A stretch of DNA of 64,000 bases from Schizophyllum amplum (taxonomy: Eukaryota > Basidiomycota > Agaricomycetes > Agaricales > Schizophyllaceae), in contig VDMD01000006.1 of the NCBI GenBank assembly GCA_007026445.1, positions 1,178,001 through 1,242,000 of the forward strand, read 5' to 3'. Shown in pieces: positions 1 to 64,000 of the stretch. The translations under genes and the position numbers were made by a program. Below the pieces are notes generated by a model. It was not told the origin of the DNA and did not search any database. It worked only from the letters and a program-made list of their open reading frames with translations. How positions within the stretch are numbered: position 1 is the stretch's first letter; each line of letters opens with the position of its first letter.

Positions 1-212
1 CTAGCCTCTCCCTCACAGCAGCCTGTCACTCCATCTGCGTCGCTTTTTGAAGACAGCGCCCGCACGGCAGACCAACCTACACATGCTATCATTGCACTAG
101 CATCCTCGGTCTCACTCATGCACACAAGAGTTACCCTCCACAGAAGCGAATGCCATTCAAAGAAGTAAAAATGCACCGATAACGCTTGTGGTGTCTACGC
201 CAGAGAAGGAAA

Positions 213-3200
213 CTATGATGAGCCGGTGGCCTGGGCGTTGCAGTCCGTCTGCTGCGTGCCGCATGCCTCCACCGTGAGGTCTCCAGAGTTCCCTGACGAG
301 TTCGCCGCGTTCGCACACTTGTTATGCTGCACATCGCTGCATATCATGTCAGTCCAAGGTCGTGCGCGTATCTGATGACGACGCACCAAGAGCGGATAAG
401 AGCATTCTGCTCGTTGTTGAACACCGAGTTGCCTTCGACTGAGAACTTGCCGTCCCCGGTGGCAGTCACCGCAGGTGCAGTGACGTCCCCGAGGGAGCCG
501 GTGAAGGTCTGCAAGTTGCCCGCAGTGGCCGTCGAGTCAGTCGAGCTAGCGTCGGTCGAACTCGCCGCGGCTGCGGAGCTCGTGTCCGTCGAGCTTGCAT
601 CGGCTGAGCTCGCGTCAGTCGAGGCAGTATCCGTCGTGCTATCGGCCGAGCTATCAGCAGCAGCCTACGCGCAAAGTCCGTCAGCGAAACGCCAACGATT
701 TCTACCATGATCACTCACAGTACTGGCCGCACCAGTGTTGACTTCCCTGCCCTGGTCGTCGATGGGGGTGACGTTGGCAAAGTCCTGTATCGATGTTTGT
801 CAGAGACGAGACACCTTCTCCCGCGCGCACCGCACTTACAGTTGTGATGCCAAACACTGCGTTGAAGGCGTCGGCCTGGCCACCCGTCTTGGGCGTACCA
901 CCGGTCGCGGCCGTCTGCGCCTGCGCGCACAGGTCCTTCGCAGCCTGGTTCGCAGCGCACTTGTTCGTCAAGGTGTCACAAATGAATTGACTGCAAGTGA
1001 TGTCAGGCTCGAAATCTCGCAGCGAGCAAAGCGAACGACGCACCTGATGATACCGATAGCCTGCGCGGAACCGTGGTCGAAAGATGTCTTGTCGACGGGC
1101 TCGAAGGAAGTCTCCTTGCGGTTGTCGAAGCCGACTCCAAACTCGATCTGCGGCGTCGAACAGCTGCCAAAGTCCGCATCGCCGGTGCTTGCTGAAGCAT
1201 CGGTGGACGCGGAAGAGGACGCGGTGGCAGTGGCAGAGGCAGTCACACCCCCACAGTCGTTGGCGGCGTCGGTAACAGAGGCAGCGTCGGTAGCAGAGGC
1301 AGATGAGGCGTCCGACGAGACAGACGCGGCCGTAGAGCCCTTACCGCTCGAGACGACATTGCCTTGGTTGTCAACGACGTCTTGGCTCGCGAAGTCCTGT
1401 GCTGGTGTTAGGCTCACATCAGAGTTGCAGCAGGTCAATCGCTCACGGTAGTGATTCCAAAGACCGCGTTGAACGCGTCTGCCTGCGCACCAGTCTTTGC
1501 CTCGGCAGTCTTGGACGCAGCGATGGCAGACTGGCAGGTGGCCTTCGCCGTGTCGTCCGCGCCGCAGGTGTTGGTCAACGTGTCGCACATGAACTGACTG
1601 ATGATGTCCATGTTTTGCGCGGACCCGTGGTTGTACGAAGCTATAAGACTCGTCAGAAGGTTCGAGATAGAAAAGCGAAAAGGACGCACTAGTATCCACA
1701 GGGCGGAAGGAGGTCTCCTTGCGGTTGTCGAAGCCGACGCCGAACTCGATCTGGGGCGTTGTGCAGGAGCCAAAGTCGCCAATGTTGCTCGACGCGGCAG
1801 TAACGGTGCCAGCATCGGCAGCGGAGCCGCAATCAGCGCTTGTTGCGGCGGCATCGCTTGCGGTGGAAGTACTGTTGCAGGTGAGCTTGACGTTACACGA
1901 CGGGGTCTGAAGTACTCACACTGACGACGAGGCGGCCGACGACTCAGCGGTCGATGAGGAGTCCGACGAGGCGACCGCAGCCGAAGAGCCCGTGCCGCTC
2001 GAAACGACATTGCCTTGGTCATCGATGGCGGCCTGGCTCGCGAAGTCCTATTCCGATGTTAGACTCGCATCGAAAATAAAGAAGGGCAGTGACTGACGGT
2101 GGTGATACCGAAAACTGCGTTGAACGCGTCTGCCTGCGCACCGGTCTTCACCGCAGCCGCTTTGGATGCAGTTACGGCCGACTGGCACGTAGCCTTCGCC
2201 GTGTCATCCGCGTTGCAGGAGTTGGTCAACGTGTCGCACATAAACTGGGTGATGATGTCTATGTTCTGAGCGGACCCGTGGTTGTACGACGCTACCATTC
2301 TCGTCAGAAAGCCCAATTAGGAAGCAGTTAACAAGAGCGTACTGCTGTCCACAGGGCGGAAAGAGGTCTCCTTGCGGTTATCAAAGCCGACGCCGAACTC
2401 GATCTGAGGCGTTGTGCAGGACCCGAAATCACCGATGTCGCTTGACGCGGCAGCAACGGAACCAGCATCGGCAGTGGAACCGCAGTCCGCGCTCGTTGCA
2501 GCGGCATCGCTCGCGGTGGAAGTCCTATTGCAGATGAGCTATACGTGCACATAGTGAGGCGGACATTACTCACACGGACGACTCGGCAGACGACGAAGAC
2601 GCATCAACGGAGGACGCGGCAGTCGACGAAGAAGCATCAGCCGAAGACGCGACGGTCGACGAGGATGAGTCTGCCGAGGCCGCGGCAGATGAAGCAGAGC
2701 CGGACGCACTCCCGCCAAACGGCTGTGTGTTCGCTTGGTCACCAAGCTTGACAGTCGCCTTCGTTGCGGGATCGAAGAAGAGCTCGGGGTCGTTGGCGGG
2801 GTCCTGCGCTTGCACAAGACCGTTGAGCTCGGCATTCTTGGGTGCCTTCTGGCAAAAGACTGAGTTGCGGTTCGCAGGCGGGTTCGTAGTAAAGTCCTGC
2901 AAACGTGTCAGTAATCGTCCACATTACGGGGTGGGAATAATCGTACGGGGGGCGTGTTCTTCTCTGCCTGGCGGTATTCTTGCGCGAGTGCGATCATGTT
3001 TTGCTGCGTCGCGTCGTCGAACTGGCGGCTGGCGTCTATGTCTTGTCAACATACTGAACCGAGGGAGTACGGTGGGGGACATACCAATGATCGCGTCTGC
3101 CATATCCTGCTGCGTGCATTCGCCCTGGGCGGCGAGAAGAGGCGTGATGGCCTGGCCGGCGAGGGTCCCGCAAACGCCACCTTCGCAAGCAGCAGAGAGC

Positions 3201-3346
3201 TTCTCGATGACGGCCGGATGTTCCTGGCCAAAACGACGTGGGTGAAGGAGGACAGCCCGGTCATCGCGTTCCAACCAGCGCTCGCGACCCATAACCGGGC
3301 CGGCGAAGAGGGAAAGTGCGACAGTGAGGAGGATGGGCGACAGCAT
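213..3346 (-). CDS. Secreted protein with three tandem cysteine modules (function unknown)
   Basis: The start ATG at 3346 opens a hydrophobic signal peptide (MLSPILLTVALSLFAGPVMG) and the last codon is the TAA/TAG-type stop at 213-215. After a short N-terminal region with two Cys in a CEGGVCG motif comes a DFTTNPPANRNSVFC segment and a Ser/Ala-rich linker. Then one module follows three times, about 650 bp apart (near 2720-2100, 2040-1440 and 1400-820). Each copy has DFASQ..D.QGNVVSSG, a Ser-rich linker, FGSC.TPQIEFGVGFDNRKE, and a final CDTLTN.C..........C block ending in DAFNAVFGITT. The tail has a GKFSVEG segment and four Cys (SCDVQHNKCANAANSSG onward), a C-terminal type I have seen in other Agaricomycete secreted proteins. 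At least eight small introns are needed. It is probably extracellular or wall-associated. I know no function. Overall gene call is firm, exon ends approximate. Confidence 0.75.
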
Positions 3347-3593
3347 GTTGATGTTCTTGAGTGTGTTACTGAAGATGAAACGTGGCGAAGTGAACGATAG
3401 AAAAACGAAGGGAGAAGGGTGTTCAAATGAGTGGGCAGCGAAGATAAGCGAGTGAAGTAGGCGAAGAAGGCGACACCTGGTCCTGTGAAGCGAAAGGGCA
3501 AAAGACGCGCGGCGTCGGGAAGAACGAAACGCGAATGTGGAGGGTGGCGGACGAGGGAAAACCGAGACGACCGCATCGTTCGCATGGAGGGCC

Positions 3594-3601
3594 CTTTTAT
3601 A
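3594..3601 (-). promoter_or_regulatory. TATA box of the secreted module gene
   Basis: TATAAAAG reads toward the gene on the minus strand, about 250 bp upstream of its ATG at 3346. The sequence between is pyrimidine-rich on the coding strand, as is common in strongly expressed basidiomycete genes. Confidence 0.5.
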
Positions 3602-3701
3602 GACAGGTCCTGATACCGGAACCGGAGGAACGGATTTAATGAAGCCGAAGTGACGGTTGCCTTGCGGTACCAGCAAGTTGCCAGCATGTCAGTAACCAAT
3701 G

Positions 3702-5558
3702 GCAACGAGACGATGGGATGATGGTAACTGATGGCGGCGAGATGGGTGGGCGAGGGTGGGCGCCGCGCGGCTGTCGAGCGTAGGCTTTCCTTTCATCGTC
3801 ACATTATTTATGCATGGGTCCTGGTCCCTGGGATTCGGGAGGGAATTCCGAGGATATTGAGGAACGTCGGGTCGAGGCACCGTTGCTCATGTTGCCACCG
3901 TTGTTGGACTCCGAGCTCAACTGAGCTCGTTACAGTTGTTCTCGATTCATTTGACTGCAGGTAGAGTACTACTCTTCCTATGTGGTACTGTGCAGTCAGC
4001 TCGCAAGCAGCATGTCCAATGCGCTATACTTCCAGTAACTCATAAACAGCCCGCCTGGCGGGCGCATCGTGCGAGATCTGCGTGAACAGGAGATGGTGGT
4101 GTGCGAAAGGTAGTCTTCGGCAAAAGCCGATAAGAGTACTTTGTGCTCGTCAAATTGAGAAGTTCCGCTGCAGTGTCAACACGAATACCAGATTCGTGTC
4201 GTCGTCTACATACCTATACACGCAAGGACATGATGGTATTGCATACTTATAGACGTAAGTGTGTACGACCCCTAGGCCTACACCTTCAGCCTGGGGTTTT
4301 TTTCGAGATCGGGACACCGTCAAGCAAGATTGGCTCTTCGACTGTATGCTGCCTGTTGCCTGCCCTCATAACACGCCAATCGCTCACAACTATCGGGTTC
4401 GTGCCATATACAGAACAAGACGAGTTCAACACAGTCTAGTGACCTAGAAAAGCCTGAATCGCGACCATTGGCCCGAAAGTCCTGGAAATTTAAGAGCCTG
4501 CCTGCCGATCGTTTGCCGGGCTTTTCCCATGACCGAACACTGCCTCTTCTGATTCAGAAGGCTCTTCGACCTGAGATCATAGCGCGGGTCCATTGCTCGA
4601 CCACGGTTGAACTGGCGGAGTTCAAATTAGAGTGTGAGAATACACCGTGAGTCTTTGGTGGTGATGGGCAACTTCAATTGTCAAGCCGCATTCAAGACGG
4701 CCGGTCGTGGCGCACGTGTCAAAGCGGTGGCGGGCGGCTGGCTGACGCGTTTTCGACGCGCCCATTCAGCTTAGCTTCAGCATTGAGTACCGCTGAATCG
4801 CGGTTCATCCAAAAGATCGCGTCGTCGCAAAATGTCAGCTATGGTCTTCGCCGCGTTTGGGAAGTATTGAGGCAAAGACATGGTCGCCTGCCTTTCAGCA
4901 GCACAGCAAGACAATCACCGAAGTGGATGGTGCGGCTCGTTGCGTCGCATGTTGTGCCGGACGATTTGCAGCGGTGGCTAGGTACCGACGTCTTTCGTGG
5001 CTCTTCGTCTCGCAGCTGACACGACTCGATGTTCTGCCTGCAGTTCCGACGGCCATACGCGCCCTTTTGCGGCGAGGGTGTTGCTGGTCACAAAATCATG
5101 ACGGCGATGACCGATGAACGTGATACTGGTGGACCGTGAGCGCTGAGCCCCACAAGGCACGGCCGACAAACGAAATTACCTTGATGCCCCAGCGGCTGAT
5201 CTCGAGGAAGCAGCCTCGCGAAGCGGGTGGGAGGCTGCCCCAGGTGAGGGAAGCGCGCTTGATGGGGGCAATAATGAATCATGCTCTGCAAGGTGACGGC
5301 GTCGGGCTGAGCGTCATTGCGAACCCGCCTGAGCAGTACAACGATGACCAGGCGATGACACTGGGGCTACACATTTAATTCCCAGCGGTATATGACAGAA
5401 CTATGGTACAAAGGTTGTGTTGCTGTACGTCATATTGTGAGCGGAGGAGCGAGCGAGAAAGCACAATGGGTACTCACAATGTCCTGCAGAACATGCGGCG
5501 GGCATGCTCAGGTATATATGTGATGCACGAGACGTGCAGAATTTGTATGCTACAATGT
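3702..5558. other. Intergenic stretch without a recognisable gene
   Basis: Short open frames are present on both strands, but none shows a recognisable domain, a consistent exon chain or a signal peptide. No repeat or RNA gene was seen. It separates the secreted module gene from the 3' end of the BTB-like gene. Confidence 0.5.
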
Positions 5559-6653
5559 TCATATAGTTCGCTAGGGAGACATCAGCAGAGCGCGGGGCAA
5601 CCGAGGAAGGCAGGCTCACCCCCACCAGGGACCAGTCTACTGCGAGCTTTTCGATCCGCGTCTTCAGTGCAGCTTTGCATGACATGCAGCTCAGTTGAGG
5701 CATGAGCGAGTACAACGTCGACTCGATGGCGCTCGCGGTCGTATCTGTATGGTGTTAAGGCTGCGCGCCCAATAATTGAGCTCGCACGTACCCGGCTGCG
5801 CCTCCATGATGATGCAGGCCGTGACATAGAGCCAGCTCTTCGTGAGCGTCGCCTGCTCGGCAAAGCCGCATGTGGGCATCTCCACGTGTGGATGCGGGGC
5901 CTGCGCGAGGAAACCCTTGAGGGAGTCGAGGCGGCGGCGGTGGAGGAGGAACAGGCGGTTGAGGTATACTGGGCCCATCTCCTCCGCAAGCTCGTCGGTG
6001 ATCGTGTACAATGGGTAAGAAAGTAGGTACGCAGACGAGGCTGCGGCAAGCGCGAATGCATCGTGGCGCGCGGCAGCGACATACACGAGCATCGGAGCGA
6101 GCGGTGCCTGGGCGACGAGGAGCGTGTGGAGCGGGGTGGCGGGCGCGAGGAGCGCCTTGCCATCGAGGCCGTACGCTGGGAACCGGTCGATTGCGGCCAC
6201 AAGAGTAGCTACAGAGGGAGAGAAAGCGGCGGGAGAGAGGCCATAACATGCGTGGAGGACGATGTTAAGGACCTCAGCCGAGTCCGGGACGTGCGCGGAG
6301 GGGAGGCCTGCTATAAGTGGGCCTGTTGCGGGGAGGACGCCTGCGAAGGCATTGTCTGTGTGCAGACGAGCTGCGGAGACGTAAAACTGCACGGTGTCGT
6401 CAGACACAAGGACGAGGTCCGGGAGCTGGCCGTGGTCCGCAGAGACGTGGAACGCTGTGGATACGGTGGCCATAACGGTCTCGAGTTCGGGAGAGTCGCT
6501 GGCACGGCGAGGCGGGGGAGGTGGCATCCTTTCACTGTCGCTGAGGGCGGTGGAGGCGAGGAGACTAAGGGGCATGGCGGTGGACGAGAGGGACTTGGAG
6601 GTGAAGATATGACGGGAGCATACGAGCGGTAGACGACAAGCGAACGACATCAT
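5559..6653 (-). CDS. BTB-like domain protein of a basidiomycete-expanded family
   Basis: The sequence PDLVLVSDDTVQFYVSAARL matches the start of the BTB/POZ-like fold in this family, followed by leucine-rich helices and the conserved block ITDELAEEMGPVYLNRLFLL. The long first exon ends near 5793 at a GT donor after EAQPG. A second exon encodes ESTLYSLMPQLSCMSC, with the family's C..C pair, and then ends in DWSLVG. A 49-bp intron (about 5572-5620) leads to a last exon of only three codons, RTI, and the stop at 5559-5561. The WSLV.RTI ending is what I remember for relatives, and it supports this splice. The start is uncertain: 6653 is the most upstream sensible ATG, and internal Met codons at MPLSLL or MATVST are alternatives. 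BTB domains usually mediate dimerisation or bind cullin-3; which applies here is unknown. Its promoter faces that of the SDR gene. Confidence 0.75.
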
Positions 6654-7560
6654 CGGCGCGGGTACTCGTGATGATGACTCTTGTGATGATGACGGTATGA
6701 GCGATATTTGGAAACTTTGCGTATCGCCTGCAGTTAGCACCCACGTGAACGTCTGATATCTCCGCTGGTGGACCAACAGTTGCGGGTCGACGTCGTTTGT
6801 TGCATAAAATCGGACCCCCTGCTCAATCAGTGGGCGACACACAAGAGAGCCTGGTCAAACAAAACATATGCCAGCCGTTTATCGTCCTGTAACACTCGGT
6901 CGCCTGACACAAGATATCATACCTTGGGCCAACCTTGGGTGAACAAGGCCGAAGGACTCTTGAGTCTTCTCCATCTTCTTCGTCCGCTTGCAGCGCTAGC
7001 GCTCATGAATCGATGTGGAGCTGGTGACAGAGATAACGATCACATGGTCATTGGCGACAGGTATGTGCGGATGCGACGTAGGACGTTATCGAAATCCTCT
7101 TGTTCGTTGTATGAAGCGACGGTGCGTGAACGTAGAAGGCAAGGCTGGCTGAAATTATGTAAGTGTTGGCCTGTTGTGCCACGTGAGAACGCCGGGCGCT
7201 TCAGCACGCAACTCAAGCGCTCAAGCGCTCAAGTGATACTTACTCATGCAAATTCCATGCCCGTGCTCGACGTGCACACATAATACATCACCATCTCTTG
7301 ACCTGATTTGCGCTATGTGGTATGTGCCCACCGCCGTAAACAACGTGCAGCAGCATAACATTCCATGACTCTGAGAGACAAGCGCAGTGCTATAGTATCC
7401 AGGTCCTGCGGGCACGGCGATCTCGATCATGAGACCGCCACCCTTGACATGGACACACGGCGACACTGAGGCCGTCCGACCTGGGCGTGTCGAGATAAAG
7501 CAGATAGCAGCTGATTCTCAGCCTTTTCCCACCCCATCATCGACATCTCCCACTAGTACC
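6654..7560. promoter_or_regulatory. Divergent intergenic region between the BTB-like and SDR genes
   Basis: This 0.9-kb gap separates two genes read outward, so it must hold both promoters. It contains a short tandem run of CTCAAGCG units at about 7213-7232. No clear TATA box was found for either gene. Confidence 0.4.
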
Positions 7561-9196
7561 ATGGGCCAGCGCTTCAGCGAAATGTTCCCGTCCAAGCCGA
7601 CGTGGACGACGGCGGACATCCCCGACCTGACGGGCAAAGTCGCGCTCGTTACCGGAGGGAACACTGGCATAGGGAAGGAGACTGTCAAGGTACGTGGCAG
7701 CGCGCTCTGAGAGAAGGGAAGGCCCGTTAAAGGTTCCTTTTCGATCTCTTTCCTATGCGCAACACCTTACTTCTCCCCTCGGTTCGATGTGCTTTCGTCT
7801 TCACGACAACCGCGCAAACACTGTCCTTCACAGGCCCTCCTAGAGCATAATGCTACCGTCTATCTTGCCGCGCGCACACCTGAAAAAGCGGAACGCGCCA
7901 TTGCCGATCTGAAGACAACGACTGGGCGGGAGGCGCATTTCCTCAAGCTCGACCTGGCGAATCTGCGCGCCGTGAAGGAGGCGGCGGAGGACTTCTTGAG
8001 GTGCGTTTGCGCGTGTACTCGATTCATACCGTGCCCACGGTCCCCATCCCCCCGCCCCCTTCTCCACAGCCATGTTATGCACCCGGCGGTCTAGCACCTT
8101 GTATAAGCGCAGAGTTGGTTACTTACATCCTCCGCAGCAAAGAAATTCGCCTGGATATCCTGTTCAACAGCGCGTAAGTGCATCGCGTACAAGATCCTCA
8201 ATGACAGAGGTTCATGACTGAATTGCAGCGGCGTCATGATGTGTCCAGTCCAGGAGTGTACCGCCGACGGTATGTGATGCGCGCTCCGCAATCCTGCGCG
8301 CTCCTCCCTTCATGAGGTCGGTTCGCTAAAATGTTCCAGGCTACGACCTGCAGTTCGGCACCAATGTACTGGGTAAGGCCCCTATACCGCAGAGCTCAGG
8401 CGCATGCCCACTGTCGCTCATGCATATCTCTTTTAGGGCACTTTTACCTCACCAAGCTCCTGTTGCCCGCGCTGCTCGCAAAAAGCTCCAACTCAGCCGC
8501 TAACGAGCCCTCGCGCGTCGTCACCACGTCGTCTATCGGTCATAACCCTGGCCGTCTCGATTTTGCGACCTTCAAGGACGGGCCGAAGCGCAGGAAGGCG
8601 TGGACGCAAACCCTGTATTTCCAGAGCAAGCTGGTGAGTACGCGTTCGGGTATGCGATATGCTCTTCCGCTCCTAGGCGTTGCTTGCGAGTCGTTAGCGG
8701 GCGCACAATCCAATATGCCAAGATGTTGGTCATTGCTGATATAATCCTGCGAACAGGGAAACATCGTCTTCGCAAACGAGCTTGCGCGCCGGTACGGTGA
8801 CCAGGGCCTCGTCTCCACCTCGGTGAACCCGGGCAACCTCGATAGCGATCTCTATCGCTACATGCCGCGATTTTTGCACTCCCTTGTGGTACGTGGATCT
8901 TTGTCAGGCCGTACGCATGCTTTTTGACTCTCTTCCCCCAGCAACTCTCTCTGTATCCTTGTTCCTTTGGGGCGCTCACGCAGTTGTACGCCGGCACGGC
9001 GCCCGAGGCGGCTGATAAGAACGGGCAGGTAAGTTTTCATCCTTTGCCTTACATGCTCTTTATCTAATGGGACGATCCTTACTCGAAGTACTTCATCCCG
9101 TGGGCCCGCCCTGGAAAGCCTGCGAAGGCCGCGCTTGATACGCAGCTTAGCAAGGAGTTGTGGGAGTGGTGCGAAGAACAAGTGAAGGACTTGTAA
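7561..9196 (+). CDS. Short-chain dehydrogenase/reductase (SDR), NAD(P)-binding
   Basis: About nine exons give a protein of roughly 310 residues, the normal size for a classical SDR. The cofactor motif TGGNTGIG lies near residue 32 ([16 protein letters not shown]). The NSAG-type motif is split by an intron at 8174. Catalytic Ser sits in VVTTSSIGH and the catalytic YxxxK in YFQSKL. The later [10 protein letters not shown] segment matches the substrate-side PG motif. The protein ends in [12 protein letters not shown]. The overall pattern is closest to the retinol dehydrogenase/WWOX-like SDRs common in white-rot fungi. It would oxidise an alcohol or reduce a carbonyl with NAD(P)(H); the substrate cannot be read from sequence. 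The start [15 protein letters not shown] was chosen over an in-frame upstream ATG at 7429, because relatives begin near this motif and the upstream residues look like untranslated leader. Confidence 0.9.
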
Positions 9197-9802
9197 GCAA
9201 TGCCAGCATTTATCAGAGGCCGCAGATGATCTTTACTCATATATTACGTATTTTACATATAACGTTGCCGGTTCTGTTGACGATTGAGTAGTACACAGCT
9301 CGTTACCGTGGCCTGCAGTTAAATTTTACGACTCCGCATCGCTTGTCCTCTATTAGATTGTCTACGATTCTCACGCTGGGACGCCTTTGATAAGGTTCGT
9401 CTGAATATGAGGACGGTGGCACGCGATTTGTTGTGTCATGTTTGTATTCTCATTCGTCCCGATGTGCCGAATTTACAATTAAACCATTTTCGGATAAGCC
9501 CTTTGTCTTTTTTACCGAGCGGCGAGCTACGTACTAAAGAAAAGGCAAGGGCGGTGATTGCAGCCAGACCTCGAGGGAACTCGTCGCTCAGCTCAACAGA
9601 ATCAAGAGGTATAGCTCGAAGGAAAAACACACCGCAAGCGGCGACACTGAGTGAGTATCCGGCTCTTTTGGATTTTGCGACCCCTCGACAACGCACCCTA
9701 TACTTACGTTTACACATATATTGACATCTCCGTCCTTTCTCGAGTTATTTACCATCTTTTGTCTTTGCCCAATGTTGTCGCTTACCATGACGAGCCCACA
9801 GG
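9197..9802. other. Intergenic region, no gene seen
   Basis: This AT-richer gap lies between two genes in the same direction. It holds the SDR 3' end and the leader of the AT-hook gene. No coding exon, repeat or RNA gene could be supported. Confidence 0.5.
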
Positions 9803-11743
9803 ATGGACGGACTGGAGGAACTGCACCAGCACGAACATGAGCAAGCCGTACCGGACACCAGCAACGCTGACAAGGACGCGGACGGCGAAGTCATAGGCTC
9901 CCCCTCCCAGGCGGGCATTGGTGCGCAGCCGCCAGTTGCTGGCCCCAGTGTCTTGCCCGTGCCAGAGGGACCGCCAGAGGGACCGCTAGCGGTTCCGCAG
10001 AAGCGACGACCGGGACGTCCCAGGGGATCGGGGAAGAAGTACGCAGAGACGAACCCCGATCTGCCCAAGATCAGGCGTCCAGTGGGCCGTCCGCGTAAGG
10101 ACGGGCTCCCGGCAGGGTCGCTCGGCCCCCCGAAGAAAACGCGAACACACGTTTTCCCTCTGTCCGTGGTGCGTCGCGCGGGTACCCGGTTCGCACGATT
10201 GAGCTCATTCCCCCACGTAGACGCCCGCGTCCCTCAAGAAGATCCTCAATTCGATCGATCCGTCGCTGCAGCAGGATGACTGGCCGGTGTTGGCGCAGAC
10301 GCAGCCCAATGCGTTCTTGCGCGCGCTCATCACGACGATGAACATGACGCCCGGAATTGGCGCGCAGAAGACGGCCGCGGAGGAGGATGCGTACCGGTCG
10401 CACTTGTTTTCGCTCTCGGCGAAGGCGACGCAGTCGGAGCACATCCCCTCATTGTACTCCGTGCTGAAGACGTTCTGGCTACCTGCGTCGCCGGCGTACT
10501 TCTCACTCATTGCATCCGCGTCGACGGGGCGGACGCCGTCGGAGCATAGGTTCCTTTACTGGGATCCCCTGCCGCTGGTGTTCAATGGCCTGCTCTGCCC
10601 GTGCTGCTGCCAGGCGCATCTCATAAATCGCTCGCGTTTGCAATCTGGCCCCCTCAAGGTGCGCGTTGGCTAGCTCATCACGCATAAATATCTGACCTGT
10701 CACTACAGGTTTACGATGTGCCGAAGCCTTTCTTCATCATTGGCTGCGAGTACGTGTGCAAGGGTCCTCAGTGTGTTGCGCAGACGTCCAGCGAGGGGCG
10801 CTCCTTTGCCAGCACTGACGTTGCCATACTGCGCGCTTTGCCTGCCATGCTCCGCGAAGAATTCCCTGCGCGTCTGCTCCAGGATGAAGGCCTCTCCGGC
10901 ACGAGCCCCAAGATCTGGAACTGGCAAGCGCTGGGCGTCTCGCAGACGGTTTGGAACATGACCGTGGGTGCTATGCGCGCTGGTCTCAACAAGGACGCCA
11001 TACTTCAAATGCTGAACGCGACCCTCCATGGCGTGAGCGAGCCGGCGGAAGCACAGTCCCTTCTCCCGCCGCCGCCAATGCCGATGCAGCGTATGGGCTC
11101 GCCTTTCGAGATGAAAAGCGCACCACTGGCCATGTCTGGCGTGCCGCCGACCGACGGCGGCGCCAGCGCGGATGAGGTCGAGCAGGAGGTCGCTCAGCCC
11201 ACGATGGAGGAAGATGAAGCTGGTGTCGAAGGTGGGGACGAAGAACGTCCTTCCCTCGAGTACCCGACCAACTTCGTGCCCATGGGTACTGCGCCGCCCG
11301 ACGTGCACCAGTCCGCATCGGCGCCTCCCTCCGGCTCCGTGACACAAACCACCGGTCCGCCTGGGTCGATTCCTGCGGACCCCCTGCTGCCGCCCCCACC
11401 GGCGCAGCCGCAGCAGCCATACACACCATTCTACAGCGGGTACGCGTACTACGGCGTGCACCCCGCGCAAGCGTATCCCGGCGCTCCGCCGGGCGCATAT
11501 CCCCCGCCCCCGCCCCCACCTGGCCTTCCACCTGTCGCGGGTGTGAAGCGCGGCTCGCCGGACGACGGGTTCACAAGTACGAAGCGCAGCCCGCGCCATT
11601 GCCTGAAGTGCGGGTCGCAGGAATGCAAGGGTAAGGGCGGGCGGCACCATTGTCAGAACCCATGCCAGGATTGCGGGACGATGGAGTGCCAGGGGCGGAA
11701 CGGACGGCGGCGGGATAAGCCATGCAGGGAGGGGTGGGATTAG
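9803..11743 (+). CDS. AT-hook protein with DUF6729-like core and Cys-rich tail
   Basis: The N-terminus is acidic and Pro-rich, then carries two AT-hooks, KRRPGRPRGSGKK and RRPVGRPRKDG, which bind the minor groove of AT-rich DNA. After an intron (donor near 10158, acceptor 10240) comes a folded region with FLYWDP, GLLCPCC and, past a second intron ending at 10709, FFIIGCEYVCKGPQC and EEFPARL. This order resembles the DUF6729 domain of fungal proteins, a zinc-ribbon-like region of unknown function. A long Pro/acidic spacer (about 11040-11570) leads to a Cys/His tail, CLKCGSQECKGKGGRHHC then CQDCGTMECQGRN, with two CxxC..C repeats likely to bind zinc. It is probably nuclear and DNA-associated. 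The first donor is non-standard (GTTTTC) and may be misplaced. The domain link is from memory. Confidence 0.75.
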
Positions 11744-12461
11744 CCAGCATCGAAGCTTTGGAGGCGCTCCTGCTTATGCTCGCGAGTAACCTTTGACGTC
11801 CTAACTTTCTTGTAAGTACTGACTGTATTCTACTGACCTCTGTAAAAATACTTCTTGTACGTTCAGATAATCGGCTACTTATACACGTTATACGGGCACT
11901 GTTATTGGTTCTCCTCAACCTGAGCCCCGACCTCTGCGGCCTGGGTTCAGACTCTATGCGCCGCTGGTGACTCCGTCGTCCGCAATCCAGTTCTCGGAGC
12001 AAGCAGGACAGCGAACCGGCTGCGTATTCGGAATGGCTACTGAGGGAGACGGTCCCAAATCATCCAAGAGTTCTCCTGCGCTCCTGCTGTACTGTATGCA
12101 CCATTGTTCGTGTTATTGCCTGCACGCCGAGGGATTTCCGTTGTGCCAGACGTCCTGCGCGCGCGTCCAACATGTCGACGCCCACTCGACGTCAGTAGAA
12201 TACCACGTCAGCAAGTCGAACAACGTCACATGCGGGTACTTTCCAGGCCCCGCAAACCCTGATCGTCGATCCGGACCGGCAAATTGCGACACGCTCATTG
12301 GCTGCCGGGGCTCGGAATAAGTCGGCATGACCGGCGGATTCTGCCGAGCGCGGGGACAATTCGAAGTTTTATAGTCGGCGTCACACATTTGGTGTTCACT
12401 ACTCTTTCACCTCCTACCACCACCAACACACCGTCTTAACGACCCCTCCACGCCGCTCGCC
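11744..12461. promoter_or_regulatory. Intergenic region with cytochrome c promoter
   Basis: The 3' half is the cytochrome c promoter. An inverted CCAAT box (ATTGG, 12297-12301) lies about 160 bp upstream of the ATG, and a weak TTTTATAG element lies near 12367. CCAAT boxes bound by the HAP/NF-Y complex control respiratory genes in other fungi. That role here is inferred, not shown. Confidence 0.35.
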
Positions 12462-12949
12462 ATGTCTTTCGCTCCCGGTGACGCTTCCAAGGGCGCTTCC
12501 CTCTTCAAGACCCGCTGCGCGCAGTGCCACACTGTCAACGCTGGTGAGGCTCACAAGGTCGGCCCCAACCTCCACGGGTGAGTAGTCCTCTCCTGCCTGT
12601 CTCGCTCAGGTCGGTGCTCACGCCCGCCTCTAGTCTTTTCGGTCGCAAGACCGGCCAGGCCGAGGGTTACTCCTACACCTCTGCGAACGTGAGCAAGGGT
12701 ATCACTTGGGATGAGCAGACGCTCTTCGAGTACCTCGAGAACCCGAAAAAGGTGCGTTTACTCGCCTTCGCTCACTACGCGTTACTAACTCACGCTGTTC
12801 GCAGTACATCCCCGGGACCAAGATGGCGTTCGCTGGCTTGAAGAAGGACAAGGACCGGAGCAACCTCATCACCTGGCTCAAGGAGAGCGTACGTCATGTT
12901 CCCTCTCCCTGCGCTTCCCCTTCACTAACAACATCCATAGACCGCATAA
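12462..12949 (+). CDS. CYC1: Cytochrome c
   Basis: Four exons join to a protein of about 108 residues, the normal length for mitochondrial cytochrome c. It opens with [19 protein letters not shown]. The haem attachment site CAQCH is followed by KVGPNLHG, and later [13 protein letters not shown]. The axial Met ligand lies in [12 protein letters not shown]. The last exon is tiny, only Thr-Ala plus stop (12941-12949). The protein carries electrons from complex III to complex IV in the mitochondrial intermembrane space. No feature is missing. It runs convergently with the histidine phosphatase gene, their stops 344 bp apart. Confidence 0.97.
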
Positions 12950-13293
12950 GCTCGTCTTGTCCTTCACCCGGTGGATGGCCCCACCACACTACTATAGGCG
13001 CTCGTGCATGGTCGTTGTAATTCCAGGATATTTTATCGGTCAATATGATACATAGACGACCCTCCGAGCCGCATTGCATGGACTTTGGCACGATACACCC
13101 CACTCAATATCATTGTACGGCATTCTGCATCCTATGCAATCGTCGTTGAGCATCACCGAGCTGCTATCCGTCGACAGACCACGGTGCGGCCGAAAGGCTG
13201 GTTTCTATCGCACTTGCAGACTTGGAGGTCGCTGCTTCACACCCTTGACCATACCAAGTTCTACAGGGATATCTATGCTTTGCTTCACACTGT
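12950..13293. other. Short convergent 3' intergenic gap
   Basis: This gap lies between the stop codons of cytochrome c and the histidine phosphatase. It should hold both 3' untranslated regions. No other feature was seen. Confidence 0.5.
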
Positions 13294-14382
13294 CTACATG
13301 GTGCTCGAAGTTGGCTCGTTCGCCCCCTCCTTGGCCGCCTGGTCCACCAAGACCATCGTCGCGTCCTCGTCATCTTCCGCCTTGAACGTATAGATGCGCA
13401 CTTCCGTGTTAGCCCAGGGCTTCCAAGAGTTGCGACCTACGACAAGTCCTCGGTGAGCCCTTGCTCATGCAATACATCCGCGTCACATAGGTCCCGCCGG
13501 TGTCCATAGCGCAGTATGCGAAGAGACGCACCTTCAGTGATGTACCGCAAGCAGTCGCCGTGCGAGACGACGACAATATTATTCTCCGGTCGCTCCCGCA
13601 ACCAACGCCGGTTCCAGCGGGCGCGGGCCTGCAAGGTGGCAGCGTCGCAGGCGTAGAAGCCTTTCTTCGAGTTCCATCCCGGCTCCAGCGTGCTGAGGTC
13701 AAGGCCGGCGAACTCGGGGTCTCCTTCAAGGATCTCGCGGTTCTGGGGAACGCGAATGTCAGATCTGATCGTGTAGGGAGGCGTTGGCGTAGGGAGGAGG
13801 CGGAGGCGGTGGCAAAGAGACAATGGGATGCAGGAGCGTAGCGGAGGGTGGACGCGAACGACTCACGGATCCCGTGTCACACGGCAAGTCGTTGCATTCC
13901 TGCAACTGCGGGAGGACGATGACAGGCTTGCCCGCGGCCTCTAGGCGCTTGCGCAGCTCTGGGTACCCGATGATCATGGTCTGCATGGTGCGCCGGAGAC
14001 CGCTGGTGACGAGGAGGTCGGCGGTCTGCTGGATGCTATCCTTGGTGTCTGCGTGAAGCTTCGCGGATTGCTCGCGCCCGAGGGCGGTGAGGTTCGCGTC
14101 GGGTACTGTAGAACTTGTTAGATGGACGCTTGTTGAGGAATTCGTTGGGGAATGGGGTTGGGGGAGGGCGGTGAATGGGAGGTGCAGTGCGCGTCAGGCA
14201 GAGTCGGAGTTTGGCGATGGGTTTCCGATGTTCATATGCGCGACGTACTGGTGTAGTCTTCTGCGACACTAGGTGATCCATGAAAATTAGCAGTGGACGC
14301 CGAATTGTAGAAGGTCTGCGCACTTGTGCTCAGCCTGGGCATGGCGGGTGAGGTAGATGCGTTTCTCTGTCGCTTTTGCCAT
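13294..14382 (-). CDS. Histidine phosphatase (phosphoglycerate mutase-like) family protein
   Basis: The start ATG at 14382 gives MAKATEKRIYLTRHAQAEH, holding the RHA/RHG catalytic motif (His phosphorylated during catalysis). A 56-bp intron and then a short exon give NVAEDYT, followed by PDANLTALGREQ, the usual second block of the family. QTADLLVTSGLRRTMQT supplies the conserved Arg, LQECNDLPCDTGS the acidic loop, and VVVSHGDCLRYITEG the second catalytic His. The last exon begins NSWKPWANTEVRIYTF and ends at 13294-13296. About five introns are needed. Members dephosphorylate small metabolites or phosphoproteins; the substrate is unknown. The catalytic set looks complete. Confidence 0.88.
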
Positions 14383-14958
14383 TTGAACAGGACTTTGTAG
14401 GGGCGCAAGGGCTATTGACCTCACGATGGTAGGATCTAAGGTCCAGGAGTATATTCCTCCAAGAGAGCGTCTATGTCAGAGGTCCTACGGTGGAGTTGGC
14501 TCGAACCTCGAGGAGGTATGACGCTCGCGTGGAATGCCCACCAGCAGGCTATTGACACACAGGGGTTTTGATTTCGGACATACAGTCACGTGAAGGTTCA
14601 ACATTTACATGCTGCGTCCCGGCTGCGGCCCGCTTCGCCTACCGGCAGCGCATCGAGCTACGGGAATGCATCGCAGCGCTCGACAGAATGGTGAAGCCGC
14701 GACCGCTCGTCAGATCATGGCAGGAAGGTTCGATATCGCTGTAATCATTTGTGCAAAGTTCGAATCCGGCGAATGGTCCCAGATCACGGAAAACATGACT
14801 GAAGATGGTACCCCGGTGAACAGTGGCCGCGCACATAAGAGGCAGCATCGGGGTACTTGCCGGGACCATGCTGATCGCATACAAGTCGCAGATCCGAATC
14901 GCGACGGTGTTTAGTCTCGTAAACCATCCTCTAGTAAACTAGAGTCTGGTATCACTTC
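14383..14958. other. Intergenic region upstream of the inverted-repeat element
   Basis: It contains the promoter of the histidine phosphatase on its left side. A plus-strand frame at 14609-14914 exists but lacks any recognisable domain. Nothing else was seen. Confidence 0.4.
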
Positions 14959-15709
14959 GGGGGTAGGTCCCGGATGTGGCTCGGAGTTTAAAATTCGATT
15001 TTGGCACGTCATTCGCTGCCAAATGCCAGGTTGACCTGGCTTGCGCGCCCCAATGGCTAGTGTTGCCGCTGAGCGCGCGTTGAGCTGGCTTAAGCTCCCG
15101 ATCGGGCAGCTTAAGCCGGCTTAAGCCGAGCCAGCTTAAGTTGAGCTCAAGCGCGCGCGCCTGTCCAGGAAGGCCCCGCGCCGCTGTGCAGTGTACAGCT
15201 TGTAGCTTGCATGATCCCCCTTTGGCGTGAGTCTGACGCATTGAGAGAGGACAGTCAGCTTAAGTACTGTAATTCACGATAGAGAGTAACGATGAGCAGG
15301 GCTCAACCTGGGCTCAACATCGCTACTCAGACTCGGCCCAATGGCAGATTAGTATGTTTTTTACGGTTGGAAAATGCGTGCAATGGTGATGTGCAGCCGC
15401 TTTGCGTAAGGCCATGGTACAGACGTCGGCATAGGTATTATAGACTGAGAGCATCCCCTGGTGCTGGCCCTCAGCTGGCACTCGCCGCCAGCCACGTCCG
15501 GGCCACGCGAGGCTTGAGCTCGCGCTTGAGTGGAGCACGCTTAAGCTGGCTTAAGCCGCTCCACCTGCCTTATACGGCGCTCAAGCGGCGCTCACGCTTA
15601 AGCCAGCTCAGCTCAGCGGCAACACAGCCAATGGCTTCCGCTTCAAGCACGGGATCGTTGGCTCCGCGCGTCAGAATTCAAACTCCGAGCCACATTCCCG
15701 ACCTACCCT
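14959..15709. mobile_element. Non-autonomous DNA element with terminal inverted repeats (MITE-like)
   Basis: The left end (GGGTAGGTC at 14961) and the right end (same motif inverted, ending at 15708) are inverted repeats. About 35 bp match with few changes, sharing GTGGCTCGGAGTTT. Further in, both arms again share an inverted AATGGC..GTGTTGCCGCTGAGC block (about 15051-15075 and 15612-15640). Both then have clusters of the palindrome GCTTAAGC and the related GCTGGCTTAAGC. The element is about 750 bp and has no transposase frame, so it would depend on a transposase elsewhere. I could not define a clear target-site duplication, and the exact ends are uncertain by a few bases. It lies 250 bp upstream of a C2H2 gene. 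Confidence 0.65.
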
Positions 15710-15956
15710 GTATGAGGGCCCAGACTAACGGTGTTCACCTGGCAGTGGTATCCACTCGTGGTCCACTCTGGAGTTTGGATCCTTCCGTTCCGAACGCATT
15801 TCCCCTTTATGGAGCGCTTGCAAATCCTCGCTGTTTGTCCGCTTCCATTGCTTTCCATGGTATTTTAACCTCGAGCTCACTCGAAAGTCCTTCGCTCCAT
15901 CGTGTACTACACCAAGGCCATAGCCGCGTATTGCCGCTTCACCCTCGTCCTTCTCT

Positions 15957-16900
15957 ATGGTCTCTAGAGAAGAAGCGCAGGCGGCGGCGGACCCGGGGGA
16001 CTCTGTCCAACCCCCACATCGGTCGTCCAGGACGCGCTCTCCGTCGTCCTTTCCGGACACCGCGTACAGTGTCTTTGATGCCATACACCTACCGCCTGCA
16101 TTAGTATCGCAAAAAAGCTCCCGCGAAAACACTGCCAAGGTATTGACCGGTTACCCTCATCGCTCTCGCATAGACACCCATTTCGCTTAGGATCCAACGC
16201 TAGGCTTGGACTCAATAGCGCGCGATGGACCGATCGCTTCATCGTCTTCATCGTCTAGCCCACCGACCAGCACTGCCCGTAAACGCTCCAACGGTCAGGC
16301 GCACAAATGCCAACTGTGCGACAAACAATTCCAAAGGTACATAGCTCGCTTCATCTATCTTCGTTCTCATTTATTAAACCACCGCAGGCCGAGCTCGCTC
16401 GACACACATATGAATACCCACAGCAATGTACGACGTGCGTGTTTGCACTATATTCTGTCCAAGCCTGTCGTGGCGCTCACTTTGGCCTACTCGTCCTAAC
16501 CCTAGCGTTCGCCTGCGGGCATCCAGGCTGCGACGCACGCTTCAATGCGCGCTCAAATGCCCTGCGTCACCGGCATATTCACGGAGTGGAGTTCGTGCGC
16601 GCCGTGGACGCGGCGGAACGCGAGGCGCGCGAGACGCGCTCGGAGACGCGCGGCGACGCTGTGTTCATGGAGACCATTGTCGGGCAAGAGACACCCGCGT
16701 CCGCGACTGGAGGGAATCCTCGTCCTGCCAGTCTGAAATGGATGCCGTTGAACCAGACAGCGCGGCGATACACACCGTACGAATTGTCGGAGCGTCGACG
16801 CGAGGGTGCGTCGGTGTCACTGGGCGAGTCGTCTCAGCCCAATACGACGCAGCAAACGGAGGAGGATCTATCACCGGCTGCCGGACAGTCAGCTTCATGA
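15957..16900 (+). CDS. Two-finger C2H2 zinc-finger protein (paralogue A)
   Basis: Exon 1 (15957-16139) is Ser/Pro-rich and starts MVSREEAQAAADPGDS. Exon 2 (16191-16336) ends in KCQLCDKQFQR, with the two Cys of finger 1. Exon 3 gives PSSLDTHMNTHSN, with its two His (Cx2C-x12-Hx3H). After another intron, PFACGHPGCDARFNARSNAL continues to HRHIHG, a complete Cx4C-x12-Hx3H finger 2. The tail is charged and holds LKWMPLNQTAR near residue 210. Two paralogues with the same finger split and a similar WMP-type tail lie at 47.8 and 50.3 kb. It is likely a nuclear DNA-binding protein; target unknown. The first exon is the least certain part. Confidence 0.72.
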
Positions 16901-17422
16901 GTGATAGATTGCATACACGCCTGCCTGGCGCGATGTCGGTGCGTGGCATATGTTTGCTCGAAGTGACAACTGAAGAGAACATGCCTTTAGCAAACACGCA
17001 GCCTTGCTACCGCAGTCAATTTTATACTTATACATCTTGTCACCTTATGTAGTCTTTCTCGAAGCCATGTCGCTCTTTTGAAGATCACAAAAGGCTCAAG
17101 GCAGGATGTTGCCAACGATCTATTGCATCGTGCCCCAGTAAGTAGTCTTTTCAAAAATATCGAGAGAACAAGCCCCAAACGAACGAAGTACGACCGAAAG
17201 AGTGGCACCCTAGCGGACTAGCAGCATGAAAATAACGAACGGCGGATTTGAAGAACCAAAGATCCACGACTACAAGGGAGACAGGCCTTTAGAGACGCGT
17301 GCGCGTGTCCGATTGCGGTACACAAAAATCAACGTTGTGAGCCAGAGTCCGAGCCCGGGACAAATTTCGGTGGACTGCGGCTATGATTAATAAGGGAAAT
17401 AGAGAAGGACCCAAAAAAGGGC
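16901..17422. other. Convergent 3' intergenic gap
   Basis: It separates the ends of the C2H2 gene (+) and the next minus-strand gene. No coding exon or repeat was found. Confidence 0.5.
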
Positions 17423-17973
17423 TTACAGGATTGCCATCACTACTTTGCCCTTCACCCTGCCTTTGAGGTGAACATCCACGTCGAGGTCGACGTCCAGGCG
17501 AAGCTAATTTGCGAATTTCGTTAGTATATGATACCGCAATAGAAGTTGGACTTCCCAAGAAGAAGCAAAAGACTTACCTTCGGCTGTTCATCCCAAAGCC
17601 AATCTTCGTCCTCTTCGACGATGGATTCCGCGGAAGGCCTGCTGTCCGGGGTCCTGATATCAACAGGAACTTGCGATCTCTGTGGCCGCTGCTCCGCTGC
17701 GCCTTCACTCCTTTTGTCTTGACGTCTCCGTCGGCGCCTGCGCGATGGGGGGCTGGCCGCACCATTAGACGGTGAGCTTGCTGTCCCAGTCGTATCCGAC
17801 GTCCCCGTCGACGCTCTGCTGCGTGACCGTGTTCGCGAGCGGGGCGTGCGCGAACGAGAGCCTGGGGGTGACACCGGTGGCGGAGACCGCGCTTGATCGG
17901 ACGAGTGGTTGGGAGGTAGCGGGGCCCCATGCGAAGACGCGCGTGGCGAGGATGGGCCTGCCTCCGACTCCAT
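17423..17973 (-). CDS. Small disordered protein with conserved hydrophobic C-terminus
   Basis: Exon 1 (17973 to about 17573) encodes MESEAGPSSPRAS and a Ser/Pro/Arg-rich low-complexity stretch with SRTPRSRTRSRSR. An acidic-aromatic block, EEDEDWLWDEQPK, ends the exon. An 82-bp intron (17573 to about 17503) with a clear branch-like CTAAC leads to a last exon, LRLDVDLDVDVHLKGRVKGK then VVMAIL. The alternating hydrophobic/acidic tail is a feature I associate with a small family in Agaricomycetes, but I know no function. The RS-like region could bind RNA or splicing factors; this is only a guess. Confidence 0.65.
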
Positions 17974-18797
17974 GATACTGACAGGCTCAGGCTGTGGTGT
18001 GGGCGCGGGCTGTCCCTGGCGATGGATGCGCCCACTGCTATGACGCGCAGCGGAGGCTAGATTCCTCAGGAACCCCAGTATGAGCTCAACGGTGGCTCGA
18101 TAGGTTGGATATGTTTGGGCGAGGGTGGTTCAGGCGCGAGTGACGTATGCGCAGTGAATGCACCGGTCCTAGGAACAGTCAGATGACGCTTCTGGTTAGT
18201 TATGTTTGTATGCCGAAAAAAAAGAGCTCTTACCGCAACTCGTAGGCCGTAAACACAAGGACTGCAACTTCAAGATGAAAGAGCAAAAAGGAAGCGAAAT
18301 TGCCTATCGGGGCTCGCGGCCCTGCGGGCCGAGTAAGTCACATGACGTATGTTGAAATCCGTCACGGCAACGCGTTACGCGGCGAGTCCTTCGCCGCCTT
18401 CATTCGCGCAAGCAGTGCTGCATCGAGGCTGCATATTGCGACCGATAGAACCCCAATATCTCACTCTCCTGACGTCTGACTTGGAGCCTCCTTGGAGGAC
18501 CGTGCGACCTCTGACGAGTCTGACCTGCCTGGGCAGCGGGCTCAGCTGGTCGTCAAGGTACTTCGGAGAGGGCCATCGGTTCGAGCGCTCTGGGGCGTCG
18601 ATGTCAATAGCATCAGCCATGATCTCACATTCCTGCACGCACCGTGCGACCTCACATAAAAGGAGCCTCTCATGGCTTGTTCCTCACACCCCCTCCCCGC
18701 TTCCAAAATTCAGGACTCAAGATACAGCCGTGTCTTGCGCACTCTAGACTACAGCAAAGACCAGCAAGACAACACTTCACCACAGTTTGATTCTATC
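17974..18797. promoter_or_regulatory. Divergent intergenic region, no gene seen
   Basis: It separates a minus-strand and a plus-strand gene and so holds both promoters. A purine/pyrimidine-biased stretch precedes the plus-strand start at 18798. Minus-strand frames around 18375-18638 show no domain. Confidence 0.4.
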
Positions 18798-19658
18798 ATG
18801 TCGCACATCGACCCCCAGGAGAGCCGCCAGCACCTCGACCTCGACAACGACGGCTCGTCTGATGCAGGCTCGTCCACCGATGAGCGCACGCCCGAGCAGA
18901 AGCAGACCGACAAGGAGCTCGCAGAGAGGCTCTCCAGAGTCATCGAGGACGCGAACTCACGCGTGCTTCCGCTCTGCAAAATGATTCGCAAGGTGCGTCT
19001 TCGCATGCGCCTGCACCTTAGACCCCTCGCTAAACCACCCCCGCACAGCACATCGAGAACATGGACGCGCAGAAGGAGGAGGATCGCTCAGAGCCGGAGC
19101 TTGTGAAGCAGGTCAAGCCGCTGCTGGAGCAGGCGACCAAGATCCTGGACGAGACGAACGGCCAGATCAAGGGCGCCGACCCCGACGGCCGCCTCGCGAA
19201 CCGCGCCAAGCGCAACCAGCAGGATCATCGCGCGACGCCCGAGGAGCAGCGTCTGGCCGAGGCGCTGAAGGTGCTTGTTGAGGAGGTCGGCGGCACCATC
19301 GACTGGGCGCGCGACAAGCTTGAGCACTACCCGAAGGCGAAGAAGGACCTCGGTCCGCTTCTCGACGCTCTTGGCCGTGAGTGATCTCCCCGTTTTGCAC
19401 GTTGTCTCGTAGCTGATTCTGTCCTCAGAGCCGCTTACCCAGATCGTTGGAGGCGTTGGATTGCTCCTCGCCGGAGTGCTGAGCCTCGTTGGCCGCCTCC
19501 TCAGTGGTCTCGGTCTCGACAGCCTGCTGAAAGGCATCGTCTCTGCTACTGTGCGCAAACCTTCCTTGTCTCACGGCGCATCTGACTGACGGGTCATGCA
19601 GGGCCTCGACAAGATGTACAGCAGCCTGGGCCTTGGAAAATGGCTGAATGCGAAGTAG
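18798..19658 (+). CDS. Conserved fungal protein with hydrophobic Gly/Leu-rich C-terminus
   Basis: Four exons begin at ATG 18798 (MSHIDPQESRQHLDLDNDGS). The first 65 residues are charged, then KELAERLSRVIEDANSRVLP. Exon 2 continues HIENMDAQKEEDRSEPELV with a long helical charged region and ends at LLDALG. Exon 3, QPLTQIVGGVGLLLAGVLSL, is a strongly hydrophobic amphipathic stretch running on to LVGRLLSGLGLDSLLKGI. Exon 4, GLDKMYSSLGLGKWLNAK, ends at 19658. The fold type recalls DUF6987 proteins of filamentous fungi; that assignment is from memory. The tail could sit on a membrane or lipid surface. Function unknown. Confidence 0.8.
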
Positions 19659-20622
19659 ATGTTGACGACCTTGACGAACGTGTATATGAAATCGCGAATC
19701 GTGTACCCATGGACTAAGAAAGTAATGTACTGTATGACTGTATACGACTGCATGGACTTGTATGAACCTTTACACCTCAGTTCAATGGCATGAACCATAG
19801 ACGTGCTTGCTCCGAAGTCAGACCGTGAGGACACTTTCTCCTGCGTCCTCAGAAACAAAGCGCTTATGTAAGCATGTGAGCGAGTCGCTTCCAGGTTGTG
19901 CGACGCGTCGACGCCTCATGAATGCATGAACAGTACATTCCGACCTCGGGCAAAAACGATTCAGATCCTTGATGATGTGCATATAAGTAGGTGTAAATAT
20001 GTATGATTGCGAAAAGACCAGTATGAATGATCCTCGTTCAGGGGGTATCGAGAAGGCTCAGGAAGCACCGACGACAAAAAGAAAACTCGAAAATGCGGGA
20101 AGGGAAAAGGGCGACATGGAGTCGAGCGGCGGCGGCCAAAGGCGAAGAAAGAACACCGGAAAGATGGACACGGGGGAAGCAAAGACACAGAGAAAAGAAG
20201 GACGCAAGGCAGAAGCTGGGTACAGACAACAAGGCGCACCGTAAATGCCACTAAAAGGAATGTAGTAAGGTTGCCGCAAAGGTAACGACAGTCGCATCCC
20301 TAAGGTATGAGTATAAGTACTGACCACCGCCAGAGGACCGACGGGCGGGCCAATAGACGGGAGGGCCGATAAATACCGCTGGCTGCGTGCGACACCGTCA
20401 ACGACTAGACAAACGAATGTTGTAGTTGACGCACCTTGGATTGTATGTACAAGTCCCGCTACAGACAGGTCTGGTATATATGTCTTGTCCGCGTCCCTTC
20501 TTGCATGAGCTTCCCGTGTGCCACCTTTCCCCGGTACTTCTTCTCTGGCTTTCCACTCATTAATTCTTTCCCATTACCACCCAGCAGACAAACAGCACTC
20601 CTCCTACTTCATGTCAAGGACC
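19659..20622. other. Convergent intergenic gap
   Basis: No gene was seen in 0.96 kb between two converging genes. Frames on both strands at 20000-20250 are low-complexity Arg/Lys or Phe/Pro shadows of the same purine-rich tract and are not supported. Confidence 0.45.
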
Positions 20623-22312
20623 CTACTCCATGTCGGGGATCTCCCCCAGCCCCGAAATCGACATTGGCCGCGTCTTGACCTCCAGCATGCGCACCATGTC
20701 CGCGAGGTCGTCGGCGGGAGCCGGCGCGGTGTCAGCGGCGTTGGAAGCGAAGGCGGGTTCGTCGGCCGCTGCTGCGGGCTCGGCAGCGTGCGTGGGCTCA
20801 TCGACGGCGTGGGCGAGCTCGGCAGCGTGGGTGGGCTCGGCGACGGCAGAAACGGACTCGGTGGCAGGCTCGGTGACGGCGGAGGCAGCCTCAACCTCAG
20901 CGGCTTCTGCGGGTGCTGCTGCACCAGTGGTCAGAGTTGCCTCCACGATTGCGACATCGTCGTCTGCGGCAGCCGCCGGTTCGTCCTCAACCAGAGCATC
21001 CTCCTCGTCTGTGGTAGCGGCTGGCTCCTGTGCAGCGGGCGCCTCGGCTTCGATGTGCTCCTCCTCCGCGGCGACTGTTTCCTCCTCGACGGCGGCCTCA
21101 TCCGCGACATGCGTCTCTGCCGCCTCGTGCTCCTCCGTGGGGAGTTCCTCATGCGCCAATGAATCCTCTGGCTCATCGTCGTGCTCTACGGCTACCTGAG
21201 CAAGGGCACCATCCTCCTCGGCCGCATGAGGCGCCTCTTCTGTGTGCTCAACCGTCTCCTCAGGTATCAACTCCTCCTCATCCGGAATCTCCCCCGCTTC
21301 CAAGGCTGCCACCGCGGCCACGCCTGCTATTGCCGGGCCTGCGGTCGTGGCAGCAGCGGCCTTCTTCGGCGCCGCGCCGCGCATGGGTGCAGGATGTCCT
21401 CTTGCTGCCGCAGCATGTCCTCTGGTCGGGGCGGCGTGCCCACGTGTGGGTGCGGCCCTCCCTCGGGTGGCGGTTCCGCGAGACGGCGCCGCTCCCCTCG
21501 TTGGCGGAGGCGACGCAGCAGCCGCGCGGCGCAAAGACGCGGCGGTCGGCTTGCTCAGGCGATCGGCCGCTTCCGGGCTGAGCGCCGTCCGCTTCGCGGG
21601 AGCTGCCTTGGGTCCGTCCGCCCCGCGCGCGCGAGCGAGCGACGCTGCCGTCGGCGCGAAAAGTCCGCCCACAGCGGAAGGAGTCTTGGGATGCGTGCCT
21701 GCGGCGGGCGATGACTTGGCCGGAGACACTGGCGTCTTCGCGGGCGTCGTCTTCGCGGACGTAGGTGTCTTCGCACGCGTGCCAGCGGCCGGCGTCTTGC
21801 GACCGGCGGGTGTGGTAGGCGCCTTGGGCGTCAGGCTCTTGCGAGCACTGCCGGGAGTCGCAGCCGCACTCTGACCAGTATGCTGAGGGCGAAGAGTGGA
21901 AGTCTTGGGTGTAGCGGGTTTGGATGGTGTCGGCGTGCTGCGCGACCCCGTCCCTGAGGGCTTCGCGGCAGCACCCTTGGCAGGTGCAGCTTTCTTCTGT
22001 GGCGGCGATGCCGGTGTCTCTAAATCCTTCACTGAGAATGCCGGTTCTAGTTCTGGCTGTGGCGGCGCAGGATCGGATAGTGCACGGAACGATGAGGGCG
22101 GCGGAGATCGCGCATCCTGGGTGATCGACTTTGGCGGCCACTCTCTGCGCTCCTTGGCTTCTTCCTTGGCTGAGTCGCCAGTGATATGAGAGACGACGCT
22201 ACCGCTCCTGGATGGTGTCGGTGTTCCGCCGATTGACGCGCGCTTGCCCTGCTGCTCGAACCGGCCGATGAGATTCGCGACACTCGCGCGTGGACGCTCG
22301 TCAGGAAGAGGC
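20623..22312 (-). CDS. Long charge-polarised disordered protein (5' exon not resolved)
   Basis: The visible exon starts after an intron acceptor at 22313-22314 and reads RPLPDERPRASVANLIGRFE, a motif that looks conserved. The first half (to about residue 340) is basic, rich in Pro, Thr, Ala and Lys, with SP/TP sites and a short TRGHAAPTRGHAAAARGH repeat. The second half is strongly acidic (Glu/Ala/Val) and ends in SISGLGEIPDME before the stop at 20623. This basic-then-acidic layout is typical of cytoskeletal or chromatin scaffold proteins, but no domain is recognised. No in-frame ATG is found in the exon, so at least one upstream exon must lie in 22313-22722. The best candidate ends at about 22386 in HPTTTDR. 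Confidence 0.6.
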
Positions 22313-22722
22313 CTAGCAGTCACAGTTAGTTACAGCCGACCGTGCACGACGTGCAACACACACATTTTCTCCGCTGCTTACGCTGACCGGTCTGTGGTTG
22401 TCGGATGCCAGTTCGGATTCCGCGACGTCCTGCGCAACGGTGTGCGGCGTCTACGCTGCTGCGATTGCTGCACGGAAATGCACGGGACGTACGTAAATCG
22501 CGTCGGGATGGCGGTCAAGAACAAACAGAAGTTGAGCGACACGATGATGGCGAGAGCAAAGGACAACCCAAAACCCAGTTTGGCAACCGACTGATGGCCG
22601 CCACGCGTGTTGACGGAGGCGACAAGTCTGCAAGCTGCTTGGGTCCAGGTCGGGTCGTGCACAAAATACACTGTAATCAGGATACATATCGCTGACATTG
22701 CATATATAATGCAACTGAGGAG
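22313..22722 (-). other. Leader and likely first exon region of the charge-polarised gene
   Basis: It must hold the missing start of the gene at 20623-22312. A minus-strand frame ending PNWHPTTTDR near 22386 meets the acceptor in phase. I could not choose a start codon with confidence. Confidence 0.35.
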
Positions 22723-24375
22723 CTACATCCCTCGAAGTTCGGTCTCCAAAGCTGCCAGAAACGCGTCCGCCTCATCTCGTTTCGCTACACCACTTTGCGC
22801 CTCCAAAGCCTCCAACGGATCCCGCACTGTATTGGATGAAGCTGGCGCACGAACAGGCTCCTCCGGCGCGGGCTCCCCGCGCACCTTCCTCCGCTTCGCC
22901 TCTAGCATCCGCTGACGCTCCTCCCTCTCCCGCTTCCGCTTCTCCATCGCCTTGCTCATGCCCGAGCCTTCGTTCGCCTTCCCCTTCTGCTTGCCGTCGC
23001 CTTCCTCATCCCCCACGCGCATCCCCTCCACCTCCCCCACGCCCACTTCGGTCACGCCCATCTCCGTCCTGACGGTGCGGGTCTCGTCCCGCGCCGCGCG
23101 AAGCTCCTCCATCTGCCTCTTCCTCTCCTCCTCGTCCGCTGAGAATGCGTAGAACGCGGCGCCTCGTGCGCGGTTCTCGCCACGAGCGTCGTAGTGCGCC
23201 TCCGTCCGGCCCTGCTCCGCAAATTCTTCTTCAATCTGCGTGACGCGCTCGGCCGTGGGCTGATACGTCGGAAAGAAGCCATCGGGGTTGCGAATAATGA
23301 TGTCCCTGAGGAGTAGGCGTTGCTCAGTACAATGCCAAAAGCAGTATGGGAGGAAATGACTCACTCATCACTGTCCTCCGCGCCACCCTCCTCGAACTGA
23401 AACATGAACTCGCGCGGCACCTCCGACTTGCGTGCTGAACGTGTGCGCCCTAGGTCATCCACGTACTCGACTATGGGGTCATTCTGCACTGAGTTCAGCA
23501 AGACTATCGTGACCTGGAGCACGGCAACGTACCGCTTCATCTGGCACCCGCGGGATCGTCAGACTTTCGTCCTCGTCATCGCTGTGCGCTTGGTACCCTT
23601 TGGCATCAAACTGGGAACATCTTCCATAAGTACGGATTTCGCGAAGGGATAGGCAGCACTCACATCAACCAGCAGCGCGTCGTACTGTGCCGTGTCGAGG
23701 CCCGCAGTCTGCCCTCGCTTCAACTTGTCGTACATACGCGCCTGCGTAGAGTGATTAGTGGTCGTCCCGAAAAGAGTGCGCATCAGGAGGCTGGAACGGG
23801 ACATGGTGCTTGCGGAAAGGTTCGCATCGAAGACGCGAATGCGAATAGAACAAGATGTTGAGGACTGAGGATGAAGAATTACAGGACGACGGAACGAAAC
23901 CCAGTCATGGGGGTGGGGAGGACGAGGGAGACGAGGAAGACGCGATGGGCCGGATATACGTTGAGTGAAGCGCACCTTCTCTTCTAATCGTGCACGCGAG
24001 GATTCGAGCGTCGGCCGATCCAGTGCCTCCATCTGCAAGTCACGCTCCGCGCGCGCCTTCACGCCCTTGTTCGCGCGAAGCCAAGCGGTCGATTTCTATA
24101 GTCGTGATATGTAGGGAGGCGTGTTGTTATGGACGTAGATGTACAACAATCAGAAACGGAATTGCAAAAGCAGAGGAGAGTTCGTCAGCGATCACATTCC
24201 TCTCCCAAGCAATCTCACACCAACGCACCTTCTCCGGCCGCTTCACTCCGCCCGCAACGTACTCCTTCCCGCCGGCCGCTCTCCGGGTCTTCGCCTCCGC
24301 TTCCTGCTGCGCGAGCTCCGCCTTGAGGTCGAGGAGGGAGGATGCCGCGAAGGACTTTGCCTTTGCTTTCGACAT
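22723..24375 (-). CDS. CCDC174 family protein (DUF4078)
   Basis: Six exons are supported. MSKAKAKSFAASSLLDLKAE is followed by ELAQQEAEAKTRR, the N-terminal coiled coil. KSTAWLRANKGVKARAERDL starts exon 2 and ARMYDKLKRGQ exon 3. FDAKGYQAHSDDEDESL and then VEYVDDLGRTRSARKSEVP contain the DDLGR hallmark of CCDC174. The last exon has NPDGFFPTYQPTAERV and HYDARGENRARGAAFYAF, then a Lys/Arg/Glu-rich coiled coil (EKRKREREERQRM) and ends ALETELRGM. In animals CCDC174 is nuclear and associates with exon junction complex and RNA-processing proteins. A nuclear RNA-related role here is by homology. No break was seen. Confidence 0.85.
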
Positions 24376-24780
24376 TGGAGGAGCGTGAAGGGGTTGAGTT
24401 GGGCAGTAAGTCGCGTTGATAAGTAGAGGGAAGGTTGAAGGTTGTTGGGAGGGAGAGGTAGCCGAGAGCAGTGAAGCCCTTCGCTGTGCGTTTGCTGATG
24501 GTGGTTGTCTCAAGCCCCGATGCTGCGCGCCACGGCCCAGCGGCGAAGCGCCCGTACATGTTCCCAGGATCACGTGCAAATCGAACACAAAACATGACCC
24601 AATTTGAATGTTCTTTCGGCAAACTAGATAGCTTAGAGACAATATCGGGGAGGCATCTTTATGTCATGTCAGTTCTACTGGACACGCCTACTGCACGGTC
24701 AAGAATCACAATTACAGTCATAATCTTCGCTTCAGTCATATAGTACCGTCCTCTATCCCAACTCTATCCCGCTAAGGGCA
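24376..24780. promoter_or_regulatory. Intergenic region between two minus-strand genes
   Basis: It contains the CCDC174 promoter and the 3' flank of the membrane protein gene. No other coding sequence was supported. Confidence 0.4.
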
Positions 24781-26174
24781 TCACTGGACAACACTCCATT
24801 CCCGTTTCCCTATCGGCCCAGATATCTGTACGAGCTCAACCTCCTGTACCTCCAGCGAGTCGTCTGATGCTACAGTTGCACCGCTAAGCCCCGTGGTAGA
24901 CCCACCCGACTCGCTTTCTAAGTCTTCCCGTCGCTGCCTCTCATTCTGGCAACATGACGCGAACCGTAGCGTTTCCAGCCGAATGCCGCTCTGCTGGCTC
25001 CTCATCGCCGACAGAGTCGTGGTCTGCTCATGCACAGTCAGGACGACGACGAGAAATGTAGGGTATATTGCCTATGGCCAGTTGATTTAAAGATCGAAGA
25101 CGGCGCTCGTGGGACGCACCGCAAGCAAAAACACTGAATTATTGCAAATGATCTTGATAGTGTTGGAGACGGCGGAGCTCCTTTGAATTATTGCGCCGAC
25201 AACCTGAGCGGAACGCAGGCGCAAGTAAGGCCGTGTAGTCTGCCAGAAGGGCGCACGCACGTACCCAGATCGCGCAGTAAGCCAGCCCGGATTCGAGGAG
25301 AATCATCAGAATTCCTCCCACCCGGCTACACTTGGAAGATGGCTTGAGCGATTCGGAGATGCTTCGCCGGAACATCCTGCGCGAACCAAACATCGTCAGC
25401 AAAATGCATCAAAAACAACCGATTTACACACCAAACACGAATTCCAACGAGCGTCGTGGCAACAATGTTCGTCGCCGGTAGTGTCACGTCTACCACAAGC
25501 GCATAGAAAGGAGCCGCTCTCAAGGACGAATTCAAATAGCGGACGCATTCGAAGATGACTGCGACTGTCAGGGGCTCAGTAACTCTCGCCACTGGCGTGC
25601 AGCGCGTGTAATGCGCTCACCTAGGCTGCATATCACGCAGGCTAAGAGTAACCCGCGCGCGAGGCGGCTGTTCGGCCATATAACGTAGGCCCTCCAGACG
25701 ACCAGAGCATCATTGAGAAAAAGCTAACACGACGGGACGGGCCATGAGAGGTATGAGCGCACTACACGCAAATCAATTGTGGCACACACGTTGACGCATG
25801 TCGACACTTCGAAGATGGCACGAAGCGCGAGACTGGGTCTGACAACGACGGAGCCGGGATACTTGTATCCATGTATCTCCGCCATGTGCATTCCCATTTG
25901 CGACACGGTGCCCATAGTCGAGGAGATGAATAGCACAGTGATTGAAGCTGTGAGTATCCAGGTTCCTCTGCTAGCCTTGCGACTGTATGCGGAGTCAGTC
26001 GCATATAGAGAGGGCGAGAGTCGATGGCACACGTAGACTCACCGTGCTAGCGCGGGAATCGCAGAGCTGAACAGCGCTGCTAGCACTCCTGATGATTTTG
26101 AGCCTCACGCCTGTACAGGAGGACGGCAGCTGCGTACCGTACAGCATAAATATCATAGCGAGTTCGGAAAGCAT
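24781..26174 (-). CDS. Multi-pass membrane protein of an Agaricomycete family
   Basis: Exons can be chained by phase as follows. MLSELAMIFMLYG starts the first. GTWILTASITVLFISSTMG follows, then LALRAIFEVSTCVN. After an intron, LFLNDALVVWRAYVIWPNSR is the family signature. LLLACVICSL and FYALVVDVTLPATNIVATTL are further helices, then MFRRSISESLK with GGILMILLESGLAYCAIW. The last helix is AIYPTFLVVVLTVHEQTTTL, followed by a Ser-rich acidic cytosolic tail ending KREWSVVQ. About six to seven hydrophobic segments are visible. Relatives are abundant in polypores, but their function is unknown. The first exon is doubtful: after MLYG the expected second half of helix 1 appears to continue in another frame (AAAVLLYRRE), so there may be a 5' frameshift or an unrecognised intron. 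Confidence 0.6.
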
Positions 26175-27394
26175 TTGCTGCAGGAGATCGACGCCGGCAT
26201 GATCAAGGTGCGAGATCTCGGGATATGGCATGCCCGAGCTGTAGATCAAGGAGCCTCGGTGAGCACAACGTAGAGCTCGTCGTAAAGTAGGAGGAGCGCA
26301 CAACGCCGTCACGAACAGCGCGAATATACTTGAAGCCTGACGCAATGAAGGCCTTGGATATTTAAGCCCCTCCACCTGAGACACTGGTCAAAGGAGTATC
26401 CGAACAGCGCTGGAGAGGCGGTAGAAGACAGCGGGACTCACTACGGCCTTGGAGTGCTGAGCATTGACATGTGACGCATGGTATCAACTTCGATCCAGCG
26501 CAACCTTTGGTGCCGGCATGCTAGCCCTCAAAGTCCGCAAATAAGCGCCGCGGTGCCTCCCTGCTCCGCCAGCGAATGCGTGATAGAACCGTCGGGTATC
26601 AGCAGTTGAGCATTTAAGACGACGAGAAGGACTGGACCGGACTTGTAGCACTCGTGAATCCATGGAAGAGCAGCGCCTCGGACGCGTAGGCGCCCATGTA
26701 CTCGTGTCGTTCTCCAGGTCTGACGCTGCTGTTGGTTCGACTGTAGAAACCCAATGGCAGGTGTATCAGATTCTGGAGTAAGACGACAAGTGGAACATGA
26801 CTCGCCTAGGCAGTCATGGCGACCGAGCACGCGTCGGCGTTCATCAGACGATGACCTGTCGTAAAAGCGCTGAAAGGTAACGGGCTAGATGAACAATCAC
26901 CTAGCTAACGTCCCTGGAGCACCTGCAGATCAGGATGTAATGGCAGGGATAGGTCAGCCTTGCTGTGACCAGCGAATTTAAGATTTGATAGGACAAGTGA
27001 TAGTACAGGCAGGGCGTACTAGCGCTGTCCGCCGTCTATCGCTGTTCCGGTCAACGGCCCTTCGATATTCGACTATCTTCTGCTGTTGCTGTGGCCGTAT
27101 ATATGTACGGCCAATGTACGGCCAATGCTCGCCCAGAGCGCCGCCGCGGAGGTCGACAACGACAGCAGTGAGCGGGATGCGATTGTGTGATGCTGAGCAG
27201 AGCGCACGAATGGCAGACGGTGAAGGTGGTGTCCCGTACATCGGAAGTTGGCACTCGCAGCCAATTGTCCTCTTTGTCGAAGTACATGCCTAGCGAAACC
27301 GCGCAGCGTCGATGTTCTAAGTCAACCTGGGTGCCGTTGGATGGCGGGTATCAGCACGATCGTCCTGATGGACCACGTCGGGCGAAAGCCTGAT
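26175..27394. other. Gene-poor, decayed region
   Basis: No complete gene was found. A minus-strand frame (26528-26830) has a hydrophobic LLVVLNAQLLIP segment but no family signature. Two GTACGGCCAAT units repeat in tandem near 27107-27127. It probably carries remnants of lost genes. Confidence 0.4.
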
Positions 27395-27660
27395 TCTCGC
27401 AGGAAATGGTTTGCCATGCTGGTGCAGTGTCATCCGGCGAGCCTGACACCACATGCTGGTCATTTGGAAAAAGGCGACAGACGCGATCCTGCTATCGAGC
27501 CCTCGAAGAGATAGTCTAAGGCTCACCAATAGGCTTGCCCGTCGCAGCGTCGCAGACCCAGATAGCTCATGGGCGATGCTGCTGAGTCATGCGAGGTCCC
27601 GACGCCCACTATAATCAGCGTCGCCAATGGCACACGAGCTGCGTCCATGCGCTCAGCTGA
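27395..27660 (-). pseudogene. WD40-repeat relic
   Basis: On the minus strand, IWVCDAATGKPIGEP (27519-27563) is the end of a WD40 repeat with its usual linker. HVVSGSPDDTAPAWQ (27405-27455), preceded by RVCRLFPNDQ, is the body of the next repeat. A stop codon follows GEP directly and another lies a few codons on. The part before IWVCD (VGVGTSHDSAASP) is in a different frame. These breaks mean no functional repeat protein can be made. Basidiomycetes often carry many NACHT-WD40 genes, a plausible source. Extent beyond the two repeats is unclear. Confidence 0.6.
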
Positions 27661-28250
27661 AAAGCGTTACAAGCTGCATGAGGGCGCGCTCTTCGGGTGC
27701 GACGAACCTCCAACTGTAAGCGCCCGCTGGTCACAGATAGAGGAAAACACAGATGGTCCCGACGACGTAGATTGCTGACACGCAATCAGCGAAGGCTCAC
27801 GAGCCAAGGTCGAAAGAGGGCGGAATCGAACGCGGCTTGCCTCGGTGCCGGAATCAAGTAAGCCTTATTCCGAAAGCGGAACAAAGCCTTCTACTTTGAG
27901 TAGCAGACGTCATGTGACTGTGGGAATATTGCGCCGTATCCATCAGTTGATTGTTCCTTCTCTTTTTCGTCTCCTTGTTCTCGGATTTTGTCTGTTCGCG
28001 ATGTTTCGAGAACGACTGCGAGGCGTCGCCACCTCGAGACCATCTGGGTTCCCAAACCACTACGTCAGCAATTTATCACTGTGGCGCCTCGCAGTACGGT
28101 GTCATCGACTGTGTCATAGCCCTGTGGCTTCGCTGTTAGAGTGAATATAAGGATGGATCGGCCCTTTCATCGTCACTTTTGCTTTCCTGAACCGACTATA
28201 CCACTCACCTATCCACGCATACCAACATCAACACTACCCATCTAACGACC
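27661..28250. promoter_or_regulatory. Promoter side of the HAM1-like gene
   Basis: TATAAGGA at 28146-28153 is about 100 bp upstream of the ATG at 28251 and reads in the right direction, followed by a CT-rich leader. The 5' half has no feature. Confidence 0.45.
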
Positions 28251-29618
28251 ATGGAATCCACGAAGAACTTCTCCATCGACAACATCGCCGCCGTCGCCGC
28301 AGCCCTTGATGCGGGAAAGCTCCCCAGCCAGGCGCAGATCAACAAGTCCTTCGACTGGTTGCTGAAGTCGCCCCTCATACAACTCGAGGCGCAGAGCGCG
28401 GACCTGGAGGGCAAGCTGAGCGACTACGGTCGGCGCCTTGCCAGTGACTTGCGCGGCATCTTGGAGGCCTATCAGGCGCTTGGTAGCAACAAGAATGGTA
28501 TGTGGTTGTGACCCTTCATGATGATGTGAGCTGACCCGCCGCAGCGGATGACATACTTCAAGAAGCACTCTACAACCTGTCCGAAGGCGAGCTGGCCGGC
28601 GCGCGTCTTCGGCATTATCAAGGATATCCCCATCCCGCGTACGGAGTTCACGAGCCCCGAGGTGGACTTTGTGCTCGAGAACCTCAGCATCGCATCCCTA
28701 CGGCTTCTGCCCGGGCACGCGCACATCAGCACGACGGCGGAGGCGGACATCACACAGGCGGCACCTGGGCAGGAGGCGCAGACCTCGGCCAGCGCGAAGA
28801 CGACAGTGAAGCTGCAGGGCCTGCAGCTCTCGCTGAAGGAGCTCTCGTTCTACCACGAGCAGAAGGAGCACAGCGGCGTTACTCCGTCCAAGTTCACCGG
28901 CCTCGTCGACGTCGAGATCCCCCCGCGCGGCGTCGACGCGGAGATCTCACTCTCCCTGCTCCCCACTACGGACAGCGGCGCGCGCGAGCGCCAGGGCGGC
29001 TTCTTCCACATTGACCGCGTCACGCTCTCGCTCTCGGACAACATGGACATCAAGCCGCACAAGACGAACCACTCGATCCTCGTCGGTACCTTCAAGTCGA
29101 CGATCAAGAAGCGCGTGCGCAAGGCGCTCGAGGGCGCGCTGCGCGAGCAGCTCGAGTTCGCGTTCACGTTCGCGGACCGCACGGCGTACGACGTCCACCA
29201 GCGCTCGAAGGTCTTCCGCGACGCGGGGCTCGCGCCTGCCGCCGCGTACGCCGGCGCCGTGGTCAGCGAGGCGGGCCGTCTGCGCCAGCTGCCTGGCCCG
29301 CTCACGGGCTGGCGCGCGACGGGCACGGGGGTCATCAAGGACGACCCGCGGTCGGACAAGGCGTACGCGATGGGCGCCGAGCCGCAGATCATCAGCGGTG
29401 AGAAGCGCGGGCCTGTGGGCCAGTTCAGCGGCCCGCTCGGCGGGGAGCGTCCGCAGGACAAGGCGCCGGTGGCGGATGCGAACGGCAAGGTGGAGGGCCT
29501 GACGAAGGAGGGTGCGCGCGCGGCGAAGACTTTCAAGGCGCGCAAGGACGAGAAGGAGGCGGAGGAGCGGAAGCGCGAGGGCTGGCGGAGCGGGGCCTTC
29601 GATGCGCTGACGGCTTGA
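28251..29618 (+). CDS. Short HAM1-like protein with apparent frameshift
   Basis: Exon 1 gives MESTKNFSIDN, then LPSQAQINKSFDWLLKSP and ASDLRGILEAYQALGSNKN, the HAM1-like N-terminal pattern. After a 46-bp intron (28499-28544) the phase-consistent frame reads ADDILQEALYNLSEGELAGA, which fits the family. The rest of the family match continues in the next frame, from VFGIIKDIPIPRTEFTSPEV through VLENLSI to SLSLLPTT and HIDRVTLSLSDNMDIKPH. The conserved ending is GWRSGAFDALTA. I see no intron between about 28592 and 28610, so a one-base shift is present in this sequence. Full HAM1-like proteins are about 900 residues; this one is roughly 440 and lacks the middle. HAM1-like proteins are poorly characterised. 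It may be an error in the sequence or an inactivated copy. Confidence 0.7.
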
Positions 29619-29960
29619 ACTGCCATAGTCAGTGCTGACAGTCTTGCACTCATTCATGATCTTTTGACGATCTTGACGAACGAAGGAGAATGTACGATAC
29701 CAGTAGACCCAAATGTATCATAGGCTGCTTTTATGGAACAACGGATGGATGACACCTTGGAAGAGGATCATAGCAACGCAGTCTCTGCCAGTTCGCTTAT
29801 ATACTGCGAGTTGACGATTCCTTTGCAGCTTTGAGTAGCACAGATGATCTTCTACAGCTCTCCCCATAGTGTCGATCAGCACTGGCACGATGTTGTCTTC
29901 ATTACAAGCTATGGTGAAGCTACCCCCTTCGGAACCACACACGTACTAACCCCCTCCCGC
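29619..29960. other. Convergent 3' intergenic gap
   Basis: It lies between the HAM1-like gene (+) and small secreted protein A (-). No feature was seen. Confidence 0.5.
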
Positions 29961-30366
29961 TCATGCGCACTCAGCCTGGGGGACGCATGCATAGATGTAG
30001 CCGTAGTCGACCTCGCCCGTCGTCTGTTCACCTATTAGCTGCAGTCATGGAGTCGCATTCAGGCTGTCTCCCACTCACCAAATCGTAGCCGCAGACGATG
30101 TAGGTGCTCGGGTTATTGGTGGCACTGGTGTCGTAGCTGAGGTGTATATAAGCGAGCAAGAACGAGTGCAGCAAGATGCAGGAACAGCCGACGTACCCGC
30201 AAATCAATTGCCCGTCAGAAATGTCGCCGGGGCGGCTGAGCTTGAGGATCTCGTAGCCCTCCCCTCCGGTGGCGGGGCAGGTGAACGAGGAGCATTGCTT
30301 CTTCTCGAGTGGGGACGCGACGGCGAGGGTCGCAGCAAGGGCGAGGACGGCGGTGGAGGCACGCAT
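29961..30366 (-). CDS. Small secreted cysteine-containing protein A
   Basis: Three exons give a protein of about 90 residues. MRASTAVLALAATLAVASP is a signal peptide, followed by a likely KK cleavage site (LEKKQC). The mature part has CSSFTCPATGGEGYEIL, QLICGYDTSATNN, TYIVCGYDLTTGE and YIYACVPQAEC, six Cys in all. It ends with TGA at 29961-29963. The gene is a tandem copy of the one at 30.2-31.2 kb, with matching introns, signal peptide and TATA box. Such proteins are common in wood-decay secretomes, and no function is known. I do not recognise a named family. Confidence 0.8.
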
Positions 30367-31237
30367 CGTTGAAGAGGTGGAGAGCTAAGATCGTGAGTGA
30401 CGAGGCGAGCAATGGAGAAGGATGGAGGAAGGTACGCTCGTCTGCGCAACGTTCTTATACGCACGCCGGGCGGCGGCGGCATTCCTGGAACGCTCATACG
30501 CGTCTCGCGGGTCGCTAGCCAGTCGCTAGCTGGGCGGGAGGATCGGCGGTGGGTCTGTCTGCTGAAAGAGCTGATAGAACATGAAGGTATCAGGAGATGT
30601 GCCCGCAGGGCAATGGTCAAAGGCGGGGACTCGGGAACATCGCCTCCGACTCCGAGTAATCTTGACTGCAATCGAACTCTTGAAAGAGCTTGGCACGCGA
30701 CGGGCACTGGGTTCATCAAGCATGACCTTCGGTGTAATAAGCAGGACGTTGTCTTTTGTAACAAGCTGTGAGGAAGCTGCAACGTTTCATTGTATTGTCT
30801 TCGAACCAACAAAGGGCGCTGATATCGAGCCCCTTCCGCTTCTGCGCATTCAGCCTGAGTGACGCATGCAAAGACGTAGCCGTAGTCAATCTCGCCAGTG
30901 GCCTGTTCAACTGTTAGCGGCAACCCTGAAGCCACTTTCAGTCTGTCTCCCGCTCACCAGGTCGTAGCCGCAAATGATATAGCTGCCCGCGGATTCGGTG
31001 GTGCTGTTGTCGTAGCTGGGAAGTTGGGTCAGCAAACAACGAGTGCGGCAAGGAGCAGGAACAGCCGACGTACTCGCAAATCAACCGCGTGGAAGCGGTG
31101 GTGCTGGTAAGCTTATAGTCCTCGTAGCCCGCTCCTCCAGTAGCGGGGCAGGTAAACGAGGAGCATTGCTTCTTCTCGAGCGGGATCGCGACGGCGAGGG
31201 TCGCAGCAAGTGCAAGAACAGCGGTGAAGGCACGCAT
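30204..31237 (-). CDS. Small secreted protein B with lost stop codon
   Basis: Exon 1 has the signal peptide MRAFTAVLALAATLAVAIP and the same LEKKQCSSFTCPATGG core as protein A. Exon 2 reads YDNSTTESAGSYIICGYDL and exon 3 TGEIDYGYVFACVTQAECA. At the position where A stops, codon 30840-30842 is GAA instead of TGA, and the frame stays open for about 212 more codons to 30204. That extension crosses the promoter of gene A and overlaps its first exon on the same strand in another frame. The extra residues are Ser/Pro/Arg-rich and look non-conserved. Either the protein is made with a long tail, an unrecognised intron removes it, or the gene is decaying. The conserved part is 30843-31237. In protein A the residue before the second intron is Gly; here it is Asp. 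Confidence 0.6.
30452..30459 (-). promoter_or_regulatory. TATA box of small secreted protein A
   Basis: TATAAGAA, read on the minus strand, lies about 90 bp upstream of the ATG. An identical element sits at the same place in the paralogue. Confidence 0.55.
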
Positions 31238-31925
31238 CGTTGAAGAGGTAAACGGATGGGTTGGTAAGTGACGATGTCAGCGACAGAAGCAAGGGGTGAA
31301 GAATGGAGGAAGGTATGCTTATGCTCGTCTGTGCGTTCTTATACGCACGCCCTGCGGCGGCCTTCCTAGACCGTTCTTGCGTGTCTCCCAGGTCGCTCAC
31401 TGGATGGAGGCACGGTGATAGTAACTGAAAGTATTGGGTGTATGTATGCCCGCGACGGGCTCGGCAACGTCCTGCATCCGAGGATAGCTGGGCCGTTCAT
31501 CCCTTCTGCTTCGTACATGCTTGTGTGCCACGCGCAGAGTTCCTATGCGTATAGACGTATTGCCGAGTAGAGAGAGACGTCTGCGCCAAAGGCCCAAGAT
31601 TTGCTAGACTCTTCCCTTCGACAAAAGCTCGCATGAAGTTCAGGGCAATTATCCGAGTGAGCCACGCTCCGAGTGCGGGCTGACGATGGGCTGTCCCTTC
31701 ATTCTGAAAATCGTGAGGAAGAAGACATGTTTCATAGTGACACGAGCATGAGGGAATAAGGTATGTCCAGGTAGGTCCAGGTCAGCAAGGTGAGCACCTG
31801 GCCGTCAACTGAGATCACGGAGCGAACAGAGAGGTATGCGGCAATTGCCGAGGGTCAGAATCATCACGTGGCGTGCCTGCCGCCAATCCGGCGGTCCCTG
31901 CCTGCCGTTCACCACCTCGGAGTCG
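31238..31925. promoter_or_regulatory. Divergent region between secreted protein B and the Zn2Cys6 gene
   Basis: It holds both promoters. Two GTAGGTCCAGG / GTATGTCCAGG units repeat at about 31761-31783. No coding exon was supported. Confidence 0.35.
31336..31343 (-). promoter_or_regulatory. TATA box of small secreted protein B
   Basis: TATAAGAA, read on the minus strand, is about 100 bp upstream of the ATG at 31237. Spacing and flanks (GGCGTGCG upstream) match gene A, so the promoter was duplicated with the gene. Confidence 0.55.
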
Positions 31926-34890
31926 ATGTCGACGACCTCTTCGCGTCCGAACGGTCCGGGGTCCGCTTCCCCCACCACTCCTACATCCACCAGTCCCATC
32001 TCAGCGCCCCCCATCAAGCTCAAGCGCGGCTCCGTTGCATGCAAGAGGCGAGTTCGCCATCCGAAGCCATCTGTCTACCGCCTTACAGGCGCAGGTGCCG
32101 GCGCCTACGGTCGAAATGCAGCCATGAGAGCGCGATGCCACCCTGCATGAGCTGTAGAGAAGCTGGAGGAGACGTGGCTGCCGAATGGTGAGTGGTCCAG
32201 CAGTGGCGGCGAAGGGGTGCTCAGCAACGATGTATAGCTTTTTCCCAAGAAGGGGAGAGGATGCGTCCGACAGAGAGGTGCGTAACGGATCCGTTCTTTC
32301 CTCTCCAGGGTCAACTGAAGCGAATGTCCTCGTAGTTTAGGACGGGTAGAGTCAGAACACATACCTCTTCGTGCGTGTCCGCCGCTGGCAAACGATCGCT
32401 GATCATGAATCCTTTCTCCTTCTCTTCAGAACGAAATTCGCGAGAAAGCGACCATATCCCTCGGTGTGCGTGGTCTTTGCCTCGCAGAGGCTTGTCCTAC
32501 TTATGTCGTGCGGGCGTGCAGGCAATCACCCGCCACTCCAGAAGTCAAACCAACCGCAGCGCAGAATCTGCTGCCATCGACGGAGGAGCTCGATGATGCA
32601 TGTCGATCCTTTATAACGTCTTATTTCCAGCTCGGTACGCTCTTGGACTCACTTGCAACTCACCTGCGCTCACATTTTGCAGGCTTTATACCCAAAGCGA
32701 TGTTCCTCGAACGGCTTTCTGAAGAACCTGATTCCGTCCCGGTCTTCCTGTTGCTGGCCATACTGAGTGTGTCTGCCCGCTTTACTCCGAGCTTGGTGAG
32801 GAGGTATGGTAATGCGAGCAAGGCGACGGAGGTCTTTTTGCAGCGTGCGGAGAGCATGGTGCCGCAGGAGATGTACAAGCCCACTCTGGAGCGTATACAG
32901 GCATTTGTGAGTCTTGATAATTATTTGTTCTCTATATATCAGGCGAATAAACTATGCAGTTCATTCTGTCGACAGCTGAGTGGGGTCAAGCGGATAGTGA
33001 TAAAAGCTTCGTGAGTGCGAATTCGCGTTCAGGATATCTTTGGCCTAACCCCCAAAGATGCATCTTGGCATAGCTGTGCGAAGTGAGTATGTTATGTTGG
33101 CCTCGCACCCGATGATTAACACCGCTGCACCAGTGGCAGGATATCTGCGATTGCACAGAGAAGAAACTTACCGAGTGCCTCCGGATGCCTCAGTAGACGC
33201 TATCGTCAAGTCAGAGGTAGCCCGCCGCACCTTTTGGATGGTGGAAAGTGAATTTTGACCCTTTTACATCTTCTCACCTCATATTAACCTCTCTTCCTTC
33301 TCACAGACCAGGCCAACCTTCAAGCCGGCATCAACCACCCACCCGCCTTTGCCCGCCCGGAAATCACGGCCCTCCTCCCCTGCGATGAGTCCGACTTCGC
33401 CTTCGGCACGCTACCCGCCGCGCGCGCCGCTCTGGCCGGCACCGCGCCCGAGCGCACGCACCCGCACCTCGCCAGCATCCCCGCGCGCTCCCTCTTCGCC
33501 ACCCTTATCCAGACGCACAATCTCTGGGGCCAGGTCGCCCGGCGCGCGGTGCAGTGGGAGAATGGGCTGCCGGCGAGCAGCGGCAAGGTCGGTGCGCCCT
33601 TGCCTCCCTGGAACGCCGAGAGCGACTTTGCGAGGCTCTGTGAGGCGCTTGGGCGGTTTGAGAGGGAACTGCCGCCAAGACACCAGTGGTCGGTGCAGAA
33701 CTTGAGGGGGTATAGGGCGGAGGCGATGGATTTGGTATGTTTTTATGGCTTGAGTACAAGAAAAAAGGCTAATGCGCTACGTCCGATATAGTCTTACCTG
33801 TCCATCGTCCTGGTACTCCGCATGAGCAACGTTGTCGTGCGGCGTGTGTATCTCCCGTACGCTTTTCACTCATTTTACCCCATGTGTTGACTGACGATGT
33901 TGCATGCAGATATATCGCCGTCGCCGTGGGGATCGTCGAAGAGCAGGAGCTGCCTTCGGAAGAATGGAATTTGGCGCCGCCTGCGTATTGGCGGACCATG
34001 GCACGGGACCTCTTTGCGGATGTGAGGAGTCTGTATGAGCAACTGGACGCAGCGATTCCGCTGTGTCCTCAGGGCTTTCCGCCAATCATAGTGAGGACAT
34101 CGGACCTATCGGCCAAAGTTCTCCTTCTCATACCTTATTCAGGTCTTTTGCATCTATATCTGCGGCTCGCTCGCTTCGTACGTGTGCAAGTGGCCACAAC
34201 GTGCGTTTGTCGTTTATCCTTGCCGGATGTCATACCCCATCGGCGTCTCCGCAATCCTCGCCTGGGCTCCGTTTACCGTTTACTCACGAATGATCGACAG
34301 TCTGCCTTGACCTCGCCTTTGACGCGCACACCATCTTCCGCCGCGCGCTCGAGATGCTGAACAGCGCAAAAGATCTGTGGCCGAAAGCGCGCGCATGGCA
34401 AAATGCGCTTGCGCAGTCGTCGACGGTGCTTGGGGGCCCGGATAGTGCAACTGGAGAGCAGGCGCAACCTGCCGCGCACTACACCCAGCCACCACCACCA
34501 CAGCCGCCATCGATGGTCACGAGGTCAAATATGCTGTACGAACTCGCGACAGTGGCTATAAACGAAGGCGCGAGCGCCCCGCAGCCTGCCAATGTAGGGA
34601 ATGGTACTCTGGTTAATGGGTTGGGCGAGGGACTTCAGGGGGGCGCAATGCAGGGTGGCGCAATGCAGGGTGGCTCGCTCAATGCGCTCGGCGCCGTCGG
34701 GGCCTACCTCCCAGGACATCCCATCGCCACCGTCTACGACAGCCTCATTCAGACGCAGGCGCCCGGTCTCAACGACTTCTTTGCGAACAGCTTCGAGGCC
34801 GAGCTGACCGCGTTCTTGCACGGTGGGGGAGGAATGGGCAGTGTTGGAATGGGGAACGGGGAGGGGATGGGATGGTTTTCGGGAATGTGA
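31926..34890 (+). CDS. Zn2Cys6 fungal-specific transcription factor
   Basis: About ten exons. The start MSTTSSRPNGPGSAS leads to KLKRGSVACKRC, whose last Cys lies after an intron with a GC donor (AG|GCGAGT near 32048). The cluster reads CKRCRRLRSKC then CMSC, with the final Cys split at the next intron: the canonical six-Cys binuclear zinc site. The middle homology region has CRSFITSYFQL, FIPKAMFLERL and FLLLAILSVSARFTPSLVRR, then LRLHREETYRVPPDAS and FWMVES, LLPCDESDFAFG and HNLWGQVARRA. The C-terminus is Gln/Gly-rich and ends GMGWFSGM. It would bind DNA in the nucleus as a dimer, and targets cannot be inferred. Two exons around 32250-32430 and 34110-34310 are less certain. Confidence 0.85.
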
Positions 34891-35222
34891 GGTGGAAGGA
34901 GGAAGACGAATTTAGAAGTTGTTGTTCAAGGAATGAATTGCTTGTATGTACTCCTAGCACTGACAAGTGTGTTGTTGCATCTTTGTACTTGACATAAGAT
35001 AGGTCCACTTTCTTTCGATCGTGCGACGGCCGATCTCTATGCCGTTTTCTCTCATCATTAGTACTTAAGCCTACTCAGCGTGCCATTGACGTGGTCTACT
35101 TACTGTAGTAGTCTTGATAACGTCGTGTCAATTGTAGTCGACTCCGACTGTACTATACGAGTAGTGGGCGCCCTGCAGTCGGCACAAAATAAACGCTCGT
35201 AACTCTGACACCTCATGCAGAT

Positions 35223-35699
35223 ATGCGCATGAAGGACCCGATCCCACAATTCGCCTACCTCCCCTCACAGACGTGGTTCCCATACTTCTCTTACCTGTAT
35301 GGTGTCGATCCGCGCGTCCTTTTCCCAACGCACGTCCTTCAGAGGACAAGAGGATATTCCGCAGGACTCGAGCAGAATGACTTTCCAGCGCGCGAAATCT
35401 GGAAGCCGAAGGCGTACATATGCATCGGTGCCGAAGGCTATGTACACGCGCGATCTCGCGCTCGCCGTTGCAGGGGATCTCATCGCCGTCGGGGCGGTCT
35501 TCCTGGGCGAATGTGAGCACCGCCGTTGCTGATGGACCATGCTGACATGTGCTTTCAGCCTGACCTTAGGTCTGTGCGGTGTAAAGATAACCTGGAGCTC
35601 AATCCCTACAAGCGGCAGACCTTATATCTGCCTGGTTATACCAGTCCGTACGGCTACACCGACTATCCATTCGCAGAGGCTCGGACCGGTCGAGGATAA
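35223..35699 (+). pseudogene. Broken gene with several frameshifts
   Basis: Coherent protein-like segments lie in different frames in sequence order: LPSQTWFPYFSYLYGVDPRV and LFPTHV, then EDIPQDSSRMTFQRAKSG, then YICIGAEGYVH, then RDLALAVAGDLIAVGAVFLG, and after a likely intron LELNPYKRQTLYLPGYTSP with YPFAEARTG. No intron pattern explains the changes of frame. I do not know the family, but the consistent order suggests one ancestral gene damaged by small indels. Confidence 0.5.
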
Positions 35700-36397
35700 G
35701 CGGAGGAGACGACGAGGAAGGGGGTGCAGGCTTCATCGAATGCACCTGACTGGATGATTATGTTAAAAGACAGAGCGGTTGAGCCGGATCAGGCTTGTGA
35801 TACTCAGAGCCGCAAATTCATCGACGGACATGATACTGAACATACAGTACTGAACATAGTAAACATGAGGAAAACACGAACCGTCACGCTAAAGTCACAG
35901 AAGTGATGGTGATGGTCGCGTTGATCGCGTGATCGACGCGATCGTAACTGCCCCATTGTTCGAGAGGACAATCCTCGACTCCTCCCCGATCCCGTCCTAC
36001 AGCGCGTCCCGATGGCCGCTCTTGCCCTTATCAGGTCTTCGCACGGAGAGAATAACATGAAGAATTTATGACACGAGAAATGGAGGATGCGAATGTAAGG
36101 CAAGCAGTTCCGGATGTCCGAGCCCCGCGCCACGAAGCCCCAGGCCCAAGTCGTCCCATCAAATTTTTCGTCCATTGCGGCCCCTATTCCGCGTCGACGT
36201 GGCGTCAGAACAAAACCGGATCCCCGCCATTTGCTCCTTGTCCGCATCCGCCATCTGCAGTCTGCGAGGTCCATCCGTCGTCGCCCTTCCATCCTTTGTC
36301 CCGTCCCAGTCGACGGCTACCGCGCGACAGGTCCCATCCCTAGAGCTTACGACTTAGAAAACACTCCTCGCCCCGCTTCTTCACGCCGTTGCCCGCC
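35700..36397. promoter_or_regulatory. Upstream region of the desaturase gene
   Basis: No gene was seen. The last 100 bp are pyrimidine-rich and should carry the desaturase promoter and leader. Confidence 0.4.
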
Positions 36398-38092
36398 ATG
36401 AGTGCCTCAGAAAATAAGTACGAGACTATAGAGCAGGAGCCCTATGTCGTGCCCGACGTCTCTGTCAAGGAACTCCTCGGCTTCATCCCGTGCGTCCTCA
36501 AGCCACCATTTTTGTCAACTCTTGGACTAATCTTTCCCAGTGCCCACTGCTTCGAGCGTTCCACTCTGCGCTCGTCTCTCTACATGTGCGTGTTCGCATT
36601 TTCCTTCCTCTCTCTCTCGTCGCTAATCACATACCTACAGTGTCCAGGACCTCGCTATCATCGGTCTCCTGTACAAGGGCGCTAGCTACGCCGACGCCAG
36701 GCTCCTCGCCGGCACAGTCCCTATCCCAGAGACCCTCCGCACCCTCCTCCCTCCCACGCTCCTATCCTCCTTGGCTGCGTCTTCCTGGACCCTCCCCGCA
36801 GCGCGCACCGCCGTCTGGGGCGTGTATGGCTACCTCACCGGCCTCTTTGCCACCGGTCTTTGGATCGTGGCTCATGAGGCAGGCCACCAGGCCTTCTCGC
36901 CATACCGCACCGTGAACGACGTTGTCGGCTGGGTGTTGCATTCCGGCCTTGGTGTTCCGTACCAGGCCTGGCGCATCTCGCATGCCAAGCACCACGCCGC
37001 GACGTGCCATATGGACCTGGAGCAGGTCTACGTGCCGCGCACGCGCGGCGAGCTTGCTCTGCCCAAGCTCAGCGCTGACCAGGACGAGGACGATGACTGC
37101 ACCATTCACGAGGAGCGCCTTGGTGCGAAAGTGCGTGAGGCGGTCTCCAATGAGCTCTGGGAGGCTCTCGGTGACTCGCCCATCGGCGCGGTGTTGACCC
37201 CAATGATCTCGTACTTGGTGCGTTTTGCCATCCTTTGTTCCTACCACCGACGGCTGATTGACGTTTGCTGGCGTGCAGTTCCTGGGCTGGTGGTTGTACG
37301 TTGGCGTCAACGCATCGGGCCAGAGGCGGTACCCGAAGGGCACGAACCGTAAGCGAGCAGGCCGCTTTGGTCGGATGCAGGCTGACGGTCACTCGGTGCA
37401 GACTTCAACCCCAACTCGGCAATCTTCTCCCCCAACCAGTACGGCCAGATCATGCGCTCGAACGCAGGCATTGCCATCTGGCTCGCCATTGTTGTCGCCT
37501 CGATCCGCACCTACGGCTTCGCCCAGGTCTTCCGCGCGTACCTCGTCCCCTACCTCTGGTATGCATTTCATTCATTAGCTCGGTAAAGCGTACTGACTCA
37601 TCGCCTTCCCTCAGGGTCAACCACTGGCTCGTCCTCATCACCTTCCTCCAACACACCGACCCGCTCCTCCCCCACTACCGCGCTGGTGCCTTCACCTTCC
37701 CCCGCGGCGCGCTCTCCACCATCGATCGCTCCCTCCTTGGCGGCGCCGGCTCCCTCTTCGGCGCCCTCGGCGCATGGGCGACGCACGGCATCTCTGAGAC
37801 GCACGTCGCGCACCACGTCGCGAGCCGTATCCCGCACTACCACGCCTGGGAGGCGAACGCTGCGATCCGCGAGGGCATGCGCAGCAAGGGTGTCATCATC
37901 CGCGACGGGCGGCCTGGCGGGTGGTCGGAGATTGTCCGGGTGTGGCAGGAGTGCAAGTTCGTGGAGGATGTCGGCGACGTCGTATTCTACAAGAACGCGC
38001 GCGGTCTCGCGCACGCACGGCCGGTGTTCCGCGATGGGAAGGGCTGGGAGAGTGAGGGTGCGGCGTCCGACTCGGGTGTGGAGGTGAACTAG
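36398..38092 (+). CDS. Membrane fatty acid desaturase, delta-12 (oleate) type
   Basis: Six exons give about 440 residues, normal for the family. The start is MSASENKYETIEQEPYVVPD, followed by VSVKELLGFIPAHCFERS, a typical fungal delta-12 N-terminus. The three histidine boxes are present: HEAGH (WIVAHEAGHQAF), HAKHH (RISHAKHHAATCH) and HVAHH (ETHVAHHVASRIP). Hydrophobic segments flank the boxes (VWGVYGYLTGLFATGLWIV; NAGIAIWLAIVVASIRTYGF). The enzyme sits in the ER membrane and introduces the second double bond, turning oleic into linoleic acid on phospholipids. Delta-15 or bifunctional activity cannot be excluded from sequence. An acidic loop (DQDEDDDCT) after box 2 is unremarkable. The intron at 37349 falls inside the codon for His of NHFNPNSAIF. 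Confidence 0.92.
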
Positions 38093-38749
38093 AGGGGGGG
38101 AGCTAGATGGGTGGTGGTGGTTTGGGAGAACCGCGCTCTGGAAGCGCTTGTGTGGCCGCACTGGGTGTGCAGTAACTGCACGCCACTAGTGTGCAGTAGC
38201 TGCACGCCTTCGTTGACGGCGTGGGCCGCACTGTCCTTTCCTTTCTTTCGCTCTCTAAGTCTTGCTTTCGGGATGGATTGCGCACGGATGGATCTCCTCA
38301 CTCACTTTAGATGGATACGGTACCATTTGAATAATTGTTCTGGGTTTTACTTTGGGAGACATGAGTGCCCTGAGGCAGACGAAGTCCTGGCGACGCTGCG
38401 TGGGACCGCTTTAATATTGGTATGGCAGTGGTATGGTCTCGTATGTGCTCCTTGTGTGCGTGAGCAAGTGCCTTCTGGGTGCATGTATCCGCTGGCTATG
38501 TAACGCCTCGGAAGTTGTGGGTTACATAAGCACTACCTCGGCACGTCCAAGGAGACGCCGGAGACGGTCCTTGACCCCAGCTTGACCCCACGTGGAATGG
38601 CGAGGAGCACAGGCGGAATATCCGGCCCGGGAAACATTGACAAATGTGATGACTTCATCGAATGCGCGCGGCTATAAAGTCACGGGCAAGCTCACTAACC
38701 CGATTTTATTCGTTTTTCCCGTCCGAATACTCCCTTACCTCCTCCCATC
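38093..38749. promoter_or_regulatory. Intergenic region with TATA box of the transketolase-type gene
   Basis: TATAAA at 38673-38678 is about 75 bp upstream of the ATG at 38750, followed by a T/C-rich leader. Two GTGCAGTA.CTGCACGCC units repeat near 38167-38210. No coding sequence was seen. Confidence 0.5.
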
Positions 38750-41338
38750 ATGTCTGGAGTTGCAGCGCCCTTCCCCATCGATCTCAAGCAGTACAAGAAG
38801 TACGTTGCGCGGGCTCCCCGAGCCAGCGATCAGCATCCTCATCGCACTTCCCCAGGGTTACGCTTGACCCCACGAACCCGAAACTCACTGCTGAGCAGAA
38901 GGAGACGTTGCTGGCGAACATCAACCTCTTGAGGGATGCTATCGTTCTTTTTACTGCGACGGGCGCTGCGCGCGGAGTGAGCGGTCACACTGGTAAGCGC
39001 CAGCGAACGCTCCTGAGAGATCGGAACACTGACATGCGTTCCCCGTCAACAGGTGGCGCATTCGACACCGTGCCAGAAGTTTGCCTTTTGCTCTCGCTCT
39101 TCGATGCAGCACCGGAGAGGTTCCTCCCGATCATCTTCGATGAGGCTGGTATGTGTCTATGGGCAGAACAGCAATGATCGCCATGTTCACCGTCACGCAG
39201 GTCACCGCGTGGCTACGCAGTACCTCCTTGCTGCCCTCGAGGGCTCGCTTCCTGCCGAGCACCTCCTTCACTACCGTGAAGCGAACTCGAAGCTTCCCGG
39301 TCACCCCGAGCTTGGCTTGTTAGTCGCATCCTCGTTTGCGCCGATTATCAACATCTTACACACGTTCGCAGGACCCCGGGTGTCAAGTTCTCGTCAGGTC
39401 GTTTGGGTCACATCTGGTACGACTATATCAATCAATTCATCCGTCACCGCATCCTCATCATTGCGATAGGCCGCTCGTCAACGGCCTTGCGCTCGCCAAC
39501 CGTGACAAGACGGTGTTCTGTCTCGGCTCGGATGGAGCTCAGCAGGAGGGCGACGACGCTGAGGCTGCTCGTCTCGCTGTCGCTCAGAACCTCAACGTCA
39601 AGCTCTTGATTGACGACAACGACGTGACGATTGCTGGTCACCCTTCAGAGTACATGAAGGGCTATGACCTCAAGAAGACTCTGGAGGGCCACGGTCTCAA
39701 GGTCGCTGTCGTTCAGGGCGAGGACCTTGACTCGCTCTGGGGCGGCCTCTGCGAGATCTTGACCTACGACGGCCCCGCTGCCGGTATGTGCGCCGGCGCT
39801 GTGTGCATCGCAGTTTGACTGATATTCCGGCAGTGGTGTCGAAGCGTGTCATGGCGCCAGGTGTTGACGATATTGAGGGCACCACGCACGGTCACGATGT
39901 CATTCCCGTGAAGGCCGCTCTCAACTACTTGAAAAAGCGTGGCCACCCGGACTACAGCAACATCCTGATGGAGATCAAGCCGAACGCGAATCCCTACCTC
40001 TTCGTTGGCTCGACGAAGGAGAGTGCAGCCAAGTACGTATATCCCGCCACGAACATTCATTTCTGACTGATGATTGCCTCTAGCCGTTCGGTCTTCGGTG
40101 AGGCGGTCAACATGGTGCTCGACACTATCAGTAAGGAGGAGGCTGCTAAGAAGGTCATGGTCATCGACAGTGCGCTCTATTCACCTACCAACTTGTGCAG
40201 AGCTGACAATGTTTAGGTGACTTGGAGGGCTCTACTGGCTTGAAGGCCATCCACCAGAAGCACCCTGAGGTCTTTGTGCCCTCTGGTATAATGGAGCGGG
40301 GCAACTTCTCCGCTGCAGCAGGCTTTGGCTTCGACCACGATAAGTTCGGTGTCTTCTCTACCTTCGCCGCCTTCCTCGAGATGTGCGTTTCCGAGATCAC
40401 CATGGCCCGCCTCAACAACTGCAACGTGCTTTGCCACTTCTCGCACTCTGGAGGTACGCGTTTCTCAGCTTGATTCCACTTCCAACGCTAACGTTAACTT
40501 CCAGTTGACGAGATGGCCGATAACACTTGCCATTTTGGCGTCAACAACTTCTTCGCCGACAACGGCCTTGAGGACGCTAACTCATGGTTGTACTTCCCCG
40601 CTGACGCGGCGCAGATGACTGCGTGCGTCAAGCGCGTCTTCTTTGAGCGCGGCGTGCGCTTCATCTTCTCGACGCGCGCCAAGGTGCCATATCTTCTCAA
40701 GGAGGACGGCTCGCGCATGTTTGGAGATGACTACGAGTTCATCCCGGGCAAGGATGAGTTCATGGCGATGGGCACTGCGGGCTACGTTGTCACGTACGGC
40801 GAGATGACCTACCGCGCGTGGGATGCGGTGTTGCGCCTCCGCCAGGAGGGCCTGGATGTCGGCCTCATCATCAAGTCAACGCTCAACATCATTGACGAGC
40901 AGGTTCGTACCTCTGCTGCATATTTCCGAGGATGATACTGACAACAATGTCGCTAGGCTCTTACCACCGCCGGCAAGACGCCTTTCGTGCTCGTTGTCGA
41001 GTCCGCGAACCAGAAGACCGGCGTAAGCTGATATCTCTGCCTTCCGGTCTGGTCATAACTGACACCCACGCCCACGCAGCTCGGTTCCAAGTACGGCACC
41101 TGGCTCCTCGAGCGCGGGCTCACGCCCAAGTACGGCTACATGGGCACGACGAGGGAGGGCAGTGGTGGCCTCTGGGAGCAAATCTACCACCAGAGCCTGG
41201 ACCCGCAGTGTATGCGTTCGCTCTTTGTGCGATGTAGGGAGGGATGGCTGACGTTTAACTATAGCCATCATCGTCAAGATCAAGCAGCTCAACCAGGGAC
41301 TCTCGCTCAACCAGGGCGGTACGCACTCGCACCAGTAG
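38750..41338 (+). CDS. Transketolase-family thiamine diphosphate enzyme
   Basis: About fourteen exons give roughly 680 residues, the usual length. MSGVAAPFPIDLKQYKK leads to LRDAIVLFTATGAARGVSGH with the N-terminal His. KFSSGRLGH is followed by PLVNGLALA. The ThDP motif is CLGSDGAQQEGDDAEAARLA ... NVKLLIDDND, where a Ser replaces Asp in the usual GDG. The central domain has GIMERGNFSAAAGFGF, matching the Glu region that activates ThDP. The C-terminal domain ends with KYGTWLLERGLTPKYGYMG and NQGGTHSHQ. It should transfer two-carbon ketol units. The sequence differs clearly from the canonical pentose phosphate transketolase, so it may act in another carbon pathway, for example as a dihydroxyacetone-synthase-like enzyme. 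The substrate is unresolved. Confidence 0.85.
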
Positions 41339-41855
41339 ACGATGGATAGACGACGCAACGTGCATGGGGTAGTGCTCGGCGCTCGCGGTGGCGATGATGC
41401 GCTGGGCAGACAATACTAAATTCGAAGGAAAATGTACTATTTGTGACAACATCATCTATCTAGACTGTTCTTGATTTCTCGCAAGTGGATATAAGGACGA
41501 GCTTCGGATTGCGTTGAATTTCTCACTCCCGAGTCCCTAAGGATGTGTATACTGACTGGGCGCGTTGGAAGTCGTCGCGTGAGGGCAGTCAATTTTCTGA
41601 CTGTTTGCGCTTCAGAATAGCAAGTAGGTTGCCGGTACTTGGCTGTCGTACATCACGTACAATTTTGCGAGTGCTCGCGCTCCAGGATCGCACACAAATA
41701 CGGAATGCTACGCACCAGGTATTGTAAGGAGATACGCTATACATGTCGTATGAAATTGTTTCACAGGTGTCGCTCGTGCACTCATGTCGTCAGAATCGTA
41801 CTGGCCGTTTACCCTCGCCCGCATGGGCAACCCATCGTCGTCACAATCGCGAAGA
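41339..41855. other. Convergent 3' intergenic gap
   Basis: It separates the transketolase-type gene (+) and the CAP10 gene (-). No gene or repeat was supported. Confidence 0.5.
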
Positions 41856-43946
41856 TCATAGCGCGAAGTCCATCGATTCCCGATCGGTGGACCACAACCT
41901 CGCGTACTCCAAGCAGAGGCGATATACGTAAACTGGCGAGGTATGAGTGTCAGTCGGATGCAAGGGATGAATCAACCGACCTTCCATATCCGCCTTGCGC
42001 CCTATCGTGTTCTTCCATCGCTTTCCAGCCTTCGCAATATCTTGCAGCATGTCATCGTGGCTCTCCACCTCTGGTGGCGCAGTCGCGTTCACGGCGTCTA
42101 ACGCTGCCTGTGGAGGGCCAGAGAAGAAAGAATGGATGTTGTAAATCTCATCGTAGCCGGCGGAGAGCGGGATAAAGTGCACCCTGACACGGATGGTTAA
42201 CACCCTGCGTCCAGCTCAACAACATGTAAGGACACACCATGGTTCGATCCAGTCCGAGAAGAACTCGCCGTACACGGTCGCCTTCACCGGCACGCTGTCG
42301 CTCGCGAGGAAGGCCATGAATCGCCCACTGTAGCTCTGGCCATCGATGTCGACTAGGTACTTGTGCGCCCAGTGGTCGCCCAGGGGCACCTTATCCGCGA
42401 AGCGATGGTCCCGCTGTAGCGCGTCCAGCCCACCCGGGTACGCCTTCGGGTTCGTCGCGTGCGTAAACGCAGCATCCATCAGCTCGTTGTTGAGCGCGCC
42501 GACGGGAACGGGTGCGGTCGTCCATCCACCGTGCCCATTGGCGAAGGTCAGCTCGCGTGCCTCGTCGGACGCGTCGCTCGCGAGGCGCACGAAGCGATGC
42601 CGCTGGTAGCCCGCGACGTATCCACGGGGCGTGCTCCCGCCGCCTGTCGTCGAGCCCCGCCAAAATAGCTTGTCGGTCTTGTTCTCCCAGGGCACCTCCA
42701 TCGCGTCCGTCTCGTTCTCTCGTAAGCGAACGGGGTCCCAGGCATACGTGTAATCGCGGGTGCCGCCGTAGTAGTAATGGGAAGGGATGCGTATGTCACC
42801 GAAGCCGGGTGCGTGAGCGGGGCTGAAGATGGGAAGCTGGGCGGGAATGGTGCGCCAGTCGGAGAAGAAGAGACCCTGCTGCAGATGGGCCGAGGGGTCT
42901 GCGCAGAAATCGACGCGGGACGGGCTTTCGGAGGCGAAGGTGAAGGCGAGCTCGGAGGCGTTCAGGCTGGAATTACTGTTGGGTACCTCAGTGTAGAGCT
43001 GCCGCGCAGGATCGGTAGGCTCGCATGTTCGGCGCCACCACTCCCAGACATTTCCGTCGTTCGCCCATGCGGGGTTGAACTTTTCATCGATGCCTTTAAC
43101 AACCGGTCAGCTTGTCCTGACGCCCATTACACTGATATGACGCGTACCTAAAGCGTGCGCGTCCACGTTGGCATTTTCTTGTCGCCGCCACTGCGGTACC
43201 AAGATCATGCCCTCCGCCTTCGCATTGACGGGAAAGCTCATATCCGGCAGCTCGTGCGCGAATTGCTCCAATATCACTCGGAAGCCGTGCGCGCGTGCAC
43301 CCTGCTCGCTGTCCTTGAAGCCAGTCTTTGGCTCATGGTACCACTTGCCGTCGCGAATCGTTACAACGTCAACCGAGGGTAGCATCCCCGCTAGTCGAGC
43401 GCGCGTCTGCAGCTCAGAGCCCGAAATATTCCAAAACGGCTTGAGGTCCTCGTTAAGCACATCGAATTCGTCCGTCATCACGAATTCACGTTCTTGCGCG
43501 AATTCCCACCACCGATCGAAGCCTTTGGGCGGCGGACGGCCGTAGCGGCGCTCGTATTCTGCAACGGCTAGCGGAAGCGTCCGACTCTGCCGCGCGACTT
43601 TGTGCGCGAAGCGGGTCTGCGCGTCAGTGATGAGGTTCAGGATGGGATGCGCTGGCGGGGCTGGGGGGACGTGCTCGAGCGCGCCGAGAGTGTCCAGGTG
43701 AGCGTTCAGCCAGATCTCGAGCGCCTCAGTGGTCTTGCGCCCAGTAGCGTACAAGCTGGTGCGGAGGCAGGTGTACACAGCGACACAGACAAGGAGAACG
43801 AGAAACGTGCGCGACCAGAGAGCGGCCCATCTCCGGGGCGCGGCGGCGCGGAAGCCCTTCTCCTCGTCACCCCTGTCCTCGACGGGCGAAGACATGCGGA
43901 TGCGCCACTCGAAGCTGGACGTCTTGCTGTGCATCGCGGGCGGCAT
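41856..43946 (-). CDS. CAP10-domain glycosyltransferase (type II membrane protein)
   Basis: The N-terminus is basic, then has one membrane segment (WSRTFLVLLVCVAVYTC), the plan of a Golgi/ER type II glycosyltransferase. The lumenal part begins with PPPKGFDRWWEFAQE, a conserved family motif. Further on are KFNPAWANDGNVWEWWRR, IPSHYYYGG, KLFWRGSTTGG, HKYLVDIDGQSYSGRFMAFL and KATVYGEFFSDW, the donor-binding CAP10 (DUF821) core. Short exons at the 3' end give FIPLSAGYDEIYN and YVYRLCLEYARLW. Three introns are supported, near 43150-43090, 42240-42180 and 41975-41930. Relatives include Cryptococcus Cap10/Cap59-like capsule enzymes and the O-glucosyl- or xylosyltransferases of animals. Donor sugar and acceptor here are unknown. 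Confidence 0.88.
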
Positions 43947-46900
43947 GGATGGGAGGGAGCAAGCGCAACGAAGGCTTGCAGGGCTGGTGCGCGATCGTTT
44001 TATGGATTGAGTGCCTGTGCGGGGATCAGTGGTAATGCATTATCTGCTCCACGAAGCACGCGACGACGGTTCTGGCGAGATGCAGGCGAGATCCCACCGG
44101 CCAGTAAGACGCAGGTGCGAAGATTGTGCGAGGCTTGGCGATGGGTACGCGTAGCTGCCGCCATGGTGGGGTGGCGCGGGTATGTGTAGTGAACTTGATC
44201 TTCGCGCGAACGAGAGGGCACCGAGAGCGAACACAAGCGCATTGATGCCATCAGCTAGCTCAGTGCGGGCAATAGGCGTCGGTGTGTCAATCCCTACGGA
44301 ATGTAGCACGTTTGGTGATGCCTAAGAGCCGCTCAGCCCGTCTCTTCTGAAGGGTGCACAGAAAAGCGTTCGCGTGATTACATGTATCATATCCACTCAC
44401 CACCCATCGTGCCGCATTGTAGGGCGATCCTTGTGGCGGTTCATGGAGATAGAAGCATGCGTAGACGCCACCGGTGGTCAGTCCCGTGGCTAGACGTTGC
44501 GCGTAACCTATAAGTATTGGGGCCCGACTTCGATACTGCTTCGCCCACTCGTGAGACCGGCAACGACGGCGCTTGGACGGCGCTGCTTCGGGGGCAAAGG
44601 GTCTTGACGGGATGCATGAACTGCAATATGCGTGCGTCCTCGGATGCGTCGGCGATAAGGTCATGCAACCGCTGGGCCGCTGACCTTTCCCCCCGTCAAT
44701 CTGTGAGAAGAGTCTATGTTACCTGTATGACTACCGCTGGGCTGCCTACGCGACACGTTGCGGGGTGTCCGCAGTAGTACGCGCCGATTAAGTAGCCCAG
44801 TAGCAAAGTCGGGGACTCCAGTTTGGGCCTACTATCTGAGCGTCAGGAGGATAATTGGGTGCAGAATCGCGCGCATTGGCCCTATCATACATATGGGATA
44901 AATGCCGGCAGACTGATCTACTGCAGTTGACGTTGAGCAGGCTAGCGAGTCTATGGATGTCCCTGTTGTTGAAGGTCACCGACGGGCCCTCGATCATGCT
45001 GCTTACAGATGCATAGACATACGAGCAAGCCCTGTCAACCCAACACGTCTGAATCCACGATGTCGGAAATCTGGCTTTCAGCGTACCACGGGTGAAAGAG
45101 TTCTGTAAGCGGTGATCACCCCAATCCGCTCCCGCGCGGGTGATAACTAACGGTAACGCCGTTTGGTTTGACCAGGCCTGGTCACCCCGGTAAGGTCTTA
45201 TCCGTCTTACGACGACTTATACGGGGTGATCAGCCGCAAGCTCCCCACATTCAAAAAAATAGCCGGGTTCAGCCAATAGGCCAAACCCACCAGACTGAAC
45301 AACGCACTACACTCTGACGAATTATATTTGTGGTACAGTAGACATCAATATGATACCTAGTATAGAGGCCTCGTAGTGACATGCACATGGAGAAAAGGAT
45401 AGGGTAAGGGAAAGGAACGTGATAGGTGGAGCGACGGCCTTGTATCGACCAGAGCGGAGACACGAGGGGATTGTGAGAGACGATGTGAGAGACGGCGACG
45501 GTCTGCGCAGAGCGACTGTCGAATGCCAGATCAGTACCGATCTTTGAGATATCGTTCTAGACGCACCTGCCGCAGATGGTAGAAGGTTGGTCATTGACAG
45601 GAGCCTGAAATCAGCGCGATAAGTGGTGCATATCCGCGTCGACGAGCATGACTAACACAGTCGAGCACGAACGAGCGCTACGAGGCTCTCGTCAGCAGAC
45701 AACGACGTACGCTGGCTCCCCTAAGAGACACGCCTGCACTGGGTGCCGGCTCGACTTAGCGTCAGACAGTGGCCAGGTCACTGGTGCTCAGCGCCATAGC
45801 GGGTGGTGATGACGTTGGGAGACAAGGCAGCCTCAGCGTGCGCTGAGCTTACAAATACGGTGCCCGGCGTTCGCCGACGAATTTTGACGCCTTTGTGGCG
45901 TTGACGTGGTCTGGGAGACGAGCACTGCGGCGAGGTCCCTCGAATCTCAAGTTTGACCGTCAGGCGGGTCTCCAAAACCTGGTATATAATGTGGGAGCTC
46001 AACCAGGCAGCATGCGTGCTCTAACTTGACTTTAAGCGCCATTCCCGACACCTGGGCGCCTGCCGGCGGGATTTGCCGACTACCACTCACATGAAGTCAT
46101 CAGTCGGTGCGGTGAGCTGATCACCGCGGATGACTTCCTATACGCCATGGACGAGCACTTGTCACCGTCCCGCGCTCGCTGACCACCCGTAGTCAGCAGT
46201 GGTAATACGATAACGCGTCGCCGGTTCTGATACGCTGAAAGCCAGGTTCCCGACAGAGTTTCAGACGCTCCATATTTCGTCGTGATGAATGGCCTAACCA
46301 TCCCAAATACAAACATGATCCAGCGCGTCTGAGGTCTGAGAGCAAAGACAAGCCAGTTCCAGGTCTCAAAGCCGCAGAATCACGAACTTTAGGGATGATG
46401 GGAGCGAAACAAGACTTGCAAGCTTGAGCGTTGACACCAGGTTGACACTTGCGTTCGTGTCGTTCGGCACCTGCCGGGAGGACAATACTTGCCTAGAAAG
46501 GAGGGTGACGTATAGGACCTTCGCGACCAAGACGTAGCCAGCTGGGCGCGGTTGCCATATGCATCATTCACTCGCCACACCTAACTTCGCAACTTCGCTC
46601 TCGGATGCAGAAACTTGTGACGGGACGCACCCTAGCAGGGACGGGATGAGCGGTGCAGTGACGATCCTTGGCCTTGACATGACCAAGCTTGCTAGGCAAC
46701 GGGTTCGAGGTGAGCATTGAACCGCCGACATTCCACGACTGAAGGGTGCTTACTCATAGGTCATACCCTCGTTCCGCGTGCTGGTCACAAGGTCCACGAA
46801 GCGACGGTTTGGTCTGGTGTTGAAGATACCAGCAGACCTAACCTGCATGAAATATGCACGTCACTCGCAATTTTGCGCCATCGCATTTGCACGATTGAAC

Positions 46901-47767
46901 CTCCTCGCCATGTCCTTGTGGTCGAATCCTTCGTCCAGCTTTTCTCACAAGCAAGTATAATCAATGTTCGCAAGAAAGCCCGCCGTCTTCATTACAGGCG
47001 CTCGGATGTTCGCTGCAGACGAGTCAGACGGGAGCAGTATCGGTGATTCGGTGCACGCGCGGCCCGCGAAAGTGCATATGTGGCGTGGTATATAGGCCGC
47101 CGAGATCGAGAGCTAGTGGCCAAAAATTGCGTCTGAATGCGCCGGAAGATGATCAGCAGCGACGAGCCAAATGGGAATTCGACGTTCATACGCACGCTAC
47201 ATTGTGAAGCTTCTGCCACCAGGGCGACAGCTTGACTGTCCACGAATTTTGGTGCTGCAGTGACCTGCGTCGCGGTGGGCGCCCAACATTGGCAGCAATG
47301 CGAAAGTAGGTCCTTTCTTGCAGCGTGATCAAACTTACACGAACTTCGCAGGCACATGTTCCTGCGCATGATCGTACGTAGGATTTTCGGTGTTGCCGCA
47401 TTCGACGACTATGATTTTCGAGTCGACTATGGTGCCTCGTTGTAGGCTCCGCGTCCAGCGAGGTCGTTGACATCATTGCGCGCCACCGTCAGTTTTCTCA
47501 CTCGGTCAACTTGTAGACTGAGTGCACTCGCGACACGGATGAGGAGAAGAAACAACAGCGAGATACTCACACAGCCAAACGTTGTCGAGCGTCTGACATA
47601 TTGTTCCTCTTTCAGCGTTGGGAAATCATCTCCACATCGGCTCGTACGTCGCTCATTGCTCTCTTCGTTCGGTCACCCGCACACCCTTTCTTCAATTTTG
47701 TTCCTCCTACTCTCACTTTGCCGGCCCGTGCGCCACGAGAGGCCATCAAGAACGACGACCAGGAAAG
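43947..47767. other. 3.8-kb gene-free block
   Basis: No coherent exon chain was found on either strand. Codon patterns are irregular and short frames do not match known domains. The one clear structure is an inverted-repeat unit at 45111-45234. The first 100 bp hold the CAP10 promoter and the last few hundred the C2H2 promoter. It could be decayed transposon sequence. Confidence 0.45.
45111..45234. repeat. 124-bp unit with short inverted ends and internal palindrome
   Basis: The left end GGTGATCACCCC (45111-45122) and the right end GGGGTGATCAGCC (to 45235) are inverted copies. In the middle lies the perfect 16-bp palindrome TGACCAGGCCTGGTCA (45169-45184). GTAAGC and GCAAGC flank the unit. 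This is compatible with a very small MITE or a cruciform; only one copy is seen here. Confidence 0.4.
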
Positions 47768-48523
47768 ATGTCGACGAGAAGACAAGACGAAGCGCCAGGA
47801 CCGCCTACAGGTCAGGTTTACGGTCATGAACCCTGCAGGCGGATGCTTACTGCGCCAGCAGTTCCGTCGAGCGGTCGGTCAGCAAGTCTACCTGAAGATT
47901 CTCGCCTTGCGCAGGGCAAGGCGACATCTTCAAAGACTCCAGCCGCCGTCGCAGACTCGTTCACATGCTCCGATTGTGGTAAGAGTTTCTCCAGGTTCGT
48001 CCCGACTGCTTGTTCGACCTTCCTTGTCGAAAAAGTGCTAACCACCCTTTGCAGACGAGGCGCTCTGGAGGCACATGTCAATACGCACACAGGCGCCAAA
48101 CGTGCGCGTCCTCCCTGAGCCTGTCCTGCACGGTGTCCGATCATCCCCTTTCGCTCTTCAGCGTTCGCATGCGACTTTCCTGGCTGCAATACCGCATTCG
48201 CCGCCCGATCCAACATGAAGCGGCACCGTCGTGTGCATGGCAAGGCGTTCGCCGACGAGGTCCGAGTCCCCCCACAGCCGATTCAAACGGCCTTCCACCC
48301 GCCCATCGTGAACGAGCAGGTCACCGTCCCCGGGCATACGAAGGTTCAGTGGATGACGCCAAATCAGGCTTCGCGGAGCTACACGCGGTACACCGTGGAC
48401 CCGTCGACGTCTGCGGCTGAGTCGCAGCCGCCTGTTTCCTGGCCCGCGACCTCTACAGTTGCGCCGGACGGGAGTAGTGAGGCTGAGAGGATGTACGTCG
48501 ATCCACAGGAGTTCTCCCCATAG
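47768..48523 (+). CDS. Two-finger C2H2 zinc-finger protein (paralogue B)
   Basis: Exon 1 starts MSTRRQDEAPGPPTG and ends with FTCSDCGKSFSR, the Cys half of finger 1. Exon 2 gives RGALEAHVNTHTGAK, with the two His. Exon 3 begins PFACDFPGCNTAFAARSN and completes finger 2 with MKRHRRVHG. The tail contains KVQWMTPNQASRSYTRY and ends VDPQEFSP. Finger spacing (Cx2C-x12-Hx3H and Cx4C-x12-Hx3H) and both intron positions agree with the genes at 16.0 and 50.3 kb. It is probably a nuclear DNA-binding protein. Its stop lies 120 bp from the left end of the Tc1/mariner element. The linker between WMT and the C-terminus is not conserved. Confidence 0.75.
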
Positions 48524-48642
48524 TCTCGTCCTTTCGTTTACGCGGTCATATCTTGCGCATCATGCATCACGGCAGATCGCAGGATCTTCAGGCGTATATA
48601 TGAGTTATGAGGGACACTCCTGTTAACGGTAGCGTGGATGTA

Positions 48643-48727
48643 CAGTGCCTGCAGGACATCAATTACCTGCCTAATACGGTAATTTTTTCCCATCGCCCGC
48701 TCGGCGGCGCTCGCGAGCTTGTAGGTC
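48643..48727 (+). repeat. Left terminal inverted repeat of the Tc1/mariner element
   Basis: The 85-bp repeat is a perfect inverted match to 50143-50227 by direct comparison. It contains GGTAATTTTTTCCC and the GC-rich CGGCGGCGCTCGCGAG. Confidence 0.93.
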
Positions 48728-48907
48728 ATGTATTCACCGCGGTGTACAGCGCGTAGGTACAAGGAAAGACTCTGTGAACCATCCTGTAGTGCATGTAAAA
48801 GTACACGGCCAAAAAAAGAGGATAATTCAATGCTTCACTCCGTGCAGACCACATCCGAACGCGCTAGACGTTGTGCTGCATCAAAATTGGCCTTGACCAC
48901 GACCATC

Positions 48908-50021
48908 ATGCCCAAGACCGGGGGCTTCTACTGTCGCAAAGACAAAACGCATGTCATGTGCACACCAACGAAGCGCGCGCGCATCGAGCGCATGCGCGAC
49001 AAAGAGAATATGACCTTCGCCGCGATTGGGGCCGAGTTCAACATAGGCCGTCGCGAAGAATTATCGGGACATGAAGGAGACCGGCGACCCGTATGCGCGC
49101 GTGAAACAGAGCAAGAAAAGCCGTGGTCACCCCCGCTTCAGCGGAGAGGAGGTGCAACGCATGATCGAGAGCGTGGACAATGGCGAGGCGCGTGACGGTG
49201 TCGACGTCCGGAATCAGCTGTTCCCAAACGCTCCCGTCCGTACGGTGCAGAATACCCTAACCCAGAATGGGCGAAGGGGGTACGTTCGCCGGAAGAAGCC
49301 ATTCCTCACGGAGAAGCAGAAGGAAGCACGCCTTCGATGGGCAAACGACAAGATCACTCTCACGCAGGATGACTGGGAGATTGTTTTGTTCTCTGACGAG
49401 TCCAAATTCAACCTCTTCGGGTCAGATGGAAGACAGTGGTGCAGGAGACCTCGAGGGAAGGATCAATATGCTGAGCGGAACACACGAAAGGTGCGTTGAT
49501 CTTCTCGCGAGTGGGCAGGCACATTCAACTACTGTCAGGTCGTTGCACATGGCGGCGGAAGCGTCATGGTCTGGGGCTGTCTGACCCCTTACGGTCCGGG
49601 TCGCCTTGTTCGCATTGAAGGGCGCATGAACGCGGAGAAGTACGTGGAGGTTCTCAAGGAGGGCCTTCTCGGAACCATACACCATTACGGGATGGCCCCC
49701 CGCGGCATCGTCTTCCAACAAGATAACGATCCCAAGCACACCTCTCGTCTTGCCAAGGCCTGGCTCGCCGACGAGGGCTTCGAAATCCTCGAATGGTGTT
49801 CAAACTCCCCAGACCTGTCGGCAATCGAGAATGCATGGGATGAGCTTGATGATCGCGTGCGTCGTCGGCGTGTTCTGCCCAAGAACAAGGAAGAGATGTG
49901 GCAGGCTCTTCAGCAAGAATGGTATTCACTGCCTCCAGAGTATATTAACAACCTGTATGCCTCGATGCCTCGGCGTATCGATGCCGTTGTCCAGGCGGAA
50001 GGGAGCTCGACGAAGTACTGA
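48908..50021 (+). pseudogene. Tc1/mariner DD34E transposase, frameshifted in the DNA-binding domain
   Basis: The N-terminus MPKTGGFYCRKD leads to TKRARIERMRDKENMTFAAI, the helix-turn-helix. Around 49045 the match leaves its frame and continues as KNYRDMKETGDPYARVKQSK in another; no intron explains this. The catalytic core is intact: first Asp in LFSDESKFNLFG, second in VFQQDNDPKHTSRL, and Glu in SAIENAWDELDD, with 34 residues between the last two (DD34E). A 48-bp intron (about 49494-49541) lies before VVAHGGGSVMVWG. The protein ends AEGSSTKY. It would cut and paste the element at TA sites. With the frameshift this copy probably cannot make an active enzyme, though its ends could be moved by another copy. 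Confidence 0.85.
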
Positions 50022-50142
50022 ATTATATACTTTTATGATCGCAAAAATCGCGATTTTCTGTTGCCAGTTGTTTGCATACATCTCGTTCTATATTCAATAC
50101 GCTTTTAACGAGCAAACAACGCGTCTACAGGCCGTGGTTGGC

Positions 50143-50227
50143 GACCTACAAGCTCGCGAGCGCCGCCGAGCGGGCGATGGGAAAAAATTACCGTATTAGG
50201 CAGGTAATTGATGTCCTGCAGGCACTG
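50143..50227 (-). repeat. Right terminal inverted repeat of the Tc1/mariner element
   Basis: This is the inverted, identical partner of 48643-48727. It ends 72 bp from the stop codon of C2H2 paralogue C. Confidence 0.93.
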
Positions 50228-50298
50228 TAGGTAGTAGTACATAGTAGCCTGCCAACGACGCCAGTTTGTGGATCGGCGGCGCGCGATGCGCCTGTCAT

Positions 50299-51302
50299 TC
50301 ACGCCTCCGTATCGTCGACCCTCTGGGACGTTGTGCCGCCCCTGCGGTGGTGTCGCTTAGGCAGATTGACCGGCATCCACCGTACGACCTGCGCTGAGCC
50401 CTCGCTGCCGCCTGCAACGCCGGCGAGCCCTGCGCCCCCGGACGCACCCACGCTTCCAGAGATGTCCGATATCGATGTGTCCGCAATGATGGGGTCCACG
50501 AATTGGGTCTCCCGAGACGTGCTCTCCGCTTCGGCGCGCTCGCTGGCGTCCATCATGGACACAAAGTCCTTCCCATGGGTATTCCGATGGCGGCGAGCAT
50601 TGGACCGAGCGGCGAAGCGAGCAGTGCAGCCCTCGTAACCGCACACATACGCTGAGAAACAAATAGGGTGAGCAGATAAACGACGGCGCGTCACCGGAAA
50701 GAAAGCTCAGAGCAGTCCGCGACCGCCGAGAGACACGCACGCTTGATTTTATTGTGGGTATTCATATGAGTGTTCAAACCGCTGGGTCTGGTCAACGTAC
50801 AGCGGTCGGTAAACCAAAGCTCAGAAGAATGCACTTCACCCACCTCTGGAATGTTTTGCCGCACAGGGAGCATTCGTGCGCCTTGGGCCGCTTGAACGAG
50901 GAAGCATTATTGTCGAGAGGTGTCGACGATGTCGACGAGGATGCGGCGGCGGGAGGAGAGGAAATGCCTCCTGTCGCAGCTGGCGAGAGCGGCGAAGGCG
51001 ACGAGCGCACATTGAGCTGATATAGCAGCTCAGAAACAGGTAGAAATGAGGGCGCAAGCGTGCAGTACCTGAGTCGGTGGCGGTGACGCGGCAGGACCCA
51101 GCGGGGCTGGCTCTGGTATAGATGCTGAGCTCTCCCGCGGAGAACGCGATTCCGCAGGATGTGAGGTAGAAAACGACGGCCTGCCTTCGTTCGGTTCCGA
51201 GTCGGTCGGCCTCTCCTTGCCTTCATCGCTGCCCGTCGACCGGGAAGGGGTCTCTGTGGAACTCGTCCTCCCACGTTGCGGTCTGCTGATTATTCGATAC
51301 AT
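50299..51302 (-). CDS. Two-finger C2H2 zinc-finger protein (paralogue C)
   Basis: Exon 1 (MYRIISRPQRGRTSSTET) is Ser/Glu/Pro-rich and ends at PPPTQ. Exon 2 starts LNVRSSPSPLSP, has a poly-Ser/Ala stretch and ends in HECSLCGKTFQR. Exon 3 is PSGLNTHMNTHNKIK, and exon 4 starts PYVCGYEGCTARFAARSN and completes finger 2 with RRHRNTHG. The tail has GSAQVVRWMPVNLPKRHHRR. The split of finger 1 between two exons and the second intron just before the finger 2 exon match paralogues A and B. The start at 51302 is the first ATG in frame and further 5' exons are possible. It is likely nuclear; function unknown. Confidence 0.72.
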
Positions 51303-51714
51303 GGACCAGGAGGTCCCCACTCTGGGGGATTTTCGCTATCAGCCAGCAAGGAAAGAGTCGGAGGCAGATCATTAGCTGAACAAAAAGACCAGAAAGTCAA
51401 CTGTGAGTTCCAGGCGTAGTCACGAGGCAAATAACTTCCGGTGACGCGCACATGACGTCATGTGCTCACGGAATATTCCGATACCTGCTGACCGCAGCGC
51501 AGGTTTACAGTAAAACACGCGCACACAAGTCCATAAATCTCCGAGATTCCAGTGAACGATAGGGTATGTTGTCTATTCGAACGCGTTCTAACCAATGCCT
51601 TTGCCTTAGCAATAGTGTATGTTAACATATGCATAAAACGGAAGTCCGGGAGCGCCAAGGCAAGGAAGGGTGTAGATGAAGTCCGATGTTAAAGCTACGC
51701 TAGGCTACGGGCGC
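51303..51714. other. Intergenic region between two minus-strand genes
   Basis: It carries the promoter of C2H2 paralogue C and the 3' flank of the GPI protein gene. No coding exon was supported. Confidence 0.45.
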
Positions 51715-52594
51715 TTAGAAAAGCGCGGCACCAACGAGACCGAGGACACCAGCGAGCGAAGCCGGGGCAGCGAAAGAGCGAGCGTTGGCGGCGTTAGAGT
51801 CGCCCGAAGACTCGGCGGAGCTCGTAGCCGAGGCACTGCTCCCGCTGCCGGAACCACTGCTGCTGCCACCAGTGGTGGAAGCGGAGCCGCCGCCGGAGGT
51901 GCTGAACGGGAGTGAGCACACAAACAGATGTCAGAATAAATACACATACGCAGAGGAGCCCGAAGAACCAGTGGCGGAGCCAGTCGAGCCGGAGGCGGCG
52001 GTGCCGGAGCTCACGCAGCTGTTGTCGTTGCCCTCGGTGATGGTGACTGCGTCGGTGTACGCGACATTGCCCGTGCCGTCCTTGATGGAGAGGGTGCTGC
52101 GGGCAAAATCAGTATGCTAGCTAATCTCAAATGCCGCGCAGCGTCGCAGATGCTGCGCGCAAAGGAAAATGATGCAGACGATGCAGGGGGACGTCCCACC
52201 CGCGTCCGCAGCCATCATGGAACCCGAGCTCGCCCCGCGATGTGACTCGGAAGGAATGACGGGATGAAGATGGACAAGTAATGGAGCGTGCAGAACAAGA
52301 CTTACACAGACGTGCCCGAGGCGAGGTCGACGTTCCAGGTGATGGAAGTCGCGTCGGTCTGGTCAAAGGTCTTGAGAGCACCGCTGGTCTGACCACCAGG
52401 GAGGATGGTGAGGAAGTACGGGGTCGACCCGTCAGCCCAGCTCAGCAGCGACGGCTGGCAGACCGTCAAGGACGCGCTGCAAAAGGCGGGTAAGCGTACG
52501 GCTCTCGTAGTCAGGGCCGCGTAACGCACGGGGTGTTGATGGTGAGCGCCTGCACAGCGGCGATCAACGAGGCGGCGGCGACGAGGAACTTCAT
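51715..52594 (-). CDS. Secreted Ser-rich protein with GPI-anchor signal
   Basis: MKFLVAAASLIAAVQA is a signal peptide. The first domain reads ASLTVCQPSLLSWADG, YFLTILPGGQTSG, KTFDQTDATSITWNVDL and then TLSIKDGTGNVAYTD with NDNSCVSSG, a beta-sandwich pattern like the Kre9/Knh1-type or Ser-Thr-rich GPI-anchored wall proteins of basidiomycetes. A long Ser/Gly/Thr linker follows. The end, SFAAPASLAGVLGLVGAALF, is a typical GPI-attachment signal preceded by a small-residue site (SNAAN). Four introns are needed. It should be anchored to the outer plasma membrane or linked to the cell wall. Function is otherwise unknown. Confidence 0.82.
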
Positions 52595-53106
52595 GGTTGC
52601 GGTGGGGTGGGCGAGGAAGGAACGAGGGGAAGCGACCGAAGAGCGTTTTATGGCGAAGACAACGAGAAAGAAGACGGCAAGAAGTCAACGAGGCGACTGC
52701 GGTACACGATGCCGTCTTTATAGCTCCACTTCAAATTTCATACTCAGCCAGCACGTGATAGCAACCGATCTCGCGCGACGTGCGGTTCTGCGCGCCGCCG
52801 CGCGCCTGCTCAGCCTCCAGGCGACGTTGATTGGATGCGGGCGCACCAAAAGAATGTTCTTCAGAGGCCGTATTCTTGAGTCGTAGACGGTACACAGACC
52901 ACAACTGCAATTGGAAGAATTCATTGCCTGGGCGCGCTGCGAAGCGCAGCTCCAAAGCGTAACACTTGATTACACTTCCCTCCCGGCTGTCAGAGCCACC
53001 TCGCCCGCCCGCATCAAGCACGCATCGACTGCTCAAGCGTCGGCAGCGTAGCGATATCACTCCCTGATACTTACAGCCTCTACGAACGTCTGCCTGGGGA
53101 GACTAC
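52595..53106. promoter_or_regulatory. Intergenic region between the GPI protein and PRMT5 genes
   Basis: It contains the GPI protein promoter and the PRMT5 3' flank. No other gene was seen. Confidence 0.4.
52716..52722 (-). promoter_or_regulatory. TATA box of the GPI-anchored protein gene
   Basis: TATAAAG, read on the minus strand, lies about 125 bp upstream of the ATG at 52594. Confidence 0.5.
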
Positions 53107-56100
53107 TTACAGTCCAATCCAGCTGCTCCTCCCACCCGGGTTATGCAGGTTCGTCTGCCCGATCTTGATCACCGTCAAGGGCTCCCCCCGTGCACGATGG
53201 ACCCCATGGCCAGAGTCGCGCGCCATCGACGGCTCGCGCACAGGGGTCGCGGGCATCGCCGTATCGCTAGGCGAGCCGAACGGCATGTCCACGGCGTCGA
53301 TCAGCGGGCTCGACGGCATCGACAGGTCCTGGAGGGACGGTGTTGCTGAAAGCAGCCCCAGGCTGGACGAGCGAGGCTTCTCCCACCCGGGCGCGGCGAT
53401 CGCTTGCACGGCGAGGAAGGCTTCCGCGTGCCACTCGTACCACACTTGCCGAGTGTTCGTGAGCCGCCAGATCGTGACGTGCAGCTCGGAGTTGCTGGGG
53501 AGGTAGAGAGGCTCCTGGAAGCAGATGAGCGATGAAGACATACAAAGGCAAGGCACCACAGCAGTCCCTTGGACGGGCTGGAGGCACAGGTTCAGCCCCG
53601 CGCCCCGCTCCGCTATTCAGTGTGCAAAGAAGGGTTCCAATAGCTCACCCTAAACGGGAAGAAAAGCGGGAACCAGCTCAGCATGTCCTTGGAAACATGA
53701 TCCTTGCGCTCCGGATGTATGCTCAGGCCGATGGTGCCATACAGCACGGCCTCAAAGTACCCGGCCAAGCCACTGAGAAAATGCACGTCAGCGGGGCCCG
53801 TGGAAGCGACACTGCCTTCTAGTAGAGGAAGCACTGCGAGGGCACTCTCGGCTTCGCATGTGACTGGCTTCTGCGCGCAGCAAAACATCACTCACTGCAT
53901 GACCCCCGCGTGCGGTATGTGGAACTTGAGGCGTGCGCTCCGCACATTGTGGCTATTACTGAACGGCAGACCTGTCGCGCGTGGTCAGCACGACGCACCA
54001 GAAGACACCAACGATCGCCACTTACCTCTCTCGTCTAGTAGCGCGTCTTTCCGCGGGTGCTCAAAGCTCCAGCACTCTTGGATGCGGGGCCCGCACGCGC
54101 CGCTGACGCCTGGGCCGTCTCCGCTCAGGATGTTTACCGCCTGTAGCATGACTACGTATGGTGTTTCCAGCCCTACCATGTCCCGTGTCAGTCAGTCTGG
54201 ACGACGGCATAGCGAAGAGCACTACGCACCTGCAGGGCTCCCGGACGCCGTTGCCCCCGAGCGAGCCTCGTTGTACAGCTTTGCAGACGACAACGGCGCA
54301 AGATGGGCAGTATAGGAACATGGGATGGAAATACCCGTCGCTGAAAATTCCAGATGTCAAAGAGTCAGAAGAGACGAGCGTCGGTAAACATCGTAGTAGA
54401 CTCACGCTTCAAAAATCTCACCGCGCCATCGAGACACTCCGGGCTGAGCTCATTGTCCCCAAACGACCCCAACAGTTCGCTGACGAGGATGTCCGCTTGC
54501 TCGGGGACCTCGAGCGCCCGCATGTCGCCGTACACCAGCGTGACCTTGTCTCCCCAGTCCGCGGCCTTGCGGCGCTGGAGGCTGCAGCCGTTTGTATCAG
54601 TAAGGGTGAGTGGCGAAGAAAAACGGATAGACGTACGTCACGTAGGCGTTGGGGTTCTTCTCTACAGCGTAGATTTTGGCGTCCTTCTTCGCACGTTGGA
54701 GGGCGTTGAGTGCGCGGGCAACAAGGGGGCCGCGACCGGCGCCGGCGACGCAAATTATACTTGGAGTGCATGAGCTTAGTTTAGAGTCCTAGAAATGCGA
54801 GAGACCCACAGGTTCTCGACGTCCTGCAAATCAGACACAGCGCAGAATATCGCCTGGGAACCCGATTTAGCACGGCACCTAAATTTCGCGAAATAGTCAG
54901 TCGTACCTCCTCATACTGGTGGTACTTGACTGGATCCCGCTCGAACGTTTCGTATGTCGCGCTTTGGAGATTGTCCATGAGGGGCTGCAGCGGTGCCTGC
55001 AAATAATCCTGATAACCCTGCGCAAAATGCTCGACCGTGCCCTCTGTCTCTGTCGCGCGCACCACCGGGCTGGTGCGCTCGAGGTGGCGCACGTACTGCA
55101 CGTACGCCGCGCCGCCGCCGCGCTCGTGCACCCTGTCCGTCGTGCCGGAGAGAATAATTGTGGGTTGATGCTGCCTGGTGTTGTCAGCGAATGCGCAGGT
55201 AGTGGGGGCGGGTGATACTTGCTGTCATGCTCGCGCGGAGGAAGGACTGCGTAGTTTTAGAGAGGACAGGGTAGCCCTTGGCGTTGGCGATGAAGGTGGA
55301 GGCGGGGAGGAAGATGTGGCGGACGGGCTCGGCGGACCAACGGTTGAGGACGCCGAGGGTGGAGGGGAGCGCAAGGGCGAGATCGAGGGCTGTAGGCTGG
55401 TCAGTGAGAGAGGGAGAGGGGAGGTGGGGCGTAGACGTACCGAGCGAGAGGCGGGTGTTGTAATCACAGATCGTGCGGATCAGGTCCCACATCTCCCAGG
55501 TCGTGTTGAGCTCGCGCTCGGGCCCCGGCCGGTTGTGCGCGTGGCGTGAGTCGTCCGAGACGAGCAGGGTCGGCGTGCCCGGCATGGACATGGATGGCAT
55601 GCGCGGGCTGCGCCCGAGAACGAATGGCGACGCGGGGATGCCTTCGTCCAGCTTTGCGGGGTCATATATGGGCAGGCGGACGGCGAGGTTGACGTATGGG
55701 ACGCTCTTAAGGCATGTATTGACGATGCGGGCGTAGGACGCGACGTGCTCGCGGCTGCGTGGGGCGGGGAGGATGACGCTCTGGATGCCGAGGTAGGCTG
55801 CGTACGCGAGCTCCTGCTGCAGCGCGATCGCGGCGTCGTGGCGCACCCAGTCGTCCGCAGCGTCGAGCTCCAGCCACTCGGATGCGACGACGACGACTCC
55901 TTGTGCTTCGTCTGCGGCAAGTCAGTCAGAGGAAAGCGGGGGGAGGGGGGGAACTCACCCAAACGTGTCATCGTCACCTCGTCCAGCTGGAAAGCTGGCT
56001 GCGATCGCCAATCCTCAGCGCGCTTCTCGTCCGCTAGACGCTGCTCGCGATCGCGATCGCGGTGCTCCTCGTCCCCCAGCGAGGATATGCATGTCTCCGT

Positions 56101-56265
56101 CCATCGCTTTTTCCATTGATCGGTGGTGAGCGGGAGGCAGAGCACATCGTAGCCCTCGTCCTGGATGCGATTGGCGAGCTTGACGACCGCGGTCTCCTTG
56201 TCATCGCTGGGAGTCTTTGCGATGTCGTCTACAGAGGCGAAGGATCCAAGAAGCGCGTATGCCAT
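53107..56265 (-). CDS. Protein arginine methyltransferase 5 (PRMT5/Skb1)
   Basis: About thirteen exons encode a protein of roughly 840 residues. The N-terminal TIM-barrel-like half includes [36 protein letters not shown] and [21 protein letters not shown] carries the Phe and the YxxYE block typical of type II (symmetric) arginine methyltransferases. The AdoMet site is [14 protein letters not shown], then [12 protein letters not shown]. The double-Glu loop is [17 protein letters not shown], and [16 protein letters not shown] and [19 protein letters not shown] are in the C-terminal beta-barrel. It methylates arginine in histones and splicing proteins in cytoplasm and nucleus. A long Ser/Pro/Met-rich insert follows [11 protein letters not shown] before the last [16 protein letters not shown] strand, which is longer than in the human protein. 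The catalytic residues are complete. Confidence 0.93.
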
Positions 56266-57416
56266 GGATTGAAGACAGCGACAAGATATGGCATGGGATG
56301 GGGGGCAAAGTGTATCGACGCTGACTTGGAGCTCCCAAAGAAAACCTGCTTTATATCAGTCTCTGAGGTCTATAGAGTGATGCTTTACTGTGCTCACCAA
56401 TGATGATTGGGATCAAGTCGAGATCCTACTGCTGATTTGGTTCGTCACTAGTCACTTGTGAGGCAGAACTTCAGAAAGACGATCGTTGGGAACAAGCTCG
56501 AGAAAGTTGCGAGAAAGTGGCGCGCTGCCGCTTGTTCGGGCCGCGGAAGCGGTAAGCACGAGGTGCGAGAGGGACTTGTCGTTCTTCGTCTTTTCTTCAT
56601 CTTTTCTTCTACCTCTATCATCGCCTTCCCGCTGAAGTAAGCTCCCCTCAAATTGACTGCAAGTGCTGCTCTGCACTGCTCCCCACTCTTGACACTTATC
56701 AGCGGACGTGTCCTAGTGCAGGCAAGGTGGAGAAAAGGCTGCACGCCCACATCGAGTCGTCGACGAGCAGACTACTTACCGTCCGATATTGCGCTCAAAG
56801 GTCATTCGCATGGGAACTATATCAGGGCTGTATATTCCATCCCCACATCGATGTCATGACTACTTACACGCGGTTCTCGCTGCTCACTGGCGCTCAACAT
56901 CCAGCAGTGTTTTGCAGTCTCATCCGAAGGTCGAGACTCAGTGTCGCATCGTAGCCTCATTCAATGTCATCCTTACGTGATGAGCCAAGACGTTGCGTCG
57001 CTCGGACAGTGGGCACAAACAGCAAATGCGTCCAGTGAGCGTCCGTTATCAAGGAACTGCATGGCTCAGATAGAGACGTATCGTGTAACAGAGAGTCTGG
57101 AGAAAGGCGAATTACCCAGGACATGGAGTGGCAGGCTATACCTCCTCCGTAAGGCGCAAGATTCAGACACAAAAGCACCCATGTTCAAGTCGAACATGGA
57201 AGTTGGGATTCCGCAGCGGCCCGAACGGCCACGTGACCACGCGCCTTTGGACAATTTTCCTTTTTCGTTCTGGGCCTTGCTTCTGGTGTGCCTTGCGGCG
57301 AGCTAGCGTTTCCGGCCTTTGCCTGTTTTGCTTCTGTCCTTCATCGCAAGGACGGTTTGCTGAACCCGTCTCGGACTCCACATTCCTCTTTTTCTTGACT
57401 CTTTACGACATCAACC
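56266..57416. promoter_or_regulatory. Divergent region between PRMT5 and the large repeat protein
   Basis: This 1.15-kb gap holds both promoters. The last 150 bp before 57417 are T/C-rich. Short frames on both strands show no domain. Confidence 0.45.
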
Positions 57417-60400
57417 ATGACCGCCGTCGCAGACCCCACCGCGCTGGTGGACCCGCTCAAGACTGAGGACGCGTACGACGCGCCGAGTGTGCCCGAGGTG
57501 TTGGGCAAGATCAATGATGAGGAGGTATGTGGACAGGTGGGGTGGCCCCGGGCGCGTTCGCTGATGCACGAGCAGGTTGGTAAGCAGGTGAACGGGGACG
57601 CGAAGACGCGTGCGCCGGACATGGAGGTTTCTCTCAGCGGCGACACCCTCGTGAACGAGAGCAATGGGGTATGTGCTCTGCCTTTGTAGCCTTCTAGTTC
57701 TCTGACGCGCTTCGCGCAGCATGTTTTCGAGAAGGGTGACCTTGATGGCAAACCGGCAGACGTGGCACTTACGGAACAGGAGTCGGAGCTCGGGGAGGCC
57801 ACCGACGAGCAGGAGGTGGTTGATGAGGTGCGCGACGCGTTATCTTGGCTGAAAATTATCATCTGACGCGTCGTCAGGCCCCGGTGGAGGAGACTAAGGC
57901 AAACAACGTCGCGGCAGCTGAGCACAATTCGAGCGAGGCGGCACCGGAGCCGGCATCCGAAGACACGATCGACGATGCGCCTGCCGCTGCCGAGGAGGCC
58001 GTCGCTGACGACGTCACTTCCGTCGCCGAAGACGTCCCTCCGGTCCTGGAGGATGTACCTCAGGTCGACGAGGCATCCGAAGTCCCTGTCGTGGAGGAGC
58101 CAGCGCCCATTGCGGAGACGGAGGTTGAGCCCGTTGCAGATTCGGATGCTACTTCAATCGCAGAGCCGGAGGTTGCACCTATCGCCGAGACGGAAGCCGC
58201 TCCTATCGTTGAGGAGCAGGCTCCTGCAGTCGAGGAGGTGACTCCTGCTGTGGAAGAGGCGACCCTCGTCGCTGAGGAGACCGTCGCTGCTGAAGAGGAG
58301 ACTCCCGCTCCTGCCGCGGCTGAGCCTGAGGCCCCCGCTGCTGAAGCGGAGGCGCCCATTGTCGAAGAGACTGTCGCCCCTGCAGCAGTCGAGCCTGAGG
58401 CTACTCCTGACGTCGAGGCGCTTGTTGATGACGAAGAAGCAGCCGCAGATGAAGAAGCAGCTGTCGCCGACGAGGCGGCCGCTGTTGAGGCTGAGGCCTC
58501 GCCCGTTGAGGAACCTACCGTCGAAGAGTCGGCTGTCGAGGAACCTACTATCGAGGAGCCGACCGCTGAGGTGCCCGCCGCTGATGAATCGACCGTCGAG
58601 GAGCCGGTCGTTGAGGCGCCCGCCGCCGAGGAGCCGACAGTCGAGGAGTCGGTCGTTGAGCAGCCTACTGTTGAGGAATCGACCGTTGAAGCGGAGCCGA
58701 ACGTGGAGGCGCCTGTCGCCGCCACCGAGGAGGTGGAGATCAAGCAGGAAGAGGAAGAGGCCGAGATTCCCCAGGAGGATACCCCTGTCGAGCAGGAGGA
58801 AGCACCTGTCGAGCAGGAGGTGGCGCCGGTTGAGCAGGAGGAGACACCGGTCGAGCAGGAGGATACGCCCTTGGAGAAGGCGGAGACGCCCATCCAGCAG
58901 GAGGAGGTCCAGATCAAGCAGGAAGAGGAGGAAGCGCAGATCCCGCAGGAAGTGCCGATCAAACAGGAGGAGGAAGAGGTCAGCCTGGGCGACTTTACGC
59001 CGTCTGCTGCCGAAGTCGAACTGGAGGAGGCCGAGCCCGTTCAGGAGGAGGTCAAGCCTGTCGAGGATGAGGTCGAACCTGTGAAGGAGGAGCCCACCGT
59101 TACCATTGACGCCGTCGATGAGCCAATCATCGCCAGTGAGGAGCCAACCTCCGCTGTCGAGGAGGCGGCTGCGCCTGTCGTCGAGGAAGAATCGACTCCC
59201 GTCGTCAAGGAAGAGCCGATTGCTGCCGCTGATGAGGCTTCAGTCCCTGTCGTTGAATCTGTTGCGGCTGCAGTTGAGGAGGAGCCAACGCCTGTGGTCG
59301 AAGAAGAGCCGACGCCCGAGGTTCACGAACCGGCACCCGCAGTCGATGTGGTGGACGATGACGAACCCGCCGTCGTTCCCGCAGACTTATCCGAGGCCGT
59401 GACTGTTGCCGAGGATGTCAGCGCCGAGGCATCGGCCACGCCAGAGGTCCCTGAGGCTACCGAGTCCTCCGTGGAGACGGCTGAGGAGGCCGTGTCTGTC
59501 GAAGCCACCCCTGACGTCGTCGACGCTACCGAGACGAGCCTCACTGACGAGGAGGCGGGAGCCAAGGACGCTGTTGTCGAACATATCGAAGTGGTCGGTG
59601 GGGAGGCCCTCGTTGATCCGGAAGAGGCTGTCAAGGTCGACACTGCTGCGCCTGAAGAGGAGACGCCAGAGGCCAAGCCTGTCGAAGACGCCGAGGACGT
59701 GCCGACAGACATTACGCTCAGCGTCGAAGCGCCTACACCGGCGGAGGTGGAAGACGCGGAAGTGGAGGCTGACGGGGACGTCGTGCACGCCATCGAGGCG
59801 GCCGTCTTTGTGTCCGCTGCGCCCGAGGCGGCTGCGGAAGCCGAGGAGGTCGATGCAGCAGACGTCGACGTCGAGGCTTTGACCCCGGAACCTGACGAGG
59901 TCGTGCCGGACATCGTGGTGGCCTCAATTGCCGCGGACGAACCTGCCATTGCTACCGAAGCCATCGACACTGCCCCAGTAGCCGAGGAAGCTGAGGCTGT
60001 CGCCGAAGCAATTGGGCCCGCTGCTGAGGCTGCTGAGGCCGAGCTTGCTGATGCTGGAGAGGCGGAAGCGCTGGCTGCTGCTGAGCCCGTTCTCTCGCCG
60101 GAGCCCGATGAGGTCGTCCCTGACGTTGTGGCTACCACTTCAGCTTCGGCGGAAGAGCCTACTGTCGTCACGGAGATCATTGACACTGCGCCTGTCGCCG
60201 ACGATGCTGTCGCCGCCGCTGAAGAGATCGTCCCCGAAGTCGAGTCTTCTATCATTCCAGCCGACGCTACGGAAGAAGCCCCCGTCTCCGTCGTCGAACC
60301 TGAGGGTGAGCAACCTGCGGAGGAGGCTTCTGTTGAGGAGGCTGCAGCCGTAGCGGACGATGCTGCGCTCGCGCCCTCGCACCCGGAAATCGAGCGTCCG

Positions 60401-62888
60401 TGGACTCCGTCATACAGTGTCACGCAGCAGGGACCGGGTATTCCAGAGGAGGAGGAGCCTGAGCTGCCTTCTCCGATCGCTGCGCCGGAGCCTGTCAGAG
60501 CAGTCGAAGCACCTACAGAGGTCCGTTCGTTTCTCGATAGTCATGGTATAGTTACTGACAGGCTTTGGTAGCTCGAGGTGGTCGAGCCGGCACCGCGTCC
60601 GTGGACGCCATCCTACTCAGTGACCGTACAGGGAAGCACGTCGCCTCACCCGGAGGAGCCCACCGAAGACGCCGCAGCGGCAGAGGAAGTCGAGGCCTTA
60701 CCTGTCGAAGAGCCGACGGAGGTCAGCGAAGAGGTCCCTGTGCCTGTTGCTGCACCGGTCGCCGAAACTGACAACGCCACTCCTGATATCGTTCTTGAGG
60801 AAGTAGAATCCGCTGAGGTTCGTGTTTTGCTCGCATTCATAGCCTTCCTGACTGACTGTCATTCACAGAAGGCCGAGGAATTAGCCGCGGAGTCCGCTGC
60901 TGGCGGTCTTGAACGACCCAAGTCGCCCTACCCACAGTCCTACTCGGTCAGCGTTCAGGGCAGCCCCTCGCCGAGCGCAGCCGAGCTGCCCTCCGAGGAG
61001 GCTCCCGTGGCCGCTGAGATCGAAGATCAGCAGGAGGAACAGCCCGTTGTTCACCAAGCGGAGGATGTAAGTGCGCGTATGTGTTAGATTGGCATCCCCT
61101 AATCGTCTTCCATAGGCGGATTCGGTTGTCGAGTCCTCGGTCGAGCCCGAGGCTGAAGCAGAGGTGCAGCCTGCGGCAGTGGAAACTCCGGTCGTCGTCG
61201 AGGTAAGCGGTCATTCCCGCACTCGCTCTACACCAGGTGTTTGACGATGCATAACAGCCCGACGTTGAGGACGTCGCCCCCATCATCGAGACCTCTTCCG
61301 CTGCGCTGCCCGAGCAAGTCGAACGGCCGAAGTCGCCTTTCCCACCAGCGTACTCTGTAACGACCCAAGGACCGAACGAAGAGGAGGCCGAGCAGCCCTC
61401 GTCTGAACCGGAGGTCGCCGAGCAGCGCTCGCCTACACCTGCTATCGTGTTGCCCGAAGAGGCCGCTGAAGATCACCATGTGGAGCGCCCGAAGTCGCCT
61501 TTCCCTCAGTCGTACTCAGTGACCTCTCAAGGTCCTGATGACGAGCCTGAGCAGGAAATCGCTGCGCCAGACGCGTCCGACGAGCCCGCCGCTGGCCCCG
61601 TTTTCGAGGAGCAGCCCCAGCCTGCTGCCGAGCGCCCCGTGTCACCGTACCCGCGGTCGTACTCTGTTCTATCGCAAGGCCCAGGGGAGGAGACCAAGGA
61701 CGTCGCAGAGGAACAGGAGCCTGCGGTCGAGACGGAGCTCGAACCCTCGGTGTCCGAAATCAAGCCCGCTGAGACGGAGGCTCGTCCCAAATCGCCGTTC
61801 CCGTCGGCCTACTCCGTCATGTCACAAGGACCCGGGATGGAGCCTGAGCAAGCAGCGGAGTCGGAGTCTACTGAGGCTGAGGAGGCCGCCGCCGCTGAAG
61901 TACCCATTCAGAGGGCGGCAACGCCGTTGATTGTCACTCCGCAAGCTGAGGTCGAGGATCCCGTCGATCGTCCCAAATCTCCCTTCCCGCAATCGTACTC
62001 GGTTTCTCGCCAAGGTAGCCCGAAGCCCATCGCACAGCAGCTGGAAGACATGGTCCAGGAGCAGGCTGAGCGGCCCAAGTCGCCATATCCTCAGTCGTAC
62101 TCGGTTTCCAGGCAGGGTAGCCCTCGACCTCCTGAAATCGAGGCGGGCGAGCCGCCTGTGGAGCGTCCCAAGTCTCCATATCCCCAGTCGTACTCGGTGT
62201 CGAGGCAGGGCAGCCCGATGCCTCCAGAGGCTGAGCCAGCGGTAGCGCAGGCTCCGGAAAGCAAGTTGACGGAGGTGAGATCATCGCGTTCTTCAATCCT
62301 TCGTTTCTGAACAACTTGTTTTCAGGTTGTTGCCCCTAGCGGAGATGCAACTATCGCTGCACCTGCTGAGGCTGTTGACCGTCCGAAGTCTCCTTACCCT
62401 CGCGCGTACTCCGTGTCGACACAAGGGCCCGGTACTCCCAACACCGAAAAGGAGATCGACGAGCAGCCTTCAGAGTTAGTCTCTCCCGTGGAATGGTATG
62501 TGTTCGCTCTTCCCGCGTACTGTTACAAAACTGATCAGACGTACATAGGACTGACGCGAACAAGGGAAGCTCGGGATCAGGGTCACGCAAGCGCCGCGGT
62601 TCAACTGCTTCGCGTACCTCCGCGAGCGGCTGGCTTTCGCCAACTGCGGCTCCTGAGTCCGTCCGTACCTCCCTGGAGGCGGCAAAGGGCGAGTTCGCGC
62701 GTACTACCGTCGCTTCCCCGGCCGCCTCTGCCCCCGCGACACCTGCCGACAGACATGACGAGCTATCGATCGACGAGGGCACGGAGGCGGAGGAGTCTGC
62801 GGCGGACGATTCGGAGGACGATTCGGACTCGGAGTCGGAGACGGACGACGAGGCACCGCGGCGCCGTCGGTGGTGCACGATTATGTGA
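57417..62888 (+). CDS. Very large acidic repeat protein ending in a CaaX box
   Basis: About ten exons give roughly 1,650 residues. The start is MTAVADPTALVDPLKTEDAY, followed by DAPSVPEVLGKINDEE, the only part that looks globular. Exon 4 (about 57878-60520) is a long Glu/Ala/Val/Pro tract with many VEEPTVEE-type units (58500-58740) and EQEE.PVEQEE units (58780-58900). The following exons hold eleven copies of RPKSPYPQSYSVSRQGSP and variants (60392-62433). The last exon is Ser-rich and acidic, then RRRRWCTIM and stop. CTIM fits the CaaX prenylation rule (Cys, two aliphatic-like, Met favours farnesylation), with a basic patch that would bind acidic lipids. So the protein is probably a disordered scaffold anchored to a membrane. 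I recognise no named family. Confidence 0.8.
60392..62433 (+). repeat. Eleven-copy RPKSP-SYSV-QG protein motif array
   Basis: The copies begin with ERPWTPSYSVTQQGPG and PRPWTPSYSVTVQGST, two shorter early forms. Nine 19-residue forms follow, such as ERPKSPFPQSYSVTSQGPD and DRPKSPFPQSYSVSRQGSP. Spacing is uneven, from about 36 to 90 residues, with acidic linkers. SP/TP sites occur in every copy, suggesting proline-directed kinase sites. Introns separate some of the copies. Confidence 0.85.
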
Positions 62889-63534
62889 GCGCGCTGATGT
62901 GCTATCGTTCCTTCCTTCCATCCCCTCACTCGATTCGCCTTGCTGTGGTGCCCGTTCCTCCCTCGCCATGGCTGGAGATTCTATCACACGAGCCCTCCTA
63001 CTCCGGCTCCCTCAAGATTTTACGACATCTCATGACTTAGTACTCCTAATGTATATGACCATCTATTCTTCATCTTGGATCTATTCCTTTGCTATCCTGC
63101 CTTCTTCACATCTTATCCATCGGATTGCATTCATGGTTTCATCTTCTGTTGGATATGTGCAGTGCTTCGTATTCGAGCTCCAGTACATCGTGCTTGCTTT
63201 ACATACTGGCCTAATAGTCGTACACTGCCCCTTGGCCCTGCATATCTCTTCAGCGTACAATGAACAGATGGCAATCACCACTCCGTTCGTTCGGAGACTT
63301 TCGTGCTCGCACGTTGTCGTCAAGCGAAACTTATACAGCAATCGCAGCTCGGTGCCTTTGTTCAAGTTTGTGTATGAGTGCATTTAGCCTTGATACATGG
63401 AGCAAATACGGATAACGATACAGAGCATTCCGAAAGGGTACAGACAGTGGGGAGAACGTGCTCGTAGGTATTGTTGCACAAGAAGAAGAAAGAAGATCAC
63501 ATGTGCCACTAGGAGAACATCGCTGCTCCCAAAT
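62889..63534. other. Convergent 3' intergenic gap, T-rich
   Basis: It lies between the large repeat gene (+) and the ubiquitin-like gene (-). The sequence is T-rich with no coding signal. Confidence 0.5.
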
Positions 63535-64000
63535 CTACATGTGGACTCCGACCTGAGGAGCAGAAGTTACTTCCACCAAATTGCCATGAGCCAAAGACAG
63601 GCCTGCCACCGTATCCTCATCTGTGAATGTCCTACCGGAGATCGTGAACAGCAGTTCCCGCGCAGGCCGCCCGACTGACTGTGCCACGGCTTCCCTGAAC
63701 CTGCGCATCGTCTGCGTCGAACGCAGGCGGAACGATACGGTAAGCTGGCGCGGTGCCTCGTGTCGCACACACACTCGGACGTGGATGCTGGCACGATCTA
63801 GTAGTAAGAATGAACAGCCTTATAGCACACACAGATGAACGACATGGAGGGGATTACATACCATGAGGTGCCGTGCTATCTTGCGTAGCGACTGTGCCGA
63901 ACGCGGGCACGTTCGAGAGGGAGCCGGAGGCAGCCGCAGACGGCGAAGATGATACACTTGAAGCAAATCTGCCTGCGTTGGTGGATGGCCTACCGTCTCG
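63535..64000 (-). CDS. Ubiquitin/SUMO-like domain protein, C-terminal part (cut by window edge)
   Basis: The last exon gives RASIHVRVCVRHEAPRQLTV, then SFRLRSTQTMRRFREAVAQS and LLFTISGRTFTDEDTVAGLS, ending LVEVTSAPQVGVHM. Strand-helix-strand order, the DG/SGRTF..EDT turn and the final hydrophobic strand match the SUMO-like (Rad60-SLD) beta-grasp fold. No di-Gly end is present, so it is a domain, not a free modifier. The upstream exon in the window (from 64000 to about 63863) is Ser/Ala-rich, and the rest of the gene lies outside. A Rad60/Esc2-type genome stability protein is one possibility. Confidence 0.65.

Follow-up and report, generated by a model that had tools for sequence, protein, structure and literature searches.

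We found that a single polypeptide encoded in the window (the whole stretch of 64,000 nucleotides of Schizophyllum amplum DNA that we analysed) carries both an array of short repeated motifs and a C-terminal CaaX box. The same combination in three relatives points to an undescribed protein family, and an undescribed family of Agaricomycetes is our best explanation of the data, to which, taken as a whole, we give slightly better than an even chance. We also lean, with similarly modest confidence, towards a reading in which the product is a prenylated, membrane-tethered, disordered and multivalent scaffold in which the motifs bind either a partner or one another. As we infer its prenylation, location, phosphorylation and partners, a disordered chain would be anchored on the cytoplasmic side of a membrane by farnesyl or geranylgeranyl at its C-terminus. 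Its motifs, which are short, basic and aromatic and number from several to eleven, would be set apart by acidic linkers, each tens of residues long, that act as spacers. The motifs would be binding sites, either for a partner protein or for one another and the acidic tract, and the scaffold is probably phospho-regulated, Ser/Thr-Pro phosphorylation within the motifs weakening or switching the binding. The observed part of this explanation consists of a self-consistent gene model, the motif array, the segregation of charge and aromatic residues, selection on the motif sequence, and the joint presence of motif and CaaX end in three relatives.

The gene lies at positions 57417–62888 on the forward strand, from ATG to TGA, as in the original prediction, and its spliced model, with ten exons, is open throughout. 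The product has 1669 aa, a pI of 4.05 and a net charge of −371. We picked nine GT–AG introns (49–55 bp) by eye in the sequence and checked with a script that the spliced sequence reads as a single open frame (1669 codons); the model is self-consistent and was built from the sequence alone. PRMT5 is a neighbour of the gene and may serve as a landmark for orthologues. Exons 1 (57417–57524), 2 (57576–57668) and 3 (57720–57827) precede exon 4 (57878–60520), which encodes a long acidic Glu/Ala/Val/Pro tract and motif 1. Motifs 2 and 3 are in exons 5 (60572–60817) and 6 (60869–61066), and after exon 7 (61116–61202) come motifs 4–10 in exon 8 (61258–62274) and motif 11 in exon 9 (62326–62495). From first to last, introns included, the eleven motifs span 60395–62433 (residues 943–1536, hand-mapped onto the exons). 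Exon 10 (62549–62888) encodes a basic Ser-rich patch, the element SLEAAKGEF (62670–62696; residues 1598–1606), an acidic stretch, and the end RRRRWCTIM (62859–62885), which comprises a polybasic patch, a Trp and the CaaX box. All of these features are on the forward strand. The last intron, previously placed at 62495 to about 62549, is present, but in our model it is one base inside those limits, at 62496–62548.

With exon 8 as the query and a limit of E = 1 we retrieved at least 17 relatives, of which six have E = 0.001 or better (7995 candidates scored). A check of whether motif and CaaX end co-occur had been proposed, and among these relatives the outcome was mixed: 3 of the 17 end in CaaX (CVIM in P0001, CTIM in P0006 and CVVM in P0011) and 14 end otherwise, although we suspect that the ORFs of these 14 are cut at introns or contig ends. 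An SLxxAxGEF element precedes the CaaX box in the window protein, P0006 and P0011, and is absent from P0001 and the other 14 relatives. Both relatives with the element are thus among the three that end in CaaX, which upholds the view that the CaaX end is part of the repeat protein. The match to P0011 was weak in the database search (E = 0.016). P0001 is a Flagelloscypha protein of 501 aa that starts with Met, has nine motifs and may be complete as read.

Eleven motifs had been predicted in the window protein, and a single regular expression, RP[KVW][ST]P..YSVxxQG, counts exactly that number (RPKSP in eight copies, RPVSP in one and RPWTP in two). YSV and QG each occur 11 times in the whole protein and nowhere outside the motifs. 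The motif is conserved at the protein level: among the nine long-form copies pN/pS is 0.275, compared to 0.852 for 2000 arbitrary linker pairs, and two copies that are identical as protein have seven nucleotide differences. The family consensus is approximately RPKSPWTPSYSVxxQGSP. Among the core positions, Y is kept in 72 of the 73 instances found by our first regular expression, with 69 for S and 71 for V, and an aromatic residue is present at −3 in 71. In this expression the first S is fixed and the choice of letters at the remaining core positions is limited, which leaves the −3 aromatic as the one feature independent of the definition; the expression also misses AYSV copies, and a wider one finds 82 instances.

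Core positions this strict exceed what loose aromatic stickers need and, like the low pN/pS among copies, they favour an alternative in which one specific folded protein, either a kinase or one with a peptide-binding domain, docks on the motifs, and the chain is a passive membrane array of such sites that does not self-associate. Against it, the motif-array protein matched neither a known domain nor a solved structure, and no partner is known. In addition, the second PxxP of the family consensus is missing from the long-form copies in the window (such as RPKSPYPQSY), a loss that counts against a simple SH3-ligand reading, which we set aside. We regard docking as a serious possibility, a little short of an even chance. 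It corresponds to one branch of the explanation that we prefer, taken separately.

No Pfam family matched the whole 1669-aa protein at E up to 0.1, and none was above its cut-off in any of the 17 relatives. Residues 1000–1669 retrieved nothing at E up to 0.001 (7986 candidates scored), and a search with only exon 10 was likewise empty at E up to 1 (105 candidates); both searches took candidates of 0.55–1.75 times the query length, a range that excludes P0001, P0006 and P0011. Pattern matches in viral contigs (6) and prokaryote genome contigs (26) included no confirmed relative, and a 273-residue C-terminal query found no second gene with the motif in the gene's own genome. Four hits below cut-off we put down to composition or to chance: those of exon 4 to Extensin_1 (17.3 bits, cut-off 105; gone in the whole-protein scan), of P0002 to Hira (17.9, cut-off 25), of P0016 to Y1_Tnp (15.5, cut-off 23), and of P0001 to a model for an IS200 transposase (18.2, cut-off 55; from a scan of five sequences with the prokaryote-oriented NCBIfam). 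PF28308 is precomputed for P0010, yet it is absent from a fresh Pfam scan. A likeness to the heptad of the RNA polymerase II CTD, which has a YSPTSPS-like core, was rejected because, of 20,000 shuffled versions each, 953 for the family consensus and 6144 for the window consensus match it equally well or better. The string WTPSYSV is absent from the literature searched, a collection that misses most subscription papers, and PSYSV led to no fungal paper, judging by titles and the starts of abstracts. On the same basis, searches on Agaricomycetes, disorder, farnesyl and CaaX yielded, among the matches listed, no natural protein of such design.

The motifs are basic and aromatic and the linkers strongly acidic, both in the window protein and in its relatives, although part of this pattern results from the motifs having been delimited by their consensus. 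Delimited in this way, they comprise 170 residues with no D/E and 24 K/R, and the intervening 422 residues have 119 D/E and 9 K/R; if 16-residue motif windows are used instead, the motifs comprise 176 residues with 2 D/E and 24 K/R. Across the 17 relatives, motif windows sum to a net charge of +68 over 1134 residues, and linkers to −439 over 2621 residues. Motif cores hold 22 of the 31 aromatic residues, compared to 1.8 expected. The predicted disorder is backed by composition, the charge-hydropathy index being negative in all seven segments (weakest −0.030, residues 701–980), and by low AlphaFold2 confidence: no fold was predicted for exon 8 (mean pLDDT 50.3) or exon 10 (57.6), both from shallow alignments (4 and 18 sequences). 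The acidic tract that had been described covers residues 111–980 (870 residues, net charge −255). The description of a giant acidic protein holds for the window, but not for the 501-aa P0001, in which the giant tract has no counterpart.

One extension of the scaffold reading is that mushroom lineages have prenylated, charge-segregated sticker-and-spacer polymers that would form a phospho-switched two-dimensional condensate or meshwork on the membrane, a submembrane scaffold built from one disordered protein; we consider this unlikely, if conceivable. Somewhat less likely still is that the protein is a lipid-anchored acidic polyelectrolyte brush or entropic spacer, comparable to the side arms of neurofilaments or to proteins of the MARCKS/BASP1 type, in which the motifs are minor. 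Its net charge, its 870-residue acidic tract and its KSP-type sites would suit a brush, but selection on the motif sequence, the recurrence of the motif in relatives, and P0001, which manages without the giant tract, all speak against one.

The predicted end, RRRRWCTIM, is confirmed in the ten-exon model, and its CaaX Cys (Cys 1666) is the only Cys in 1669 residues. The exon-10 tail has homologs in P0006 (E = 1e-9) and P0011 (E = 6e-7; both are single-comparison E-values), and when the last six residues are removed from each sequence, 0 and 2 of 1000 shuffles, respectively, reach the score. The tail of P0001, by contrast, matches exon 10 in the CaaX box alone (its score is reached by 658 of 1000 shuffles). 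Elsewhere the genome has a partial duplicate that is broken but retains the GT donor and the AG acceptor and still reads RRWCTIV. It differs from exon 10 at 18 of 109 first, 20 of 109 second and 37 of 110 third codon positions (Fisher P = 0.0013), and this third-position bias, together with RRWCTIV, supports the last exon. The Arg patch claimed before the CaaX box reads RRRRW here and varies among relatives (KKSKW and KKGRW, and DGKG in P0001); four Arg are not a fixed feature of the family.

In CaaX substrates, according to an excerpt of PMC1175975, the Cys follows a linker of some 11 residues that is flexible and hydrophilic, and the residue next to the Cys tends to be small or flexible and hydrophilic. 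The stretch TDDEAPRRRRW is hydrophilic and without predicted fold but has a bulky Trp last, and this Trp, common to the window protein, P0006 and P0011, departs from the tendency reported for substrates. Along with the 14 of 17 relatives without CaaX, it is what favours the idea that the box is a chance four-letter end on an unprenylated protein. We think this improbable, given the strict CaaX ends of three relatives, the RRWCTIV of the duplicate, and the rarity of such ends in the window: Cys stands at −4 in 18 of its 634 ORFs (stop to stop, 60 aa or longer), and a strict C[AVILT][AVIL][MSQAC] end is confined to one of them, the exon-10 ORF of the present gene. The genome has above-cut-off matches to the PPTA, Prenyltrans and ICMT families. 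Farnesyl as the lipid is not certain, since a C-terminal Met also suits geranylgeranyltransferase I (excerpt of PMC1175975). Most improbable is a mis-joined last exon, with intron 9 retained or otherwise spliced and a different protein end, because, although retention leaves an open frame to 63387, the exon-10 tail resembles those of P0006 and P0011 and the duplicate keeps both the third-position bias and the splice sites.

Small GTPases, G-gamma subunits and pheromones, together with a few more proteins that have folded domains, make up most CaaX proteins. If our reading is true, mushroom-forming fungi have a recurrent CaaX protein that is disordered throughout and carries many motifs; it would be a target of prenylation that lacks annotation, and would offer a natural setting in which to study how multivalent chains on a membrane are switched. 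With one Cys and one repeated motif, the design is easily testable.

Several known systems share parts of this design. The side arms of neurofilament M/H are likewise acidic, Glu-rich disordered chains with repeated KSP sites, but the present protein has no intermediate-filament rod, a different motif, and a lipid end in place of filament assembly. MARCKS and BASP1 are lipidated, unfolded and acidic, rich in Ala, Glu and Pro, and have basic patches, but they lack a repeated aromatic motif, and their myristoyl group is N-terminal where our protein has a CaaX end. The paralemmin family (PALM1 and kin), compared by description, is alike in design, but the defining features that we tested fail: Pfam holds a paralemmin model, and a Pfam scan of the 1669-aa protein (E up to 0.1) found no paralemmin motif or domain. 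In paralemmin-1 the paralemmin motif is accompanied by three clustered, lipidated Cys near the end (excerpt of PMC11887803), whereas here there is one Cys and an eleven-copy motif array. Ras and Rho GTPases have a disordered, polybasic, prenylated C-terminal end (excerpt of PMC10622456), but it is a short tail on a GTPase, whereas here the whole long chain is predicted to be disordered and has no GTPase domain. Engineered farnesylated disordered proteins join a disordered chain to a farnesyl group (excerpt of PMC9115796), but they are man-made for materials and have no natural motif array. In stickers-and-spacers polymers, interaction motifs are spaced by linkers (excerpt of PMC6822780), as the motifs are here; any self-association of the present protein is putative, and a membrane tether would be its addition to the arrangement.

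The region at 57417–62888 (+ strand) carries a real gene that belongs to a recurrent family. In the spliced model it is a single gene in which removal of nine GT-AG introns of 49–55 bp each leaves a 1669-codon open frame ending in RRRRWCTIM. Introns 1–8 fall between codons, and only intron 9 (62496–62548) splits one; its position agrees with the original prediction to within one base. The predicted protein (174 kDa, pI 4.05, net charge −371) has a single cysteine, that of the CaaX box. Of the 634 ORFs in the window that reach 60 aa, 18 have Cys at position −4 and just one, this gene's last exon, has a strict CaaX end. The repeat motif, RP[KVW][ST]P..YSVxxQG, occurs eleven times in the spliced protein, as had been claimed; YSV and QG each occur eleven times, always inside motifs, which also contain 16 of the 17 tyrosines. 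Adjoining the gene and divergent from it is PRMT5 (55184–56355, − strand; TIM-barrel domain, 169.1 bits on 55184–55921), a possible synteny marker for finding orthologs; the frame at 55480–56355 matched no Pfam family. A ubiquitin-like ORF lies at 63535–63819 (− strand; 22.0 bits, below the cut-off of 25.4).

Elsewhere in the S. amplum assembly we found a degenerate partial duplicate (contig C244, 962449–962966, minus strand; loci L005, L010, L014 and L015), spanning the gene from the last part of exon 9, across intron 9 and exon 10, into the first part of the 3' UTR. Because the intron is still present, the duplicate was copied as DNA. It contains in-frame stops, a 12-base deletion, and insertions of one base and 40 bases, its C-terminal end reads RRWCTIV, and a TBLASTN search of the surrounding 9.9 kb did not find the motif. 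Over the 46 positions of exon 9 the identity to the gene is 0.74, compared with 0.71 for intron 9 (52 positions), 0.77 for exon 10 (328 positions) and 0.57 for the UTR (68 positions). The exon 10 differences are biased to third codon positions (18/109, 20/109 and 37/110 at positions 1, 2 and 3; third versus first plus second, Fisher p = 0.0013), which supports exon 10 being coding in the modelled frame.

Protein searches with residues 1000–1669 (E up to 0.001, 7986 candidates scored) and with exon 10 alone (E up to 1, 105 candidates) gave no hits, under length limits on the targets (0.55 to 1.75 times the query) too narrow to admit P0001, P0006 or P0011. Using the repeat exon (exon 8, 61258–62274) as a protein query, we retrieved 17 relatives with 2 to 9 motifs each at E-values no higher than 1; six have E ≤ 0.001. 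Those from Flagelloscypha sp., Mucidula mucida and Lentinula detonsa (3 of the 17) are all from Agaricales. It is not the case that homologs never end in Cys-a-a-X, an outcome in favor of the original prediction: the motif and CaaX box co-occur in 3 of the 17, P0001 (CVIM; E = 7.7e-13), P0006 (CTIM; 7.5e-4) and P0011 (CVVM; just 0.016). The tails of P0006 and P0011 resemble exon 10 (single-comparison E = 1e-9 and 6e-7), sharing an SLxxAxGEF element with it, and with the last six residues removed their scores were reached by 0 and 2 of 1000 shuffles, respectively. Trimmed in the same way, the tail of P0001, a 501-aa Flagelloscypha protein, has no significant similarity to exon 10 (658 of 1000 shuffles reach its score). 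The other 14 relatives have no CaaX end and were counted as misses; some of their endings look like read-through into introns. The basic patch before the CaaX box is present as RRRRW in the gene but is not constant among relatives (KKSKW, KKGRW, and DGKG in P0001), and the 870-residue acidic tract (residues 111–980) has no counterpart in P0001, provided that the P0001 model is complete. On this small sample, the core of the family consists of the motif array and the C-terminal CaaX box.

The eleven delimited motifs (170 residues) contain no Asp/Glu and 24 Lys/Arg, versus 119 and 9 in the 422 residues of inter-motif linkers; alternative 16-residue windows give 2 acidic and 24 basic among 176 residues. 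Across the 17 relatives, motif windows sum to +68 over 1134 residues and linkers to −439 over 2621. The eleven 9-residue cores hold 22 of 31 aromatics versus 1.8 expected (binomial p about 1e-20), and 165 of 285 versus 27.8 expected when gene and relatives are pooled, enrichments that are partly built in, since aromatic letters enter into the definition of the cores. Among nine long-form motif copies pN/pS is 0.275, compared to 0.852 for 2000 arbitrary linker-window pairs, and two copies with identical protein sequence differ at 7 nucleotides, so the motif peptide is maintained while its DNA drifts. Ser/Thr-Pro sites number 11 in the delimited motifs and 47 in the entire protein; KRRGS in exon 10 and GRRES in P0006 fit the PKA-type RRxS pattern. 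Mean AlphaFold2 confidence (57.6 for exon 10, 50.3 for exon 8, whose model has one 13-residue helix) is in line with disorder, on shallow alignments of 4 and 18 sequences. A second long low-complexity ORF (20623–22329, − strand; 568 aa, Ala/Glu/Pro/Ser/Thr-rich), without a Pfam family, is present in the window.

From these sequence features we infer that the protein is most likely a prenylated, C-terminally anchored chain displaying basic-aromatic motifs on acidic spacers. The prenyl group would anchor it to a membrane's cytoplasmic face, the motifs, spaced by acidic linkers, could bind a partner or each other, and Ser/Thr-Pro phosphorylation within them would remove positive charge and so switch binding. 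The co-occurrence of motif and CaaX box makes this putative membrane-scaffold role directly testable. The genome has above-cut-off matches to PPTA, Prenyltrans and ICMT, but they show only that these enzyme families are present, because the families also include Rab prenyltransferase and sterol cyclases and are matched by bacterial control proteins. The PPTA matches at C129:13233–13998 and C250:192109–192874 have identical spacing and near-equal scores (three of four pairs equal, the fourth 37.3 versus 38.1 bits), which suggests that these contigs are redundant or haplotigs. In Cryptococcus neoformans, a basidiomycete, Ras1 and Cdc42 lose their membrane location when the CaaX box is mutated (PMC4894686), and a last-position Met is compatible with both prenyltransferases (PMC1175975).

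Neither the whole protein nor any of the 17 relatives has a Pfam match that reaches cut-off, and searches of solved structures with the repeat exon and with its alignment gave no match. The original prediction knew of no described protein with this design; the family is apparently new to description, and the design is uncommon yet has parallels. In kind it resembles neurofilament side arms and MARCKS/BASP1. The protein does not qualify as a paralemmin, as the Cys cluster is not present (there is one Cys) and a Pfam scan of all 1669 residues, with 0 families at E up to 0.1, found no paralemmin domain. The nearest functional parallel is paralemmin-1 (PMC11887803). The C-terminal end is paralleled by the disordered, prenylated tails that small GTPases carry (PMC10622456), and a further parallel comes from disordered proteins engineered to be farnesylated (PMC9115796).
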